Both the position numbers and the translations under genes were made by a program. The notes beneath the pieces are model-generated. The model saw only the letters and a program-made list of their open reading frames with translations, made no database searches and was not told where the DNA came from. Below are positions 1 to 64,000 of a DNA stretch of 64,000 nt, piece by piece. Where the stretch lies: positions 1 to 64,000 of the forward strand of contig NZ_JXQM01000013.1 in NCBI RefSeq assembly GCF_000832065.1. The letters run 5' to 3'. Numbering within the stretch: the first letter of the stretch is position 1; each line of letters begins with the position of its first letter. Origin of the DNA: Nitrosospira sp. NpAV (GTDB taxonomy: Bacteria; Pseudomonadota; Gammaproteobacteria; Burkholderiales; Nitrosomonadaceae).

Positions 1-162
1 CGAAGATAATGACAGAAAACCGGCTATCAATGCTGTCACCCATGCTGCTTGGGCGAAAAAATTATTCCTTTGCTTCCAGACGTCGCTCTTTTGCGAAGAA
101 TCCTCAGCCGATGCTAATTTATAGCTGACCATTTTACCCCCCCCCTTTTCAAGATTTTCCAT
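1..162 (-). CDS. Hypothetical small membrane protein, 5' part (runs off the window)
   Basis: A reading frame on the minus strand starts at the ATG at 162-160, preceded by an AAGGAG ribosome-binding site about 10 nt upstream, and is still open at the left edge. The first 54 residues are visible. They begin MENLEKGGGKMVSYKLASAE and turn hydrophobic near the edge (AAWVTALIAGFLSL), which suggests a membrane segment. A second in-frame ATG lies at 132-130. A run of nine G on the coding strand (137-145) encodes the glycines between the two ATGs. I do not recognise the family. The start context and TM-like stretch are visible; that it is a real gene is inferred. Confidence 0.45.
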   Translation of the reverse strand, partial: MENLEKGGGKMVSYKLASAEDSSQKSDVWKQRNNFFAQAAWVTALIAGFLSLSS

Positions 163-726
163 CTCTCGGAATCTCCTTTTTATGTTTAGTAATTGGATTG
201 GTATAATGATGAAGGGTTTTTTACTATTAGTCATAAAAAATACCCACAAACTATAAATTCTGTGTAGGAAGATTCTCTTTATTTTTGTGACGAATCGTAA
301 TTCGGATCAAACTGGAGCCATCGTGGAGGCGTTGAAGCCTGACACTACCGCGCTCTTGACACTGCATACTTCCTTTTGGACGAGCCCTTCTCCGCCTCCC
401 ACTGCCGAACCCGCTTAAACTCGTTAACCAAGGAGCCCCCAAGTTTTGGGATTTCTATCGCTGATACAACATCATTGCCGAGCCCATCCCATGCGCCTTG
501 CAGACTCGAAATAGAGTACGCTTTACTGGTGTGCACCTCAATCCGATTCTAACCAGAATCCCGGCCCCTTTAACTTGGCAAGTACACTTTTGACCCGCTA
601 TTTGATACATTTTTACTCAAGTACCGGCCGGAACAAAAGCCGCGGAAGAATGGACAGCACGCGGCTGCAAGCAGAATAGGGCCACGGGCAAGACAATGAC
701 CTGATTTATTAAGATACAGGGAAAAC
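163..726. other. Intergenic region upstream of the sensor kinase gene
   Basis: About 560 bases without a convincing gene between two divergent starts. The left part is AT-rich and probably holds the promoter of the minus-strand gene at 1-162. The right part presumably carries the promoter of the kinase gene at 727. A 63-codon minus-strand frame (345-536) gives a protein-like sequence, but it has no ribosome-binding site and no family I recognise. It could be a remnant. Confidence 0.4.
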
Positions 727-2700
727 ATGAGGATCGGCCTTTTTACCAATTTTTGTCTTATCTTCATCGTACTGGTGCTCAGCCTGCTGATCCTGCTCTC
801 CTCCCAGGTGCTCGGCACGCTGGATGACATCACCGCGGCCGAACGCCAGAAACACAGATCCCTGCAGCTTGCAAATGAACTGTTCCAGAGCTCCGAAGAC
901 CTCACCAAGATGGCTCGCAGCTATGCCACTACTGGCGATCCGGTCTACGAACGCTTTTTTTTCGAGATTCTCGACATCCGTAATGGCAAGCGGCCACGCC
1001 CCCGGGATTATCCGATTACCTATTGGAACGTAACCGACCTTCCCGTCCCCACCGCGCTGGGCAAGGCTATCTCCTTGATGGATTTGATGCGCCGCGAAGG
1101 TTTCAGTAAGCGTGAACTGGATCTGCTGCAACAAGCACAGAAGAATTCCGACAATCTGGTTAGTCTGGAAAAACAGGCCTTCGCGGCCATTAAAGGACTA
1201 TACGACGACGGGCACGGAAATTTTACCGTATCGCGCGCACCGGATCGGGGCTTCGCCATCAGCTTATTGTTTGGCGAACGCTATAAAGCGGAAAAAGCCA
1301 GAATCATGGCCCCCATCAGCCAATTCATGCGCGAGCTGGATAACCGCACTCAAACCACCTTGAGCGACCTGCAGTCCAAATTCCAGCAGCAAATCCTGCT
1401 GATACTGGCAGTGCTTTGTACTGCGCTGTTTGTCGTGGCGGTGGCTACTGTCTATATGCGCCGCAATATCCTCCGCCCGCTCGATTATCTCAGCCGCCAG
1501 GCGAGCAGCATCGCCCAGGGCAGCTATTCTACCCGCTGCGATATTTCCACCCACAATGAAATCGCCGAGCTCGGCGCTGGCTTCAATACCATGGCGGAAG
1601 CCATTGAACATGAAATCATCAAGCTCAAGCAGGTCGAGGGGTCGCTACGCGAGCGGCTGAAGGAAATCAACTGTTTCTACGCGATCCGCCGCGGGATGGA
1701 ATCCGGGTCGCTGGAAGAGGTTTGCAGGACTATTTTTGTAAACCTGATCGCGGCCATGCAATTCCCGCATATCTCCACCATCATGATTGAAATCGACGGC
1801 AAGCAATTTGTTTCCGGTCAATATGATAAAGAGCATGCGCGCGGATTATGCAAGCAGATCATGGTCTATGGTCAGCCTCATGGTCGGATGGAGGTATCTT
1901 ATAGCGAAGAGCAGCCCTTCCTGCTGCCTGAGGAGCAGAACCTGATCGATGTCATCGGCGACGATCTGGGGAAGTGGCTGGAACGCAAGCAGGCGGAAGC
2001 ACGTATTCTCGTAGAGCGTGAGTTGCGGGTACGCGATGCGGCGATACGTGAATTCGCAGCGCATGTGGAACGGATGCGGGAAGAGGACCGTAAATACATC
2101 GCCCGCGAGATTCATGATGAACTGGGCCAACTCCTGGCGGCACTGCATCTGGAACTCTCATTGCTGAAAGGCGTGGAAAACAGCAAAAAAGAAAAGGTGG
2201 AAATCATCAGGCGCAATATGTCGGAACTGGTGGATAAAGCCACTCAGAGTGTGCGCGGTGTCGCCGAGCATCTGCGTCCGGCTTCACTGGGTCTGGGAAT
2301 CATATCGGCCCTCAAGAAATTGACAGATGAATTCAGGAAACATAGCGGCATAAGCTGCAGGTTGCATTTGACGCAAGCTCCGGTTGATCTGGATGAGGAT
2401 CAGACGGTAGCGATATTTCGGATTGTGCAGGAATCCCTGACCAATGTGGCACGGCATGCCGAAGCAACCCATGTCGAAATCACCCTGTCGCGCAATGCGA
2501 ACGATCTCATTGTTGAAGTACGCGACGATGGCAAGGGATTTGATTCCACGGATGCCTCTAGGAAAAAATCATTTGGCCTGCTTGGAATGCGCGAACGGGC
2601 AGCAGTGCTGGGAGGCGGCATTGATATCACCAGCACACCCCGGCAAGGAACCTTGGTTAGCCTGCATATACCCATAAAACAAAACGAAAGGATCTCATGA
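727..2700 (+). CDS. NarX-type membrane sensor histidine kinase
   Basis: A 657-residue two-component sensor kinase. It has TM1 at about residues 6-30, a periplasmic domain of about 190 residues, TM2 at about 220-245 and a HAMP linker at about 245-295. A GAF-like region (about 300-420) is followed by the HisKA_3 dimerisation domain with phospho-acceptor His463 in REIHDELGQLLAALHLEL. The HATPase domain shows N-box Asn573 (QESLTNVARHAEATH), the G1 box DDGKGFD and a GLLGMRERAAVLGG lid. This architecture belongs to the NarX/UhpB/DegS class, which pairs with LuxR-type regulators, and such a regulator follows at 3025. The periplasmic domain (SSEDLTKMAR, ILDIRNGKRPRP, GLYDDGHGNFTV) recurs in the hybrid kinase at 38527. 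The signal is unknown. The start is supported by an AGGGAAAAC leader. Confidence 0.93.
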   Translation: MRIGLFTNFCLIFIVLVLSLLILLSSQVLGTLDDITAAERQKHRSLQLANELFQSSEDLTKMARSYATTGDPVYERFFFEILDIRNGKRPRPRDYPITYWNVTDLPVPTALGKAISLMDLMRREGFSKRELDLLQQAQKNSDNLVSLEKQAFAAIKGLYDDGHGNFTVSRAPDRGFAISLLFGERYKAEKARIMAPISQFMRELDNRTQTTLSDLQSKFQQQILLILAVLCTALFVVAVATVYMRRNILRPLDYLSRQASSIAQGSYSTRCDISTHNEIAELGAGFNTMAEAIEHEIIKLKQVEGSLRERLKEINCFYAIRRGMESGSLEEVCRTIFVNLIAAMQFPHISTIMIEIDGKQFVSGQYDKEHARGLCKQIMVYGQPHGRMEVSYSEEQPFLLPEEQNLIDVIGDDLGKWLERKQAEARILVERELRVRDAAIREFAAHVERMREEDRKYIAREIHDELGQLLAALHLELSLLKGVENSKKEKVEIIRRNMSELVDKATQSVRGVAEHLRPASLGLGIISALKKLTDEFRKHSGISCRLHLTQAPVDLDEDQTVAIFRIVQESLTNVARHAEATHVEITLSRNANDLIVEVRDDGKGFDSTDASRKKSFGLLGMRERAAVLGGGIDITSTPRQGTLVSLHIPIKQNERIS

Positions 2701-3024
2701 CTTGCCGCAAGAACCGTTAATCCGCATCAAACCGACTAGGCGCCATTTACGCGATTGACCCACAGAAATCTTATTCGCGATGTTCCGCTGTTGCCACGGA
2801 CACGGCGACACGCTGACGACATCGAATTTGCTGTTGTTGAATGAATGGATATGTCCGGGGCGAAGCAACCGGATCGGTGGCCCATTATATGAGTAAAATT
2901 GGAGGCCCGGCCCCACTTTTTATTAACTTGGCTGGTAACTCCGGATCCTGTTATTTTGGTACATTCTTATTCGGGCATTGACAAGTCGATAAGGTCCTCG
3001 AATATCAACCGGTTTTGATGAGGC
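2701..3024. other. Gap between kinase and response regulator
   Basis: About 320 bases separate the kinase stop from its presumed regulator. I see no convincing reading frame, terminator or operator. The spacing is long for an operon, so the regulator may have its own promoter. Confidence 0.4.
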
Positions 3025-3666
3025 ATGAGCATGATAATCAATGTTTTTCTGGCTGATGACCATAGGCTCTTCCGGGATGGGCTGAAACGGATTCTTGGCG
3101 AAACGGCCGATATCGTAGTTGTCGGCGAAGCGACCGATGGGCTCGATGCCCTGGAAAAAATGCGCCAGGGTGGATGGGATGTGGCATTGCTGGATGTCAA
3201 CATGCCGGGCATGAATGGACTGGAAGTGCTGAAGCGAATAATGAGCGATGATGCCAAGCATCAAATACTGATGCTAAGCACGTATCATGAGGATGAATAC
3301 GCTATCAGGACGATACGCGCAGGCGCATCCGCCTATCTTACCAAGAACAGCCCCACCGATCTGCTGATATCCGTAATCCGGCGCCTGGCGAAGGGAGGAC
3401 GATACATAGACCCGAAACTGGCGGAGAAACTGCTGTTCGATCTCGGTCCAACTTCAGCGATTCTGCCCCATTCCACCCTTTCCGATCGGGAGTTTAACGT
3501 CCTCAAGCTTATCGCCCTCGGCGTATCTTTAATCGAAATTTCGCAAAAACTGGCATTAAGCTCTAAAACCGTGAGCACTTATCGTGCCCGCATCCTGGAA
3601 AAAATGAACATGCAGAACAATGCCCAATTAATCCGCTATGTGGCCGAGCACAAATTGCTGGAATAG
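3025..3666 (+). CDS. NarL/LuxR-family response regulator
   Basis: A 213-residue DNA-binding response regulator. The N-terminal receiver domain carries the acidic pocket (LADDHRLF) and phospho-acceptor Asp57 in LLDVNMPGMNG, with the conserved Thr/Ser (MLSTYHE) and Lys (LTKNS). The C-terminal LuxR-type helix-turn-helix reads LSDREFNVLKLIALGVSLIE, followed by SSKTVSTYRARILEKM. It lies downstream of the HisKA_3 kinase at 727, its likely partner. Two in-frame starts are possible: ATG at 3025 and ATG at 3031. The GAGG at 3020-3023 is better spaced (7 nt) for the second. A decayed copy of this gene lies at 8234-8801. Confidence 0.93.
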   Translation: MSMIINVFLADDHRLFRDGLKRILGETADIVVVGEATDGLDALEKMRQGGWDVALLDVNMPGMNGLEVLKRIMSDDAKHQILMLSTYHEDEYAIRTIRAGASAYLTKNSPTDLLISVIRRLAKGGRYIDPKLAEKLLFDLGPTSAILPHSTLSDREFNVLKLIALGVSLIEISQKLALSSKTVSTYRARILEKMNMQNNAQLIRYVAEHKLLE

Positions 3667-3727
3667 CCAGTTCATGTCAACCCAGTATTGATCATTCTTG
3701 ACTAGTTTATGTATGGGTTCCTACATC

Positions 3728-4933
3728 TCAGTAGACGCCCTTGCTACTGCCGGACACACTCTCCGCGTCACCGGCCTTTTTCGCGATGTCGGCGATGCGC
3801 ACGAGATCACCCTCAGCAATACCATCCGGCGGATTTTCGATAACACGATCATCGGGGACAAGTCCCGATCTCAATTCGATGACCTTGCCCAGATCGCGCA
3901 TAATCGTGACCGTCTTAAGCATAACCTTGTTGCCGGGGCCTACCGTAGCAACGCGGAGACCTGACTTGTCGAACATCAGTGCACTCGCCGGCACGCTTAG
4001 CACAACAACATTGTGAGGCAGATCGAAACTTACGTTGGCAAATGCACCTGGCAGCAGCTCTCCGTTCGCGTTATCGACCAGAATCTGCATCAATGTTGCG
4101 CCCGACGCGATATTGATCGCCTGCGCCGATGAGGCAACGGCAGCAGAATAAATCTTGCCTGGGTGTTCCGGTACCGTGATTCTTGCCTTAGTCCCAGGTG
4201 GGATACTTGGCACGTAGATCTGCGGCACATTTACGTAGACGCGCAACGTGTTCGTCTTCGATACTTCAAAAAGTTCCTGCCCCACGCCGTTGCCGACATT
4301 GATCAGCGCGCCGATATCAGTTCCCCGCGCGGTGACGAGGCCATCGAATGGTGCAACGATGCGGGTAAAATTTTTCTGTGCTTGCAAACGGTCGAGATTC
4401 GCCCGAGCAGAGTCTGCCAATGCTTTCTTGGTCATGAAGTCGCCCATTTTCTCATCGGCCGCCTGTTTCGACACATAATTCGAACTCACCAGCAGCTGCC
4501 AGCGTTTTGCGGTGATTTCAGCGAGCGACGCGTTCGCCTGCGCGCTGGCAAGATCGGCCTTCCCCTGCATCAATTGCTGGTCAAGATCCGGAGTCTCGAT
4601 TTCGGCGAGCAATTGACCCGCCTTGACCGGAGCGCCAATATCGACTTTCCAGCTTTTCAGATAGCCGCTGACACGAGCATATAGCGATGCGCGCGAATAG
4701 GGTTCCAGTCGGCCGGGCAGATCAAGAGTGGGCATATCGCCCTGCACGCCAGGTTTGAGAATAGCAACGGACGGTATTGCCTGCTCGTCGGTCCAATTCC
4801 GCAGCTGCTCGTTGCTTGAGGCTCGCTGGAAAAGACCGGCAATGACGATGATGATAACGATGACCGCAGCAACAATACCTGCGAGGCGCAATTTGCGCAG
4901 CACCACATCAGGAACCGAGGTATCAGGCGGCAT
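3728..4933 (-). CDS. RND efflux periplasmic adaptor (membrane fusion protein)
   Basis: A 401-residue adaptor of the HlyD/AcrA family that links an inner-membrane RND pump to an outer-membrane channel. One N-terminal membrane anchor (LAGIVAAVIVIIIVIAGLF) precedes a biotinyl-lipoyl-like half-motif (ASLYARVSGYLKSWKVDIG), an alpha-helical hairpin (ADLASAQANASLAEITAKRW), and beta-barrel and membrane-proximal domains. The ATG at 4933 has GGAG seven bases upstream and overlaps the end of the pump gene by 11 bases, which implies translational coupling. A TTG at 4948 is a poorer alternative. Gene order is pump then adaptor, the reverse of the common order. No outer-membrane factor gene is nearby, so the complex probably borrows a TolC-like protein encoded elsewhere. 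Confidence 0.92.
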   Translation of the reverse strand: MPPDTSVPDVVLRKLRLAGIVAAVIVIIIVIAGLFQRASSNEQLRNWTDEQAIPSVAILKPGVQGDMPTLDLPGRLEPYSRASLYARVSGYLKSWKVDIGAPVKAGQLLAEIETPDLDQQLMQGKADLASAQANASLAEITAKRWQLLVSSNYVSKQAADEKMGDFMTKKALADSARANLDRLQAQKNFTRIVAPFDGLVTARGTDIGALINVGNGVGQELFEVSKTNTLRVYVNVPQIYVPSIPPGTKARITVPEHPGKIYSAAVASSAQAINIASGATLMQILVDNANGELLPGAFANVSFDLPHNVVVLSVPASALMFDKSGLRVATVGPGNKVMLKTVTIMRDLGKVIELRSGLVPDDRVIENPPDGIAEGDLVRIADIAKKAGDAESVSGSSKGVY

Positions 4934-7900
4934 GTGTTTCTCCGGCAACGGGGCCCGGGGCGCACTTCTTGCCGGGCCTGTCGTGCACGATACTGAAAAC
5001 GACGGGGACGAAGATCAGTGTAGCGACCGTTGCGAAAACCAGGCCGCCGATAACCGCGCGGCCGAGCGGTGCATTCTGCTCGCCGCCCTCACCCAGGCCC
5101 AGTGCCATCGGCACCATACCGATGATCATCGCCAGGGCTGTCATCAAAACCGGCCGCGAACGCACGAATGCGGCATCGAGCGCGGCAGCAGTCGCGTCGC
5201 CGAGCGCGTCAAGACGTTCGCGCGCAAAGCTGATCATAAGCACGCTATTCGCGGTTGCCACCCCCATGCACATGATCGCGCCGGTTAATGCCGGCACCGA
5301 GATCGGCGTGTGCGTCACGAACAACATCCAGACGATGCCGGCAAGCGCTGCCGGCAATGCGGTGATAATAACGAAGGGATCGGCCCACGATTGGAAGTTC
5401 ACTACAATCAATAGGTAAATAAGCACAATGGCTCCAAGCAGGCCGAACAACAGGCCCGAAAATGCGCTCTCCATTGTGCGTACCTGGCCGAGCAAAGAAA
5501 CGGTCGACCCTTTCGGCACTTTACTTGCTGTATCGGCGAGAACGCGGCGCAGTTCGACCGCCACTGCACCGAGATCACGTCCTTGCGTCGTTGCATGGAT
5601 TTGCACCATTGGCTGGATGTCGTACTGGCTGATCAACGCATTGCCGCTGGTACGTGTGAAGTCGGCGAGGGCGCCGAGCACCTGAGAATTGCCATCGCTG
5701 CCGCCGACGGGCAGATTGGCAAGCGCGGCGAGTGTATCAAGGCGGTATTGCGGCGCCTGTATTACGATCGGATATTGCACGCCATTTCGCGGATTCAACC
5801 AGAAGGTCGGGGCTACCTGGCTGCTGCCGGCAAGGCTGGCCACCAGGCTGGTGGCAATGTCGCGCATGGTAATGCCGACCTGTTGCGCGCGCGTACGGTC
5901 GACATCGACATCAAAGACTGGTTTTCTGCGCGACTGCTGGATACGCACATCGGCGATGCCGGTGATCGCGCGTATTTTCGGCAGCAGCATGTTGGCGTAA
6001 TCAAAACTTGCATCCAGATCATTGCCGCGAATCTGCAGCTCGATTGGCGCTGGCGAACCGAAATTCAGGATTTGGCTGACGATATCGGCCGGCGGGAAAG
6101 AAAACGTGACTCCGGCAAACTGGCGCGGAAGCTCTTCACGAAGCTTGCGCACATAGCCGTCAGTGGGCTGGTGGCCCTGCTTCAGCGCGATCTGAATGTC
6201 GCCATCCTGCGTACCCATTACTCCTGTATTGTTATAGGTCAGGTTGATGCTGCTGGGCGGTAGACCGATATTGTCGACTATTACTTCAATTTCGTGAGGT
6301 GGAATGATTTTACGAATGGCTTTCTGGATCTCGGCGAACTGGTTCGCTGTTTCTTCCACCCGTGTCCCGACCTGGGTACGCGCGTGCATTAGGATCTGGC
6401 CGCTATCGACCGCTGGGAAAAAGTTGCGGCCGAGAAATGGTAGCAGTAAAAATGAGGCGAGCACGAAAGCGAGAAAACAGATCACGAATATGCGGCGGTG
6501 TGCCAGGGCGAGGGTGAGATATTCGCGGTAGCGGGCACGCCCATGCTCGAAACGTGCTTCGAAGCGACGCTGAAAACGCACCAGCGAATTGCGCAGCGGT
6601 TGTTCCTGTTCGTCGTGGGGCGCATGCGGATGAAGCAGATATTTCGCCATGGTCGGCACCAGGGTACGCGAAAGGAGGAATGACCATGCTATCGATAACA
6701 TCACTGCCACTGCCATGGGTACAAAAAGGAAACGCGCAACACCTTCCAGGAAGAACATCGGGATGAAAACGATGCAAATGCACAGCAGCGAGACGAACGC
6801 CGGGGTCGCGATTTGCGTGGCACCGTCCATAATGGCAGTCTCGACATCCTTGCCCTCTTCCAAATGCAAGTTGATGCTCTCAATGGTCACTGTGGCATCA
6901 TCGACGAGAATGCCAACGGCTAGCGCAAGCCCCCCAAGAGTCATGATGTTAAGGGTTTCGCCGAGCGCCGCCAAGCAGATGATCGCACCGAGGATCGACA
7001 GTGGAATCGACACCGCAACAATAACCGTAGAGCGCCAACTGCCGAGAAATAACAATATCATGATACTTGTCAGTACCGCGGCGATGGCGCCTTCCAAGGC
7101 GACACCCTTGATTGCTGCGCGCACGAACAAAGACTGGTCGTTGATGGGTACAACCTGGAGATTGGCCGGCAAAGCCGGCTTGATCTCGGCCAGCTTCGAC
7201 CGGATACCAGCGACGATGGCAAGCGTTGAAGTCATGCCATTCTTCAGTACCGTCATCACTACGGAGCGTGTACCGTCAACATGCACGATGTTGGTCTGCG
7301 GCGCATTGCCATCGCGTACCTGTGCTACATCGCGGATATAAATCGTTGAGCCGTTAATAACCTTGATCGGCAGGTCACCGAGGTCCTGGATTACGGATGC
7401 CGCACTGTTCAATTGCAGTGTGTATTCAAATGCGTCTATCTTCTGCGTGCCAATGGGCGTGATCAGATTCTGTGCGGCAAGTGCGTTGCCGACATCCTGC
7501 GCAGTCAATCCACGCGCCTGCAGTGCTGGCGGATCGAGATCGATCTGTATCTGGCGCGTTTTTCCGCCGTACGGAAAAGGAATCGCTGCACCGGCCACGG
7601 TAATCAACGGCGTGCGGACCGAGTTGAGTGCGAGATCAGCCAGTACTTGCTCGGACAGGCCCTTGCCGGAAAGTGCCAGCTGAAGAATTGGCACCGTCGA
7701 CGCGTTATAGTTGAGAATCAGCGGGGGCATCGTACCCATCGGCATTTGCCTTACAACGGTCTGCGAAATTGCCGTGACTTGCGCGTTCGCAACCGCTATA
7801 TCTACGCCCGGCTGAAAAAAAACCTTGATGATGCCGGAACCGGCGTACGAGTTCGCTTCGATGTGCTCGATGTCGTTGACGGTCGTTGTCAACGAGCGCT

Positions 7901-8105
7901 GGAACAGGGTCGTAATTCGTCCCGCCATTTCATCCGGCGGCAGCCCGGTATACTGCCAGACAACCGCAATCACCGGAATGCGAATATCCGGGAAGATATC
8001 GGTGGGCGTGCGAAGCGTTGCAAGCGGACCGATGATCAGGAGCAGAAGCGCTAGTACAACAAATGTATACGGTCGCCGCAGGGCAACGCGAACGATCTCA
8101 ATCAT
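4923..8105 (-). CDS. RND-family efflux transporter permease
   Basis: A 1060-residue proton-driven inner-membrane pump of the RND superfamily, similar in size to AcrB (1049 residues). It shows the typical N-terminus (MIEIVRVALRRPYTFVVLAL), twelve expected TM segments in two halves, two large periplasmic loops, and the TM4 aspartate pair in GILVDDATVTIES. In the region aligning with TM10, where AcrB has its proton-relay lysine (SAKNAI), this protein reads ATANSVLMISFARERL, so the lysine appears absent. That is a reading by eye. It is cotranscribed with the adaptor at 3728-4933. Substrate cannot be told from sequence. The operon is bracketed by a response regulator gene and its decayed copy. Confidence 0.93.
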   Translation of the reverse strand: MIEIVRVALRRPYTFVVLALLLLIIGPLATLRTPTDIFPDIRIPVIAVVWQYTGLPPDEMAGRITTLFQRSLTTTVNDIEHIEANSYAGSGIIKVFFQPGVDIAVANAQVTAISQTVVRQMPMGTMPPLILNYNASTVPILQLALSGKGLSEQVLADLALNSVRTPLITVAGAAIPFPYGGKTRQIQIDLDPPALQARGLTAQDVGNALAAQNLITPIGTQKIDAFEYTLQLNSAASVIQDLGDLPIKVINGSTIYIRDVAQVRDGNAPQTNIVHVDGTRSVVMTVLKNGMTSTLAIVAGIRSKLAEIKPALPANLQVVPINDQSLFVRAAIKGVALEGAIAAVLTSIMILLFLGSWRSTVIVAVSIPLSILGAIICLAALGETLNIMTLGGLALAVGILVDDATVTIESINLHLEEGKDVETAIMDGATQIATPAFVSLLCICIVFIPMFFLEGVARFLFVPMAVAVMLSIAWSFLLSRTLVPTMAKYLLHPHAPHDEQEQPLRNSLVRFQRRFEARFEHGRARYREYLTLALAHRRIFVICFLAFVLASFLLLPFLGRNFFPAVDSGQILMHARTQVGTRVEETANQFAEIQKAIRKIIPPHEIEVIVDNIGLPPSSINLTYNNTGVMGTQDGDIQIALKQGHQPTDGYVRKLREELPRQFAGVTFSFPPADIVSQILNFGSPAPIELQIRGNDLDASFDYANMLLPKIRAITGIADVRIQQSRRKPVFDVDVDRTRAQQVGITMRDIATSLVASLAGSSQVAPTFWLNPRNGVQYPIVIQAPQYRLDTLAALANLPVGGSDGNSQVLGALADFTRTSGNALISQYDIQPMVQIHATTQGRDLGAVAVELRRVLADTASKVPKGSTVSLLGQVRTMESAFSGLLFGLLGAIVLIYLLIVVNFQSWADPFVIITALPAALAGIVWMLFVTHTPISVPALTGAIMCMGVATANSVLMISFARERLDALGDATAAALDAAFVRSRPVLMTALAMIIGMVPMALGLGEGGEQNAPLGRAVIGGLVFATVATLIFVPVVFSIVHDRPGKKCAPGPVAGETHAA

Positions 8106-8233
8106 GAGAAATAGTGAGAAAATTAGTGCGTTGCGTTAAAAGTGTGTAATCAAGCCTCCCAGAGTAATGGATGTCATCGCATGAATCCATACCTTGTCTA
8201 GATCTAGTTCCCGAAGACTGCAACTAATGGAAT

Positions 8234-8801
8234 GATGGGCTGAAACGGATTCTTGGCGAAACGGCCGATATCGTAGTCGCTGGCGAAGCGACAGGTGAAC
8301 TCGATGCCCTGGAAAAAATGCGCCAGGGTGGATGGGATATGGCATTGCTGGATGTCAACATGCCAGGGCATGAACAGCCTGGAGGTGCTAAAACGGATAA
8401 CGAGCGGTAAAGCGAAGCATCAACTACTGATGTTAAGCACGTATCACGAGGATGAATACGCCATCCGCCTATCTCACCAAAAACAGCTTCACCGATCTGC
8501 TGATATCCATAATCCGGCGCCTGGCGAAGGGGAGGCGATACATAGACCCGGAATTGGCAGAGAAACTGCTGTTCGATCTCGGTCCAACCTCGGCAATTCT
8601 GCCCCGTTCCACGCTTTCTGATCGGGAGTTCAATGTCCTCAAGCTTATCGCCCTCGGCGTATCTTTAATCGAAATTTCGCAAAAACTGGCATTAAGCTCT
8701 AAAACCGTGAGTACTTATCGTGCCCATATCCCGGAAAAAATGACCATGCAGACAATGCCCGATTGATCCGCTATGTGGCCGAGCACAAATTGCTGGACTA
8801 G
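8234..8801 (+). pseudogene. Decayed copy of the NarL-type response regulator
   Basis: This stretch aligns base for base with 3076-3666, the response regulator on the other side of the efflux operon, at roughly 90% identity by eye. It is clearly broken. The first 17 codons, including the acidic pocket, are missing. One base is inserted near 8364, 23 bases are deleted at 8460/8461, and one base is lost near 8752, giving a premature TGA. The phospho-acceptor region and the helix-turn-helix region are still recognisable in different frames. Similarity ends just after the ancestral stop codon, near 8808. The high identity suggests a fairly recent duplication. Confidence 0.93.
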
Positions 8802-8852
8802 CCGGTTACACAGGTTCGATTGAGCACTACCCATAATGCCTGATTTCGTTAA

Positions 8853-9314
8853 TCACGCAAGAGCAGCGCTATGAACATGCCGTACTGAATCAGGAGAATA
8901 CTGCTCTTGTTCGATCTCAACCGGTAAAAGATGCAGCCTGCCATGCCGTACTCCGCGTGTAGCGATAATATGATTGGCAAAGTCTTTTACATTCTTGATA
9001 GTCCCGCTCAGAACGGTTACTTCCAGGCAATTGTCATGATCCATGTGCACATGCATACTCGATAGCGTAAGGTCATGATGATCATGTTGCGCCGCGGTAA
9101 GCGAACTGGCCAGCTCACTTTCGTGATGACTGTATATGTAGCTGAGCGTGGCGATACAATGACCCTCGACATGTTCTTCTGAACGAACGGTATCAAGCAG
9201 ATCACGTATCAGGTCACGTACGGCTTCCGAACGATTGAAATAACCGCGTTTATGCATTACCACATCAAACTGCTCCGCGAGTTGATCATTAAGCGATATA
9301 GTGAGACGTTCCAT
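8853..9314 (-). CDS. nikR: Nickel-responsive transcriptional regulator NikR
   Basis: A 153-residue ribbon-helix-helix repressor that binds DNA when loaded with Ni(II). The N-terminal RHH domain reads MERLTISLNDQLAEQFD, with FNRSEAVRDLIRDLL as its helical part. The C-terminal ACT-like domain holds the square-planar nickel ligands: by comparison with E. coli NikR (His76, His87, His89, Cys95) these are His77, His88, His90 and Cys96 in HDHHDLTLSSMHVHMDHDNC. The RGVRHGRLHLLP motif is also conserved. The start has a GGAG site (ACTTGGAGTAGGTAAAC). No nickel uptake, urease or hydrogenase genes are adjacent, so its targets must lie elsewhere in the genome. Confidence 0.95.
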   Translation of the reverse strand: MERLTISLNDQLAEQFDVVMHKRGYFNRSEAVRDLIRDLLDTVRSEEHVEGHCIATLSYIYSHHESELASSLTAAQHDHHDLTLSSMHVHMDHDNCLEVTVLSGTIKNVKDFANHIIATRGVRHGRLHLLPVEIEQEQYSPDSVRHVHSAALA

Positions 9315-9613
9315 GTTTACCTACTCCAAGTTTTTTTGTTTGTATAATAATTTCTTTTATTTATCAGGATTTGTTCGCGCATCTATTGCGACCTTCCCCT
9401 TGAGAGTTCCGATACATGACTTGTAAGCCGGTCAAAAAGTAACACACGGATAACGGAAACGTCTGTCAGGGAGTGTTGAAACATAATGTAGGGATAAATG
9501 AATTTCCTGTCAGGGATTCCCTACATTATTATCAATGGGCCAGCTCGCGATTCCCCCGCGCTCCAGGCAGGATAAAAGTTCCCCATCAACTCCACACCAC
9601 GACGCATACGCAT
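9315..9613. promoter_or_regulatory. Divergent nikR/yaeQ promoter region with a 12-bp inverted repeat
   Basis: The spacer between divergent nikR and yaeQ is AT-rich beside nikR. It contains a perfect 12-bp inverted repeat, ATAATGTAGGGA at 9483-9494 and TCCCTACATTAT at 9518-9529, with a 23-base spacer. This may be an operator or an mRNA hairpin in the yaeQ leader. It does not match the GTATGA-N16-TCATAC operator of E. coli NikR. Confidence 0.5.
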
Positions 9614-10165
9614 ATGGCTCTTGGAGCAACCATTTTTAAGGCCGATCTGCAAATTGCGGACCTGGATCGCAACTATTATCGGGATCATGCGCTCACGCTC
9701 GCCCGCCATCCGTCGGAAACCGATGAACGCATGATGGTGAGGTTACTGGCCTTCGCGCTCCACGCTCATGAAGCACTGTCGTTTGGCAACGGTCTGAGCA
9801 CATGTGATGAGCCCGATCTCTGGCAAAAGGATTTGACGGGCGCCATCGAAGTCTGGATAGATGTGGGTCTCCCGGATGAAAAACTGGTCCGCAAAGCCTG
9901 CGGCCGCGCCAGGCAGGTATTCATTTACACCTACGGCGGCCGTATCGCCGGCACGTGGTGGAACCAATGCCGCGGCAAACTTGAGCAGATCGGGAACTTG
10001 ACCGTGATCAATCTGCCACTGGAAGCGAGCCGCGCCATCGCAAAGCAGGCGCAGCGCAGCATGCGCTTGAATTGCACCATTCAGGAAGGGCAGATTTGGC
10101 TTGCCGATGATACTGTATCCGTGCTGCTTGAACTGGTGACGCTACAGAGCCCGCCGCCGGTTTGA
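9614..10165 (+). CDS. yaeQ: YaeQ family protein
   Basis: A 183-residue protein of the YaeQ family (E. coli YaeQ has 181 residues), which has a PD-(D/E)XK nuclease-like fold and an unsettled function. The start MALGATIFKADLQIADLDRN matches the usual N-terminus, so I chose the ATG at 9614 rather than a longer in-frame extension back to 9473, which would run through the inverted repeat. Conserved family stretches include HPSETDERMMVRLLAFALHA, WIDVGLPDEKLVRKACGRA and the C-terminal IQEGQIWLAD. It is divergent from nikR and convergent with the LapA-domain gene. Confidence 0.88.
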   Translation: MALGATIFKADLQIADLDRNYYRDHALTLARHPSETDERMMVRLLAFALHAHEALSFGNGLSTCDEPDLWQKDLTGAIEVWIDVGLPDEKLVRKACGRARQVFIYTYGGRIAGTWWNQCRGKLEQIGNLTVINLPLEASRAIAKQAQRSMRLNCTIQEGQIWLADDTVSVLLELVTLQSPPPV

Positions 10166-10288
10166 AATGACTTTCGTCACCATGCATTCTTGCCCGCACC
10201 ATGCTGACAACACAAAAGCGGTCCATTGCACTCACGCCGTCCCTACAATTGCGCGCCACCCCGCCCTAACGGATTTAGGATAATTCGT

Positions 10289-10675
10289 TTATTCTTTAGG
10301 TTTCCCGGGGCCACTTAGAAATAAAGACTTTAATCCGGGAAAACGTTCCGGCTCCTCGTGAACAGGTGTTGGCGACAGCTTCTCAAGCTCAACTTCCAGT
10401 TCGGCAATACGCCGCTCCAGCGCTATCTTGTCTTGTTCCAGACGCGAAACCCGGCTCCGAAGCCGTAAGCGCGTCCACCGGCCTTTTATCATGCTGGGCG
10501 ATGAAAACAGCCCGGCAATGAGCACCCCCAGGCCCATTGCGAGCAGCAGTACCAGGGCCAGAGAACCATCGAAACTCCATAAGGCCATGGACACCGTCAC
10601 TGGTACGTTGTTCTGCAGAGCGAACCCCACGACACCGATGGCAAGAACGATACCCACTATTAGAAGCAAATGCAT
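10289..10675 (-). CDS. LapA-domain (DUF1049) inner-membrane protein
   Basis: A 128-residue protein with two N-terminal TM segments (LLLIVGIVLAIGVVGFALQN and LALVLLLAMGLGVLIAGLF) separated by the NNVPVTVSMALWSF motif typical of lipopolysaccharide assembly protein A domains. A charged coiled coil follows (LRSRVSRLEQDKIALERRIA). E. coli LapA acts with LapB in controlling LPS synthesis. No lapB-like gene follows here, so the function is assigned by domain only. The 3' end converges with yaeQ. Confidence 0.85.
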   Translation of the reverse strand: MHLLLIVGIVLAIGVVGFALQNNVPVTVSMALWSFDGSLALVLLLAMGLGVLIAGLFSSPSMIKGRWTRLRLRSRVSRLEQDKIALERRIAELEVELEKLSPTPVHEEPERFPGLKSLFLSGPGKPKE

Positions 10676-11053
10676 GGCTTTGTCCCGCTATCCGATTACT
10701 ATCATTGGCGAAGCTCCGACTATCCCGGTTTTCCTGGCAGAAAGAATATAGTGCGGATCACCTGTAAAGCAAGAATAGCAAGAATACGATGACTCTTCCA
10801 TGCTGGCAGTCTGACGGACCTGAAGAATCGAAAACGAAACGCGACCGGATGAGGGTGGATTTTGACGATTTAAGGCCAATAGCGGGTCAAGAAAAGAAGG
10901 AAAGATGAACCGGGTTTCGTCATCGGTCTGGGCTGGGAACCTAGTCCAGACCGATCAGGACTTGCGCTGACCGCCATTGGCACTGGCTACAGTCGAGATG
11001 ACGTTTGTTCTGCTTGCTCACGCAAAAATCGCCTTATTTTGCTTGTTATCGCC
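10676..11053. other. Spacer between ftsB and the LapA-domain gene
   Basis: About 380 bases with no convincing gene. The notable content is a strong hairpin at 10922-10955, described separately. Both flanking genes are on the minus strand, so the spacer contains the 3' region of ftsB and probably the promoter of the LapA-domain gene. Confidence 0.4.
10922..10955. other. Strong stem-loop downstream of ftsB
   Basis: ATCGGTCTGG at 10922-10931 is perfectly complementary to CCAGACCGAT at 10946-10955. Pairing continues inward with G-C, A-U and G-U pairs for five more positions, to a GAAC loop. The stem is about 15 bp, symmetric, and has no U-tract on either side. It resembles an mRNA-stabilising hairpin or regulatory structure more than an intrinsic terminator. 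Confidence 0.6.
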
Positions 11054-11395
11054 TCACGGGCTTGCCTCACCGGATTCCACTCGTGAGGTATTTCTTTTGT
11101 TATCTTCCAGCAGATGGAAAAAGATCTCATCCTTCTTGATCATTCCCAGTTCGCTGCGGGCACGCTCCTCAATGGCGTCGGAACCCTGCTTGAGATCGCG
11201 CACTTCCGCGTCCAGCGTGGCGTTGCGGGTTTGCAATTTCTGGTTGATTTCATGCTGCGCCAACACCTGCTGATCGAATTCCCATACTTTCAGCCAGCTC
11301 CCCTTGCCCAGCCATAGCGGATATTGCAGCAGGGCAATCAGAACAACGAGTATAAGACTCAGCACTTTCACCGGGATATCTCTACCAATCGTCAT
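11054..11395 (-). CDS. ftsB: Cell division protein FtsB
   Basis: A 113-residue bitopic divisome protein that forms the FtsQLB complex. A short cytoplasmic N-terminus is followed by one TM segment ([20 protein letters not shown]) and a periplasmic coiled coil ([20 protein letters not shown]), ending in the conserved [18 protein letters not shown] motif. It lies 110 bases downstream of eno on the same strand, the standard eno-ftsB arrangement of beta- and gammaproteobacteria. Confidence 0.93.
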
Positions 11396-11505
11396 TTATA
11401 CAGGCAATTCCTGCCGGCGTTGCCAGCTCATCCGGTTGACAGCGGGCCGTAAAAACGAGCCGACCAGAAAGCTTGGCACGGCATATCGAGATTACGCGGT
11501 TATCC

Positions 11506-12813
<1,308 letters not shown>

Positions 12814-12834
12814 TTAAATTTTATTAGGTTTCTA

Positions 12835-12868
12835 TAGGATGGGGGGAGCGAAGCGCAACCCATCATTG
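12835..12868. repeat. Short palindromic intergenic repeat (REP-like)
   Basis: Between pyrG and eno lies a GC-rich imperfect palindrome (GGATGGGGGGAGCGAAGCGC then AACCCATCA). A related sequence sharing ATAGGATGG and GCG(T/C)AACCCATCA occurs at about 14818-14848 upstream of pyrG. Its repetition in intergenic DNA suggests a dispersed REP-like family. Confidence 0.5.
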
Positions 12869-12892
12869 GCTTCTTTCACAGCTCGCTCGCGC

Positions 12893-14918
<2,026 letters not shown>

Positions 14919-15437
14919 TCACTCAAGATCAGCGGCAGCCATAAAGGCATCAGCGGTATCAGCCTTGATATCCACTGCGGTTCCCGGGCTCACCAGATCG
15001 AACAATTCCAGCAAATCCTGGTTGCGCATGCGAATGCAGCCGATGGAACCAGGCTTGCCCATTTCCACGCTATCCGGGCTGCCATGGATGTAGATATAAC
15101 GGCGCATGGTATCCACCGCCCCCAGGCGATTGAAGCCGGGCTCGCAGCCGGAAAGCCACAGAATACGCGTTAAAATCCAGTCACGGCCAGGAAAGCTGGC
15201 GCCCAGTTCCGGCGTGTAAATTTCACCGGTGGGCCGCCGTCTCACGAATACCGTATTGACCGGTTGATCCGCGCCGATTTTGGCGCGAACGATGTGTTTT
15301 CCCAGTGGCGTGCGGAAGCTACCGTTTATCTGCCCTACCCCGTTTCTCGCGGAGGAAATACGGTAGTGCCGTATAACATTCTCGTTATCGTCATATAAAT
15401 CCAGTTCCTGAGGCGGAACATTGATTACGATTCTCAT
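14919..15437 (-). CDS. L,D-transpeptidase family protein (YkuD domain)
   Basis: A 172-residue protein made almost entirely of a YkuD domain. The catalytic motif is present, with His118 in YIHGSPDS and the nucleophile Cys134 in GSIGCIRM. Such enzymes form 3-3 cross-links in peptidoglycan or attach lipoproteins to it. There is no signal peptide or membrane segment on the visible start, as in some short members of the family, so export is unclear. It begins two bases after the tadA stop, with a GGATAAGG leader, so the two are cotranscribed. Confidence 0.88.
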   Translation of the reverse strand: MRIVINVPPQELDLYDDNENVIRHYRISSARNGVGQINGSFRTPLGKHIVRAKIGADQPVNTVFVRRRPTGEIYTPELGASFPGRDWILTRILWLSGCEPGFNRLGAVDTMRRYIYIHGSPDSVEMGKPGSIGCIRMRNQDLLELFDLVSPGTAVDIKADTADAFMAAADLE

Positions 15438-15439
15438 CC

Positions 15440-15931
<492 letters not shown>

Positions 15932-16264
15932 TTATCGATCGTGACGAAATGCTCATTACTGGTTTTGTACCCGTGGCTGGTGTGTCGATCCTGCCCGATT
16001 TAATTAAGTGCCTTGCTATTTATAACAATTCGACCTAGAAATGATATGAGTGGTTATACCATTTAAGGAGGCGAAATCCTAAATGACCTTTCTAGGATCC
16101 AAAATCACTGAATAGGTGCCGATTTTCCAGCAACGTGACCACCACTTGCTCGGGGATTCCCTAGATCCACGCGAGCGAATCCAGGTGAGGTAACGCCGTA
16201 CACGCGATACCCTCACTACGCAAAGACCACCGTGCTGCGCTTGCCGACACAGGAGAGAATGACT
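15932..16264. other. Divergent spacer upstream of tadA and the DUF5996 gene
   Basis: About 330 bases with promoters presumably facing both ways. An imperfect hairpin (CATTTAAGGA, then TCCTAAATG) sits at about 16059-16084. No gene-length frame with a credible start was found. Confidence 0.4.
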
Positions 16265-17206
16265 ATGGCAGCCCATTATGCAGTCGACGCTCGCAGCGAT
16301 TGGCCCAAGCTGCCTCCGCTGGAGGATTGGCAGGACACCTGCACCACTCTCCATATGTGGATACAGGTCATCGGCAAAATCCGGTTGTCGCTTTCACCAG
16401 ACATCAACCACTGCTGGGGATCCACATTTTATGTTACCACGCGCGGCCTTACTACCTCGCCCATTCCTTACGGAATGCTCACGTTTGCAATCGACTTCGA
16501 TTTTATCACCCACATGCTGCGGATCACCACGTCCTCGGGAACCGATCAGTCGTTCGCTCTTGAGCCTATGTCGGTCGCCAGCTTCTACCGCAAAACCATG
16601 CGAGCACTCGGCGAACTGGGGATCGAGATCAAGATCCTCGCCCGGCCGGTTGAAGTGGAAGTCGCAATCCCGTTCGAGCAGGATCATCAGCATGCGAGCT
16701 ACGATGCTGAGATCGTTTCCCGTTTCTGGCATGCGCTCGTGCATGCCGATTGTATCTTTAAGGATTTCCGCGCCCGCTTCATAGGCAAGGTGAGCCCGGT
16801 GCATTTCTTCTGGGGAGGAATTGATCTGGCTGTCACCCGGTTTTCCGGGCGAACCGCGCCGAAGCATCCTGGAGGCGCACCCAATGTCGCTGTCCGGGTA
16901 ACCCAAGACGCGTATTCGCATGAAGTATCGAGCGCGGGATTTTGGCCCGGAATGGGCTTAGGAGAGGCCGCTTTCTATGCTTATGCTTACCCCTCTCCCG
17001 CCGGTTTCGATAAATATCCCGTTCAACCAGAGGCGGCCTATTTCCATGACAAGCTCGGTTTCTTTATTCTTCCGTACGAAGCGGTACGAACAGCCGAAAA
17101 CCCGCGGCAAGTGCTCCTCCTCTTTCTCCAGACCACTTACGATGCTGCCGCTACGCTGGCGAATTGGGATCGCCCCGCGCTGGAACGAAAGATTACCCAA
17201 ACATGA
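16265..17206 (+). CDS. DUF5996 family protein
   Basis: A 313-residue cytoplasmic protein recognised by the N-terminal pattern WPKLPPLEDWQDTCTTLHMW, the QVIGKIRLSLSPDINHCWG segment and the FFWGGIDLAVTRFSGR motif of the DUF5996 family. Its biochemical function is unknown. The family commonly reads WHVTLYVTPRGLTT; the equivalent here is STFYVTTRGLTTSP. The ATG at 16265 is preferred because the AGGAG at 16251-16255 is nine bases upstream. It stands alone, with no operon partner. Confidence 0.8.
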   Translation: MAAHYAVDARSDWPKLPPLEDWQDTCTTLHMWIQVIGKIRLSLSPDINHCWGSTFYVTTRGLTTSPIPYGMLTFAIDFDFITHMLRITTSSGTDQSFALEPMSVASFYRKTMRALGELGIEIKILARPVEVEVAIPFEQDHQHASYDAEIVSRFWHALVHADCIFKDFRARFIGKVSPVHFFWGGIDLAVTRFSGRTAPKHPGGAPNVAVRVTQDAYSHEVSSAGFWPGMGLGEAAFYAYAYPSPAGFDKYPVQPEAAYFHDKLGFFILPYEAVRTAENPRQVLLLFLQTTYDAAATLANWDRPALERKITQT

Positions 17207-17374
17207 CAAAAAACGCTGTGGACCGGATATGCGTCCACCTGTCTTATCCAGCGGCTAATGGGAGGAAGCGCCTGATAAGCATCTGGCAAGGTTAAGAAAC
17301 AGGTAGGGTATCGAGAAAGCATCTTATTCAGATCAGGACAATTTTGTCCAACTTCACTCAAAAGGAACACAGAT

Positions 17375-17845
17375 ATGACCACCAAACCCATCCCCGATGA
17401 TTACCACGCCGTGACCCCGTATCTGCTGATCAAGGGTGCGGCTGAGGCTATTGAGTTTTACAAGCGGGCATTTGGCGCAACGGAATTACTCAAAGTCGCT
17501 TTGCCTGACGGCAAGATCGGGCACACCGAAATCAAAATTGGCGATTCCCGCATCATGATGGCTGACGATTGCGGTACGGAAGGTGCATTCCGGAACCCGC
17601 AATCATCCGGCGGCACATCTGTGGGTCTGCATCTGTACGTGGAAAATGTTGACGCGCTTTTTGCCCGGGCCGTTGACGCGGGCGCCAAGGTCGTCAGGCC
17701 CGTGCAAGATCAATTTTATGGTGACCGGATGGGTACGCTGCAAGACCCCTTTGGGCATATCTGGTTCATCGCAACTCACAAGGAAGATGTCTCCCCGGAT
17801 GAAATCAGGCGGCGCGCCGAGTCAGCGTGCAAACAAAGCACGTAA
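17375..17845 (+). CDS. VOC (glyoxalase/bleomycin resistance) family protein, PhnB-like
   Basis: A 156-residue protein with paired beta-alpha-beta-beta-beta modules of the vicinal oxygen chelate superfamily. It contains VTPYLLIKGAAEAIEFYKRA, FGATELLKVALPDGKIGHTE, VGLHLYVENVDALFARAVDA and DRMGTLQDPFGHIWFIATH, close to the PhnB/YdcJ-like group. The substrate is unknown; these proteins are often annotated as glyoxalases without evidence. It is preceded by an AAAGGAACACAG leader and stands alone. Confidence 0.85.
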   Translation: MTTKPIPDDYHAVTPYLLIKGAAEAIEFYKRAFGATELLKVALPDGKIGHTEIKIGDSRIMMADDCGTEGAFRNPQSSGGTSVGLHLYVENVDALFARAVDAGAKVVRPVQDQFYGDRMGTLQDPFGHIWFIATHKEDVSPDEIRRRAESACKQST

Positions 17846-18196
17846 AATATAGACGCCAATAAGCGCAGCCCATTGCGCTGCACACCGATTCCCAATATAT
17901 ATTTCCCCTGCCTGATTATCGTCATATCGGCATCCGGGCGGCACATACCTGCGCATTGTCAATCTGCCGCAACGGCAAGGTGACGACTCGCTCACCCCGC
18001 ACATGGATTCGCCGGGAGAAGCGGCGCGCCGGATATGACAACGTCACGCCTTCATCATCCATGGGATGATATTGCCAGACATGCGGCGCAATACGATATG
18101 CTGCGCGTATGGCGCCCATCCCTTGCCACGTTTATTGCACCCTGCGCCTCACTGCTTCCCAATACGCTATAATCCCGCTTTTTTTGCCTTCGACAA
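17846..18196. promoter_or_regulatory. Upstream region of the ccm operon with a consensus -10 box
   Basis: About 350 bases without a secure gene. A perfect TATAAT at 18168-18173, 23 bases before the ccmA start codon, is the likely -10 box of the ccm operon. No good -35 is visible at the right spacing. A 65-codon minus-strand frame at 17922-18119 has no recognisable family. Confidence 0.5.
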
Positions 18197-18817
18197 ATGC
18201 CAACGCTGGAAGGAAACCAACTGGAATGTGTGCGCGGCGACCGCCGATTATTCCGTGACGTCAATTTCTCGCTCGAAGCAGGCGGATTGATGCAGGTTCA
18301 GGGGCCCAATGGCAGTGGCAAAACCAGTCTTCTGCGCATGCTGTGCGGGCTGGCGGCGCCCGCCCATGGCGAAATCCGTTGGAATGGCACTGAAATTCGC
18401 ACTCTGGGGAGTGATTATTACGGGGCAATGAGCTATCTCGGGCATTTGGGTGGCGTCAAGGACGATCTGACCGCCATTGAGAACCTGCGCATTTCCAGTG
18501 CGCTGGGAGGTGTCGAAATCGATGAGCGTAAAGCCCATGACGCGTTGCAGCACATGGGGCTGGGGGGGCGCGAATTATTGCCGGCCAAGGTATTGTCGCA
18601 AGGACAGCGGCGCAGGGTCACGCTGGCGCGCCTGTTGGTATGCGGGACCGTGTTATGGATACTGGATGAACCCTTGACGGCGCTCGACACCACCGCCGTG
18701 AAGCTGATGCAAGGCCTGATGGAACAGCATCTGGAACACGGTGGCATGATCGTGATGACAACCCACCAGGAGATCGAGATAGCCGCCCTTACAACCCAGC
18801 GCTTGCAGCTCGCCTGA
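18197..18817 (+). CDS. ccmA: Heme exporter ATP-binding protein CcmA
   Basis: A 206-residue ABC ATPase of the CcmABCD complex, which releases holo-CcmE from CcmC during cytochrome c maturation. Walker A is GPNGSGKTSLLRML, the signature is LSQGQRRRVTLARL, Walker B is LWILDEPLTALD, and the switch His is in MTTHQE. Length matches the family. It is the first gene of a nine-gene System I operon; ccmB begins two bases after its stop. Confidence 0.96.
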   Translation: MPTLEGNQLECVRGDRRLFRDVNFSLEAGGLMQVQGPNGSGKTSLLRMLCGLAAPAHGEIRWNGTEIRTLGSDYYGAMSYLGHLGGVKDDLTAIENLRISSALGGVEIDERKAHDALQHMGLGGRELLPAKVLSQGQRRRVTLARLLVCGTVLWILDEPLTALDTTAVKLMQGLMEQHLEHGGMIVMTTHQEIEIAALTTQRLQLA

Positions 18818-18818
18818 T

Positions 18819-19478
18819 ATGTTTCTTTGGATAATACAGCGTGACCTTCTGCTTGCGATGCGGCGGCGGTCGGATGTCCTGACCACGCTGTTTTTTTTCG
18901 TCATCGTCGTGAGCCTCTTCCCCCTCGGCGTGGGGCCGGAGATGGCCATGCTCCGGATCATGGCGCCGGGTGTGGTATGGGTGGCCGCGCTGCTGGCCTC
19001 GATGTTATCGCTGGGACGGATGTTTGCCAGCGACCATCTGGATGGCACGCTGGAACAGATGCTGCTCTCGCCCCAGTCGCTCCCTCTCCTGGTACTGGGC
19101 AAGGCCTTGGCCCACTGGCTGGTAACGGGTGTGCCGCTGGTGCTGATGGCGCCCGTGCTGGGTATCCAGTATGACCTGCCCGGAGACGCGCTGCTGGTGC
19201 TGACCGCCTCGCTGCTGCTGGGAACGCCGGTGCTAAGCCTGATTGGCGCAATCGGCGCGGCGCTCACCTTGGGATTGCGTGGCGGCGGCGTACTGGTTTC
19301 GCTGCTGGTATTGCCACTCTATATTCCTGTATTGATTTTTGGCGCGGGCGCGGTAGAGGCAAGCACCGCCGGCTTGGGAGCTGGCGCGCATATGTCGCTG
19401 CTGGGGGCCTTCCTGCTGGCATCCCTGGTATTGGCGCCATGGACGGCGGCTCTGTCGCTAAGAATTTCAATGGAGTAA
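18819..19478 (+). CDS. ccmB: Heme exporter permease CcmB
   Basis: A 219-residue integral membrane protein with six predicted hydrophobic segments. It has the family start MFLWIIQRDLLLAMRRRSDV and the FASDHLDGTLEQMLLSPQSL loop characteristic of CcmB. It pairs with CcmA and CcmC in the ABC-type complex that frees heme-loaded CcmE. A 174-base gap with no gene separates it from ccmC, so an internal promoter is possible there. Confidence 0.95.
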   Translation: MFLWIIQRDLLLAMRRRSDVLTTLFFFVIVVSLFPLGVGPEMAMLRIMAPGVVWVAALLASMLSLGRMFASDHLDGTLEQMLLSPQSLPLLVLGKALAHWLVTGVPLVLMAPVLGIQYDLPGDALLVLTASLLLGTPVLSLIGAIGAALTLGLRGGGVLVSLLVLPLYIPVLIFGAGAVEASTAGLGAGAHMSLLGAFLLASLVLAPWTAALSLRISME

Positions 19479-19652
19479 AGGACTCTCGGGAAATACTCAT
19501 CACATCGGGTTGCCGGCACCCGCGGAGACCCGCAAGGACTTATTCAGGGAGTTCCTAAAGAAACCAATTCTGAATTCGAGGTTTTTAGTTTAAAATTGCG
19601 AGTTACGCACCTGAAGCGCAAAACCTAGGATACGGAATTAGTATTTTTTAAC

Positions 19653-20393
19653 ATGGCGATAAACTGGTTCAAATATTCTTCTCCGGCAAGTTTCTATTTT
19701 CTTGCCGGTAAAATGATCCCGCTGTTTTCCATTGCCGCAATATTATTATGCGCGGCAGGGCTTTATATCGGCTTCTTTGTGGCCCCCACCGATTTTCAAC
19801 AGGGTGAGGCTTATCGCATCATTTTCATCCATGTTCCCGCCGCCTGGATGTCCATGTTCCTTTATGTGGTGATGGCGATGTGGTCCGGCATTGGCCTTGC
19901 CTTCAATACGCGGCTTTCTTCCATGATCGCCACGGCCATTGCGCCGACCGGGGCAATGTTCACCTTTCTGGCATTGTGGACCGGTGCGCTGTGGGGCAAG
20001 CCCATGTGGGGAACATGGTGGGTATGGGATGCGCGGCTCACTTCGGAACTGATTCTGTTATTCCTTTACATCGGCTTCATGTCACTGCAGGCGGCAATCG
20101 ACGATCCGCGTCGCGCCGACAAAGCCGGGGCGATGATTGCTCTGGTGGGCGTGGTGAATATACCCATCATTTATTTCTCGGTAAAATGGTGGAATACCCT
20201 GCATCAGGGTGCCTCCGTAAGCATTACTCAATCTCCCAAAATGGCCACCACCATGCTGACCGGCATGCTGATCATGTCGCTCGCATGCTGGATGTACGCG
20301 ATTGCCGTCGTGCTGATACGCACGCGGGCCGTTATCCTGGAACGTGAACGTCACACCGTGTGGGTAGGTGAGTTGCAAGGGGCCGCGCGGTGA
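19653..20393 (+). CDS. ccmC: Heme transporter CcmC
   Basis: A 246-residue six-TM protein that loads heme onto CcmE at the periplasmic face. The tryptophan-rich heme-handling motif is WGKPMWGTWWVWDARLTSEL, with conserved periplasmic histidines in FIHVPAAWMS and WWNTLHQGAS. Its stop overlaps the GTG start of ccmD in a GTGA arrangement. Confidence 0.96.
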   Translation: MAINWFKYSSPASFYFLAGKMIPLFSIAAILLCAAGLYIGFFVAPTDFQQGEAYRIIFIHVPAAWMSMFLYVVMAMWSGIGLAFNTRLSSMIATAIAPTGAMFTFLALWTGALWGKPMWGTWWVWDARLTSELILLFLYIGFMSLQAAIDDPRRADKAGAMIALVGVVNIPIIYFSVKWWNTLHQGASVSITQSPKMATTMLTGMLIMSLACWMYAIAVVLIRTRAVILERERHTVWVGELQGAAR

Positions 20394-20587
20394 ACTGGGC
20401 CAGCGTGTCGGATTTTCTGGATATGGGCGGATATGGATTCTACGTGTGGGGGTCCTATCTGGTGGCGCTTATTTGCATAGTTGGAGAGATTATTCTTGTT
20501 TTTAACCGCAAGCGAACTTTGCTCCGGCATCTCAGTCTGATTCATCAGTCAACTAAACAAGAGAAAACAAATGAAACCGCGTCATAA
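20390..20587 (+). CDS. ccmD: Heme exporter protein CcmD
   Basis: A 65-residue single-TM protein ([20 protein letters not shown]) that holds CcmE in the CcmABC complex. The motif [12 protein letters not shown] is typical of CcmD. It starts at a GTG overlapping the ccmC stop by four bases, and its 3' end overlaps the ccmE start by 17 bases. Such tight packing implies translational coupling. Confidence 0.93.
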
Positions 20588-21020
20588 AAAATTGGCAATA
20601 ATCGCGTCCGGCGTGACTGCGCTGGGTGTTGCTTCCATACTGGTATTGAATGCGTTTCAAAGCAATCTGGTATTTTTCTTCAGCCCCACCCAGGTGGCGG
20701 CCAACGAAGCTCCTGTGGGCAGGAGCTTTCGCATCGGCGGCCTGGTCGAAGAAGGCAGCGTCAGGCGTCAGGCCGATGGCGTGACGGTGAATTTCGTCGT
20801 GACCGACACCGCGAAAGTGATTCCGGTAGTCTATACAGGTATTCTTCCCGACCTGTTCAAAGAAGGCAAAGGTGTTGTCGCCCAGGGAAAACTGGCTGAA
20901 AACGGCGTTTTCCGCGCGGACGAGGTACTTGCCAAGCACGATGAAAACTACATGCCGCCGGAAGCGGCAAGCGCCCTGGAACAAGCAGATAAGGCACGAA
21001 AAACGGTGCTGGTGCAATAA
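20571..21020 (+). CDS. ccmE: Cytochrome c maturation heme chaperone CcmE
   Basis: A 149-residue membrane-anchored periplasmic chaperone that carries heme covalently. It has an N-terminal signal anchor ([20 protein letters not shown]), an OB-fold domain ([20 protein letters not shown]) and the heme-binding His123 within [13 protein letters not shown], followed four residues later by the conserved Tyr. All hallmarks of the classical H-type CcmE are present. Confidence 0.96.
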
Positions 21021-21116
21021 CCGCCAGCTCGCGAGGCGATAAAATTTTCTCCCTGATGCAAACAGGCCGACCATGGCCATAAGTCCGATTCTCCAACTTA
21101 TAATCCATAACTCACC

Positions 21117-23156
21117 ATGATCCCAGAACTCGGTAATTTCGCTCTGATCCTCGCGCTGCTGCTGGCGCTGATACAAGGTACCCTGCCTGTTATTGGTGCG
21201 GCCCGCGGCATTCCCTCATGGATTGCGCTGGCCCGGCCCGTGGTTCAGGGCCAGTTTGTGTTTATCGCCATCGCATTCTTTTGCCTGGCCTACTCGTTCG
21301 TCAACAACGATTTCTCGGTAATGAACGTCGCCCAGAACTCCAATTCCAAGCTGCCGCTGGAGTATCGTTTCGCCGCGACCTGGGGCTCGCACGAAGGCTC
21401 ATTGCTGCTGTGGGTTTTCATGCTGTCGGCTTGGTCGGTTGCCGTCAGCGTATTCAGCCGTCGCCTGCCGAATGAAATGGTGGCGCGGGTGCTGGGTGTG
21501 ATGGGACTGGTCAGCGTGGGTTTTCTGCTATTCCTGCTCCTTACTTCCAATCCCTTCGACCGCCTGCTGCCCGGCGCCCCGGAGGGCAGTGATCTTAATC
21601 CCCTGCTGCAGGATCCCGGCATGGTATTTCATCCGCCCATGCTCTATATGGGCTATGTGGGATTCTCCGTCGCATTCGCTTTCGCCATTTCTGCGCTGCT
21701 GAGCGGTCAGATGGATGCAACCTGGGCGCGCTGGTCCCGCCCATGGACCACCGTCGCATGGCTGTTCCTCACCATCGGCATCATGCTGGGCAGCTGGTGG
21801 GCCTATTATGAGCTCGGCTGGGGCGGCTGGTGGTTCTGGGACCCGGTGGAAAATGCCTCCTTCATGCCATGGCTGGTAGGAACCGCGCTGGTTCACTCAC
21901 TGGCGGTAACCGAAAAACGCGGCAGCTTCAAGAGCTGGACCGTGCTGCTGGCAATATGCGCATTTTCCTTGAGTCTGCTCGGTACATTCCTGGTTCGCTC
22001 GGGCGTGTTGACATCCGTTCATGCCTTTGCAACCGACCCCAAGCGCGGTATTTTCATCCTGGCATTCCTGGTTGTTGTCATCGGAGCCTCCTTGCTGTTA
22101 TTCGCTTGGCGGGCGCCCAAGATTGGCCTGGGCGGGAAATTTGAGCTGCTATCGAGAGAATCGTTGCTGCTTGGCAATAACCTGTTGATGATGGTGGCGG
22201 CGGGCAGCATTCTTCTGGGTACCCTTTATCCGTTGCTGATGGACGCGCTTGAACTCGGCAAGATATCGGTTGGGCCGCCCTACTTCGAAGCGGTATTCGT
22301 GCCACTGATGGCGCCGGCAGTTTTCCTGATTGGGGTGGGTCCGCTTGCGCGCTGGAAGCAGGCAAGCCTGCCTGAGCTGGCGGTACGTCTGCGCTGGGCG
22401 TTTGGCGTGAGTGTCGTCACCGCGCTGTTGATGCCGTTTGTCATGGGTGAATGGAAACCATGGGTGAGTTTCGGTTTACTGCTGGCTTTCTGGGTCATTG
22501 CCAGCATAGTGGTGAGCCTGCTTCAGCGCATGCAAAACAGCGGCAAGCAAGGTCTGTTCGCGAAGCTTGCCGCGCAATCGCGCAGTTATTACGGCATGCA
22601 TTTCGCGCATCTGGGCATAGCGGTATTCATTATCGGCGTAACGGTGGTCGGGGGTTATGAAACCGAAAAAGACGTGCGCATGGAAATCGGCGATACGGTC
22701 GAAGTCGGCGGCTACACGTTCCGTTTCAACGGCTCAAAAAAAGTGGCAGGTCCCAATTACATGTCCGATATGGGTGACATAGACGTATTGCGTAACGGCG
22801 AAAAAGTTCGCAGCATGGAACCGGAAAAACGGGTTTACGCCGCATCGGGTATGGCCATGACCGAGGCCGCGATAGACACGGGTATATTGCGCGACCTCTA
22901 CGTTGCCTTGGGTGAACCGCTGGAAAATGGAGCGTGGGTGGTGCGGGTTTACCATAAGCCATTTGTGGATTGGATCTGGTTCGGATGTTTGCTGATGGCA
23001 TTCGGAGGCGCGTTGGCGGTCACCGACCGGCGGTATCGCCTGGCAATACGCAAGCAACGTGAAGAGATCGACGACAGGAAAGTTGCCGGCAAGAAACTCC
23101 CGGTCGGCAGAAGAGCGCCGGCTGGGCCTCTGATTCCGGGAGGCAGGAAGGCATGA
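21117..23156 (+). CDS. ccmF: Cytochrome c heme lyase subunit CcmF
   Basis: A 679-residue polytopic membrane protein that transfers heme from holo-CcmE to apocytochrome c. It has the conserved WWD domain in GWGGWWFWDPVENASFMPWL and histidines around TWGSHEGSLLLWV and FHPPMLYMGYVG. Length matches E. coli CcmF (647) with a slightly longer charged C-terminus. A 96-base gap separates it from ccmE. Its stop overlaps the ccmG start as ATGA. Confidence 0.96.
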   Translation: MIPELGNFALILALLLALIQGTLPVIGAARGIPSWIALARPVVQGQFVFIAIAFFCLAYSFVNNDFSVMNVAQNSNSKLPLEYRFAATWGSHEGSLLLWVFMLSAWSVAVSVFSRRLPNEMVARVLGVMGLVSVGFLLFLLLTSNPFDRLLPGAPEGSDLNPLLQDPGMVFHPPMLYMGYVGFSVAFAFAISALLSGQMDATWARWSRPWTTVAWLFLTIGIMLGSWWAYYELGWGGWWFWDPVENASFMPWLVGTALVHSLAVTEKRGSFKSWTVLLAICAFSLSLLGTFLVRSGVLTSVHAFATDPKRGIFILAFLVVVIGASLLLFAWRAPKIGLGGKFELLSRESLLLGNNLLMMVAAGSILLGTLYPLLMDALELGKISVGPPYFEAVFVPLMAPAVFLIGVGPLARWKQASLPELAVRLRWAFGVSVVTALLMPFVMGEWKPWVSFGLLLAFWVIASIVVSLLQRMQNSGKQGLFAKLAAQSRSYYGMHFAHLGIAVFIIGVTVVGGYETEKDVRMEIGDTVEVGGYTFRFNGSKKVAGPNYMSDMGDIDVLRNGEKVRSMEPEKRVYAASGMAMTEAAIDTGILRDLYVALGEPLENGAWVVRVYHKPFVDWIWFGCLLMAFGGALAVTDRRYRLAIRKQREEIDDRKVAGKKLPVGRRAPAGPLIPGGRKA

Positions 23157-23677
23157 TGCGTTTCCTGCTGCCACTGGTAGCATTTATCGTACTGGTCGCT
23201 TTTCTGCTGATTGGTCTGGGCCTCAATCCGCGTCAGGTGCCTTCGCCGTTGATCGGAAAGCCCGCTCCCGAATTCCAGCTGGAGCAATTGCATGAATCGG
23301 AAAAGACGCTTACATCCAAGGACAATCTTGGCAAGGTATGGCTCTTGAATGTTTGGGCCTCATGGTGTGTTTCATGCCGCGAGGAACACCCGTTGCTGGT
23401 TGAATTGGCCAAATCAGGGATAGTGCCCGTCTACGGCCTGAACTACAAGGATGAGCGCGACCTGGCTTTGCAGTGGCTAAGGCAATTCGGTGATCCTTAT
23501 ACGGTCAGTATCCGCGACCCGGAAGGGCGAACGGGTATTGACTATGGTGTCTATGGCGTTCCGGAAACCTATGTGATCGACAAGAATGGGGTTATTCGAT
23601 ACAAACAGATTGGCCCGGTAACGGTAGAGGCACTGGAGACAAAAATTCTGCCACTGGTAAGGGAATTACAGGGATGA
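23153..23677 (+). CDS. ccmG: Thiol:disulfide interchange protein CcmG/DsbE
   Basis: A 174-residue thioredoxin-fold protein anchored by an N-terminal TM segment (LLPLVAFIVLVAFLLIGLGL) that reduces apocytochrome c or CcmH in the periplasm. The active site is Cys72-Val-Ser-Cys75 in NVWASWCVSCREEHPLL, with Ser where many CcmG proteins have Pro. The cis-proline loop is GVPETYVIDKNGVIRYK. Overlapping ATGA junctions on both sides tie it to ccmF and ccmH. Confidence 0.95.
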   Translation: MMRFLLPLVAFIVLVAFLLIGLGLNPRQVPSPLIGKPAPEFQLEQLHESEKTLTSKDNLGKVWLLNVWASWCVSCREEHPLLVELAKSGIVPVYGLNYKDERDLALQWLRQFGDPYTVSIRDPEGRTGIDYGVYGVPETYVIDKNGVIRYKQIGPVTVEALETKILPLVRELQG

Positions 23678-24225
23678 GTCTGATGTTTCTATCCGGTCCG
23701 CTGGACCTGGGCTGCCGCCAAACCCGCGCCGGAAGGCGGGGCGAACTTCTCAAGGCAAGTAGAATTTTCCTGCTGCTCGTCTTGGTGCTCGCACTTCCTT
23801 CGAGTTGGGCCAAAGAAGCCGCGCCGGTGGCGGAGGATCCGGAGATTGAGCGGCGCATGATTCATCTATCTGAAGATCTGCGCTGCCTCGTATGTCAGAA
23901 CGAATCGCTGGCGGGTTCACGGGCGGATTTTGCCAACGACCTGCGACGTGAAATCCGTGAGCAAATGAGAGCAAACAAGAGCGACAAGGAAATTATCGAT
24001 TTTCTGGTCGCCCGGTATGGCGATTTCGTGCTTTATCGCCCACCGGTTAAATCCACAACACTATTCTTGTGGTTTGGCCCGTTCATTTTTCTGGCAATAG
24101 GGGCGGTACTCCTGGTGGTTTATCTCAAACGCCGCCGCAGGCAGATTGAAGACCCGGTGCTATCCGAGCACCAGCGCGAGCAGGCTGAAGCCTTGCTAAA
24201 GGAAGGCAAGGGTAACAACGCATGA
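23674..24225 (+). CDS. ccmH: Cytochrome c maturation protein CcmH (CycL domain)
   Basis: A 183-residue periplasm-facing oxidoreductase of the heme lyase complex. The redox pair is Cys71 and Cys74 in LRCLVCQNESLAGSRADFAN, the canonical LRCxxC motif. A signal segment (IFLLLVLVLALPSSW) lies about 30 residues in from the overlapping ATG, so translation may start later than 23674. A C-terminal TM anchor (LFLWFGPFIFLAIGAVLLVV) ends the protein. The CcmI part is a separate gene, unlike the fused E. coli CcmH. Confidence 0.93.
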   Translation: MSLMFLSGPLDLGCRQTRAGRRGELLKASRIFLLLVLVLALPSSWAKEAAPVAEDPEIERRMIHLSEDLRCLVCQNESLAGSRADFANDLRREIREQMRANKSDKEIIDFLVARYGDFVLYRPPVKSTTLFLWFGPFIFLAIGAVLLVVYLKRRRRQIEDPVLSEHQREQAEALLKEGKGNNA

Positions 24226-25547
24226 CATCATTTTGGGTTGTAGCCGGCATTTTTATTGTCGGTGCTCTGCTGTTCGTGCTTCCTACGCTGCTGAGAAAGA
24301 AAAATCATCAAACCGGCACGGCACGCAACTCCACCAATATCAGTATCTATCGTGATCAGCTGGCCGAACTCGATAACGATTTGCGCAGCGATACTCTGAC
24401 ACGCGAGCAATACGAGCAAAGCAAGCGGGAACTGCAACAGCGGATGCTGGAAGACATTCCCGACGGAGAATCCATGACAACAGCTACGCTGATGGCCGGC
24501 GGCAACCGTAATGTCGCGACCATTGCACTGGTGGTACTGGCAATACCGCTGCTGGCGGTTTCACTGTATCTCTGGCTGGGCAATACGCGGGCGCTTACCC
24601 CGCAGCCCGCTGCCGAGCAAATGCCCATGGGGGGAATGACGGACGAAGGAGGTCATCAGAATTTTTCGACGGTACTGGAGAACCTGACCGCACGCCTCAA
24701 GGAACAGCCGGATGATGTGGAAGGCTGGATCATGCTGGGACGAACCTATGCAATCATGCAGCGCTTTCCCGACGCCAAGGTTGCCTATGAGAAAGTGATG
24801 GCCATGGTCCCGGAAAACGCGGAACTCCTGACCGATTATGCCGATATTGTTGCGATGACGAACAATGGAAGCCTGATGGGGCAACCTCTGGAACTGATCA
24901 ATAAGGCGTTGCGTCTCGACCCCAAGAATCCCAAGGCGCTGGCATTGGCGGGCACGGCCGAATTTGAGCAAAAAAGATTCAGCCAGGCGGCCGTATACTG
25001 GGAACAATTACTGGCACTCGTCCCGCCGGAGTCCGAGTTGGCACAGTCTGTAAGCAACAGTATTGCCGAAGCAAAATCATTGGCTGCAGGAAAAGGCAGC
25101 ACACTGGCAAGGGCACAGGAGCAGGCGCCGGGAGGTCAAAATCCTCCGCCCGCCGGGAACAAGCCGGGACAGGCCGCCGCCGCGGGCGCCGCTGCGTCGG
25201 GTGACGGCACGCTTTCCGGAAAAGTAACATTGAGCCCCGCCATGGCCGGTAAGGCGTCTCCCAATGACAGCTTGTATGTTTTTGCGCGCGCCAAGGCGGG
25301 TCCGAGGGCGCCGCTGGCGACGCTGCGCCTGCAGGTCAAGGACTTGCCAGCGACTTTCTCGCTGAACGACTCGATGGCCAGATCCGGCGTGCAGCTATCC
25401 AGCTTTCCCGATGAAGTGGTGGTAGGTGCCAGAATCTCAAAATCCGGATCTCCCATGCCGCAAAGTGGCGATCTGCAAGGCTTGAGCCAACCCGTCAGGG
25501 TAGGTGCCAAGGGGATTGATGTGGTAATCGATCAGACGTTACCCTGA
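24222..25547 (+). CDS. ccmI: Cytochrome c biogenesis TPR protein CcmI
   Basis: A 441-residue apocytochrome chaperone. Two N-terminal TM segments (VVAGIFIVGALLFVLPTLL and IALVVLAIPLLAVSLYLWL) flank a cytoplasmic loop with NISIYRDQLAELDNDLRSDT. A periplasmic TPR region follows (EQPDDVEGWIMLGRTYAIMQ, NPKALALAGTAEFEQKRFSQ). A Pro/Gly/Ala linker leads to a C-terminal beta-rich domain (LSGKVTLSPAMAGKASPNDS) found in the longer CcmI proteins. It is the last gene of the operon. Confidence 0.92.
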   Translation: MTSFWVVAGIFIVGALLFVLPTLLRKKNHQTGTARNSTNISIYRDQLAELDNDLRSDTLTREQYEQSKRELQQRMLEDIPDGESMTTATLMAGGNRNVATIALVVLAIPLLAVSLYLWLGNTRALTPQPAAEQMPMGGMTDEGGHQNFSTVLENLTARLKEQPDDVEGWIMLGRTYAIMQRFPDAKVAYEKVMAMVPENAELLTDYADIVAMTNNGSLMGQPLELINKALRLDPKNPKALALAGTAEFEQKRFSQAAVYWEQLLALVPPESELAQSVSNSIAEAKSLAAGKGSTLARAQEQAPGGQNPPPAGNKPGQAAAAGAAASGDGTLSGKVTLSPAMAGKASPNDSLYVFARAKAGPRAPLATLRLQVKDLPATFSLNDSMARSGVQLSSFPDEVVVGARISKSGSPMPQSGDLQGLSQPVRVGAKGIDVVIDQTLP

Positions 25548-25746
25548 CCCGGGCTACCGCGTAATTCCCGAGAAGTTATCCATACCAAAACATCGGGTGC
25601 AATAATGCGTGGAACGTTAATAAGCAACGCACATTGCGCCGGATGATAATCCACCCCAATACCCCACCACAATTACCGTCCGCTTAATTATCATTGCACC
25701 CTGAAAGTCGTATTGGGGTGCACGGATTCTTCCCTGCCAAGACCGT

Positions 25747-26187
25747 TCATGGCTGTGGCCGGAAATGGGTTTTCATATTTTCCAGGCCGTAACCGCGACG
25801 CGTATCAATGCTGAATGCGCCGGCGCCAAAGGCCGCTACTTGGAGCAGCCCACCCGTTATCGCGATATTCTTCAACAGCATGATGAATTGGGTCTGGTCG
25901 CCGATGGCGTTATGAAACAATGCACCCGCGGCCACGGTAAAGGTAGCCAAAGCCAGTGCGGCAATGCGTGTCCTGTAGCCCAATGCGAGCATGAGGCCGC
26001 CAATGATTTCCACGCCTATGGCGATCGCCAGCACCAGTGCCGGAAAAGGCAAGCCGATCGACGCGATATAGCCTATGGTCATTTGCGGAGCGGCGGCTTT
26101 ACCGAAGCCGCTTATCAGGAAGATTGCCGCCATCATCAGGCGACCGACCATTGGAAGGGCGGGAAGTGCTTTTTCATTGCTGTTCAT
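25747..26187 (-). CDS. DoxX family membrane protein
   Basis: A 146-residue protein with four hydrophobic segments and the family signature GRLMMAAIFLISGFGKAAAP, then LPFPALVLAIAIGVEIIGGL. DoxX-like proteins are linked loosely to redox stress and thiosulfate oxidation, but no activity can be assigned here. An AAGGAG site precedes the ATG. It follows the pirin gene by 59 bases on the same strand and is probably cotranscribed. Confidence 0.88.
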   Translation of the reverse strand: MNSNEKALPALPMVGRLMMAAIFLISGFGKAAAPQMTIGYIASIGLPFPALVLAIAIGVEIIGGLMLALGYRTRIAALALATFTVAAGALFHNAIGDQTQFIMLLKNIAITGGLLQVAAFGAGAFSIDTRRGYGLENMKTHFRPQP

Positions 26188-26246
26188 GGCAACTCCTTAA
26201 GTAAGAGTAATTAATTGAGGGATCCGGATATGACGACGTGGCGGCT

Positions 26247-27143
26247 TCAGGCGGAATACTCAGGAACCCGAATGTGGCGTTTTCGATTGAGTAGGTTCTC
26301 AGATTGAATCTGCCGGCCGATCCTTCTGATTTCAGCCTCGCCACGTTCGAGCGCCTCAGAACTCGTGTGCACGGAGTAGTAACCCAGGGCCAATTCGTGG
26401 GGATGCCCGATGGAAGAGCCAAGGATAAATTCGGTATCTCCATTCGCGCCGAAATCGATGGCTTGGCTTGACTCTTCAAATACAGCAATCTCGTTTTGCA
26501 GCGTCCAGTCCGCGGTGCGTAGTTTTCCCCGGTGCGTAGCAACCCAGGCGACGATGTGACCGGCTGGCGGCTGGTAGTGCCAGCGTTCGCCATCCTTCAG
26601 GCGTACGTGCAGATAATTCATCGGCATGCGAGTCCTGATCGGGCTCTCCGCCTGGCCGTACCGGCCGAGAATGACGCGCGCCGGGCCGCTCGACGGCACT
26701 TGCTCCGGAGAAAGGTACCGGCTATACGCTGATCCGTTTTCGTCTTCCGGGGGCAATGCCACCCATAGTTGATAACCCTTCAAGCGTTCGCCCCCGGCAA
26801 TGCCACCGCCATGCCATACCCCGCCGCCAGCATTCATCCATTCGACGCCGCCCGCGGACAGTATTCCCTGCTTGCCGGTGCTATCGTAATACCCGGTCTT
26901 TCCTGACAGCGGCAGAGTCACGGTCGCGATGCCAGAATGCGGATGCATGTTCATCGGGGGTCCACCTGGCGCCACGTCAAAGTAGTCGAGAAACACAAAA
27001 GGCTTGATCAGATTACCGAGATCGGATGGGCTGACGAGACGAGTCAAGCCCCCATGGTTGCTGCCCTGGGTGCGATCACGCACACGCCGCTCGGAAAGGG
27101 TATTCCTATTGAAAAAGAGTGTGCCTTCAACGATTGCATTCAT
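26247..27143 (-). CDS. Pirin family protein
   Basis: A 298-residue bicupin. The N-terminal metal site motif is MNMHPHSGIATVTLPLSG, followed by GGVEWMNAGGGVWHGGG, and the C-terminal pirin domain carries the HIVAWVATHRGKLRTADW stretch. Bacterial pirins include quercetinases and regulators of central metabolism; the substrate here is unknown. I place the start at the ATG at 27143 because GGAG lies seven bases upstream. A GTG at 27155 is in frame but would contain that site. It forms a unit with doxX, divergent from a LysR regulator. Confidence 0.9.
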   Translation of the reverse strand: MNAIVEGTLFFNRNTLSERRVRDRTQGSNHGGLTRLVSPSDLGNLIKPFVFLDYFDVAPGGPPMNMHPHSGIATVTLPLSGKTGYYDSTGKQGILSAGGVEWMNAGGGVWHGGGIAGGERLKGYQLWVALPPEDENGSAYSRYLSPEQVPSSGPARVILGRYGQAESPIRTRMPMNYLHVRLKDGERWHYQPPAGHIVAWVATHRGKLRTADWTLQNEIAVFEESSQAIDFGANGDTEFILGSSIGHPHELALGYYSVHTSSEALERGEAEIRRIGRQIQSENLLNRKRHIRVPEYSA

Positions 27144-27262
27144 TTTTTTCTCCACTTGATTTATGTCCTTCTAGCATGCGTGTTTCGATCTCGAGAGCAC
27201 GTATCTGGATTGCTTGAGTGTGTTTCCGTATTTCTGAAGTGACATGTTAAATACTGGATTAA

Positions 27263-27289
27263 TATCTGTGAAGACTATATATTTAGATA
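27263..27289. promoter_or_regulatory. Possible LysR-type operator
   Basis: In the divergent pirin/LysR spacer, TATCT (27263-27267) and AGATA (27285-27289) form an inverted repeat across 17 bases, in an AT-rich stretch just upstream of the regulator gene. Position and form fit an autoregulatory LysR site, but this is inference. Confidence 0.35.
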
Positions 27290-27312
27290 CAACATATCGT
27301 TAGGAGAGATAG

Positions 27313-28203
27313 ATGCTCGATGCGATGTCCTTAGATCAGCTGCGCACATTCATAGCTGCCGCGGATGAGGGAAGTTTTTCGGCTGCCGGTCGCAAATTGC
27401 GCCGGGCGCAGTCGGTCGTAAGCCAAACGCTGGCCAATCTGGAACTGCAAGTAGGGTTTACTTTGTTTGATCGAAGCGGCCGCTATCCTAAACTGACAGA
27501 GGCAGGGAAGGCATTGCTCACGAATGCGCGCGTCGTCATCAGTAGCATGGACGCATTCAAGGCAAAGGCGCGAACCCTGGAAGAGGGGTTGGAACCGGAA
27601 TTGGCCGTCGCTGTCGATGTGATGTATCCCATTGCAGCATTGACCGCGGCGGTGGGCGAATTTCACGAAGCTTTCCCCGCGATGCCGCTGCATCTATATG
27701 TCGAGGCGCTTGGCGCGGTGATGCAGCCCGTTCTGGATGGACGCTGCCGCATCGGGATAACCGGCCAGGTTCCCGAGGTGCCGGCAGACTGCGCTTCCGA
27801 TTATCTATTGAGTGTGCAAATGGTGACGGTTGCGGCGCCGTCTCACCCATTGGCGAAACAAGCGGGTGCCGTTGCCCGAACCGATGCGGCCAATCACATG
27901 CAGCTTGTTCTTACCGATCGTTCCACTCTGACGGACGGGCGCACTTTCGGCGTTCTTGCGTCACAAACCTGGCGGCTCGCAGACTTGGGCGCGAAACACG
28001 CATTTTTACGGGCGGGTTTGGGTTGGGGCAATATGCCCCTGCCAATGGTCGAGGACGATCTGTCGCGCGGAACCCTGGTTCGTATCGAACTGGAGCCGTA
28101 TTCTGTTACCGGCACCTGGCTTTCCATGTACGCGATTCACCGCAAGGATACGCCGCCCGGGCCGGCGGGCCGGTGGTTCGTGGAAAAATTGAAGCAAAGA
28201 TAA
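27313..28203 (+). CDS. LysR-family transcriptional regulator
   Basis: A 296-residue regulator. The N-terminal winged helix-turn-helix is LDQLRTFIAAADEGSFSAAG then RRAQSVVSQTLANLELQVGF, and the C-terminal two-lobed effector domain begins near residue 90 (LEPELAVAVDVMYPIAALTA). A GGAGAG site sits seven bases before the ATG. It is divergent from the pirin-doxX unit, which it probably controls. The 3' end faces the tandem repeat array. Confidence 0.92.
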   Translation: MLDAMSLDQLRTFIAAADEGSFSAAGRKLRRAQSVVSQTLANLELQVGFTLFDRSGRYPKLTEAGKALLTNARVVISSMDAFKAKARTLEEGLEPELAVAVDVMYPIAALTAAVGEFHEAFPAMPLHLYVEALGAVMQPVLDGRCRIGITGQVPEVPADCASDYLLSVQMVTVAAPSHPLAKQAGAVARTDAANHMQLVLTDRSTLTDGRTFGVLASQTWRLADLGAKHAFLRAGLGWGNMPLPMVEDDLSRGTLVRIELEPYSVTGTWLSMYAIHRKDTPPGPAGRWFVEKLKQR

Positions 28204-28280
28204 AAACGTGCGCAGTCGTGTCAACTCATGCGCCTTCGGATCGGGAGGCTGCGGAGGCGGCCCTCCGCCTGAGATGGCCA

Positions 28281-29010
28281 AGGCGTATAGTTTTCCTATG
28301 CAATGACGAGCAACGTGCATGGCTGTTCAGCGAACCCTTAAAAATGACGAGATTGGTGCCAGGCAAGGCGCGAGGAGGCGCATAGTTTTCCTATGCAACG
28401 ACGAGCAACGCCGCATGGCGGTCCAGCAAACCCTTAAAAATGACGAGATTGGCGCCAGGCAAAGCGCGAGGAGGCGTATAGTTTTCCTATGCAATGACGA
28501 GCAACGTGCATGGCTGTCCAGCGAACCCTTAAAAATGACGAGATTGGTGCCAGGCAAGGCGCGAGGAGGCGCATAGTTTTCCTATGCAACGACGAGCAAC
28601 GCCACATGGCGGTCCAGCAAACCCTTAAAAATGACGAGATTGGCGCCAGGCAAGGCGCGAGGAGGCGCATAGTTTTCCTATGCAACGACGAGCAACGCCA
28701 CATGGCGTCCAGCAAACCCTTAAAAATGACGAGATTGGCGCCAGGCGAGGCGCGAGGAGGCGCATAGTTTTCCTATGCAACGACGAGCAACGCCACATGG
28801 CGTCCAGCAAACCCTTAAAAATGACGAGATTGGCGCCAGGCAAGGCGCGAGGAGGCGCATAGTTTTCCTATGCAACGACGAGCAACGCCACATGGCGGTC
28901 CAGCAAACCCTTAAAAATGACGAGATTGGCGCCAGGCAAGGCACGAGGAGGCGCATAGTTTTCCTATGCAACGACGAGCAACGCCGCATGGCGGCTATCT
29001 CGTCATTTTT
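28281..29010. repeat. Tandem array of eight 95/96-bp units
   Basis: The phrase AGTTTTCCTATGCAA recurs at 28289, 28384, 28480, 28575, 28671, 28766, 28861 and 28957, so the period is 95 or 96 bases and eight units are present with only a few differences each. There are no unique spacers, so this is not a CRISPR array. The last unit (28913-29010) is a complete 98-bp element bounded by terminal inverted repeats, AAAAATGACGAGAT and ATCTCGTCATTTTT. In the other units the right end is replaced by a CCAGCAAACCC-type junction. The array fills the gap between the convergent LysR and ctaA genes and ends two bases before the ctaA stop codon. Both strands are open over short frames, but these are by-products of the repeat. 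Confidence 0.97.
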
Positions 29011-29012
29011 AA

Positions 29013-30023
29013 CTAGCGAAGCTGGTGATTGACCCAAAGGGCGGCGGTAAACAGCAGCAGCGCGCCAGCCTGGTGGGCTGCCGCCAGCGGTAGCGGAACA
29101 ACCAGCAGCAAAGTGGCAATGCCGAGACTTATCTGCACCATCAGCATGATCAATAGCAGATTGCAGGCAAGATGGGCCGAACCGGGAAGCGGCAGATTTT
29201 TGGATTTAAACCAGAAAATGGGTACCAGAATCGCCAATGTCCATGCGATCAGGCGATGATCGAATTGTACCGTCGCCATGTTATCGAAAAAATTGCGATA
29301 CCATGGCTCCAGCATGAATATCTCGGGTGGAATGATGTGGCCGTTCATTAATGGAAAGGTGTTATAGGCCAGCCCCGCATGGATACCCGCCACGAACCCT
29401 CCCGATAGAACCATGACGAAAATAAGTGTGGTAAGTCCCAGGGAGAAGCGGCGCAAACCTCGCAACTTTATGTTCCCATGCGATATGTCGGCAGGAGAAA
29501 GCAACCCTAGCGCCACCCGGAACATCGCGGCATAAATAATGAATGCAAGCCCCAGATGGGCTGTCAGCCGATATTGACTGACATGTGGATTATCAACCAG
29601 ACCGCTTTTTACCATATACCATCCCATCGCGCCCTGCAATCCACCCAGCACGAAAATTCCTGTCAGCTTGAGGCCCAATGGCCGGTCAATTCCTTTCCGG
29701 GCGAGAAAATATACAAATGGAATGAAGAAGGCCAATCCGATAACGCGTCCAAGCAGCCGGTGAAAATACTCCCACCAGAAAATGCCCTTGAATTCCTCCA
29801 GGCTCATGCCGAGATTGACTTTTTGGTATTGAGGTGTCTGATGGTATTTCTCGAAAAGCACTTCCCAATCGCTTTGACTGAGGGGAGGAATCGTGCCGAC
29901 GATGGGTTGCCACTCGACGATGGAAAGCCCTGAGTGGGTAAGCCGCGTTACACCGCCGACAACCACCATGGCAAATACCAGCGCGCAGCAGCTCAACAAC
30001 CAGATGGCAATGGGTTTTTGCAT
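29013..30023 (-). CDS. ctaA: Heme A synthase (COX15/CtaA family)
   Basis: A 336-residue inner-membrane enzyme that oxidises heme O to heme A for aa3-type cytochrome oxidase. About eight TM segments are visible. Conserved motifs are [20 protein letters not shown], the histidine helix [31 protein letters not shown] and [13 protein letters not shown]. Length and motifs match the proteobacterial COX15 type. It is downstream of smpB on the same strand, with an 80-base gap. The repeat array begins immediately beyond its stop. Confidence 0.94.
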
Positions 30024-30103
30024 GATAAAATAGAAATTTGCGATAGGCGGAAGTTAATGATTCATGGCTGACTGGAAACAGATCGAATGCGGCATGCGGG
30101 CGG

Positions 30104-30547
30104 TTATTTCGCGCGCATCAGGCGTTGCTTGTCACGCATCCACTCTTTCTGCTTCTCGGATTCGCGTTTGTCATGCTGTTTCTTGCCTTTGGCCAGCCCT
30201 ATTTCAAGCTTGATTTTCCCGGCCTTGTAGTGCATATCCAGCGGCACCAGAGTATAGCCAGCGCGCTCGGCCTTACCAATGAGCCGTTTGATTTCATCCG
30301 CGTGCAGCAACAATTTGCGGGTACGGACCGGGTCCGGGTGGATATGGGTGGATGCCGTCGGTAAAGGACTGATATGGCAGCCAATAAGAAACAATTCACT
30401 GTTGCGGATTATGACGTACGCTTCCTTTATCTGCACCCGTCCCGCGCGGATTGCTTTGACCTCCCAACCTTCAAAAACCACGCCGGTTTCATATTTCTCC
30501 TCGATGAAATAATCGTGAAAAGCTTTCTTATTCTGAACGATACTCAT
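30104..30547 (-). CDS. smpB: SsrA-binding protein SmpB
   Basis: A 147-residue partner of tmRNA in ribosome rescue. It has the oligonucleotide-binding barrel ([40 protein letters not shown]), the [20 protein letters not shown] tail that enters the mRNA channel, and a basic C-terminus. It is divergent from ratA-rnfH, a neighbourhood conserved in beta- and gammaproteobacteria. I found no ssrA gene in the window. Confidence 0.97.
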
Positions 30548-30683
30548 GTGGCAAGAAAAAGGGTGAGTTCCACGCGGGTTTCGTGTATTTTAACAGCTTT
30601 CAATGGGGTCTCGGTGGATCATAGCGCCGGGATGATAAATGAGTGTGAAATGAGCAGTCAAATGCCGGATTCAGGTTTATTCC

Positions 30684-31121
30684 ATGGCTGATATAGAGAA
30701 ATCAGTTCTGGTCGGCTATTCCGCGAGCCAGATGTTTGCGCTGGTTGACGCAGTCGAAGCGTATCCCGATTTTCTGCCGTGGTGCGGCGGTTCATCCGTT
30801 CGCCATCAGAACGAAACCGTTACCCACGCGACCGTCATGATCAACTATCATCATATCAAGCACAGCTTCACTACCGAGAATACCCGGTATCCCCCGGAAT
30901 TGATCAACATCACCCTGCTGGACGGACCTTTCCAGAACCTGGATGGCCATTGGCGTTTCATCCCTCTGGCGGAAGATGCCTGCAAGATAGAGTTCCGCCT
31001 ACACTACACCTTCTCGCACATATTTCTGGAGAAGCTGGTAGGGCCGGTGTTTTTCATTATCGCCAACAGTTTCGTGGAAGCATTTATCGCACGGGCGGAA
31101 GCGGTCTATGGACATTCCTGA
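30684..31121 (+). CDS. ratA: RatA / COQ10-like START-domain protein
   Basis: A 145-residue single-domain protein of the polyketide cyclase/START fold (MADIEKSVLVGYSASQMFAL, VEAYPDFLPWCGGSSVRHQN, FIPLAEDACKIEFRLHYTFS). E. coli RatA was reported to block 70S ribosome association, and homologues of the family (COQ10) bind ubiquinone. Which role applies here is not decided by sequence. It overlaps rnfH by 14 bases, the usual ratAB order. Confidence 0.9.
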   Translation: MADIEKSVLVGYSASQMFALVDAVEAYPDFLPWCGGSSVRHQNETVTHATVMINYHHIKHSFTTENTRYPPELINITLLDGPFQNLDGHWRFIPLAEDACKIEFRLHYTFSHIFLEKLVGPVFFIIANSFVEAFIARAEAVYGHS

Positions 31122-31455
31122 ATGCGCAATAGAGATCGAAGTCGTTTATGCATTGCCCGACAATCAGCTTATGCGGCGGTTGAGTTTGCCGGCTGGCGCC
31201 ACTGCGCGGCAAGCAGTGGCGCTTTCCGGAATCATCAGCCTATGTCCGGAAATTGACCTCTCGCAAAACAAGCTGGGCGTATTTGGCAAACTGGTCAAAG
31301 CCGATGCGATCCTGCGTGATCGCGATCGTGTGGAAATCTACCGGCCATTGGCCGTCGATCCTAGAGAGGCTCGCAGAAAACGCACGGAAGATTTCAAGGC
31401 AATGAAGAAAAATAGAATGGTGGGCATGGATACATCCAAGAGCGGGCGCCTGTAA
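31108..31455 (+). CDS. rnfH: RnfH family ubiquitin-like protein (RatB)
   Basis: A 115-residue protein with a beta-grasp, ubiquitin-like core (IEIEVVYALPDNQLMRRLSL, LSQNKLGVFGKLVKADAILR, RDRVEIYRPLAVDPREARRK) typical of RnfH/YfjF. The role is not well defined. It overlaps ratA and lies upstream of guaB, separated by about 250 bases. Confidence 0.92.
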   Translation: MDIPECAIEIEVVYALPDNQLMRRLSLPAGATARQAVALSGIISLCPEIDLSQNKLGVFGKLVKADAILRDRDRVEIYRPLAVDPREARRKRTEDFKAMKKNRMVGMDTSKSGRL

Positions 31456-31672
31456 ATGGCGGGCAGACAATGCAGCTATCCGATTCCGGTGCACCCCTCT
31501 CTCATGACTTTCGATAACTCTAAATCCGGCGGTTGATTACTCATTTTCCGGATCGACGCCGCCATTTAAATAGGTTTTCCCTACTCTTCGATTTTCACGG
31601 TTATGGGGAGATTCTTCTACACCAGGATCACGAACCATCAAGATCAGGGTCCCCGTAACCTCCGTGTTTCGC

Positions 31673-31678
31673 TATAAT
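31673..31678 (+). promoter_or_regulatory. Consensus -10 box upstream of guaB
   Basis: A perfect TATAAT lies 24 bases before the guaB start, in the context CGCTATAATGCCGCTTT. The ccm operon -10 box at 18168 has nearly the same surroundings (CGCTATAATCCCGCTTT). No clear -35 box is visible at 17 bases. Confidence 0.5.
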
Positions 31679-31702
31679 GCCGCTTTGTGAAGGATCAATA
31701 TC

Positions 31703-33163
31703 ATGCGATTGGTTGAAAAAGCCCTGACCTTTGACGATGTTTTGCTGCTTCCCGCCCACTCCGTGGTTCTGCCACGCAATGTTAATTTAGCCACTCGGCT
31801 CACTCGCGCAATTTCTCTCAATATCCCGCTGGTTTCCGCCGCCATGGATACCGTAACCGACTCGCGGCTTGCCATTGCCCTAGCGCAGGAAGGCGGCATC
31901 GGCATCGTCCACAAGAATATGCCGGCAGAATACCAGGCGGCGCATGTCGCCAAAGTCAAACGCTTCGAAAGCGGTGTGGTCAAGGAACCCATCACCATTC
32001 CCCCGGACATGACGGTGCGTGAGGTGCTCAGTCTCATTCATAAGTACAAGATATCCGGTTTGCCGGTGGTGGAAGGCTCGAAAGTCGTGGGTATCGTCAC
32101 CAACCGGGATCTGCGCTTCGAAACCAACCTGGATCAGCCCATCAAGAATATCATGACGCTGAAAGAGCGGCTGGTGACGGTGAAGGAAGGCACCACGCGC
32201 GAAGAAGCCATGGCATTGTTGCATAAATACCGGCTGGAAAGAGTATTGGTGGTGAATAGCGATTTCGAATTATGCGGATTAATCACCGTCAAGGACATTG
32301 TCAAAACCTCGGAGCATCCCAATGCCTGCAAGGATGACCTGGGTCGTTTGCGCGTCGGAGCCGCGATTGGTGTCGGCGAAGGCAGCGAGGAACGCGCGGA
32401 GGCCCTGGCCGAGGCAGGAGTGGACGTGATTGTGGTGGATACGGCTCACGGTCATTCCCAGAGCGTGCTTGAGCGGGTACAGTGGGTAAAGAAACGCTTT
32501 CCTCAAATTCAGGTCATTGGCGGCAATATCGCCACCGCCGCCGCGGCCAGGGCGCTGGTCGACCACGGTGCCGACGGTGTCAAAGTCGGAATAGGCCCTG
32601 GCTCGATTTGCACCACGCGCATTGTCGCCGGTGTGGGCGTGCCGCAAATCACCGCGATCAAGAATGTATCGGACGCATTGAGCAATACCGGTGTGCCCTT
32701 GATTGCGGATGGAGGTATCCGTTATTCCGGGGATGTCGCCAAGGCAATCGCAGCCGGCGCCAGCTCTGTAATGTTGGGTGGATTGTTCGCAGGTACAGAG
32801 GAATCACCCGGGGAAATCGAGCTTTTTCAGGGACGCTCCTATAAAACCTATCGCGGCATGGGCTCGCTTTCCGCCATGCAGCAAGGTTCAAGCGATCGCT
32901 ATTTCCAGCAGGCCGAAAAGGATGCGGAGAAACTGGTGCCCGAGGGCGTGGAAGGGCGCGTACCTTTCAAAGGCAGCGTAATCGCCGTGATCCACCAGCT
33001 CATCGGCGGGATACGCTCGGGCATGGGCTATCTCGGCTGTGCGACCATTGATGACATGCATGCCAAAGCCGAGTTCATCGAGATCACCTCCGCCGGTATC
33101 CGCGAATCGCACGTTCATAACGTCCAGATTACCAAGGAGGCACCCAATTATCACGTGGAATAG
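31703..33163 (+). CDS. guaB: IMP dehydrogenase
   Basis: A 486-residue NAD-dependent enzyme converting IMP to XMP, the committed step to GMP. The TIM barrel is interrupted by two CBS domains at about residues 95-205 ([40 protein letters not shown]). The catalytic Cys is in [17 protein letters not shown], and the flap motif is [11 protein letters not shown]. Length is canonical. guaA follows 161 bases later on the same strand, with a dispersed repeat element between them. Confidence 0.98.
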
Positions 33164-33165
33164 TT

Positions 33166-33264
33166 AAAAAGTGACCAGATTGCCGCAATGCCGCGTTGCT
33201 CATCGTGGCATATGAATACTATGCGCCTCCTCGCCCCTTGCCTGACGCTAATCTAGTCATTTTT
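33166..33264 (-). repeat. Dispersed 99-bp copy of the tandem-array element (MITE-like)
   Basis: The reverse complement of this stretch matches the complete unit at 28913-29010, with scattered differences: GTCAGGCAAGGGGCGAGGAG aligns with GCCAGGCAAGGCGCGAGGAG, followed by CGCATAGTATTCATATG. Its ends are inverted repeats, AAAAAGTGACCAGATT at 33166-33181 and AATCTAGTCATTTTT at 33250-33264. It starts two bases after the guaB stop codon and lies in the guaB-guaA spacer. Confidence 0.85.
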
Positions 33265-33324
33265 GACATTTCCCCGTGGTTTTGCCTGTTTGAAACTGCG
33301 ATTTAAGGATTTCTGACGCGCCCC

Positions 33325-34887
33325 ATGCATCAAAAGATACTCATCCTGGACTTCGGTTCCCAATATACCCAGTTGATTGCCCGCCGCGTCCGGGAAACCA
33401 ATGTCTATTGCGAAGTTCATCCATGCGACGTCAGTTCGCAATTCATCCATGACTTTGCACCGCGAGGCATCATTCTTTCCGGCGGCCCCGATTCCGTTGC
33501 GGAGGACGAAACGCCGCGCGCCCCGCAAATTGTTTTCGAGCTAGATATTCCAGTACTGGGAATTTGCTACGGTATGCAGGCGATGGCGGCGCAGCTGGGC
33601 GGCGCGGTCGAAACCTCGAAAGTACGGGAGTTTGGCTATGCTGAGGTGCGGGCGGGAGGTCAAACCGCGCTGATGCGTGATATTCACGATCGTACCGATG
33701 CGGAAGGCGAGCCAGTTCTGGATGTATGGATGAGCCATGGCGACAAGGTAACGGCGCTTCCTCCCGGTTTCAAGGTGATGACCAGCAATGCCGCCACGCC
33801 GAATGCGGCCATAGCCGATGAGGTTCGCAAGTTTTATGGCATGCAATTCCACCCCGAGGTCACCCATACCCTGCAAGGTAAAGCCATTATCGAGCGGTTC
33901 GCACATGAGATTTGCGGAGTCGGTTATGACTGGAACATGCCCGATTTCATGGAGGAGGCGATCGGCAGAATTCGCTCTGAAGTGGGCATGGATGAAGTCA
34001 TTCTGGGTTTGTCTGGGGGTGTTGATTCATCGGTCGCAGCGGCACTTATTCATCGTGCAATCGGAAAACAGCTTACTTGCGTATTTGTGGATAATGGCCT
34101 GTTGCGGTTAAACGAGGCCCGGCAGGTAATGGATACGTTTAGCAGGAACCTGGGTGTAAAAGTCATCCACGTCGACGCCGGCGAAGACTTTCTCGGCCAC
34201 CTGCAAGGCATTGCCGATCCCGAACAAAAGCGCCGTATCATCGGCCGGGAGTTTGTAGAAGTATTTCAGCGCGAAGCCGCCCGGATCGCCAATGCCCGTT
34301 GGCTTGCCCAGGGAACGATTTATCCGGATGTGATTGAATCCGCCGGCGGTAAAACAAAGAAAGCCCATACCATCAAATCCCATCATAATGTAGGCGGTCT
34401 ACCCGACACACTGCATTTGAAGTTGCTGGAACCCCTGCGTGAACTGTTCAAGGATGAGGTGCGTGAACTTGGCCTCGCGCTGGGCCTGCCGCACGATATG
34501 GTGTATCGCCACCCCTTTCCCGGCCCTGGCCTAGGTGTTCGCATTCTGGGGGAAGTCAAGTACGAATACGCCGAGTTGCTGCGGCATGCCGATGCGATTT
34601 TTATCGAAGAATTACGTACTTCCGGCTGGTATGAAAAAGCATCGCAAGCCTTTGCCGTCTTCCTGCCGGTAAAGTCCGTGGGCGTAATGGGCGATGGACG
34701 CACCTACGATTACGTGGTGGCATTGAGAGCGGTAAAAACGGAAGACTTTATGACTGCCCACTGGGTGGAGCTCCCCTATGCCCTGCTGGCTAGGATTTCC
34801 AATCGCATTGTGAATGAGGTTCGCGGCATCAATCGCGTGGTGTACGATATCTCCGGCAAGCCACCCGCAACCATTGAGTGGGAGTAA
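33325..34887 (+). CDS. guaA: GMP synthase (glutamine-hydrolysing)
   Basis: A 520-residue enzyme making GMP from XMP. The N-terminal class I amidotransferase has its nucleophile in [16 protein letters not shown] and the His/Glu pair in [14 protein letters not shown]. The ATP pyrophosphatase domain has the PP-loop [15 protein letters not shown], and the dimerisation domain ends in the typical [18 protein letters not shown]. The start [20 protein letters not shown] is canonical. Confidence 0.98.
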
Positions 34888-34897
34888 ATTTGCATCA

Positions 34898-34922
34898 ATC
34901 GAAGTTTTTCAGCAACTTCGAT
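34898..34922. terminator. Stem-loop after guaA
   Basis: ATCGAAGTT and AACTTCGAT form a perfect 9-bp stem with a 7-base loop, 11 bases after the guaA stop. No U-tract follows on the plus strand, so termination may be inefficient or factor-assisted. Confidence 0.55.
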
Positions 34923-34971
34923 AAAGGATATTGGTTTTAATCTTACGAAACCAGTTCTATAATCCTATTCG

Positions 34972-35607
34972 ATGAAGATAAATGCCATATCCGTCGCTCT
35001 TCTGCCGCTCCTGTTTCTCGGCGAGCCGGTGCTGGCCGAAGGGGAAAAACAGGCAGAGAAATTAAACGCGTCATCAGGGGTGAATCCGGTCCCCCAGATT
35101 GCCCAGCGGCACGATACCGACATTAGGGTTAAAGTTGAAAATGATGGTGAGCAAATCATCATAAACGCAACTTTTACTGTTCCGGTCGAGCCCCAGCTGG
35201 CCTGGGCAGTGCTGACAGACTTCGATAACATACCCAATTTTATTTCCAGCGTCCAGTCCAGTAAAGTTGTCGGAAGATCGGGCAACGATGTGCATGTCGC
35301 CCAATATGCAGTGGAAAAATATGCCTTTCTAACGATTTCGCTTGAATCAGTGCGAAAGATTAATTTGACCCCTTTCAGGAAGATCCACGAACGCATGATC
35401 AGCGGCAGCATGCGTAAAATGGAAGAAACAACGCAACTATTGCCGGAGGGGAATCACACGCGTATCGTCTACCGCGCAGAGATTATTCCTGATGTCTGGA
35501 TTCTGCGGTTTATAGGACCCCATTTCATCGAGAACGAAGCGCAAAAGCAATTTCAGGAAATATCCAACGAAATAATGAGAAGAAAACGGGTACTCGCCAG
35601 CGGATAG
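34972..35607 (+). CDS. Exported SRPBCC/START-like protein
   Basis: A 211-residue protein with an N-terminal signal peptide (AISVALLPLLFLGEPVLAEG) and a START/COQ10-like domain (FTVPVEPQLAWAVLTDFDNI, PNFISSVQSSKVVGRSGNDV, HTRIVYRAEIIPDVWILRFI). Such domains bind lipids or quinones in a deep pocket. Export to the periplasm suggests a ligand-carrying role there. It is distinct from the cytoplasmic RatA at 30684. No operon partner is adjacent. Confidence 0.82.
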   Translation: MKINAISVALLPLLFLGEPVLAEGEKQAEKLNASSGVNPVPQIAQRHDTDIRVKVENDGEQIIINATFTVPVEPQLAWAVLTDFDNIPNFISSVQSSKVVGRSGNDVHVAQYAVEKYAFLTISLESVRKINLTPFRKIHERMISGSMRKMEETTQLLPEGNHTRIVYRAEIIPDVWILRFIGPHFIENEAQKQFQEISNEIMRRKRVLASG

Positions 35608-35719
35608 TGTACCGGTAGTTCGGCGGGATGAAGAGTGAGATTTCTTGGGTACGGAGGGAAGGTTTCCTCTCCACGCCCGCCCGGCGGCGAGCGTGCTGGA
35701 AACCAGAATCCCCGATCCC

Positions 35720-35869
35720 CTACAGAGGCCTGCGGCCACTAATGACTCTAAGTAACACAACCACGATGGCGATTACCAGCAGAACGTGGATAAAGCCACC
35801 CATGGTATAAGAACTCACCAGCCCCAGCAGCCATAAAATGATCAGAACGACAGCAACGGTATAGAGCAT
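35720..35869 (-). CDS. Lmo0937/DUF5670-type small membrane protein
   Basis: A 49-residue peptide beginning MLYTVAVVLIILWLLGLVSS and ending in LLRVISGRRPL. It has two hydrophobic helices with a YTMGGFIHVLL turn, the pattern of the lmo0937 family of stress-associated small membrane proteins. The coding frame begins at the ATG at 35869, preceded by a good AAGGAG site (GAAAGGAGAATATC), and stops with TAG at 35720. Function is unknown. CsbD and BON proteins follow upstream on the same strand. Confidence 0.85.
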   Translation of the reverse strand: MLYTVAVVLIILWLLGLVSSYTMGGFIHVLLVIAIVVVLLRVISGRRPL

Positions 35870-35982
35870 GATATTCTCCTTTCATGTTTTAACCTGGTTA
35901 TGAATATCCCCATTCGCCCAGATATAAGAACTATCGCCATTCAAGAGTAATTTGCCTGGAGAGCGCTGCCGGATTCTATTCC

Positions 35983-36201
35983 TTATTTAGGAGGATATAC
36001 GTCCTTCTGGTTTTTTTCCCAGGTGGAAATCTGCTTTTCCGCCTCCTCCTTTGTAATCCCGTACGATTCCTGAATCTTCCCCGAGAGCTGATCCCGTTTT
36101 CCCGCAATCACATCGAGATGATCGTCGGTCAGCTTGCCCCACTGTTCCTTGACTTTACCCTTGAATTGTTTCCAGTTACCTTCAACTTGATCCCAGTTCA
36201 T
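35983..36201 (-). CDS. CsbD family stress protein
   Basis: A 72-residue hydrophilic protein with the full CsbD pattern: MNWDQVEGNWKQFKGKVKEQ, WGKLTDDHLDVIAGKRDQLS and a GKIQESYGITKEEAEKQI tail. CsbD-like proteins are induced by general stress in many bacteria, with no defined activity. A GGAG site (ATGGAAGGAGTGAAAA) precedes the ATG. It belongs to a run of small stress or envelope genes on the minus strand (35.7-36.9 kb). Confidence 0.93.
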   Translation of the reverse strand: MNWDQVEGNWKQFKGKVKEQWGKLTDDHLDVIAGKRDQLSGKIQESYGITKEEAEKQISTWEKNQKDVYPPK

Positions 36202-36306
36202 TTTTCACTCCTTCCATATGGTTTAATTGGATAATTAAGGTGTAGCAACTCTATTTCTACATTCCATTAGCTTGATGCGCATTTCCGGCTGATTGAGTGT
36301 TTTTTC

Positions 36307-36894
36307 TTACTTCTTGATCTCCAGTTCATTAATAACATTCTTCACGCCCTCAACCCCGCGCGCAATCGTCGTCGCCTGGTCGATCTGAGTCTGATTGTTC
36401 ACAAAACCGCTAAGCTGAACCTCGCCGTCGCGCGTAACCGCAGCGATATCCAAACTCTTGATACCCTCATCGGTAAGCAACGCAGCCTTCACTTTAGTGG
36501 TAATGACAGCATCATCTATTTTGTCGCCTATCGTCGTCGCGGAAGTTTTTAAGTCCATCTTGTTATCCACGTTTTTAACACCCTGGACACCTTTGGCGAC
36601 TGCAATGGCGCGATCAATCTGGGTCTGGTTATCCACAAAACCGCTAAGTTGAACCTCGCCCTTGCGCGTCTCGACCTTGATATCAAGGCCCTTGACACCT
36701 TCATCGGCAAGCAGCGCGGCTTTCACCTTGGTAGTGATGGTGCCGTCATCAATTTCCGTTCCTACCGTGGTTTTAGCCGCGGGTTCAGGCCCTGCGGGGG
36801 CAGCCGCCTTCTCACCGCTTTTTCCGCAACCGGCAATGGATAGCGCGCTGACAAGCGTGATGGCGACAACGAGTAATCTATTTTGGGTATACAT
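36307..36894 (-). CDS. Lipoprotein with two BON domains
   Basis: A 195-residue exported lipoprotein. The signal peptide ends in a lipobox (LVSALSIAGCGKSGEKAAAP) and is followed by two tandem BON domains of about 70 residues each. The repeats are nearly identical: DDGTITTKVKAALLADEGVK and DDAVITTKVKAALLTDEGIK, then VQLSGFVDNQTQIDRAIAVA and VQLSGFVNNQTQIDQATTIA. BON domains bind phospholipid in OsmY- and Kbp-like proteins. The repeat suggests internal duplication. A related single-BON lipoprotein lies at 55588. Confidence 0.9.
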   Translation of the reverse strand: MYTQNRLLVVAITLVSALSIAGCGKSGEKAAAPAGPEPAAKTTVGTEIDDGTITTKVKAALLADEGVKGLDIKVETRKGEVQLSGFVDNQTQIDRAIAVAKGVQGVKNVDNKMDLKTSATTIGDKIDDAVITTKVKAALLTDEGIKSLDIAAVTRDGEVQLSGFVNNQTQIDQATTIARGVEGVKNVINELEIKK

Positions 36895-37203
36895 GCTTTT
36901 TCTCCATGATTGAATTGAAACTCCCGGCAGGCTGCTACAGGCATACTCTGCTCAACGGTTGCAATCATCCCTTTTAGATGCCAACTGATCCGTGCGGTGA
37001 CACACATAATCGGGAAAAATGCCAAATGAAGTTTTGGCTGCTCAATTAGAGCAAACGGCGGGAAGTAAAAAGGATGATCGACGGGAGTGGCGCGACTAAA
37101 GACTTGAAAGGGAAGTGAGGATGATTCTAGATCGCCCGGCTATTGGCCGGGTCAAGCCATGTCTTATTACCAGTCCCGCCGATGACGCGTGGCTCAGGTC
37201 GCG
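36895..37203. other. Spacer between the BON lipoprotein and the sulfate-binding protein gene
   Basis: About 310 bases without a gene-length frame. It presumably holds the promoter of the BON lipoprotein, which reads leftward, and the 3' region of the sulfate-binding protein gene. No clear terminator hairpin was found. Confidence 0.35.
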
Positions 37204-38202
37204 TTATTTGGCTTGTATCTGATCAAAAACGCCGCCATTGGCAAAGTGCGTAAGTTCCGCCAATCTCCAGCCACCAAAAACTTCATCAATGGTGAACAGA
37301 TCCACGGATGGAAATTGCATCGCGTATTTTGCGGCTATTTTCTCATCACGTGGGCGGTAGTAATGTTTGCCTGCGATATCCTGCGCCTTGGCGGTATGGA
37401 GATACTCAACATAAGCCTTGGCTACTTCGCGCTCACCACCCGCCACCATGTTGTCCACGATACTGAGGGAGGGTTCGGCCAGGATTGACATGGTCGGGGT
37501 GACTATCTCAAACTTGTCGCCATTGTGGCCTCTGAGAACCCGGTGGGCTTCGTTTTCCCATGTCAGCAGAACATCGCCGGTGCCATGCTCGACAAAATTT
37601 GTCATCGCATTGCGGGTGCCGGAATCCAGGGTTTTGACATTGGCAAACAATTTCCCGACAAATTCAAGTGCATTCGCTGCGCTCCCGCCAGGTTGCTGGA
37701 GCGCGTATCCCCAAGCCGCGAGATAATTCCAGCGCGCGTCGCTTGAAGTTTTTGGATTGGACGTGATCACCTCGACACCCGGCCGTATGAGATCATCCCA
37801 GTCTTTTAGCTGCTTGGGGTTGCCCTTGCGTACCAGAAACACAACGGTCGAAGTATAGGGCGAGCTGTTCGGTGAGGATCCTTGCCAATCCGGCAACGTG
37901 AAGCGGGTATTCTTTTTGAGTGCCTCGGCATCATACGATAAAGCGAGTGTGACAACGCCAAGCCCATCCATAACGGCGCGTACCGGCACACCCGATTCAC
38001 TATGGGCCTGTTTGATCGTAACGGTTACACCGGATCGCGCTTTCCAGTGTCTGGCGAATGCCTCATTGAGATCCTCATACATTTCCCATGCGGGATCAGA
38101 TTTATGGTTATAAGAAATGGTATGCAAAGCGGCTGCGGCCACTCCTAAACTAAGTAGAATTACAAGGAGCGCAAAAATAAAACGGGAGTGATATAAACTC
38201 AT
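37204..38202 (-). CDS. Sulfate-type ABC transporter substrate-binding protein
   Basis: A 332-residue periplasmic binding protein of the Sbp/CysP group. After the signal peptide (SRFIFALLVILLSLGVAAAA) come the family motifs KSDPAWEMYEDLNEAFARHW, QAHSESGVPVRAVMDGLGVV, WDDLIRPGVEVITSNPKTSS and HYYRPRD. The ligand is sulfate or a close oxyanion such as thiosulfate or molybdate by family. GGAGG is eight bases before the ATG at 38202; an ATG at 38208 is also in frame. No permease or ATPase gene is adjacent. Confidence 0.9.
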   Translation of the reverse strand: MSLYHSRFIFALLVILLSLGVAAAALHTISYNHKSDPAWEMYEDLNEAFARHWKARSGVTVTIKQAHSESGVPVRAVMDGLGVVTLALSYDAEALKKNTRFTLPDWQGSSPNSSPYTSTVVFLVRKGNPKQLKDWDDLIRPGVEVITSNPKTSSDARWNYLAAWGYALQQPGGSAANALEFVGKLFANVKTLDSGTRNAMTNFVEHGTGDVLLTWENEAHRVLRGHNGDKFEIVTPTMSILAEPSLSIVDNMVAGGEREVAKAYVEYLHTAKAQDIAGKHYYRPRDEKIAAKYAMQFPSVDLFTIDEVFGGWRLAELTHFANGGVFDQIQAK

Positions 38203-38208
38203 TTTCAT

Positions 38209-38526
38209 TTCCTCCAGAGTAATTACCAGAAATAAAATTTAGCATTTGTTTATTTCACGGGCGTTGCATAAAAATGAAGAAATTGAGTAACCCGTTTTAC
38301 CTTGCGTCGCCCCGCAAGTGCATACTGGAAATTCTGCTAACTGGAAATTCTCGCGTGCTCAAACGATTACGATGAATCATGGTACGGTAGCTCACAGCCC
38401 GAAATGCCCCCAGTCCTGGAGGGGCGGAAATCTGGATTCAGAAAATAAATGGCAATCCAGGCACCGCCAAGTATAGAATTTTGGCTGCGACAGCGTTGGT
38501 GAGACTAGCGAACGGAGTAAACCCCG
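38209..38526. other. Divergent spacer upstream of the hybrid kinase
   Basis: About 320 bases between divergent starts. It holds a small GC-rich hairpin (GCCCC then GGGGC at about 38406-38426) and no gene-length frame. I looked for a known riboswitch class and could not match one. Confidence 0.35.
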
Positions 38527-40593
38527 GTGAATATAAAAAGCTTTACCAAGTTTTCCAATGTCGCCCTCGCGTTGCTACTTACCGGAATAGGGGCGCTGGT
38601 ATTTCACTCGCTGAGCATCCAGCAAGAGATTTACAGCAGTGAACGGCATCGGTTCCGCGCCTTTCTGCTTGCCGATGAACTCCTCCAAAGCTCTGAAGAT
38701 CTCACCAACATGGCGCGCTATTACGTGGTGACCGAAGATCCTAAGTATGAGCAGTTTTTTTTCCAGATACTTGATATCCGCGAGGGCAGACGGGCGCGGC
38801 CTCTGAATTATTCCGCTCCCTATTCGCACCTGCTGGTGGCGGACGAAATACCCGTTGCCGAGGAGGGTGAAAAGATCCCATTGCTCGAACTCATGCATCG
38901 GGAGGGTTTCAGCGACCAGGAATTTACCCTGTTGAAAGAATCCAAGGAGAATTCGGACAATCTGGTTCTTCTTGAAAAGCGGGCATTCGCGGCCATGAAA
39001 GGCCTTTATGATGACGGGCAAGGTAATTTCACGGTACGCCGTGCGCCCGACCGGGAATTCGCCATGGATTTATTGTTTGGTGAGCGATATGTCGCCAAGA
39101 AGGCTGCCATTATGATACCGATCCAGAAATTCCTGGATTCATTCAATGAACGCATGCTGGCCGAATCAAACGTCGGTTCCGCCCGGCTTGAGCGCCAAAT
39201 CATGTTTGAAATGGTGCTTATTTTTATTACGCTGCTTGCTACTGCAGGTATCATTTTTTATACCCGTCTCGGGATATTGCAGCCTCTGGCCGAGCTCGGC
39301 CGCCAGGTGGCCGGTATCACGCGCGGCACTCGTCCCAGCCGTTATGGCCAAAGCGCAAGCAATGAAGTGGCGGCGCTTGGCGAAGCCTTGATCCTGGCGG
39401 ACGCGGAGAAGAGGCAATTACTTGAGAATGAACGGCTGGCCAGGAATGAAGCCGAGCGGGCCAGTCAGCTTAAGGATGAATTTCTGGCAACGCTCTCTCA
39501 TGAACTTAGAACACCGCTGAACGCGATTCTGGGATGGTCCCAACTTATTTTGAACGGAAACATGAAGGGAGAGGACGTTCATCGGGGCCTGGAGACAATT
39601 GAACGAAACGCTCGCGCACAGAACAAGCTCATTGAGGATCTTCTCGAAATGAGCAGCATTATTTCCGGAAAGGTAAGACTCGACATGCAGCAATTGGATG
39701 TGTCCGCGCTGGTCGAGGCGGCGGTCGAATCGGTGAGTCCAACAGTACAGGCCAAGGGAATCAGCCTGCAAAAAGAAATCGACCGGCGCACCGGCCCCGT
39801 CTCGGGCGATTCCAACCGGCTGCAGCAGATTTTTTGGAATCTCCTGTCCAATGCAATAAAATTTACGCCCAAGGGAGGGAAGATAGAAGTTATGGTGGAG
39901 CAGATAGGCTCTTATCTCGAGATCAGGATCACAGACTCTGGTCTCGGCATTTCACCTGATTTCATGCCCTATGTTTTCGATCGCTTCCGGCAAGCTGACG
40001 CCTCGCTGACTCGACAGTATGGCGGTCTCGGTCTGGGCCTTGCCATCGTGAAGCAGCTGGTGGAACTTCATGGTGGAACGGTCCGGGCGGAAAGCGCCGG
40101 CACGGGTAAGGGGTCGTCATTTATCATAAACCTGCCGCTGGCAACGAGTGATAAGCGGAGAAACGAGCCATCGCCCCTGACACGGGATTCCTTCGAAGGC
40201 GATAATTCCGTGCTCTCCGGAGTAAAGGTGCTAGTGATTGACGACGAACTCGACGCACGTGAGCTTATCAAGCGAATACTCACTCACTATCAAGCCAGTG
40301 TGACCACCGCCGCGACCGCGTCACAGGGACTCATGCTTCTTTTACAAATCGACAAGCCCGATGTGATCATCAGCGATATTGGCATGCCCGAGAAGAATGG
40401 GTATCAGTTGATCCGGGACGTGAGAAAACTTTCCCGCGAGGATGGCGGCGAGACGCCCGCTATCGCACTCACGGCATTCGCTCGTCCGGAAGACAAGATC
40501 AGTGCGATAAACGCGGGTTATCAAGGACATCTCACCAAACCGGTGGAGCCGCGGGAACTGATCTCAGCAATTAGCAGGCTCATAGGACGATAG
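38527..40593 (+). CDS. Hybrid sensor histidine kinase with receiver domain
   Basis: A 688-residue kinase starting at GTG. TM1 (about 8-30), a periplasmic domain of about 200 residues, TM2 (about 230-255) and a HAMP-like linker precede the HisKA domain with His325 in LATLSHELRTPLNAIL. The HATPase domain reads FWNLLSNAIKFTPKGGKIEV, then DSGLGISPDFMPYVFDRFRQ. A C-terminal receiver has Asp617 in DVIISDIGMPEKNG. The periplasmic domain is closely related to that of the kinase at 727 (SSEDLTNMAR, FQILDIREGRRARP, GLYDDGQGNFTV), though the catalytic part belongs to a different class. No response regulator gene is adjacent. Confidence 0.93.
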   Translation: MNIKSFTKFSNVALALLLTGIGALVFHSLSIQQEIYSSERHRFRAFLLADELLQSSEDLTNMARYYVVTEDPKYEQFFFQILDIREGRRARPLNYSAPYSHLLVADEIPVAEEGEKIPLLELMHREGFSDQEFTLLKESKENSDNLVLLEKRAFAAMKGLYDDGQGNFTVRRAPDREFAMDLLFGERYVAKKAAIMIPIQKFLDSFNERMLAESNVGSARLERQIMFEMVLIFITLLATAGIIFYTRLGILQPLAELGRQVAGITRGTRPSRYGQSASNEVAALGEALILADAEKRQLLENERLARNEAERASQLKDEFLATLSHELRTPLNAILGWSQLILNGNMKGEDVHRGLETIERNARAQNKLIEDLLEMSSIISGKVRLDMQQLDVSALVEAAVESVSPTVQAKGISLQKEIDRRTGPVSGDSNRLQQIFWNLLSNAIKFTPKGGKIEVMVEQIGSYLEIRITDSGLGISPDFMPYVFDRFRQADASLTRQYGGLGLGLAIVKQLVELHGGTVRAESAGTGKGSSFIINLPLATSDKRRNEPSPLTRDSFEGDNSVLSGVKVLVIDDELDARELIKRILTHYQASVTTAATASQGLMLLLQIDKPDVIISDIGMPEKNGYQLIRDVRKLSREDGGETPAIALTAFARPEDKISAINAGYQGHLTKPVEPRELISAISRLIGR

Positions 40594-41091
40594 CGAAAAT
40601 CGCCGCTGTTTGTCTCCTGCAAGCTTAGGTTCATCGACAACCGCTTTATCTCATCCATGCCCATCCCTCCTTCTCGACTCATGTCATATAAGTAATCGTG
40701 AAATAATCCTTCAGGATCTCGCTGAGATCTTATGCAATCATATTATTTCATGCCGCCGCCTTCACCATCAATCCTGATTGTATTTCTCTTACATCCTTAT
40801 CTCCGTTTCCTCGTCGCAACCCTTCCGTCATAACCTTTCCTATGAGAGCCGCGATACTTTCAATAGATCCATGAGGCACAGGCTCGCCAATCCTAGGCCT
40901 GCGTCAATTGTCACCTGTGACAATGCGTCGCATGTGACAAACCGCCGCATGTGACAATATGCCACATTGATTTGTTGATATGGATAATGAATACTCAGTC
41001 GTATTGGTCTGGCTGACCAGCCTGACCGATGTGCTGTTTGCATTTCCATTATCCAGTTAGTTGTCCAACAATATTAATCAAGAGGCTCCGT
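40594..41091. promoter_or_regulatory. Upstream region of the PEP-CTERM gene with iterated GTGACAA sites
   Basis: About 500 bases without a gene. At 40908-40923 a 16-bp palindrome pairs TTGTCAC with GTGACAA across two bases. GTGACAA recurs at 40934 and 40951, so three copies are spaced exactly 17 bases apart. CAATATGCCACATT follows at 40955-40968. The same 14-mer follows a related palindrome at 42088-42102, upstream of the next gene. This looks like a shared regulatory region for exported proteins. Confidence 0.65.
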
Positions 41092-41889
41092 ATGAAAAAA
41101 TCACTCAAATACGCACTTTTCGTGGCAGGTATGACTTCCCTGCCCGCAATGGCTCACATCGGCTATACCGGCCGCAATTTCGGCACCTTTGACGATACTT
41201 ACGCCATGTCCACCCGGTCGGGCCAGGCGGTGACCGGCAATTACGGCTGGATCGACGGAACAGATGCCGATTACGGCGATGCTCATAAAACGCTCGCCTA
41301 CCGGTTTACCTTGCTCAACCCCACCGACGTGACGCTTTCATTCCGGCAGACAACCTCCCAGGTCACCGACCATAGTGGCAACGTTTCCACTTCGCAACTC
41401 GGACTGATACCCGGTTTCTCACTCTTTCAGGGACTTGCGCATGTTGCCCCGATGGGGGCGGATTATGATTCTTCAGATATATCCAAGGCGAACCGGCCCG
41501 ATTATACGGAGGGTTCATTCCGGGCATTGAACGATTGGAAAATCGGCAACGACCCGGATACCACCAATGGCATACCCGCCGCCCTGAGCTTTTTCAAATA
41601 TATCGGCCATGCCTACGACGGTACAGGTTTTGGCTCGGATGGCACGGCGGATGGCATGGTATCGCAGACGTTCATGAACCTGGCGCCCGGTGATTACTCG
41701 GTGTTTCTGGGCGGCGCGGATTATCTGTCTCAGGATGCCTCCAACCCAAATCTCATGAGTAAATATGGCGTTACCGGCACTCTGGTGGCCGGCGTGGTGC
41801 CCGAACCGGAAACCTACGCCATGCTGCTGGCCGGCTTGGGGCTGATGAGTGCCATGGTGCGCCGGCGTAGATCAAGCGGGAATCTCTAG
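41092..41889 (+). CDS. PEP-CTERM sorting domain protein
   Basis: A 265-residue exported protein. A signal peptide (MKKSLKYALFVAGMTSLPAM AH-type cleavage) leads to a domain with aromatic and Asp/Gly-rich stretches. The C-terminus is a clear PEP-CTERM tripartite signal: VPEPETYAMLLAGLGLMSAM followed by VRRRRSS. By the exosortase model it is cleaved and placed at the cell surface or in exopolysaccharide. The ATG at 41092 is chosen because the signal peptide starts there. The exosortase gene is not in the window. Function of the mature domain is unknown. Confidence 0.9.
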   Translation: MKKSLKYALFVAGMTSLPAMAHIGYTGRNFGTFDDTYAMSTRSGQAVTGNYGWIDGTDADYGDAHKTLAYRFTLLNPTDVTLSFRQTTSQVTDHSGNVSTSQLGLIPGFSLFQGLAHVAPMGADYDSSDISKANRPDYTEGSFRALNDWKIGNDPDTTNGIPAALSFFKYIGHAYDGTGFGSDGTADGMVSQTFMNLAPGDYSVFLGGADYLSQDASNPNLMSKYGVTGTLVAGVVPEPETYAMLLAGLGLMSAMVRRRRSSGNL

Positions 41890-41971
41890 ATACCGCGAAG
41901 CACCTGCACCATTCCATTCTCTCGTTCCATTTCCCACGTTACGGGTTCGTTCATTCCCCGGAGAACTCGAT

Positions 41972-42049
41972 ACCACCGGCTGAGGGTGGTGGGCCAGGTT
42001 ATAAACTGAAAGTCCGGATACGCGTCGACTGGACGATGCGTATCCTTTT
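41972..42049 (+). terminator. Double stem-loop terminator after the PEP-CTERM gene
   Basis: A first hairpin pairs ACCACC (41972-41977) with GGTGGT (41985-41990). A second pairs GGATACGC (42016-42023) with GCGTATCC (42038-42045) and is followed at once by TTTT, the form of a rho-independent terminator. Confidence 0.7.
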
Positions 42050-42087
42050 AATATCCTGATTTGAAAGGCTGCACTTAGCCGGCGGGT

Positions 42088-42120
42088 GCGACAAATTGTC
42101 GCGCGGCAATATGCCACATT
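42088..42120. promoter_or_regulatory. GYGACAA palindrome plus CAATATGCCACATT motif
   Basis: GCGACAA-A-TTGTCGC (42088-42102) is a perfect 7+1+7 palindrome related to the GTGACAA sites at 40908-40957. CAATATGCCACATT at 42107-42120 repeats exactly the 14-mer found at 40955-40968. It lies 40 bases before the next coding start. Confidence 0.65.
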
Positions 42121-42159
42121 CCCAAACAGATTTTTCCCCCTTACACTTTCCTGGTCAGC

Positions 42160-43458
42160 TTGCGCTTACTTACTTTGGCTAGATCACAATCCTTGAGCTA
42201 CAGCCTGCATATCACAGCCGCTCTGATCGGGCTTTCAATAGCAACCCTCCCATGCGGAGCAGCACAGCCATCCGCTGCCAAAATGCGGATCATTGAAAAC
42301 CCCGCCACGGCCGACGCGCAGTTTCCTCGTCTCGCGTCACTCCCCGATGGCGAGATATTGATGAGCTGGGTGGAGCCTGCTGGCAAGGATCATATTCTCA
42401 AATACGGCTTGTTGCGCGATGGAAAATGGATACGCCAGGGCGAGGTCGCGCGTGGCGGAGACTGGTTTATCAATTGGAGCGATTTCCCATCTGTCGTAGC
42501 CATCGACAAATCATTCTGGGTGGCGCATTGGCTGGTCAAACAAAAAGGCGGCCGTACTTACGAGTACGATATCGCAACATCCATTTCCAATGATTCTGGC
42601 GTAACCTGGAGCGCTCCCAAATTACCGCATCGCGATGGAGCTGCCGCCGAACACGGTTTTGCCGTCATCTTTCCGGTGCATGGCGATGCCGGTATTATCT
42701 GGCTGGACGGACGTGATCGTGTTGTGAAGCAAGATCGTGGCGGGCATAAGGGAAAATCCGGTAATTTCGCCTTGCGCTATACGCGCATTCATCGTGATGG
42801 TGGCATGGATAAGGAGCAGGTGATTGACGATAGTACCTGCACCTGCTGTTGGCCGGCTGTGGCGGTGACACAGGCGGGCCCGGTGGCCGCTTGGCGCGGC
42901 CGCACCGATAACGAGATCCGCGATCATCGGGTAGCCCGTTTGCACCATGGAAAATGGACAAAACCTGTACCTCTGCATGGAGACGGCTGGGAAATTGCCG
43001 GATGCCCGGTCAATGGCCCCATGCTGGCGGCACGGGGAATGCAAGTCGTGGCGGTCTGGTTTACCGCTGCGAACGATCATCCGCGCATACGCGCCGCATT
43101 CTCTACGGATGGCGGACAGAGTTTTGGCCAGCCCGTTGAGGTGGATAAGGCAGATCCATTCGGACGTGTGGGTGTCGCATGGAGCGATGATCGCACGGTG
43201 GTCGTTTCCTGGATCGCCGCCACAGACGCGGGTGCCCGCAAAGCTGGCCTGGCGCTACGCAAATTGCATACCGATGGCTCATCGGGCCCGATCCAGCGTG
43301 TTAAGGAAATCAGCGGCGGGCGGGATACTGGCGTGCCGCAACTGGCGGCGCATGGGGCAGGTTTCGTTATGGCCTGGACGGAGAAAACGCCAGATCATGG
43401 CATTAAAACGGTATTTGTTCCGGATGGCCTGATTGGCCCTGTTCCCTCGCGTCGTTGA
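42160..43458 (+). CDS. Exported sialidase-like (BNR/Asp-box) protein
   Basis: A 432-residue protein with a signal peptide (HITAALIGLSIATLPCGAAQ) and a six-bladed propeller-type sequence. Two Asp-boxes are visible, SNDSGVTWSAP and STDGGQSFGQP, as in neuraminidases and related beta-propellers. The sialidase Arg triad cannot be confirmed, so enzyme activity is doubtful. An unusual cysteine cluster, DDSTCTCCWPAVAV, sits in the middle and could bind a metal. The start is uncertain: TTG at 42160 gives a full signal peptide, but no ribosome-binding site is seen. Its promoter region shares motifs with the PEP-CTERM gene upstream. Confidence 0.75.
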   Translation: MRLLTLARSQSLSYSLHITAALIGLSIATLPCGAAQPSAAKMRIIENPATADAQFPRLASLPDGEILMSWVEPAGKDHILKYGLLRDGKWIRQGEVARGGDWFINWSDFPSVVAIDKSFWVAHWLVKQKGGRTYEYDIATSISNDSGVTWSAPKLPHRDGAAAEHGFAVIFPVHGDAGIIWLDGRDRVVKQDRGGHKGKSGNFALRYTRIHRDGGMDKEQVIDDSTCTCCWPAVAVTQAGPVAAWRGRTDNEIRDHRVARLHHGKWTKPVPLHGDGWEIAGCPVNGPMLAARGMQVVAVWFTAANDHPRIRAAFSTDGGQSFGQPVEVDKADPFGRVGVAWSDDRTVVVSWIAATDAGARKAGLALRKLHTDGSSGPIQRVKEISGGRDTGVPQLAAHGAGFVMAWTEKTPDHGIKTVFVPDGLIGPVPSRR

Positions 43459-43510
43459 TTCGGCGAAAGCCCCACCCAGGCATAGCTGCCTATAAAGCGC
43501 AAAAATGGAG

Positions 43511-43551
43511 ACAAAAGAAAAAGTCCGGCACGAGATTAATCGCTACCGGAC
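43511..43551 (-). terminator. Rho-independent terminator (minus strand)
   Basis: Read on the minus strand, GTCCGG (43551-43546) pairs with CCGGAC (43528-43523) around a 17-base loop that has its own small ATTAAT palindrome, and is followed by TTTTTCTTTT. It would end transcription coming from the DUF1840 gene. Confidence 0.65.
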
Positions 43552-43662
43552 CAGGGGTATCCTTCAGGGGAGGACAAGAATAGATACCCATGGATATTTT
43601 GCGCTCTTCCAGGAAATACTCTGTTCGTTGTCCCACATAGGATAAGGCAGCTGGCTACAAGC

Positions 43663-43989
43663 CTACGTTTTTTGCCACATTACATTGCAATTTTTTTTTG
43701 CCGCCGCGGAAAGCAGTTCAATTAAAGGTAAAGCCCGGTATTCAAGGGCCACATCTTCATCGTCCTCACCCTCGCTTTGTGCATCTCGGGCCGGTTCCGG
43801 CGGGGCGGGAGCCGACCATTTTTCTGTTTCGATCGCACGCTTCAGGCGATCGAGTGTGGTCGGGATATCCTCGGCCAGTATCGCGCCGGGCACTGTCCCG
43901 CTGTGCCCCATCATCTTCAGCAGCCGCAGTGCAATATCGCCAAACAGGGTGATGTCGGCATAGGCGTCGCATTTGAATGTTACCAGCAT
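43663..43989 (-). CDS. DUF1840 domain protein
   Basis: A 108-residue protein with the family pattern MLVTFKCDAYADITLFGDIA then LRLLKMMGHSGTVPGAILAE and a final conserved LPLIELLSAAAKK segment. DUF1840 is common in betaproteobacteria and has no known function. The ATG at 43989 is chosen because homologues begin at MLVTFK. A longer frame to 44034 adds 15 unlikely residues. Confidence 0.88.
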   Translation of the reverse strand: MLVTFKCDAYADITLFGDIALRLLKMMGHSGTVPGAILAEDIPTTLDRLKRAIETEKWSAPAPPEPARDAQSEGEDDEDVALEYRALPLIELLSAAAKKNCNVMWQKT

Positions 43990-44100
43990 AGGACGTTCCC
44001 GGTAAAAATCGCGGCAGCACGAAACGGAAACCACGATTGCATGTGAAAGAAACTACACGGCCGCGGTGTACCAAAGTTTCAGGCGTGGGCCCTCTCACCC

Positions 44101-45135
44101 TTATGCCGCATGCTCAAGCTTTCGTCTTCTGCCTGCAATGCTTATCACCAACAGGCCGGCAACAAACATGGCCATCATTTCGGGCTCCGGCACGGCAGCG
44201 GCAAAAGCGGAGGCAAGGATGGCATGCCCATGGGTAGTGGGATGGAAATCATCCCAGAACAGAAAACTGTCGGGATTGGCACAGGGGTCGGATGTCAGGC
44301 ATGCATTTTGCACATCGGTCAGCCCATAAGCGGAGGGATTTGCGATAACGCCATTCAAGAAAGTATAAGTATCAAATTGAAATATGTTGGCATCCGGGAA
44401 TTGTGCGCTAACGCTTCCCAGTTGGCTTGCAAGCTCGTTATTGAACACAGTGGAAAACATCTGGGCATTCGACTTCTCGGCTTCTCCCAGGGTGCTGCCC
44501 GAGGGCGTAGCGCTGAAATCCCCAAGATTCGGAACAAGAAAATGTCGTGCACCGGCGCCCGCCAGCTCGCTTACATATCCCGCAATATTTTGGGCGGCCA
44601 GAACGGGAGAATCGTGCGTCAGGTAGTCGTTCGCTCCACCCCATACGAAAAACAATGCGTTGGGGTCTGCCTGCCCGCCGGTGCTTCCGATATCCTTCAT
44701 GTATTGTTCCACTTCCCCCTTCATGCCCGGCAACGGAAACGCGCCCGGTACGGGAATTGGAATCAAATCTCCCTCTTTGGTCGCGCTGCCTCCGTCTCCG
44801 AAGTTTCCAATGCCTGATGTGGCGCCGGCTACGGCATAGCTGTGAAAATTCGAGGTACTTACTGCTCCCGGAAAGAGAGAATCCGCAAGATATTCCGTGG
44901 CGACGGGCCCATTGGAGATGCGCCCCTCAAAATAGTCGCCAAAGGGAGCGCAGGGATGAGTAGGATCGCAATTATTCGCTAATGTTTTATAAAGGCTCAT
45001 TACGGCGGATGGATTGCTTCCCACATCCGAGAGACTATCGCCGAATGAATACAAACCGCTGAAAGGTGCCGCCCCGACGTGACCTCCGGTCAGCAGCAAG
45101 GCAAAAAACGCAGCAAAAAATCCTCGTATGTTCAT
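44101..45135 (-). CDS. GDSL/SGNH hydrolase with PEP-CTERM signal
   Basis: A 344-residue exported esterase-like protein. After a signal peptide, block I of the SGNH family holds the catalytic Ser in GLYSFGDSLSDVGSNPSAV. Block III is VWGGANDYL, and the catalytic Asp/His pair is in FWDDFHPTTHGHAILASAF. The C-terminus is a PEP-CTERM signal, VPEPEMMAMFVAGLLVISIA then GRRRKLEH. It would be anchored or released by exosortase, acting on surface polysaccharide or lipid esters. It is one of two PEP-CTERM proteins in the window. Confidence 0.92.
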   Translation of the reverse strand: MNIRGFFAAFFALLLTGGHVGAAPFSGLYSFGDSLSDVGSNPSAVMSLYKTLANNCDPTHPCAPFGDYFEGRISNGPVATEYLADSLFPGAVSTSNFHSYAVAGATSGIGNFGDGGSATKEGDLIPIPVPGAFPLPGMKGEVEQYMKDIGSTGGQADPNALFFVWGGANDYLTHDSPVLAAQNIAGYVSELAGAGARHFLVPNLGDFSATPSGSTLGEAEKSNAQMFSTVFNNELASQLGSVSAQFPDANIFQFDTYTFLNGVIANPSAYGLTDVQNACLTSDPCANPDSFLFWDDFHPTTHGHAILASAFAAAVPEPEMMAMFVAGLLVISIAGRRRKLEHAA

Positions 45136-45287
45136 GATCAGTCTCCCAGGTCGATTTGGTGATGAAAACCCGACTTCGCTGACAACAATTTTTGCTTCAT
45201 GAAAATAAGGTCAAGCTGACATCCGCTGCGGCACTTTGTTTACCCTCGAAACCTTGCGCCGTAAGCACATTCGAACCGAAGAATCAA

Positions 45288-45605
45288 TCAATCACGGTTT
45301 TTGATCAACAGACCAATCAGGACACCCAATCCGATTGCCAGTCCAACGGTCCGCCACGCATTTTCATGGACATATTCATCGGTTATCCGTGCCGCGATCC
45401 TTGATTTATCGACAACGGAATCCTCAAAATCCTGTAGATATTCCTTGGCATGCGTCAGGTTTTGTTCGATTTTATCGCGCAAGACTTGCGCCTTGCCTCC
45501 GCTTTCGCCGCTAACGGATTTCATCAATTCCTCGGTATCGTTAATCACCGAATGAAAATCCTCAATTAGCTTTTCCTTGCTTTCTCTGGCGGTATATTTA
45601 CCCAT
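45288..45605 (-). CDS. DUF883 (ElaB/YqjD-like) membrane-anchored protein
   Basis: A 105-residue protein with a long amphipathic helical part (ESKEKLIEDFHSVINDTEEL, ARITDEYVHENAWRTVG) and a C-terminal TM anchor (VGLAIGLGVLIGLLIKNRD), the layout of ElaB/YqjD proteins, which bind ribosomes at the inner membrane in E. coli stationary phase. The ATG at 45605 has GGAGG six bases upstream (ATGGAGGATGTG). A longer frame to 45668 lacks such a site. Confidence 0.88.
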   Translation of the reverse strand: MGKYTARESKEKLIEDFHSVINDTEELMKSVSGESGGKAQVLRDKIEQNLTHAKEYLQDFEDSVVDKSRIAARITDEYVHENAWRTVGLAIGLGVLIGLLIKNRD

Positions 45606-45859
45606 CACATCCTCCATATAAAAAAACAGTATAGCATTCCGGGCATCATCCAACCAACGCCCCATCACGGGTCTACGCCCTGCAACCAGGAAAGACCGGA
45701 ATCAACTCAAGACTCTCATACTGTCTTTGTTTCCGCAAATCCGGTCTGTCTGGAACCGCACATACGGCACCTGAATTTCAGTGTAGCCTCCAAACCTCAA
45801 AGTCATCCCCATGTCAATCATCCAGGAACCGGTTGGAGCTAAAAAACAGCGAGGAGCCA

Positions 45860-46441
45860 ATGTCATATCTGCATACCCCGAAGCAAAACCTTTTTTTGGC
45901 TGCTCTCCCCGAAGAAGTATACGAGCGCCTGAAATCATGTCTTGAACTTGTTTCCCTGCCGCAGGGATGGGCTGTCTACGAGGATGGCAGTGAAATTGAC
46001 CTTGTCTACTTCCCCACCACCAGTATTATTTCACTCCTTGCAACAACGGATGACGGAGAGTCGGAAAAGATTGCCGTTATCGGTAACGAAGGTTTATTCG
46101 GCATTGCCATGCTTATGGGAAGAAAAACGACGCCAAACCGGGCAGTGGTGCAAAGCAGTGGTTATGGCTACAGGCTTAAGGCGGCCAATCTGAGAAGAGA
46201 GTTCGAGCTTGGCAGCCCGCTGCGTTATTTGCTACAGCGTTATACGCAAAGCCTGACCGCAAGAATTGCGCAAACCGCAATGCACCCTGCGCATCCGCAT
46301 CCGGCCCCCCGGACCCCTATTTCCATGGCCGGCAATCCCTCCTCTACTCACATCGATACCTTGGTCACGCAAGCGCTACGCCCCTCGAAATGGACCACAC
46401 CTTCGGGCGTCAACTTGCGCTCACCCCAGCGGGCGGCCTAG
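45860..46441 (+). pseudogene. Truncated Crp/Fnr-family regulator (no DNA-binding domain)
   Basis: The first 140 or so residues match the cNMP-binding half of the intact regulator at 56246: YFPTTSIISLLATTDDGESE, AVIGNEGLFGIAMLMGRKTT and YLLQRYTQSLTARIAQTA align throughout. After QTA the sequence changes to a proline-rich, non-homologous tail (MHPAHPHPAPRTPISMAGNP) exactly where the intact protein continues into its helix-turn-helix. The frame closes at 46441, overlapping the 3' end of the glucan synthase gene. A GAGGAG site precedes the ATG, so it may still be translated. It cannot bind DNA as a normal Crp/Fnr protein would. Confidence 0.8.
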
Positions 46442-49400
46442 CAGGCGGACTTGGACAGAATGCTGTAACCGGTCATCGGCCAGGGAGATAATAAGATTGT
46501 CTTGCCCCACCCCATCAATGGTGAGACTTTCTTTCCCCTCCTCGCCGGTGATCTGAAAAACGGTAATGCGATAGACTGTTTCCCGATACCGATAGATCAG
46601 CGTAAATGTCTCCCAATCCGCAGGCAGGCAGGGTTTGAAATATAGCTTGTCCTCCTCCAGAGTAAGGCCCAGCAGCGTTTCCAGCATCAGACGATACAAC
46701 CAGCCGGCTGAACCGGTATACCAAGACCATCCGCCACGTCCAGTGTGGGGAGATACGGCATAAACGTCGGCTGAAACAACATAGGGTTCGGTTTTATAGA
46801 TTGCCGCCGCCTCCGGTGTCAGCGCATGGTTGACGGGGTTGATCATTGCCAGCAATTCCCACGCGCGCTTGTGATCCCCCAATCCGGCGAAAGCCATCGT
46901 TGTCCAGACGGCTGCATGCGTGTATTGACCGCCATTCTCGCGCACGCCCGGAACATAACCTTTGATATAACCCGGATTCAAAGCGGATTGATCGAAGGGC
47001 GGATCGAGAAGCTGAATTAGGCCGGCGTCACGCCGGACCAGATGCTGATCCACCGCCGCCATTGCCTGACGTTGGCGCTCGTCGGCGCCAGCGCCGGTCA
47101 ATACCGACCAGCTCTGTGCAATTGAGTCGATCCGGCATTCGGGATTGCTGGACGAGCCCAACGGGGAACCATCGTCGAAAAAGGCGCGGAGATACCATTC
47201 GCCATCCCAGCCGTGCCTTTCGATATTCTTGCGCAGCAGATTGGCTTCCTTCTTGCAACGTGCGGCAAAAACCGTATCGCCATGCCGCTGGGCGAGGCTG
47301 GAAAATTGCATGAGTACGTCATACAGGAAGAAAGCCAACCAGACGCTCTCGCCGCGCCCATGGAATCCGACCAGGTTCATGCCATCGTTCCAATCACCGC
47401 TGCCCATCAGCGGAAGGCCATGCTCGCCGAATCGCAAGCCGTGCACAATGGCGCGCATGCAATGTTCATACAGATTCGCAACCTGTTCGGAACGGACCGG
47501 TAAATCATAATACGACTCCTCATCGGCACCCACCTGCCGTCCCTCAAGAAAGGGTACCGATTCCTCCAGCACATGGATATCGCCGGTAGCGGCGATATAA
47601 CGGCATGCCGCCAGGGGTAGCCAGAGATAATCATCCGAACAACGGGTCCGCACGCCGCGGCCTCCCGGCGGATGCCACCAGTGCTGAACATCGCCTTCAA
47701 TAAACTGACGTGCCGCCGACCGGAGCAGATGTTCGCGAACAAGCGTGGGCTCAGTGTGAACAAGCGACATGACGTCCTGCAACTGATCCCGGAATCCGAA
47801 AGCCCCTCCGGATTGATAATAACCGCTACGCCCCCATAAACGGCAGGCGAGAACCTGATATACCAACCAGCCATTGATCATTACATTGACCGACGGGTCA
47901 GGTGTTTCCACCTGTATTGCACCCAGCGCATGTCCCCAGTACCGATGCACGCTTCCCAGAACTTCCTGTGCTTTGCCTGCACCACGGAAGCGCTGCGCAA
48001 GCCTGATGGCATCCCCCGTATCAGATCCGGCACCCAGACGAAAGACGATCTCCCGCGATTGACCATCCAGCAGCTCGAATGGAACGCGGATAGCGCCACA
48101 GGGGTCAAGCGCCGGTCCCACGCGGCCGGAAAGCGCGTTCGCGGTTATCATTGCCGCCGGGCTTCTGAATCCGCCATTGCGGCCGATGAATTCAGTTCGA
48201 TCACCGGTCACGCTGCGTACCGTGTCATCGGCGTCAAAAAAAGCCACTCGCGCCGAGAACTCGTTGCTGTAGGGATTGCGTGCGAGCAAGACATTGCTGA
48301 CGGAATCGATCTCTGTAATGACGTGCATCCTGCTTTTCTCCGGTAAATCGCCCAATACCCATTCGACGTATCCTGTCGCGGAAAGCTTGCGCGATCGCCC
48401 GGATTCATTCCGAACCTTCAATACAGCGAATTTAACCGAGGCGTCGAGTGCCACATAAACCCAGAGCTCGGAAACAATACCGTTCTCGGTATGCTCAAAA
48501 ACGCTGTAACCGAATCCGTGCCGGGTAACATAGGGCGCCGCTCCGGGCCTGGGTAATGGCGCTGGTGACCAGAAATAGCCGCTTTCTTCGTCGCGCAAAT
48601 AATAGACTTCCCCGCCGGGATCACAAACGGGATCATTGCTCCATGGCGTCAAGCGGAATTCATGAGCGTTCTCTCCCCAGGTATAGCCTTGGCCGCTTTC
48701 GGAGATAACGGTCCCGAATTGCGAATTTGCTAGAATATTTGACCAGGGGACTGGGGTCGTCTGCTCCCGTCCGGTCGTTATGATATATTCGCGTCCATCG
48801 GCGGTGAATCCTCCAAACCCATTGTCAAAGAGTAAATGACGCTGAGGCAGCTTAACGCTTTGCGCCACCTCGGACTGACGCTCCGGCTCCCACTTCATCG
48901 GCGGTATCGTAAGCTCTCCGGGAATCCGGCGTGCTATCTGCTCCGGCAAATTGCCTTTACTATCAAGGATAATCACGCGTGCAACAGTTTGCAGCAGAAT
49001 ACGGTCCTCGACGGCAATCTGCTCGGCACGGCGGATAAAAATGCCCCCCGGCCGATCGAGCACGTGGGCTTCGGTACTGCCGGCGACCAATCCCATGATG
49101 TGATCATGCAGAAGTTGCCGATAGCTCGAATGATCCTCGTTCCAGATTATCAAATCGACAGTCAGCCCTTTCAAACGCCAGTAGGCATGCGCTTGCACCA
49201 ACTGCCGCACCAGGTCGATGTTGGCTGGATCACTGATCTGCAGCAGCACAATCGGCAGATCGCCCGAAATGGCATACCCCCATAATCCTGACTGGTTACG
49301 CTGATTCTTGCTCAACACGGCGCCGTCGGCGCGCAGATAAGCATTGGCATAGAGCACCGAGCCTGCCAAGCGGCCAAACAATTGGGCGTCAGTCTCGGTC

Positions 49401-52400
49401 GCGTTGAGCTGCCGTAATACAACCAGACTATGGGTCCATGCGAGGTCGAAAACACGATCAGACAGACGCGGATCCTGGTACTTGTCCACTAGATTCATGA
49501 CGGCGTGACGAGAATCGGCTGCTCCGGTAACGATATCAATCGTCATGGACTCGCCCGGTTTGATGGTTACGCGCCGCCGGATTGCCACGATCGGATCCAA
49601 AACCGAGCCGGCGCTGCCGGAGAGCGGCCCCGCCTTGCTCATCGCTTGCGGATTGGATACATTATTTCCGCGCCCAATGAATGCCATCCGATCCGTCTCA
49701 TAGGAAATCGCTTCGCTACCGATGCCATGTACCGTCATCAGATGAAACATCCAGGGTATTGGATCACTCTGGGAGCGTGGACGCCGGCTGCAGAGGATTG
49801 CATACCGCTCGGGCAGTATTTCCGTCTGCACGAAAAGGTTGCCAAATGCCGGCGCTTGCGCGTCGGCTGCCGGCGTCGAAAGCACCACTTCGGCATAGGA
49901 AGTAACCTCAATGGTCCGATGCGTCCAAGCCCGATTGGTGATACGAACCCGGCGCAATTCGATATCATCTTCCGGGGATACCGTAATCTCGGTATAAGTG
50001 TCGAAATCGAGATCGCGGCGGCGGAACTCGACCCGCCCTTCAGAAAAGAGAACACCATAGCGCTTGGCTTCCTTCAATGTGGGCTGGTGCGTATTCGACC
50101 AGAACTCCCCGCTCGCCATATCGCGCAGGTAGCAGAAACTGCCCCAGTTGTCGCAGGTGCTGTCTTCCCGCCAGCGGGTGACAGCAAGATCCCTCCAGCG
50201 GCTGCTTCCACCGCCGCTGTTGGTGACCATGACGTGATACCGGCCGTTTGACAGAAGCTGCACTTCGGGAATGGGCGTGCTGGCATTCGAAAGTATGCGC
50301 ATCGGCATGTCCGGAAGCTCCTTGGCTGCCCGAATATCCGGCAGTTCAGGGGCCTGGGAACGGAAAGCCGTCACCTTCGGAATCCTCTCCTGTAAAAGCA
50401 GCATCGTTGCCTGGAACGATGCCTCGGATTCGAACCGCCGTTGCATGGGGCGATCCAGCAATGCGTATGCCAGAGAAAGCAGGCTCATGCCTTGGTGATG
50501 AGCCATGAACGAGCGTATCACGGCGCGTGTTTCACCATGTCGCAGTCGTGATGGCGTGTAGTCGACTGCTTCATAAAAACCGAATTTTCCGAGAAGATCT
50601 TCGGCGGCAAGCTGCTGAAGGTTACGGCATGCGGCTTCGGGATCAATCATCAGGGCCAGCATGGAGGCATAGGGGGCAATGACCAGATCATCAGCCAGAC
50701 CCCGTTTGAGCCCCAGGCCCGGAACACCGAATGCGCGGTATTGATAGTTGAATTGAACGTCGACGGCATTGTAGCCCGATTCCGAGATGCCCCAGGGCAC
50801 CCCGCGCTCGTCGCCATATGCAATTTGCCGGTCCACCGCCGCCTTGCAGGTTTGATCGAGCAGCGTGTTGTCGAATGTCGGCATGACCAGTAACGGCATG
50901 AGATATTCGAACATCGAACCACTCCACGACAACAACGCGGATTCTCCCCCGGCGGATGTAAGCATCCTGCCCAGAGCGAACCAGCTTTCCTGAGGCAGCT
51001 CCCCCTGCGCGATTGCGACGAAATTGCACAATCGAGCCTCCGAAGCAAGTAAATCATAATAACTTGCATCGAGCCGGCGTTCCCCCGCATTGTACCCAAT
51101 GGCAAGTTGCCGTTGCGCATGATTGAATAGGAAACCGTATTCCATCTGCGCCATTTCGCCCGTTAAAAGCACAAGGTGCTCGAGCATGTCCAACTGGTGG
51201 CGCGCGCGCTCATTTCCTTGCGTGGCAAGAAATCTCAGCGAGGGAATTTCCGCCGTACGCGCCGCCTCATGTTTGCTGCCATGAGCAGCGGGCCACACGA
51301 ACTGCGACGTAAGGCTGGCTAATTCCGCAAGCACATCCTCGCATTGTCTATTTAAAACCCTTGCCCATTCATGAGCTTCGTCAGTACCCGCAGCAGACTG
51401 CTCTTCGGCAATCTCGTGGACCACCGCCCTGGAGCAGGCAGCCAACTGGTCAAGCTCGACTCTCGCACCCGCGATGGTGAGTGGGCGAACGCCGCTTGCA
51501 GCCATCAGCGCCTGCTTGAATTGCGTCAGCGAACTTGCGGGAGCGCCAGCGGTTTTCTCCAGGATCCGCAGCGTATCGTCCAATCCCAGGAATATCTGTT
51601 CGCCGATGATGGGGGCATCTGCAGCTTCCAGTAGCCCCGCGCGTAGTGTGAGCAGATGGCCCGCGAGGTTGCCGCTATCCACCGTGGAGATATAGCGCGT
51701 CAAAGGCGCCCGTGTTTCCGTATCGTACCAGTTGTAAAAATGACCCGCGTGCCGTTCCAGCGTTTCCATCGATTGGAGCGTATTCGCCGTCCGGTCGATG
51801 AGTTGTCCTATGCCGATGTAACCGAAGTCATGTGCGGCAATATTGGCGAGGAGTGCCAGACCCATATTGGTCGGCGATGTACGATGCGCGATCGTCGCAA
51901 CCGGATGCTCCTGGAAATTATCCGGCGGCAACCAATGATCCTTTGGGCCGACGAAGGTTTCGAAGAAGAACCATGTGCGGCGGGCTGCCTGACGCAAAAA
52001 GTGGTTTTGACCTAGGGTCAATTCAGTGCTTCGCGGGGGGAACGGCCGGCTTATCCACCAGGCAATCGCGGGAGAGCCCGCCCATAGCAATAACACCGGC
52101 AACGCGACGATCAAGGCAAATGGTTCTGTCATCACGATTCCGATTACTCCGGCCGCGGCGGTTGCAGGCGCCATCCACATCGATTGAAAGTATGCACCGA
52201 GACCAGTACGCCCCTTATCAACGATCGCCGGATCGGATTCACGCTCGACCTCACGGGATGGGTTCCATTCCAGAAGCCGGCGGCGCGTGATCAAAAGTCT
52301 TACATGAGTCCGTACAATTGCGTCGAGGCTGAAATAGGCCTCATGGGGAAGGCAGGCCAGTACAAACAATATCTGCCCGAAATGCCGCCCCGCCGCACGC

Positions 52401-55282
52401 GCGGTGGCGGTAACATGCTGCCGCAGCGACATACCGGGAGGCTTATGCAGCAGATCGGAAATAACGGTTATCATCGCAGGGATAGCCAGCACGCCTATGA
52501 CCACCAAAGTCCAGAACCACGCATGAGGGAGAGCTATCCATCCCAGCAGGAGAAGCAGTGTCAAGGCCGCCGGAACCAGGCTGCGCCGCAGGTTATCCAT
52601 CAATTTCCATCGGGACAACGCCGATAGCGGATTCGGATGACGGCCCGAGTCCATTCCCGGGACGCGCCATAATAGCCAGGTAGCAAGTTGCCAGTCTCCC
52701 CGGATCCATCGGTGGCGGCGGCTTACGTCTGCGCTGTAACGTGAAGGAAAACCCTCATACAACAGGGCATCACTCAGCAAACCCGAGCGGGCATAACAGC
52801 CTTCAAGAAGATCGTGACTTAGTATCCGGTTCTCGGGAAGGCGGTTGCAAAGCGCTTGTTCGAACGCATCAACGTCATAAATACCCTTACCCACGAACGA
52901 ACCTTCATAGAATAAATCCTGGTAAACGTCCGAGACAATACGCGTATACGGATCTATACCGGCTTCGCCACCAAAAAGCCATGCGTATTGCGACCGGTTT
53001 GTACTCGACAGGCTCACCGCGACACGCGGTTGCAGAATTCCATAGCCTTCGGTCACCAGCCTGCCAGCGGCTCCCTCCGCGCCGTTGGTGTCGAGCCGCG
53101 CGCGATTCAGTGGGTGAGCCATTGAGCCGACAAACTGATGAGCCGCCTCCCGGGGCAATTGGGTGTCGGTGTCGAGCGTGATAACATATTTCACTTCGGG
53201 TAACACAGCTGTGTTGCCGATGACTACCGAGAATGCGTCGCTTCCTGCGCCACGCAGCAAGGCATTCAAATCCGCAAGTTTGCCGCGTTTGCGCTCATGA
53301 CCCATCCAGAGCCGTTCTAGCGGATTCCATCGGCGTGGGCGATGAAACAAAAAAAACGGGCCGTTAGTCCCCCTTGCCGCCAAGTCTGCCGTCTCGTTCG
53401 GAGCCCCCATTTCATCCCTGGCCCAGTTGGAATACTTATTATTCAAATCTTCGATACTTGCGCGCGCAAGCTGCAATAAAGAAACATCTTCGGGCAGCGT
53501 TTCCCGGTCCGCATCGTGAAAATCAGTCAATAAACCGAAGAAAAGATTATCATCGCGGTTGGCCAGAAATCTGACCTCGAGCGCCTCCACGAGATTCGGG
53601 ATGTCGGAGGCTTTCGTCAGCATGGTTGGAACCACTACCAGGGTACGAAATGCCGCAGGGATTTCCCCCGAAAAATCCATACGTGGCAGCGAGTGTGGCG
53701 CCACCAGCAGTTGAGTTATCCAATTTACTATTGCTACGGCCAATTGGCTCACTGCAAATAGCGATAATACCCCCACCATTCCCAGCAACCACCCATTTAT
53801 GCCGCCGGCATACGCTTCGAGCAAAAGACCGCCCGTCATACCCGCCGTTATCAGAGCAATCCCGCCAACATAAAAGAGAAGCGGATACCGGCGGGCGGCG
53901 CGCGATAATTTTTCGGGGATGGACAAGCGTACCTGTGCCGCCTGTTCGAGGTCGGGCAGGCCTTTGTCTATCAGGTAGAAGCCAACATGCGCCCTGGCGG
54001 CCCCGTCATTTTTGGTGGCGCTGTTGCGCGCCAACCGGAGCGCATGGCGCGCCACTTCGACTTCCGAAACGGGACTTACCTTGGCCAAGCGCTCCACGGC
54101 ATGCCGATAGCGATCGCGGGTAGCAAAATCCATCCCGCTATAGACACCCTCCGGATCTTCTCGCAAGGTCTGCTCGACAACGCTGATAGTCTCGACAAAC
54201 TCGCGCCAATCGATAGCGCCTAGCATGCGCAAACTATTAATGCTGTTGGAAATGGAAACCTGATCAGCCGCCTGCTGCTGATTTCCCATATGCACCATTT
54301 GCTCAATTGTTTGATTCGACTCGGCAAGCCGCTGTTCAATCCAGTTCAGCGGGAGCGCCAGCGCGGGACCCTGGCCTTGCAGCCGGCGCGCCAGTTCAGA
54401 AATGAACGGCGTAGTCATTGGTGGATCCGATCGCGCCATATCCGCAATGACGAGAACCAGACTCTTGGGATCTTTTTCAGCGATCTTCGTAATCTCATCA
54501 GCCCAGGCATCCGCGACGTTCCGGTCAACCCTGCCGGCCGCCACGTGGACCCCGACGCGGCGCAGGTTCTCAATCAGTGCCAGCCGCAGCATGATGGGTA
54601 TCGCCCATAGCTCCCCTAATTGCAGATTGGCGACAGCCTGGTATGCCATGACAAAGCGCCTCAGGCTCTCCGTATCCACTCTGCCATCGCCATGCGAGAT
54701 CGCCTGTAAAGCGATGTCATATACACGCGGAAGGTTGGCGGATTGCCCACGCGCGACGAGAGGCAATTCACGGCTATAACTTTTGGGAAGATGACGTTTG
54801 GCGGTGAGAATTTGCTCTTCTATCAAATAAAAATTGTCGAAAAGCCATTCGCCTGCCGGTGTAAGCGGCTTGTCAGCAGTGACCGCTTCGGTCAATACAT
54901 TACAGATGTTGAGAAGCGTATTTTCGTTCTCATCCAGACGCGCCAGCAGTTGGTCGGTGCCACGCGCTGATGATAATTCGTGAGAAGCCGCAAGAATCCC
55001 CCCATACAGCTCCATCTGGTCGGCGCTGAATAGCTCGGCCCGCAGAGGTAATTCCTCGCTTAGCGGAACACTTGGGTTTCCGATTTTGCGAAACCGCGCC
55101 ATGAACGGAAATAAAAGCTGGGAGACGGTCATGTCCCTAGCAATCTGCCGGATTTGAGGAATCGAAGCGAGCGGACTGGATGAAGCGTAACCTTCAATAA
55201 TGATTTCATTGGCCCGGGAAACGTCAACACAGGGACCGTGGAACAACCATTCCGCATCGTTGCGTCTTGTCCCATACCCCAA
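46421..55282 (-). CDS. ndvB: Cyclic beta-1,2-glucan synthase (NdvB/ChvB family)
   Basis: A 2953-residue inner-membrane protein that initiates, elongates and cyclises beta-1,2-glucan, the periplasmic osmoregulated glucan of rhizobia. TM clusters lie near residues 470-530, 900-945 and 1045-1085. The glycosyltransferase domain between the first two has YVITLDTDTQLPREAAHQF near residue 697 and the RHRWIRGDWQL (Q/RxxRW-type) motif near residue 855. The C-terminal GH94 phosphorylase-like part, which sets ring size, has GDWNDGMNLVG near residue 2630, YVPGVRENGGQYTHAAVW, and SPHTGRGGWSWYTGSAGWLY. Length matches NdvB (about 2800-2900). No exporter (NdvA/ChvA) gene is adjacent. Confidence 0.94.
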   Translation of the reverse strand: MGYGTRRNDAEWLFHGPCVDVSRANEIIIEGYASSSPLASIPQIRQIARDMTVSQLLFPFMARFRKIGNPSVPLSEELPLRAELFSADQMELYGGILAASHELSSARGTDQLLARLDENENTLLNICNVLTEAVTADKPLTPAGEWLFDNFYLIEEQILTAKRHLPKSYSRELPLVARGQSANLPRVYDIALQAISHGDGRVDTESLRRFVMAYQAVANLQLGELWAIPIMLRLALIENLRRVGVHVAAGRVDRNVADAWADEITKIAEKDPKSLVLVIADMARSDPPMTTPFISELARRLQGQGPALALPLNWIEQRLAESNQTIEQMVHMGNQQQAADQVSISNSINSLRMLGAIDWREFVETISVVEQTLREDPEGVYSGMDFATRDRYRHAVERLAKVSPVSEVEVARHALRLARNSATKNDGAARAHVGFYLIDKGLPDLEQAAQVRLSIPEKLSRAARRYPLLFYVGGIALITAGMTGGLLLEAYAGGINGWLLGMVGVLSLFAVSQLAVAIVNWITQLLVAPHSLPRMDFSGEIPAAFRTLVVVPTMLTKASDIPNLVEALEVRFLANRDDNLFFGLLTDFHDADRETLPEDVSLLQLARASIEDLNNKYSNWARDEMGAPNETADLAARGTNGPFFLFHRPRRWNPLERLWMGHERKRGKLADLNALLRGAGSDAFSVVIGNTAVLPEVKYVITLDTDTQLPREAAHQFVGSMAHPLNRARLDTNGAEGAAGRLVTEGYGILQPRVAVSLSSTNRSQYAWLFGGEAGIDPYTRIVSDVYQDLFYEGSFVGKGIYDVDAFEQALCNRLPENRILSHDLLEGCYARSGLLSDALLYEGFPSRYSADVSRRHRWIRGDWQLATWLLWRVPGMDSGRHPNPLSALSRWKLMDNLRRSLVPAALTLLLLLGWIALPHAWFWTLVVIGVLAIPAMITVISDLLHKPPGMSLRQHVTATARAAGRHFGQILFVLACLPHEAYFSLDAIVRTHVRLLITRRRLLEWNPSREVERESDPAIVDKGRTGLGAYFQSMWMAPATAAAGVIGIVMTEPFALIVALPVLLLWAGSPAIAWWISRPFPPRSTELTLGQNHFLRQAARRTWFFFETFVGPKDHWLPPDNFQEHPVATIAHRTSPTNMGLALLANIAAHDFGYIGIGQLIDRTANTLQSMETLERHAGHFYNWYDTETRAPLTRYISTVDSGNLAGHLLTLRAGLLEAADAPIIGEQIFLGLDDTLRILEKTAGAPASSLTQFKQALMAASGVRPLTIAGARVELDQLAACSRAVVHEIAEEQSAAGTDEAHEWARVLNRQCEDVLAELASLTSQFVWPAAHGSKHEAARTAEIPSLRFLATQGNERARHQLDMLEHLVLLTGEMAQMEYGFLFNHAQRQLAIGYNAGERRLDASYYDLLASEARLCNFVAIAQGELPQESWFALGRMLTSAGGESALLSWSGSMFEYLMPLLVMPTFDNTLLDQTCKAAVDRQIAYGDERGVPWGISESGYNAVDVQFNYQYRAFGVPGLGLKRGLADDLVIAPYASMLALMIDPEAACRNLQQLAAEDLLGKFGFYEAVDYTPSRLRHGETRAVIRSFMAHHQGMSLLSLAYALLDRPMQRRFESEASFQATMLLLQERIPKVTAFRSQAPELPDIRAAKELPDMPMRILSNASTPIPEVQLLSNGRYHVMVTNSGGGSSRWRDLAVTRWREDSTCDNWGSFCYLRDMASGEFWSNTHQPTLKEAKRYGVLFSEGRVEFRRRDLDFDTYTEITVSPEDDIELRRVRITNRAWTHRTIEVTSYAEVVLSTPAADAQAPAFGNLFVQTEILPERYAILCSRRPRSQSDPIPWMFHLMTVHGIGSEAISYETDRMAFIGRGNNVSNPQAMSKAGPLSGSAGSVLDPIVAIRRRVTIKPGESMTIDIVTGAADSRHAVMNLVDKYQDPRLSDRVFDLAWTHSLVVLRQLNATETDAQLFGRLAGSVLYANAYLRADGAVLSKNQRNQSGLWGYAISGDLPIVLLQISDPANIDLVRQLVQAHAYWRLKGLTVDLIIWNEDHSSYRQLLHDHIMGLVAGSTEAHVLDRPGGIFIRRAEQIAVEDRILLQTVARVIILDSKGNLPEQIARRIPGELTIPPMKWEPERQSEVAQSVKLPQRHLLFDNGFGGFTADGREYIITTGREQTTPVPWSNILANSQFGTVISESGQGYTWGENAHEFRLTPWSNDPVCDPGGEVYYLRDEESGYFWSPAPLPRPGAAPYVTRHGFGYSVFEHTENGIVSELWVYVALDASVKFAVLKVRNESGRSRKLSATGYVEWVLGDLPEKSRMHVITEIDSVSNVLLARNPYSNEFSARVAFFDADDTVRSVTGDRTEFIGRNGGFRSPAAMITANALSGRVGPALDPCGAIRVPFELLDGQSREIVFRLGAGSDTGDAIRLAQRFRGAGKAQEVLGSVHRYWGHALGAIQVETPDPSVNVMINGWLVYQVLACRLWGRSGYYQSGGAFGFRDQLQDVMSLVHTEPTLVREHLLRSAARQFIEGDVQHWWHPPGGRGVRTRCSDDYLWLPLAACRYIAATGDIHVLEESVPFLEGRQVGADEESYYDLPVRSEQVANLYEHCMRAIVHGLRFGEHGLPLMGSGDWNDGMNLVGFHGRGESVWLAFFLYDVLMQFSSLAQRHGDTVFAARCKKEANLLRKNIERHGWDGEWYLRAFFDDGSPLGSSSNPECRIDSIAQSWSVLTGAGADERQRQAMAAVDQHLVRRDAGLIQLLDPPFDQSALNPGYIKGYVPGVRENGGQYTHAAVWTTMAFAGLGDHKRAWELLAMINPVNHALTPEAAAIYKTEPYVVSADVYAVSPHTGRGGWSWYTGSAGWLYRLMLETLLGLTLEEDKLYFKPCLPADWETFTLIYRYRETVYRITVFQITGEEGKESLTIDGVGQDNLIISLADDRLQHSVQVRLLGRPLG

Positions 55283-55587
55283 TAACCGGGCACTTCACCC
55301 TGTCCAACTACCGGATCTAGGTTCAATTGCATTTCTCCAGGTTGCCACGATCCATGTGTTAAGGGGATCGAAGTACAAGCCTTCCGCAATGGCTATGGGC
55401 GTTTCATCATGCCGGGTCTTGTTTTGATTCCGGGATTATGTAAATTCCTCCCGGTGTATGCGGTGCCTATTGACCGCGGAGCGGATAAATCAGACAAGAA
55501 ATGAAAATACTGTTCTGAAATGCCGAAGCCTCGCTTGCAGGCGGTAAATCCCCGGAAGAGAGGTTACCGCGTAACCTCCCATGATAT
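55283..55587. other. Spacer upstream of the glucan synthase gene
   Basis: About 300 bases between the glucan synthase start and the BON lipoprotein stop, both on the minus strand. It likely holds the glucan synthase promoter. I see no gene here. Confidence 0.35.
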
Positions 55588-55899
55588 TTATTTCAACTGC
55601 ATTGCATTTTTCACCGATTTCACACCCGCGACACCTTTGGCGACCTCCACCGCCTTGGAGATATCAGCTTGGCTGGAAACGAAGCCACTCAATTGAACGA
55701 CGCCTTTGAAGGTTTCGACATTGATCTCTGTGGACTTTAATGTAGGTTCGTTGAAAATCGCCGCTTTCACCTTTGTCGTGATTGCGCTATCGTCAATATA
55801 TTCTCCCGTACCTTCCGTCTTCGACGTTGACGCGCAACCCACCATAGACATGAATAAAATGGCGGCAAATAGAGTATAAATTCTGTTAACTTGTATCAT
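55588..55899 (-). CDS. Single-BON-domain lipoprotein
   Basis: A 103-residue lipoprotein: signal peptide and lipobox (YTLFAAILFMSMVGCASTSK), then one BON domain (DDSAITTKVKAAIFNEPTLK, VQLSGFVSSQADISKAVEVA). It closely resembles each half of the double-BON protein at 36307, which suggests a common origin. The ATG at 55899 is preferred, with GGAG seven bases upstream. A longer frame to 55983 would place residues before the signal peptide. Confidence 0.9.
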   Translation of the reverse strand: MIQVNRIYTLFAAILFMSMVGCASTSKTEGTGEYIDDSAITTKVKAAIFNEPTLKSTEINVETFKGVVQLSGFVSSQADISKAVEVAKGVAGVKSVKNAMQLK

Positions 55900-56245
55900 A
55901 TTGAACTCCGAATGGTTGGAAACGGGTTTGTTACATGCATCTGTTATAGGAATCTGCCAAGATCGTATTTCTGTTGTTTTCACTCGAACTACCCATTACA
56001 ACGATAACGGCGTCCCTACACAGCCTCTGCACGATACGTAAATGATGATAGGGGTTAGCTCATCCATAGTATGTACGCTATCGCACAAAATGGATGCTCG
56101 ATAGGAGATAGTATGGCGGGGAAGTGCTATCATGATTCGTAGGGGAAGCGATCCGGCGGCAAAATAAGAATTCGGCATATGCCGAATCCCTTGATTCCCT
56201 TTTCCGGGCCGCACTTAATTTTGACAGTGTTCCGTAAGCTAGAGA
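55900..56245. other. Divergent spacer between the BON gene and the Crp/Fnr gene
   Basis: About 345 bases with promoters presumably facing both ways. No gene and no clear FNR-type palindrome were found. Confidence 0.35.
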
Positions 56246-56971
56246 ATGCCCAGCTCCCGTCAATCTCACTCTGACCAGAATCAACTCCTTGCTGCACTGC
56301 CGGCGGCAGAACTGGCACGTTTGGCATCTCATCTGGAACTGGTTCATATGCCGCTGGGCGATGTTCTGTGTGAATCCGGCGGACGTCTTCATTATGTCTA
56401 TTTTCCAACTTCGGCTATCGTCTCCCTTCATTACATCCTGGAAAATGGGTCATCTTCCGAGATCGCCGGAGTGGGCAACGAGGGCATGCTCGGCGTTTCA
56501 CTTTTCATGGGCGGCGAAACCACACCCAGTTGGGCGACCGTGCAAACCGCAGGTTACGGCTACAGGATGAAAGCTGCGTTAATGTTGGAGGAATTCAACC
56601 ATGCGAGGCCCATCCAGCGGCTGCTGCTGCGTTATACCCAGGCGCTGATGACGCAGATCTCCCAGACCGCGGTATGTAACCGTCATCACACGATCGAGCA
56701 GCAATTGTGCCGGTGGTTATTGTTGACGCTAGATCGTTTGGACTGCCGGGAATTGACCATGACGCAGGAATTGATTGCCAGCATGCTCGGTGTGCGGCGT
56801 GAAGGAATCACGGAGGCAGCCGGCAAATTGCAAAGCGCTGGACTGATTCGCTACCGCCGGGGCCATATCATGGTACTTGACCGGAGCGGGCTGGAAACAC
56901 ATGTTTGTGAATGCTACCATGTGGTAAAAAAAGAATTTGATCGACTATTCTGGGATGTGCGGAAATATTAG
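56246..56971 (+). CDS. Crp/Fnr-family transcriptional regulator
   Basis: A 241-residue regulator with an N-terminal cNMP-binding-like barrel (LHYVYFPTSAIVSLHYILEN, GVGNEGMLGVSLFMGGETTP) and a complete C-terminal HTH_Crp domain (RELTMTQELIASMLGVRREG then ITEAAGKLQSAGLIRYRRGH). There is no N-terminal cysteine cluster, so it is not an Fe-S FNR, and the cAMP-binding arginine motif is not evident, so the ligand is unknown. A truncated paralogue lies at 45860, on the other side of the glucan synthase gene. Confidence 0.92.
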   Translation: MPSSRQSHSDQNQLLAALPAAELARLASHLELVHMPLGDVLCESGGRLHYVYFPTSAIVSLHYILENGSSSEIAGVGNEGMLGVSLFMGGETTPSWATVQTAGYGYRMKAALMLEEFNHARPIQRLLLRYTQALMTQISQTAVCNRHHTIEQQLCRWLLLTLDRLDCRELTMTQELIASMLGVRREGITEAAGKLQSAGLIRYRRGHIMVLDRSGLETHVCECYHVVKKEFDRLFWDVRKY

Positions 56972-57331
56972 CGCTATTGCTCAATGTCATCATTCACGGT
57001 TATACGGCAATTTTTGGACCGGCCTGTTGAAATATCCAGGTAAGTCACGATTCTACTCTTCTCTCCCTTCAGCTCCCGCGGCACATCGTCACTGAATTGC
57101 TCCATCCGGCCTCCGGCCCCGGCGCCCCTTCCTTAATGACGCATCAATAATAACGAAGCATGCGACGCGCGCTTCATAAAATTTGCAATCAAAAAAGGAA
57201 TGTGCGCTGACGTACCGACCGCATATGCCGGAAGAACTAGAATTCACCAGTAAATTCGCTGGAGAGGGTCAACGCTGTATTTATGTCAAATGACTTCTGC
57301 GGCATTCTTTGAATCATGAATTCCACGCGCA
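56972..57331. other. Spacer upstream of the AsmA-family gene
   Basis: About 360 bases without a recognisable gene, terminator or repeat. Confidence 0.35.
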
Positions 57332-59296
57332 ATGAGAGCTCGTTCCAGAAAAATATTGATTACCCTCGCCGCGATATTCACGATCGTTGTGATAGCGGTT
57401 GCGCTGTTCGACTGGAACATCTTGAAACCCTATGTGGAACGGCAAGTCACTCATAAAACCGGTCGCGAATTCATAATCAGGGGCAACCTCGACGTCAATT
57501 TGTCCCTCAACCCGAAAATCAGCGTTGAAGGACTCTCGCTTGCCAATGCCGATTGGGGTACCGGGCAGCCAATGCTCGCTACTGAGAGACTCTCATTCCG
57601 CATCAACCCGTGGAAACTGCTCTGGGGGGAGATTGTTCTGCCGGAATTATCGATATCGCGGCCAGAAATCCTCCTGGAAAAAAGTTTGGAGGGAAAGCGC
57701 AACTGGGTTCTGCAGAAAGAGGAGAAAGAAGCGGAATTACCAAAAATCGGCAGGCTCACCATTGATCAAGGTACGCTCATCTTTCGCGATCCGAAGACCG
57801 AGACCGACGTAACCGCAAGGATAGCGACTGATTCGACCTCAGCAGATGCGCGGGAAACACCCATCAATATACTGGCCGAGGGCAAATTCACAAGTTTGAA
57901 ATTTAGCTCCCAAATCCATGGGGGAGAAGTGATGTCACTCATGGACAAGAACCGCGCCTATCCCATCAAGGGGAACGTCCAGATCGGAACCACGCATGCC
58001 GCGTTTGACGGCACGATTACCGGACTTCAAACATTGTCAGCAATGGATTTGAAATTGGAAGTGCGCGGCGACGATCTATCAGCACTTTATCCGATAACAG
58101 GAATTGTGGTTTTCCCCTCACCCCCATACCGAGTTTCAGGCAGACTTCAGCATCAAAAAACCGAGTGGTCTCTAAAAGGATTCACTGGAGATGTCGGCAC
58201 GAGCGATCTGGGCGGAGACATTCTTTTTGATACCGGAGGCGAACGTCCGATGCTGCGCGGGGATGTCGTATCTCAGAGCCTCGACCTGGAAGATCTGAGA
58301 GGATTTATCGGAGCGAGAAAAGGTCCTCAACCGCAAGACAGTCCTGCGAAAAAAGAGAAGAAGAAAGCTTCGATAGCGGCCCAGCGCGACCGCCTCCTAC
58401 CCGACCAGGAATTCAGGGTGGATCGACTGCGCGCAATGGATGCTGACATTAAGTTCACCGGCCAATCCATTCGTAACAAGGACCTGCCAGTAAAACAACT
58501 GGTCAGCCACACCCGCATCGAAAATGGTCTGATGGCGCTTGATACGGATTTCGTTGTGGCGGGAGGCAGCATCAATGCCGATGTCACGATAAATGCCCGC
58601 GGCGATCTCCCTGCAGGGGAAGCTCAGGTCGATTTCAAAAAACTGGAGTTGCCGAAATTGTTTCCCAAGAGCGAACTCACGCATGACAGCTCGGGCCTGA
58701 TCGGTGGCAGGGCACGCATAAAAAGCCAGGGAAAATCCGTGGGCGCGCTTCTGGGGTCGGCGGATGGGCGCTTCGGATTGATCATGTCCGGAGGCCAGAT
58801 CAGCAATATGATGCTGGAAATCATAGGACTGGACGGAGCTGAAATCCTCAGATTCCTGGTTACCGGTGATAAAAATGTGAAAGTGCGATGTGCCGTTGCC
58901 GATTTCGATATAAAAAAGGGCATGATGAAGAGTGAGGCCTTCGTCATCGACACCACAGATACCAATATCCTGGGGGAAGGCCAGATAAGTCTCGCCGACG
59001 AAACGATAAAAATGAAGATATCCCCCGAGCCTAAGGACTTCAGTATCGTGAGTCTGCGTACGCCTGTCCATATTTCCGGCACCTTCAAGGAACCCGTCAT
59101 TTATCCGGACAAAATGCTGGCTATACGCGTCGGCGCGGCAGTACTGCTGGGTATTTTCGCCACGCCCCTTGCGTCATTGATTCCATTGATCGAAACCGGC
59201 CCGGGTGAGGATCACAATTGCAGGTCATTGATCGCCTCGGTGAAAAAGCCGCTTCCTGCTCAGAAGGAAAATCCTCAAACCGAAAAGAAGAAATAA
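57332..59296 (+). CDS. AsmA family protein
   Basis: A 654-residue protein with an N-terminal TM anchor (ILITLAAIFTIVVIAVALFD) and a long periplasmic beta-rich repeat typical of AsmA proteins, which bridge the membranes and are linked to phospholipid transport. Conserved parts include the N-terminal chorein-like segment (GREFIIRGNLDVNLSLNPKI, LSLANADWGTGQPMLATERL) and the AsmA_2 C-terminal stretch GSADGRFGLIMSGGQISNMM. Another hydrophobic segment lies near the C-terminus (AVLLGIFATPLASLIPLI). It stands alone. Confidence 0.9.
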   Translation: MRARSRKILITLAAIFTIVVIAVALFDWNILKPYVERQVTHKTGREFIIRGNLDVNLSLNPKISVEGLSLANADWGTGQPMLATERLSFRINPWKLLWGEIVLPELSISRPEILLEKSLEGKRNWVLQKEEKEAELPKIGRLTIDQGTLIFRDPKTETDVTARIATDSTSADARETPINILAEGKFTSLKFSSQIHGGEVMSLMDKNRAYPIKGNVQIGTTHAAFDGTITGLQTLSAMDLKLEVRGDDLSALYPITGIVVFPSPPYRVSGRLQHQKTEWSLKGFTGDVGTSDLGGDILFDTGGERPMLRGDVVSQSLDLEDLRGFIGARKGPQPQDSPAKKEKKKASIAAQRDRLLPDQEFRVDRLRAMDADIKFTGQSIRNKDLPVKQLVSHTRIENGLMALDTDFVVAGGSINADVTINARGDLPAGEAQVDFKKLELPKLFPKSELTHDSSGLIGGRARIKSQGKSVGALLGSADGRFGLIMSGGQISNMMLEIIGLDGAEILRFLVTGDKNVKVRCAVADFDIKKGMMKSEAFVIDTTDTNILGEGQISLADETIKMKISPEPKDFSIVSLRTPVHISGTFKEPVIYPDKMLAIRVGAAVLLGIFATPLASLIPLIETGPGEDHNCRSLIASVKKPLPAQKENPQTEKKK

Positions 59297-59651
59297 AACC
59301 AGCAATCCGTCATGACGCAGGGTGAGGGGAAGACAGGTTGCGAGACGATTTTGCCATGAGGATAAATCTTGCTGGGTCCATGGACGTCTCGGCAAGCGGC
59401 GAATGACCGCAGTTCACTGATATGTGTGCCAGCGCACGGAATAATAACGGCAATTGATGGAGATTGATGATAAGCGGCTTTGCCACCATCATGGAAGCGG
59501 CGCGCGAATACTTGAGCCCGGATAATCCCTCAGGACGGGAGGTGATGGCCGTAAGCTGATCGGCAGCACCTGGGCAGGCTCGAAGCGCCGCCTGATGGAT
59601 TATCCGGATTGATCGGACTGATCGGGAATTTCATATACAGGAGGCTGAATC
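59297..59651. other. Spacer after the AsmA-family gene
   Basis: About 355 bases. A 30-codon plus-strand frame begins at an ATG at 59468 without a clear ribosome-binding site and resembles no family I know. A good AGGAGG lies just before the next gene. Confidence 0.35.
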
Positions 59652-59837
59652 ATGCCAAGAGGCGACAAATCATCCTATACGGACAAACAAAAACGGCAGG
59701 CGGAACATATTGAAGAAGGATATGAGAAACGTGGCGTTCCCCAAAAAGAAGCGGAGCGGCGAGCTTGGGCAACGGAGAACAAAATATCCGGCGGCGGGAA
59801 GAAATCCGGCTCCGGCAGGGATTCAAAGAAGTCGTGA
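59652..59837 (+). CDS. Small basic conserved hypothetical protein
   Basis: A 61-residue, highly charged protein: MPRGDKSSYTDKQKRQAEHI, then EEGYEKRGVPQKEAERRAWA and a Gly/Ser/Lys tail. Close relatives occur widely in proteobacteria and are sometimes labelled plasmid stabilisation protein, a name I do not think is justified. An AGGAGG site (ATACAGGAGGCTGAATC) precedes the ATG. It leads a set of small stress-type genes. Confidence 0.8.
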   Translation: MPRGDKSSYTDKQKRQAEHIEEGYEKRGVPQKEAERRAWATENKISGGGKKSGSGRDSKKS

Positions 59838-59956
59838 TCTCTCTCATTAAAACGATGTTCACGCCTGAACACGGAACAAGATAACGTCTACATGCCCGGC
59901 CGAAGTACACCTGTGGCGGGAATAGCAGTGTATGAATCTTCATTAGCGAGGTAGCC

Positions 59957-60826
59957 ATGGCGGAACGAAAGAAAAAAGAAAAGGAGGTCCCTAAACAACA
60001 TCAGGCCCGGCAGCCAGGATTGGAAACCGAAATGACGCCCCCACCGGATTCTACCGTTGAAGATTACAAGGGCAGCGACAAACTGACCTCCAAGGTTGCA
60101 ATCGTTACCGGGGGTGATAGCGGCATCGGCCGCGCCGTGGCGATCGCTTTTGCGAAAGAAGGTGCGGATATCGTCGTTACCTACCTGAATGAGCATGGAG
60201 ATGCAAATAAGACAAAAAAAGAAATTGAACAATGCGGCAGACAATGTATTTTAATGAGTGGTGATGTCGGACAGGAAAACTTTTGCTTTGAAATTGTGGC
60301 GAAGGCGGTTGCAATTTTTGGGCATATCGAAATTGTTGTTAACAATGCCGCTGAGCAACACGTTCGCGAAAGTATTGCGGAGATCGATAGCGCGCAACTC
60401 GAGAAAACCTTCCGTACAAATATATTTTCAATGTTTTACATGGTAAAGGCGGCACTTCCCCATTTAAAGAAGGGTGCACGTATCATCAATACAACCTCGG
60501 TAACCGCATATAAGGGAAGCCCGCATCTGCTGGACTACTCGGCGACGAAGGGGGCCATCGTCGCCTTTACCCGATCATTGTCGCTCCAGCTAAGCGACCG
60601 GAAAATAAATGTAAATGCTGTCGCCCCCGGCCCGATATGGACACCACTGATACCCTCCACTTTTTCTCCCGGGAAAGTTGCCGATTTCGGCAAAAATGTC
60701 CCCATGAAAAGACCTGGACAGCCGGACGAAGTGGCTCCCTGCTATGTTTTCCTGGCTTCTCGGGATAGCTCATACATGTCGGGACAGGTATTGCATCCGA
60801 ATGGCGGAAATGTCGTGAATGGTTAA
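59957..60826 (+). CDS. Short-chain dehydrogenase/reductase (YghA/GsiB-type)
   Basis: A 289-residue SDR with an extended basic N-terminus (MAERKKKEKEVPKQHQARQP), typical of the YghA/general-stress-39 group. The cofactor motif is VTGGDSGIGRAVAIAFAKEG, followed by NNAAEQH, and the catalytic Tyr/Lys pair is in YSATKGAIVAFTRS, with Ser in NTTSVTAYKG. The YMSGQVLHPNGG C-terminus is characteristic. The substrate is a small aldehyde or sugar by family, not known here. A GAGG site precedes the ATG. Confidence 0.93.
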   Translation: MAERKKKEKEVPKQHQARQPGLETEMTPPPDSTVEDYKGSDKLTSKVAIVTGGDSGIGRAVAIAFAKEGADIVVTYLNEHGDANKTKKEIEQCGRQCILMSGDVGQENFCFEIVAKAVAIFGHIEIVVNNAAEQHVRESIAEIDSAQLEKTFRTNIFSMFYMVKAALPHLKKGARIINTTSVTAYKGSPHLLDYSATKGAIVAFTRSLSLQLSDRKINVNAVAPGPIWTPLIPSTFSPGKVADFGKNVPMKRPGQPDEVAPCYVFLASRDSSYMSGQVLHPNGGNVVNG

Positions 60827-61095
60827 GGAAAACGATAAGGAATTATGGCAAAGCCGCAAGTCTTGCGTTAATGGCCGGCATCATGGATGCCGCCCGCGTT
60901 GCTCGTTGTGCCACAAGTTCGGACAAATAGCCAAGCCCGGCAGGCTAAGATAAGCTATGCTTTATCCAAAAGATATTGATGACTCGCTGCTGTTTCGCTC
61001 GCGGCGATAAATCAGGCATAACCGGCAACACTCATATTTTATCTAAATTGAAGTCCGATCCTCAGCCCGCAGGCTAGCAAGCAGGAGCATGAAGC

Positions 61096-61599
61096 ATGTT
61101 CAATTTAGGCGCCAAGGAACCTGTGATAGCCAAGGCGAGGACTTTAATCGAACGTCCTCCCGACGAGATATTCAGGTATCTGGGCGACGAATTCTTTGAA
61201 AATTATCCAAAATGGTCTCCCGAGGTCATCGAACTTGAACGAATCACCGATGGTCCCTTGAAACTGGGTACGATAGCAAGACAGGTGCGTATTGATCAGG
61301 GACGCCGCACAGAAACGAAATTTACCATAAACGTTTATGAGCGGAATAAACGTTTGGGCTTTGTCGGCGTTTCAGATCCTTTTCGTTGTACCTACGAGTT
61401 GCGGGAGATTAATTCCGGCAAATCGGCTGAGTTGATATTCACTTTTGAATTGAGCGAGATCCAGATGTTCATGCGTCCCTTCGAGAAGTTGATCCGCGTA
61501 GTGGTTCAGGAAGGCGCCGAACGCACGGTGAGAAATCTGAAACAGTTAACGGAAACCGGCAAACATGTAACGGCTTCACCCAATCCTTCCTCTCACTAA
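61096..61599 (+). CDS. SRPBCC (polyketide cyclase/START-like) family protein
   Basis: A 167-residue cytoplasmic single-domain protein: IERPPDEIFRYLGDEFFENY, PKWSPEVIELERITDGPLKL, then SDPFRCTYELREINSGKSAE. The family binds hydrophobic ligands in a central cavity; the ligand here is unknown. It lies 17 bases before the LOV-domain gene on the same strand, so the two are almost certainly cotranscribed. Confidence 0.85.
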   Translation: MFNLGAKEPVIAKARTLIERPPDEIFRYLGDEFFENYPKWSPEVIELERITDGPLKLGTIARQVRIDQGRRTETKFTINVYERNKRLGFVGVSDPFRCTYELREINSGKSAELIFTFELSEIQMFMRPFEKLIRVVVQEGAERTVRNLKQLTETGKHVTASPNPSSH

Positions 61600-61616
61600 A
61601 TATCCAGGAGAAAAAA

Positions 61617-62090
61617 ATGGCCTTTGTAGTTGAAAAAGACCCCGGATTGATCCCGCAAATCTTGTCGCAGATCTTGGACAGCTCCATAAATGGCATCACG
61701 CTGGTGGACCCTGATCAGGAAGATATGCCCATCGTCTATGCGAACAGACAATTCGCGGTTATGACTGGATATTCCCAGGAGGAGATTCTCGGGCGCAACT
61801 GCCGCTTTCTCCAGGGAAAGGATCGGGAACAGGAAGCACGTCTCACCATGCAGCAGGCCATCAAAAATCACCTGCCTGTCGAAGTCACGATTCGCAACTA
61901 TCGAAAGAATGGAGAGCTTTTTTTCAATCATCTGTCGCTCACTCCGCTTTTCGATGGCGAGGGAAGGCTTATTTATTATCTTGGCATTCAGTATGACGTA
62001 AACCGGAATAGAGAAATGATCTCGAAGTTCAAGTTGCAGCAAGAGGCCGATACCCGCCGATTTCTGTCCTCGTTGCTGCCAAGACCTTGA
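61617..62090 (+). CDS. Short LOV-domain photoreceptor protein
   Basis: A 157-residue protein consisting of one PAS/LOV domain and a C-terminal helix, with no kinase, GGDEF or HTH output. The photoactive motif GRNCRFLQG is intact, with Cys62 as the expected flavin-adduct cysteine. The flavin-contacting Asn pair is in RNYRKNGELFFNHLSLTP, and the Gln is in YLGIQYDV. Length and layout match the short LOV proteins known from Pseudomonas putida. AGGAG precedes the ATG. Coupled to the SRPBCC gene 17 bases upstream, with an O-methyltransferase gene following. Confidence 0.92.
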   Translation: MAFVVEKDPGLIPQILSQILDSSINGITLVDPDQEDMPIVYANRQFAVMTGYSQEEILGRNCRFLQGKDREQEARLTMQQAIKNHLPVEVTIRNYRKNGELFFNHLSLTPLFDGEGRLIYYLGIQYDVNRNREMISKFKLQQEADTRRFLSSLLPRP

Positions 62091-62176
62091 TTTCAGTCCT
62101 GAACAAGGACAGAATCGGTGATATTAAACAGCCATTTGCCTACAAAATTAATCAATCATGGTAAAAGAGGACTTCT

Positions 62177-63211
62177 ATGACTCCACAATCGCCTGTGAAC
62201 ATTCAAGGACCTCGATCCGATGACCGTGCCTTATGGGACGTAGCGTTCGCGGTTTATGGTTACCCGGCATTATTGATAGCCCACCGGTTGAAAGTCTTTC
62301 CGTTACTCGCGGATGGCGCGCGGACACTTACAGATATTTGCGAGATGCTGAGCCTGCAGCGACGCCCGGCCGAAGCAATTCTGACAGCGGCCACAGCATT
62401 GGGTTTTCTTTCCCTGCAAAATGGCCGTTATTCCCTTACCGCACGCTCGGAAGATTACCTCCTCGAAAAGAGTCCCAGCTATTTCGGTTTCTTCTGGGAT
62501 ATGATGATCGATAATGCACAGGTATTTTCCTATGCGAGCCTGGAACAGGCAGTACTCACAAACTCGCCTCAGGTCTATGGAGGCGGTGATATTTACAAGT
62601 CTCATGAAGAGCAGGCCGAGCTCGCGCGGAGATTCACCCGTGGAATGCATAGTATCAGCATGACATTGGCGGCTGCATGGCCCAGCACCCTGAAACTTGA
62701 CAATCATCATATGATGCTCGACATCGGCGGGGGATCGGGCGCGCACTCGATCGGCGCCGCATTGAGATTACCGGATTTACAAGCGCTGGTTCTGGATTTG
62801 GGCCCGATATGCGAGGTAGCTCAGGAATTCATTGCCCGGCATGACTTGCAAGACCGCATTAGAACCCACGTTGCCGACATGTGGAATGATCCGTTTCCTG
62901 AAGCCGATCTCCATTTTTATTCCAACATCTACCATGACTGGCCGGCGGAGAGGGATCAGTTCCTCACCGAGAAAAGTTTCAAGAGTCTGCAAACCGGCGG
63001 ACGTATAATCATCCATGACGTACTCTATAATGACGAGAAGACCGGCCCTTTCGCTCCTGCGGCGTATAGCATGCTCATGATGGGATGGACGGAAGGGACG
63101 TCATACTCGGGCCTCGAGTTATCGGATATGTTGAAGGCTGCGGGATTTGACGACATACAGGCCTACCCCGCTTTCGGGCATTACTCTATCGTTACCGGGA
63201 TCAAGCCTTGA
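62177..63211 (+). CDS. O-methyltransferase (class I, Methyltransf_2 type)
   Basis: A 344-residue SAM-dependent methyltransferase. An N-terminal winged-helix dimerisation domain (LIAHRLKVFPLLADGARTLT, MLSLQRRPAEAILTAATALG) precedes the Rossmann domain with motif I MMLDIGGGSGAHSIGAALRL and the catalytic region HFYSNIYHDWPAERDQFL. Family members methylate hydroxyl groups of small aromatic or polyketide compounds (hydroxyindole/caffeate type). The substrate is unknown. It lies 86 bases after the LOV gene. Confidence 0.9.
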   Translation: MTPQSPVNIQGPRSDDRALWDVAFAVYGYPALLIAHRLKVFPLLADGARTLTDICEMLSLQRRPAEAILTAATALGFLSLQNGRYSLTARSEDYLLEKSPSYFGFFWDMMIDNAQVFSYASLEQAVLTNSPQVYGGGDIYKSHEEQAELARRFTRGMHSISMTLAAAWPSTLKLDNHHMMLDIGGGSGAHSIGAALRLPDLQALVLDLGPICEVAQEFIARHDLQDRIRTHVADMWNDPFPEADLHFYSNIYHDWPAERDQFLTEKSFKSLQTGGRIIIHDVLYNDEKTGPFAPAAYSMLMMGWTEGTSYSGLELSDMLKAAGFDDIQAYPAFGHYSIVTGIKP

Positions 63212-63353
63212 ACTGCCTTATACTCTGTGAATTTACGTTGACGCACCGATTTAAATATTGTCTGCCGATCACTTGGGCGGCATGCGCCTCATGAAATTGA
63301 AACAGCCCAGGGAATCGAAGGTCTAATATTTATCTGTATCCAATCAATTCATC

Positions 63354-63752
63354 ATGACTAACTCAGCAAAAGCTTCGGCGTATGGCATGACAATGGGTCT
63401 ACTGCTCCTTACTGCAGGTGTCGCGCTGGTTCATGCGGAAGAAGACCATGGCAAGAAAGCCAAGGAACATTTGGAAGAAGCTATTAAAAGTGGAAAAGAG
63501 GGTAGCACGAAAGGTGTCCTTAGTCACAGCGAAGAAGCCAGAAAGGAGTTGATCGAGCAGAATAAAGATCATCCTTACACCCATCTTCAGAAGCCCATAT
63601 ATGGCGAGCATCAGAAGTCGGAACACGATAAGGAGGCCTTCGAGGAAATCGAAGAAGCTATTGAGGAAGCTAAAGAAGGACATACCCAGCAAGCTGTTGA
63701 AGCTGTGGAAAGAGCGTCCGCTCATTTACGTGAGAAAGAGCAATCCAAATAA
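63354..63752 (+). CDS. SmbP-like small metal-binding protein
   Basis: A 132-residue periplasmic protein with a signal peptide (YGMTMGLLLLTAGVALVHAE) and a highly charged helical mature part of about 104 residues. Two related halves are visible: AKEHLEEAIKSGKEGSTKGV and IEEAIEEAKEGHTQQAVEAV, the heptad-like repeat seen in SmbP of Nitrosomonas europaea, a copper-binding four-helix protein. Nine histidines remain in the mature part, fewer than I recall for SmbP, so metal capacity may be lower. Confidence 0.75.
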   Translation: MTNSAKASAYGMTMGLLLLTAGVALVHAEEDHGKKAKEHLEEAIKSGKEGSTKGVLSHSEEARKELIEQNKDHPYTHLQKPIYGEHQKSEHDKEAFEEIEEAIEEAKEGHTQQAVEAVERASAHLREKEQSK

Positions 63753-63767
63753 AACTGGCATGGGATG

Positions 63768-64000
63768 TCACTCGTCTCGGCTGGATGTGCCCTTGCCAGG
63801 TTTGAATCCTAATGCTTTCATCGCTGGCAGTATGGACTGCTGGGTGGCGCCATAGTCTGCCCAAGGCTCGTTGCCTTTGTCGAGGCGCTCATGAATATTG
63901 GAAGCCGACCAGGGAGTGGGGCTCGTAAGCCGCTCCAGTTCTTCCCATGTCACGGGCACGGATACGCCTAAACCCTCGCGTGCACGAACTGACCAGGCGG
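63768..64000 (-). CDS. 3' end of a LigD-type polymerase/ligase gene (runs off the window)
   Basis: The minus-strand frame is open at the right edge and stops at 63768. The visible 76 residues read REGLGVSVPVTWEELERLTS, then PTPWSASNIHERLDKGNEPW, the C-terminal end of the primase-polymerase domain of LigD proteins, which work with Ku in non-homologous end joining. Because this domain is last here, the protein is either a multi-domain LigD with the polymerase domain at its C-terminus or a stand-alone polymerase domain. The rest lies outside the window. Confidence 0.82.
   Translation of the reverse strand, partial: AWSVRAREGLGVSVPVTWEELERLTSPTPWSASNIHERLDKGNEPWADYGATQQSILPAMKALGFKPGKGTSSRDE

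Follow-up and report, generated by a model that had tools for sequence, protein, structure and literature searches.

The gap between a LysR-type regulator gene and ctaA in Nitrosospira sp. NpAV was found to be filled by a tandem array at 28281-29012, made up of seven units and a 57-bp partial unit. We consider it likely that this array is a minisatellite which arose, in the ancestor of three species, from one old insertion of a short element at the 3' end of ctaA, the putative terminator in the last copy being kept and the truncated copies being carried along as passengers. The window analysed here is a stretch of 64,000 nucleotides (positions 1 to 64,000 of contig NZ_JXQM01000013.1), and its genome is called G000 below.

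A preliminary description of the sequence had reported eight near-identical units at this place. Tandem Repeats Finder (28281-28994, period 95, 7.5 copies, 95% matches, score 1260) and a split of the sequence into units, from which the unit starts and lengths in Table 1 were taken, agreed that the array is real, but the number of units was seven, and the supposed eighth was the partial unit only. All seven units begin with the same letters, TTAAAAATGACG. The six truncated units and the partial unit have no right arm, and the BLAST match of the truncated units to the element covers about the first 82-84 nt. The ends of these seven right-arm-less units were CCAGCAAACCC in five cases and CCAGCGAACCC and TTCAGCGAACCC in one case each, and a junction, mostly GTCCAGCAAACCC, leads each truncated unit into the next left end. 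Open reading frames in the array repeat mechanically and the 95-bp units shift the frame, which means that the array has no coding capacity. A separate small tandem repeat (17 bp x 2.5) lies at 40916-40958.

Table 1 Positions in the window of the array units, the second element copy and the neighbouring genes
Feature	Positions	Strand	Basis or remark
Partial distal unit, left ~40 nt missing, at junction with LysR-side DNA	28281..28337	+	Tandem Repeats Finder; BLAST 91% to element positions 39-82
Truncated unit 1, 96 bp, without right arm	28338..28433	+	BLAST, split, covariance model
Truncated unit 2, 95 bp	28434..28528	+	BLAST, split, covariance model
Truncated unit 3, 96 bp	28529..28624	+	BLAST, split, covariance model
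Truncated unit 4, 95 bp	28625..28719	+	BLAST, split, covariance model
Truncated unit 5, 95 bp	28720..28814	+	BLAST, split, covariance model
Truncated unit 6, 96 bp	28815..28910	+	BLAST, split, covariance model
Complete element, 102-bp imperfect palindrome with conserved core	28911..29012	+	fold; covariance model 96 bits
Left terminal inverted repeat TTAAAAATGACGAGAT	28911..28926	+	sequence
Right terminal inverted repeat ATCTCGTCATTTTTAA, T-run on + strand	28997..29012	+	sequence
Second, single element copy, directly after guaB (IMPDH) TAG stop, before guaA	33164..33264	-	BLAST, covariance model
ccmI/cycH-type gene, convergent neighbour of ctaA in four relatives	24222..25547	+	family match
DoxX-pirin-LysR block	25747..28203	.	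missing between ccmI and ctaA in G003, G007, G013, G016
LysR-type regulator, lineage-specific neighbour	27313..28203	+	ORF, family match
ctaA (COX15-CtaA), TAG stop abuts complete element	29013..30023	-	ORF, family match

Only the unit adjoining ctaA is complete, a palindrome of the form TTAAAAATGACGAGAT...ATCTCGTCATTTTTAA with GGCAAGGCGCGANGAGGC-(hairpin)-GCAACGANGAGCAACGC at its centre. As described before, it carries perfect 14-bp inverted repeats (28913-28926 / 28997-29010; 16 bp if TT/AA are counted), and AA are the two bases between the repeat and the ctaA stop (29013-29015). Its folding energy was -46.2/-46.4 kcal/mol on the two strands, with z values of -6.1/-7.6. The unit is noncoding and stays below the limit of about 300 bp for MITEs with its 102 bp and 16-bp terminal repeats, and the element is dispersed over three loci of G000, the third being found by BLAST at C45:12034-12132. 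The copy on the guaB side sits inside an apparent guaB-guaA pair, and the model matched in the same gap in G003, G007, G015 and weakly in G001.

ctaA was present in all 23 genomes of the genus, and the covariance model placed the element beside it in five, namely G000, G003, G007, G013 and G016; a weak match beside ctaA in G014 (E 0.037) is a possible remnant. The site holds seven units and the partial one in G000, seven in G003 (six by the model, the most distal seventh being a 73% BLAST match), three in G007; G013 and G016 have a single, complete copy each. In a ctaA+guaB tree, which leaves out the ctaA of G010, the array genomes G000, G003 and G007 grouped together with a support of 1.000, within a six-genome clade (support 0.946), five of whose six members have the element at the site. 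The exception is G015, and the possible remnant in G014 lies outside the clade, a distribution that requires either losses or more than one insertion. BLAST matches to the unit were obtained in 9 of the 23 genus genomes and in at least 13 of 125 family genomes (up to 7 candidates per genome scored); there were 16 in G015 and 17 in G016, and most of the fetched ones were inside a longer form. With two more loci in the assembly and these further genomes, the unit passed the check that other places carry it, and dispersal in the genus together with single complete copies at the same site in two relatives supports the earlier proposal that a small noncoding inverted-repeat element turned into a tandem array. 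The series of 1, 1, 3, 7, and 7 plus a partial unit at one orthologous site would present a palindromic mobile-type element on its way to a bacterial minisatellite.

Comparison of the first 78 nt of the units gave a mean identity of 95.8% within G000, 85.8% within G003 and 86.1% within G007, and 85.1, 85.3 and 82.9% between the three species, so the units are homogenised in G000 only. Identity to the complete unit rose in G003 from the distal side towards ctaA (0.71, 0.83, 0.91, 0.94, 0.94, 0.96), and no such gradient was seen among the units of G000 or G007; the G003 units next to ctaA look youngest, judged by their sequence. We also compared the junction with the DNA before the first unit and found that the match was no better than in shuffles (196/1000 as high in G003, 664/1000 in G007), and an origin of the junction from duplicated flank plus element is therefore not supported in these two genomes.

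According to the reading we prefer, a short noncoding palindromic MITE-like element would have come to adjoin the ctaA stop in the ancestor of a Nitrosospira subclade, and in the three-species ancestor the element minus its right arm, together with roughly 12-23 bp of other DNA, would have been duplicated in tandem. Array size may then have changed both ways by slipped replication or unequal exchange, and growth and shrinkage probably took place mainly near the intact ctaA-proximal copy; we infer slippage as the motor. The intact copy would have been retained, plausibly because its A-tract/stem/T-tract hairpin is the ctaA terminator, and the truncated copies would largely be passengers.

The family matches confirmed the genes named earlier on both sides of the array, but LysR is not the ancestral partner of ctaA, because ccmI faces ctaA in G003, G007, G013 and G016; in G000 the DoxX, pirin and LysR genes separate ccmI from the array. 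Over the first 154 nt of the G003 spacer, which is 308 nt long, the G000 spacer after ccmI aligned at 77%, and then the match stopped. Since the block is missing in four relatives and the spacer match ends in this way, the partial unit at 28281 is probably the place where the DoxX-pirin-LysR block joined the array.

The core of the element was not restricted to Nitrosospira. When one genome per species was scanned, the core pattern was found in at least 120 stretches, 80 of which were examined, and the matches listed belonged by record to Thiobacillus/Hydrogenophilales, Massilia, Roseateles/Pelomonas, Polaromonas, Nitrosomonas, Herbaspirillum and other betaproteobacteria, with a few records labelled Gammaproteobacteria and one Salinicola. 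The core had no match in viral contigs and the window unit none in phages or plasmids; one Burkholderia record in the plasmid collection matched the Thiobacillus form. A covariance model, partly trained on Nitrosospira members, found family members in at least 15 of the 23 genus genomes (up to 150 candidates per genome) and in at least 61 of 276 genomes drawn from the class, the window genome included (up to 14 candidates per genome). The highest number in the genus was 54 matches, in G007; G001 had 22, all classes being counted in both.

In an alignment of 40 sequences, the arms were paired in 91.3% of cells, whereas shuffles gave 61.8%. The covariation score of 0.736 (shuffles 0.188) was reached by none of 500 shuffles, although the shuffles ignore relatedness. 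Sliding the partners by 1-3 columns lowered the score to 0.107-0.213. The conserved internal loop has CGANGAG facing CGAN'GAG, in which N and N' covary (G-C 28, C-G 4, U-A 4, G-U 1, other 3), and two stacked G.A pairs may lie on either side of the N-N' pair. It should be noted that 28 of the 40 rows came from an exact-pattern scan, which means that conservation of the core is partly a result of selection of the rows; the arms and the N positions were free of this constraint. No description of the core family was found in the literature searched, most subscription papers being outside the reach of the search, and this suggests that the family is uncatalogued.

Around this core we found quite different ends. 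The short Nitrosospira palindromes, the window element included, have ends TTAAAAATGAC (type a); a Nitrosospira form of about 200 bp holds the same palindrome within outer ends CTAGTGTAGTGAGTCAGAGATATC (type b); a 167-bp Thiobacillus form ends in CTAGTGTCGTGAATCAG (type c), Massilia elements in GAACCTATCCCAG (type d), and the N-class of G007 and G001 (loci L328-L367) is of type CCTAAATCCGGTAGTTGGAC... (type e). In the long form b, the left end was CTAGTG in 15 of the 28 copies listed and a variant of it in the rest. Among 25 gene stops at 50-60 nt from the core in the wider family, 19 were TAG, 14 of them inside CTAG. The G015 copy at guaB has TAG on both flanks. Elements of the IS630 family duplicate TA on insertion, and CTAG is the preferred target of an IS630 transposon according to the title of a reference in the available text of PMC2170065, so forms b and c, whose CTAG/TAG ends match these target habits, look like IS630-type MITEs by analogy. 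The IS630-type transposase domain PF13358 (DDE_3) was absent from G016 and present once in G015 (80% complete), where the fetched flanks had no such ends; long-form ends were absent from both DDE_3 loci found, and an IS630 transposase as driver was rejected for lack of association at these two loci. Of four orphan end-like matches, those in G014 and G021 were not elements and those in G015 (C178 and C170) were partial or degraded long copies. Thus no autonomous parent with the same ends was found with the end pattern in 23 genomes, the four orphan ends, the two DDE_3 loci and 30 Y1 loci. Structure and dispersal agree with a MITE, and target duplication and a parent transposase lack such support, hence the sequence evidence suggests calling the ctaA element MITE-like.

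Four hollow copies of the long form (L277, L278, L280 and L281) have lost the inner palindrome and are joined, as judged by eye, at the direct repeats TTAA, AA, AAG and AAG, respectively. These are probably natural palindrome deletions, as slippage on a hairpin would give. L277 fits an empty TTAA site; L278, L280 and L281 look like deletions with differing breakpoints, and independent insertion of the short element into the longer one was rejected since slippage loss explains all four.

Several other explanations of the array were weighed. An assembly artefact, whether in the array itself or in its copy number, is extremely improbable, even for a window genome that is a 315-contig draft, because the orthologous site holds 7 units in the one-contig G003 and 3, 1 and 1 in the other relatives, and the arrays of the one-contig and two-contig relatives differ in unit sequence from that of G000. 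The array could also be kept by selection, as repeated bidirectional terminators or as a buffer between convergent units, and the site does lie between convergent genes in the four relatives as well. At other loci, the family is seen preferentially at the 3' ends of genes. Of 80 elements, 20 lay at locus edges, and the 60 that could be classified were in convergent (28), tandem (26) or divergent (6) context, compared with 71/194/74 ordinary gaps, for which another ORF filter was used, so the enrichment is indicative only. This count leaves out ORFs over the core; in a first count, 29 of the 80 elements fell inside ORFs (judged spurious), 22 were tandem, 14 convergent, 3 divergent and 12 at the edge. 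A scan gave six terminator-like sites in the array against 2.1 expected (sd 1.5), of which two are in the complete unit (one per strand) and four in truncated units 2, 4, 5 and 6, all of the latter on the strand leaving ctaA and with stems of five pairs only. However, four of the six truncated units, folded singly, were no better than shuffles (z +1.05, -0.13, -1.09 and -0.28, minus strand), nor was one folded on the plus strand (z -0.91), and they have no T-run on the + strand. The distal units of G003 have decayed to 71%, and two relatives carry one copy only. We therefore regard selection on the repeated units as unlikely, and nothing about the array as a whole calls for a function. The earlier idea of an array of terminators or small RNAs was not borne out, since among the units folded only the complete one gave a strong hairpin. 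This unit is a predicted intrinsic terminator with a stem of -46 kcal/mol and a U-run on either strand, and its A-run, long stem and T-run at the ctaA stop make it a plausible candidate for the ctaA terminator.

An RNA role of the core, in which a transcribed palindrome binds a protein or RNase with its conserved loop and the array is a source of small RNA, would agree with the covarying arms and with the covarying N-N' pair inside the conserved loop. G-U pairs also prevailed over A-C in the Nitrosospira N-class (15 v 5 pair columns in 20 sequences, 31 v 5 cells), and within the family this bias may point most clearly to a role as RNA or single strand; the Thiobacillus class gave 30 v 17 columns (28 sequences) and 47 v 30 cells, but the window class was near even by columns (16 v 15, 39 sequences; 48 v 31 cells). 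These counts are based on 20 of the 40 N-class loci fetched and on 28 of the 80 loci from the scan, and include no Massilia sequence. Neither orientation to the adjacent gene was preferred, since the 42 gene 3' ends lying no more than 70 nt from the core were evenly divided, 21 running with it and 21 against it. At the ctaA site, the right arm is missing from six units and from the partial one. Rfam gave nothing over the gathering score at the window site or at ten related loci; at the ten loci no match fell on an element, and the window site had three sub-threshold miRNA matches at chance level (E 0.64-1.3). RF02278, which we take to be a betaproteobacterial toxic small RNA family and whose likeness to the core lies in being betaproteobacterial by name, was rejected, with no match in G000 and 0/125 genomes over the cut-off. 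An RNA role is thus improbable in our judgement, and a small-RNA role in the class of the window is not supported. REPINs have a length near 100 bp. If the ctaA element were of this REPIN/RAYT type, a Y1 transposase would mobilise the hairpin, and the tandem clusters would arise as in the REPINs of Pseudomonas fluorescens, noncoding dispersed hairpins which sometimes occur in tandem with flanking DNA and for which hairpin excision is reported in the available part of PMC3116915; Y1 transposases were indeed found in 9 of 10 genomes tested. This is very unlikely all the same. None of 30 Y1 loci examined (of 49 matches) had a family member nearby (model, E<=0.1), so the Y1 transposase was rejected as driver at these loci, and G003 has the array but no Y1 match at E<=0.001. 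The REPIN is defined by two conserved REP sequences (PMC3116915), whereas in the ctaA family the conserved part is central, the ends vary and one core is common to different ends. Another REPIN feature is a tag, GTAG or CGTC, next to a short REP stem (PMC3733652).

The preferred reading, in which one old insertion slipped into a minisatellite, has partial counterparts in known systems, and by analogy the ctaA array would work like a REPIN or MITE slipped into a minisatellite. The IS630/Tc1-mariner MITEs described in the available text of PMC2170065 resemble the long Nitrosospira and Thiobacillus forms, with inverted ends that are often CTAGTG and often at TAG stops; in contrast, the short element of the window lacks the outer ends, and the genomes tested had no IS630-type transposase with such ends. 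In Porphyromonas gingivalis, a minisatellite within a MITE likewise ties a repeat array to a miniature element (PMC4596501, as far as its available text goes), whereas what is repeated at ctaA is the element without one of its arms. BOX/RUP/SPRITE, Correia/NEMIS and ERIC, small bacterial repeats of which some are terminator-like (PMC10969869, PMC3733652, in their accessible parts), can be set beside the core family by description only. Taken alone, the array would be a modest curiosity, and an uncatalogued covarying core shared by several end types adds to its interest. The larger point is that one internal loop with covarying arms occurs with quite different ends from Nitrosospira and Nitrosomonas to Thiobacillus, Massilia, Roseateles and Polaromonas, which would mean either that one factor recognises the fold or that common ancestry outlived the element ends. 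A wider reading, possible but doubtful, is that the array unit belongs to an uncatalogued hairpin superfamily extending across the Betaproteobacteria, with the shared module GGC-AA-G-GC-GCGANGAG vs CGAN'GAGC-AA-C (N/N' covarying). The arms and the mobile ends would then have been exchanged again and again, the module would be under selection by a conserved host factor or by a trans-acting transposase that reads the folded single strand, and slippage on the hairpin would lead to tandem arrays as at ctaA.

Tandem arrays appear to be uncommon in the family, since no same-strand model matches less than 300 bp apart were found among the 80 pattern-fetched loci from other organisms. A second array of the same family was found elsewhere in the genus, at G020:C33, with a period of 76 and 2.9 copies (three units); two units were counted by eye in G002 and a single one in G001, and the last unit alone had, again by eye, a complete right arm. 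It would be another case of an element that became a minisatellite. In the Roseateles and Pelomonas records (L161, L202, L188, L178 and L157), we also saw inverted pairs of elements about 100 bp apart.
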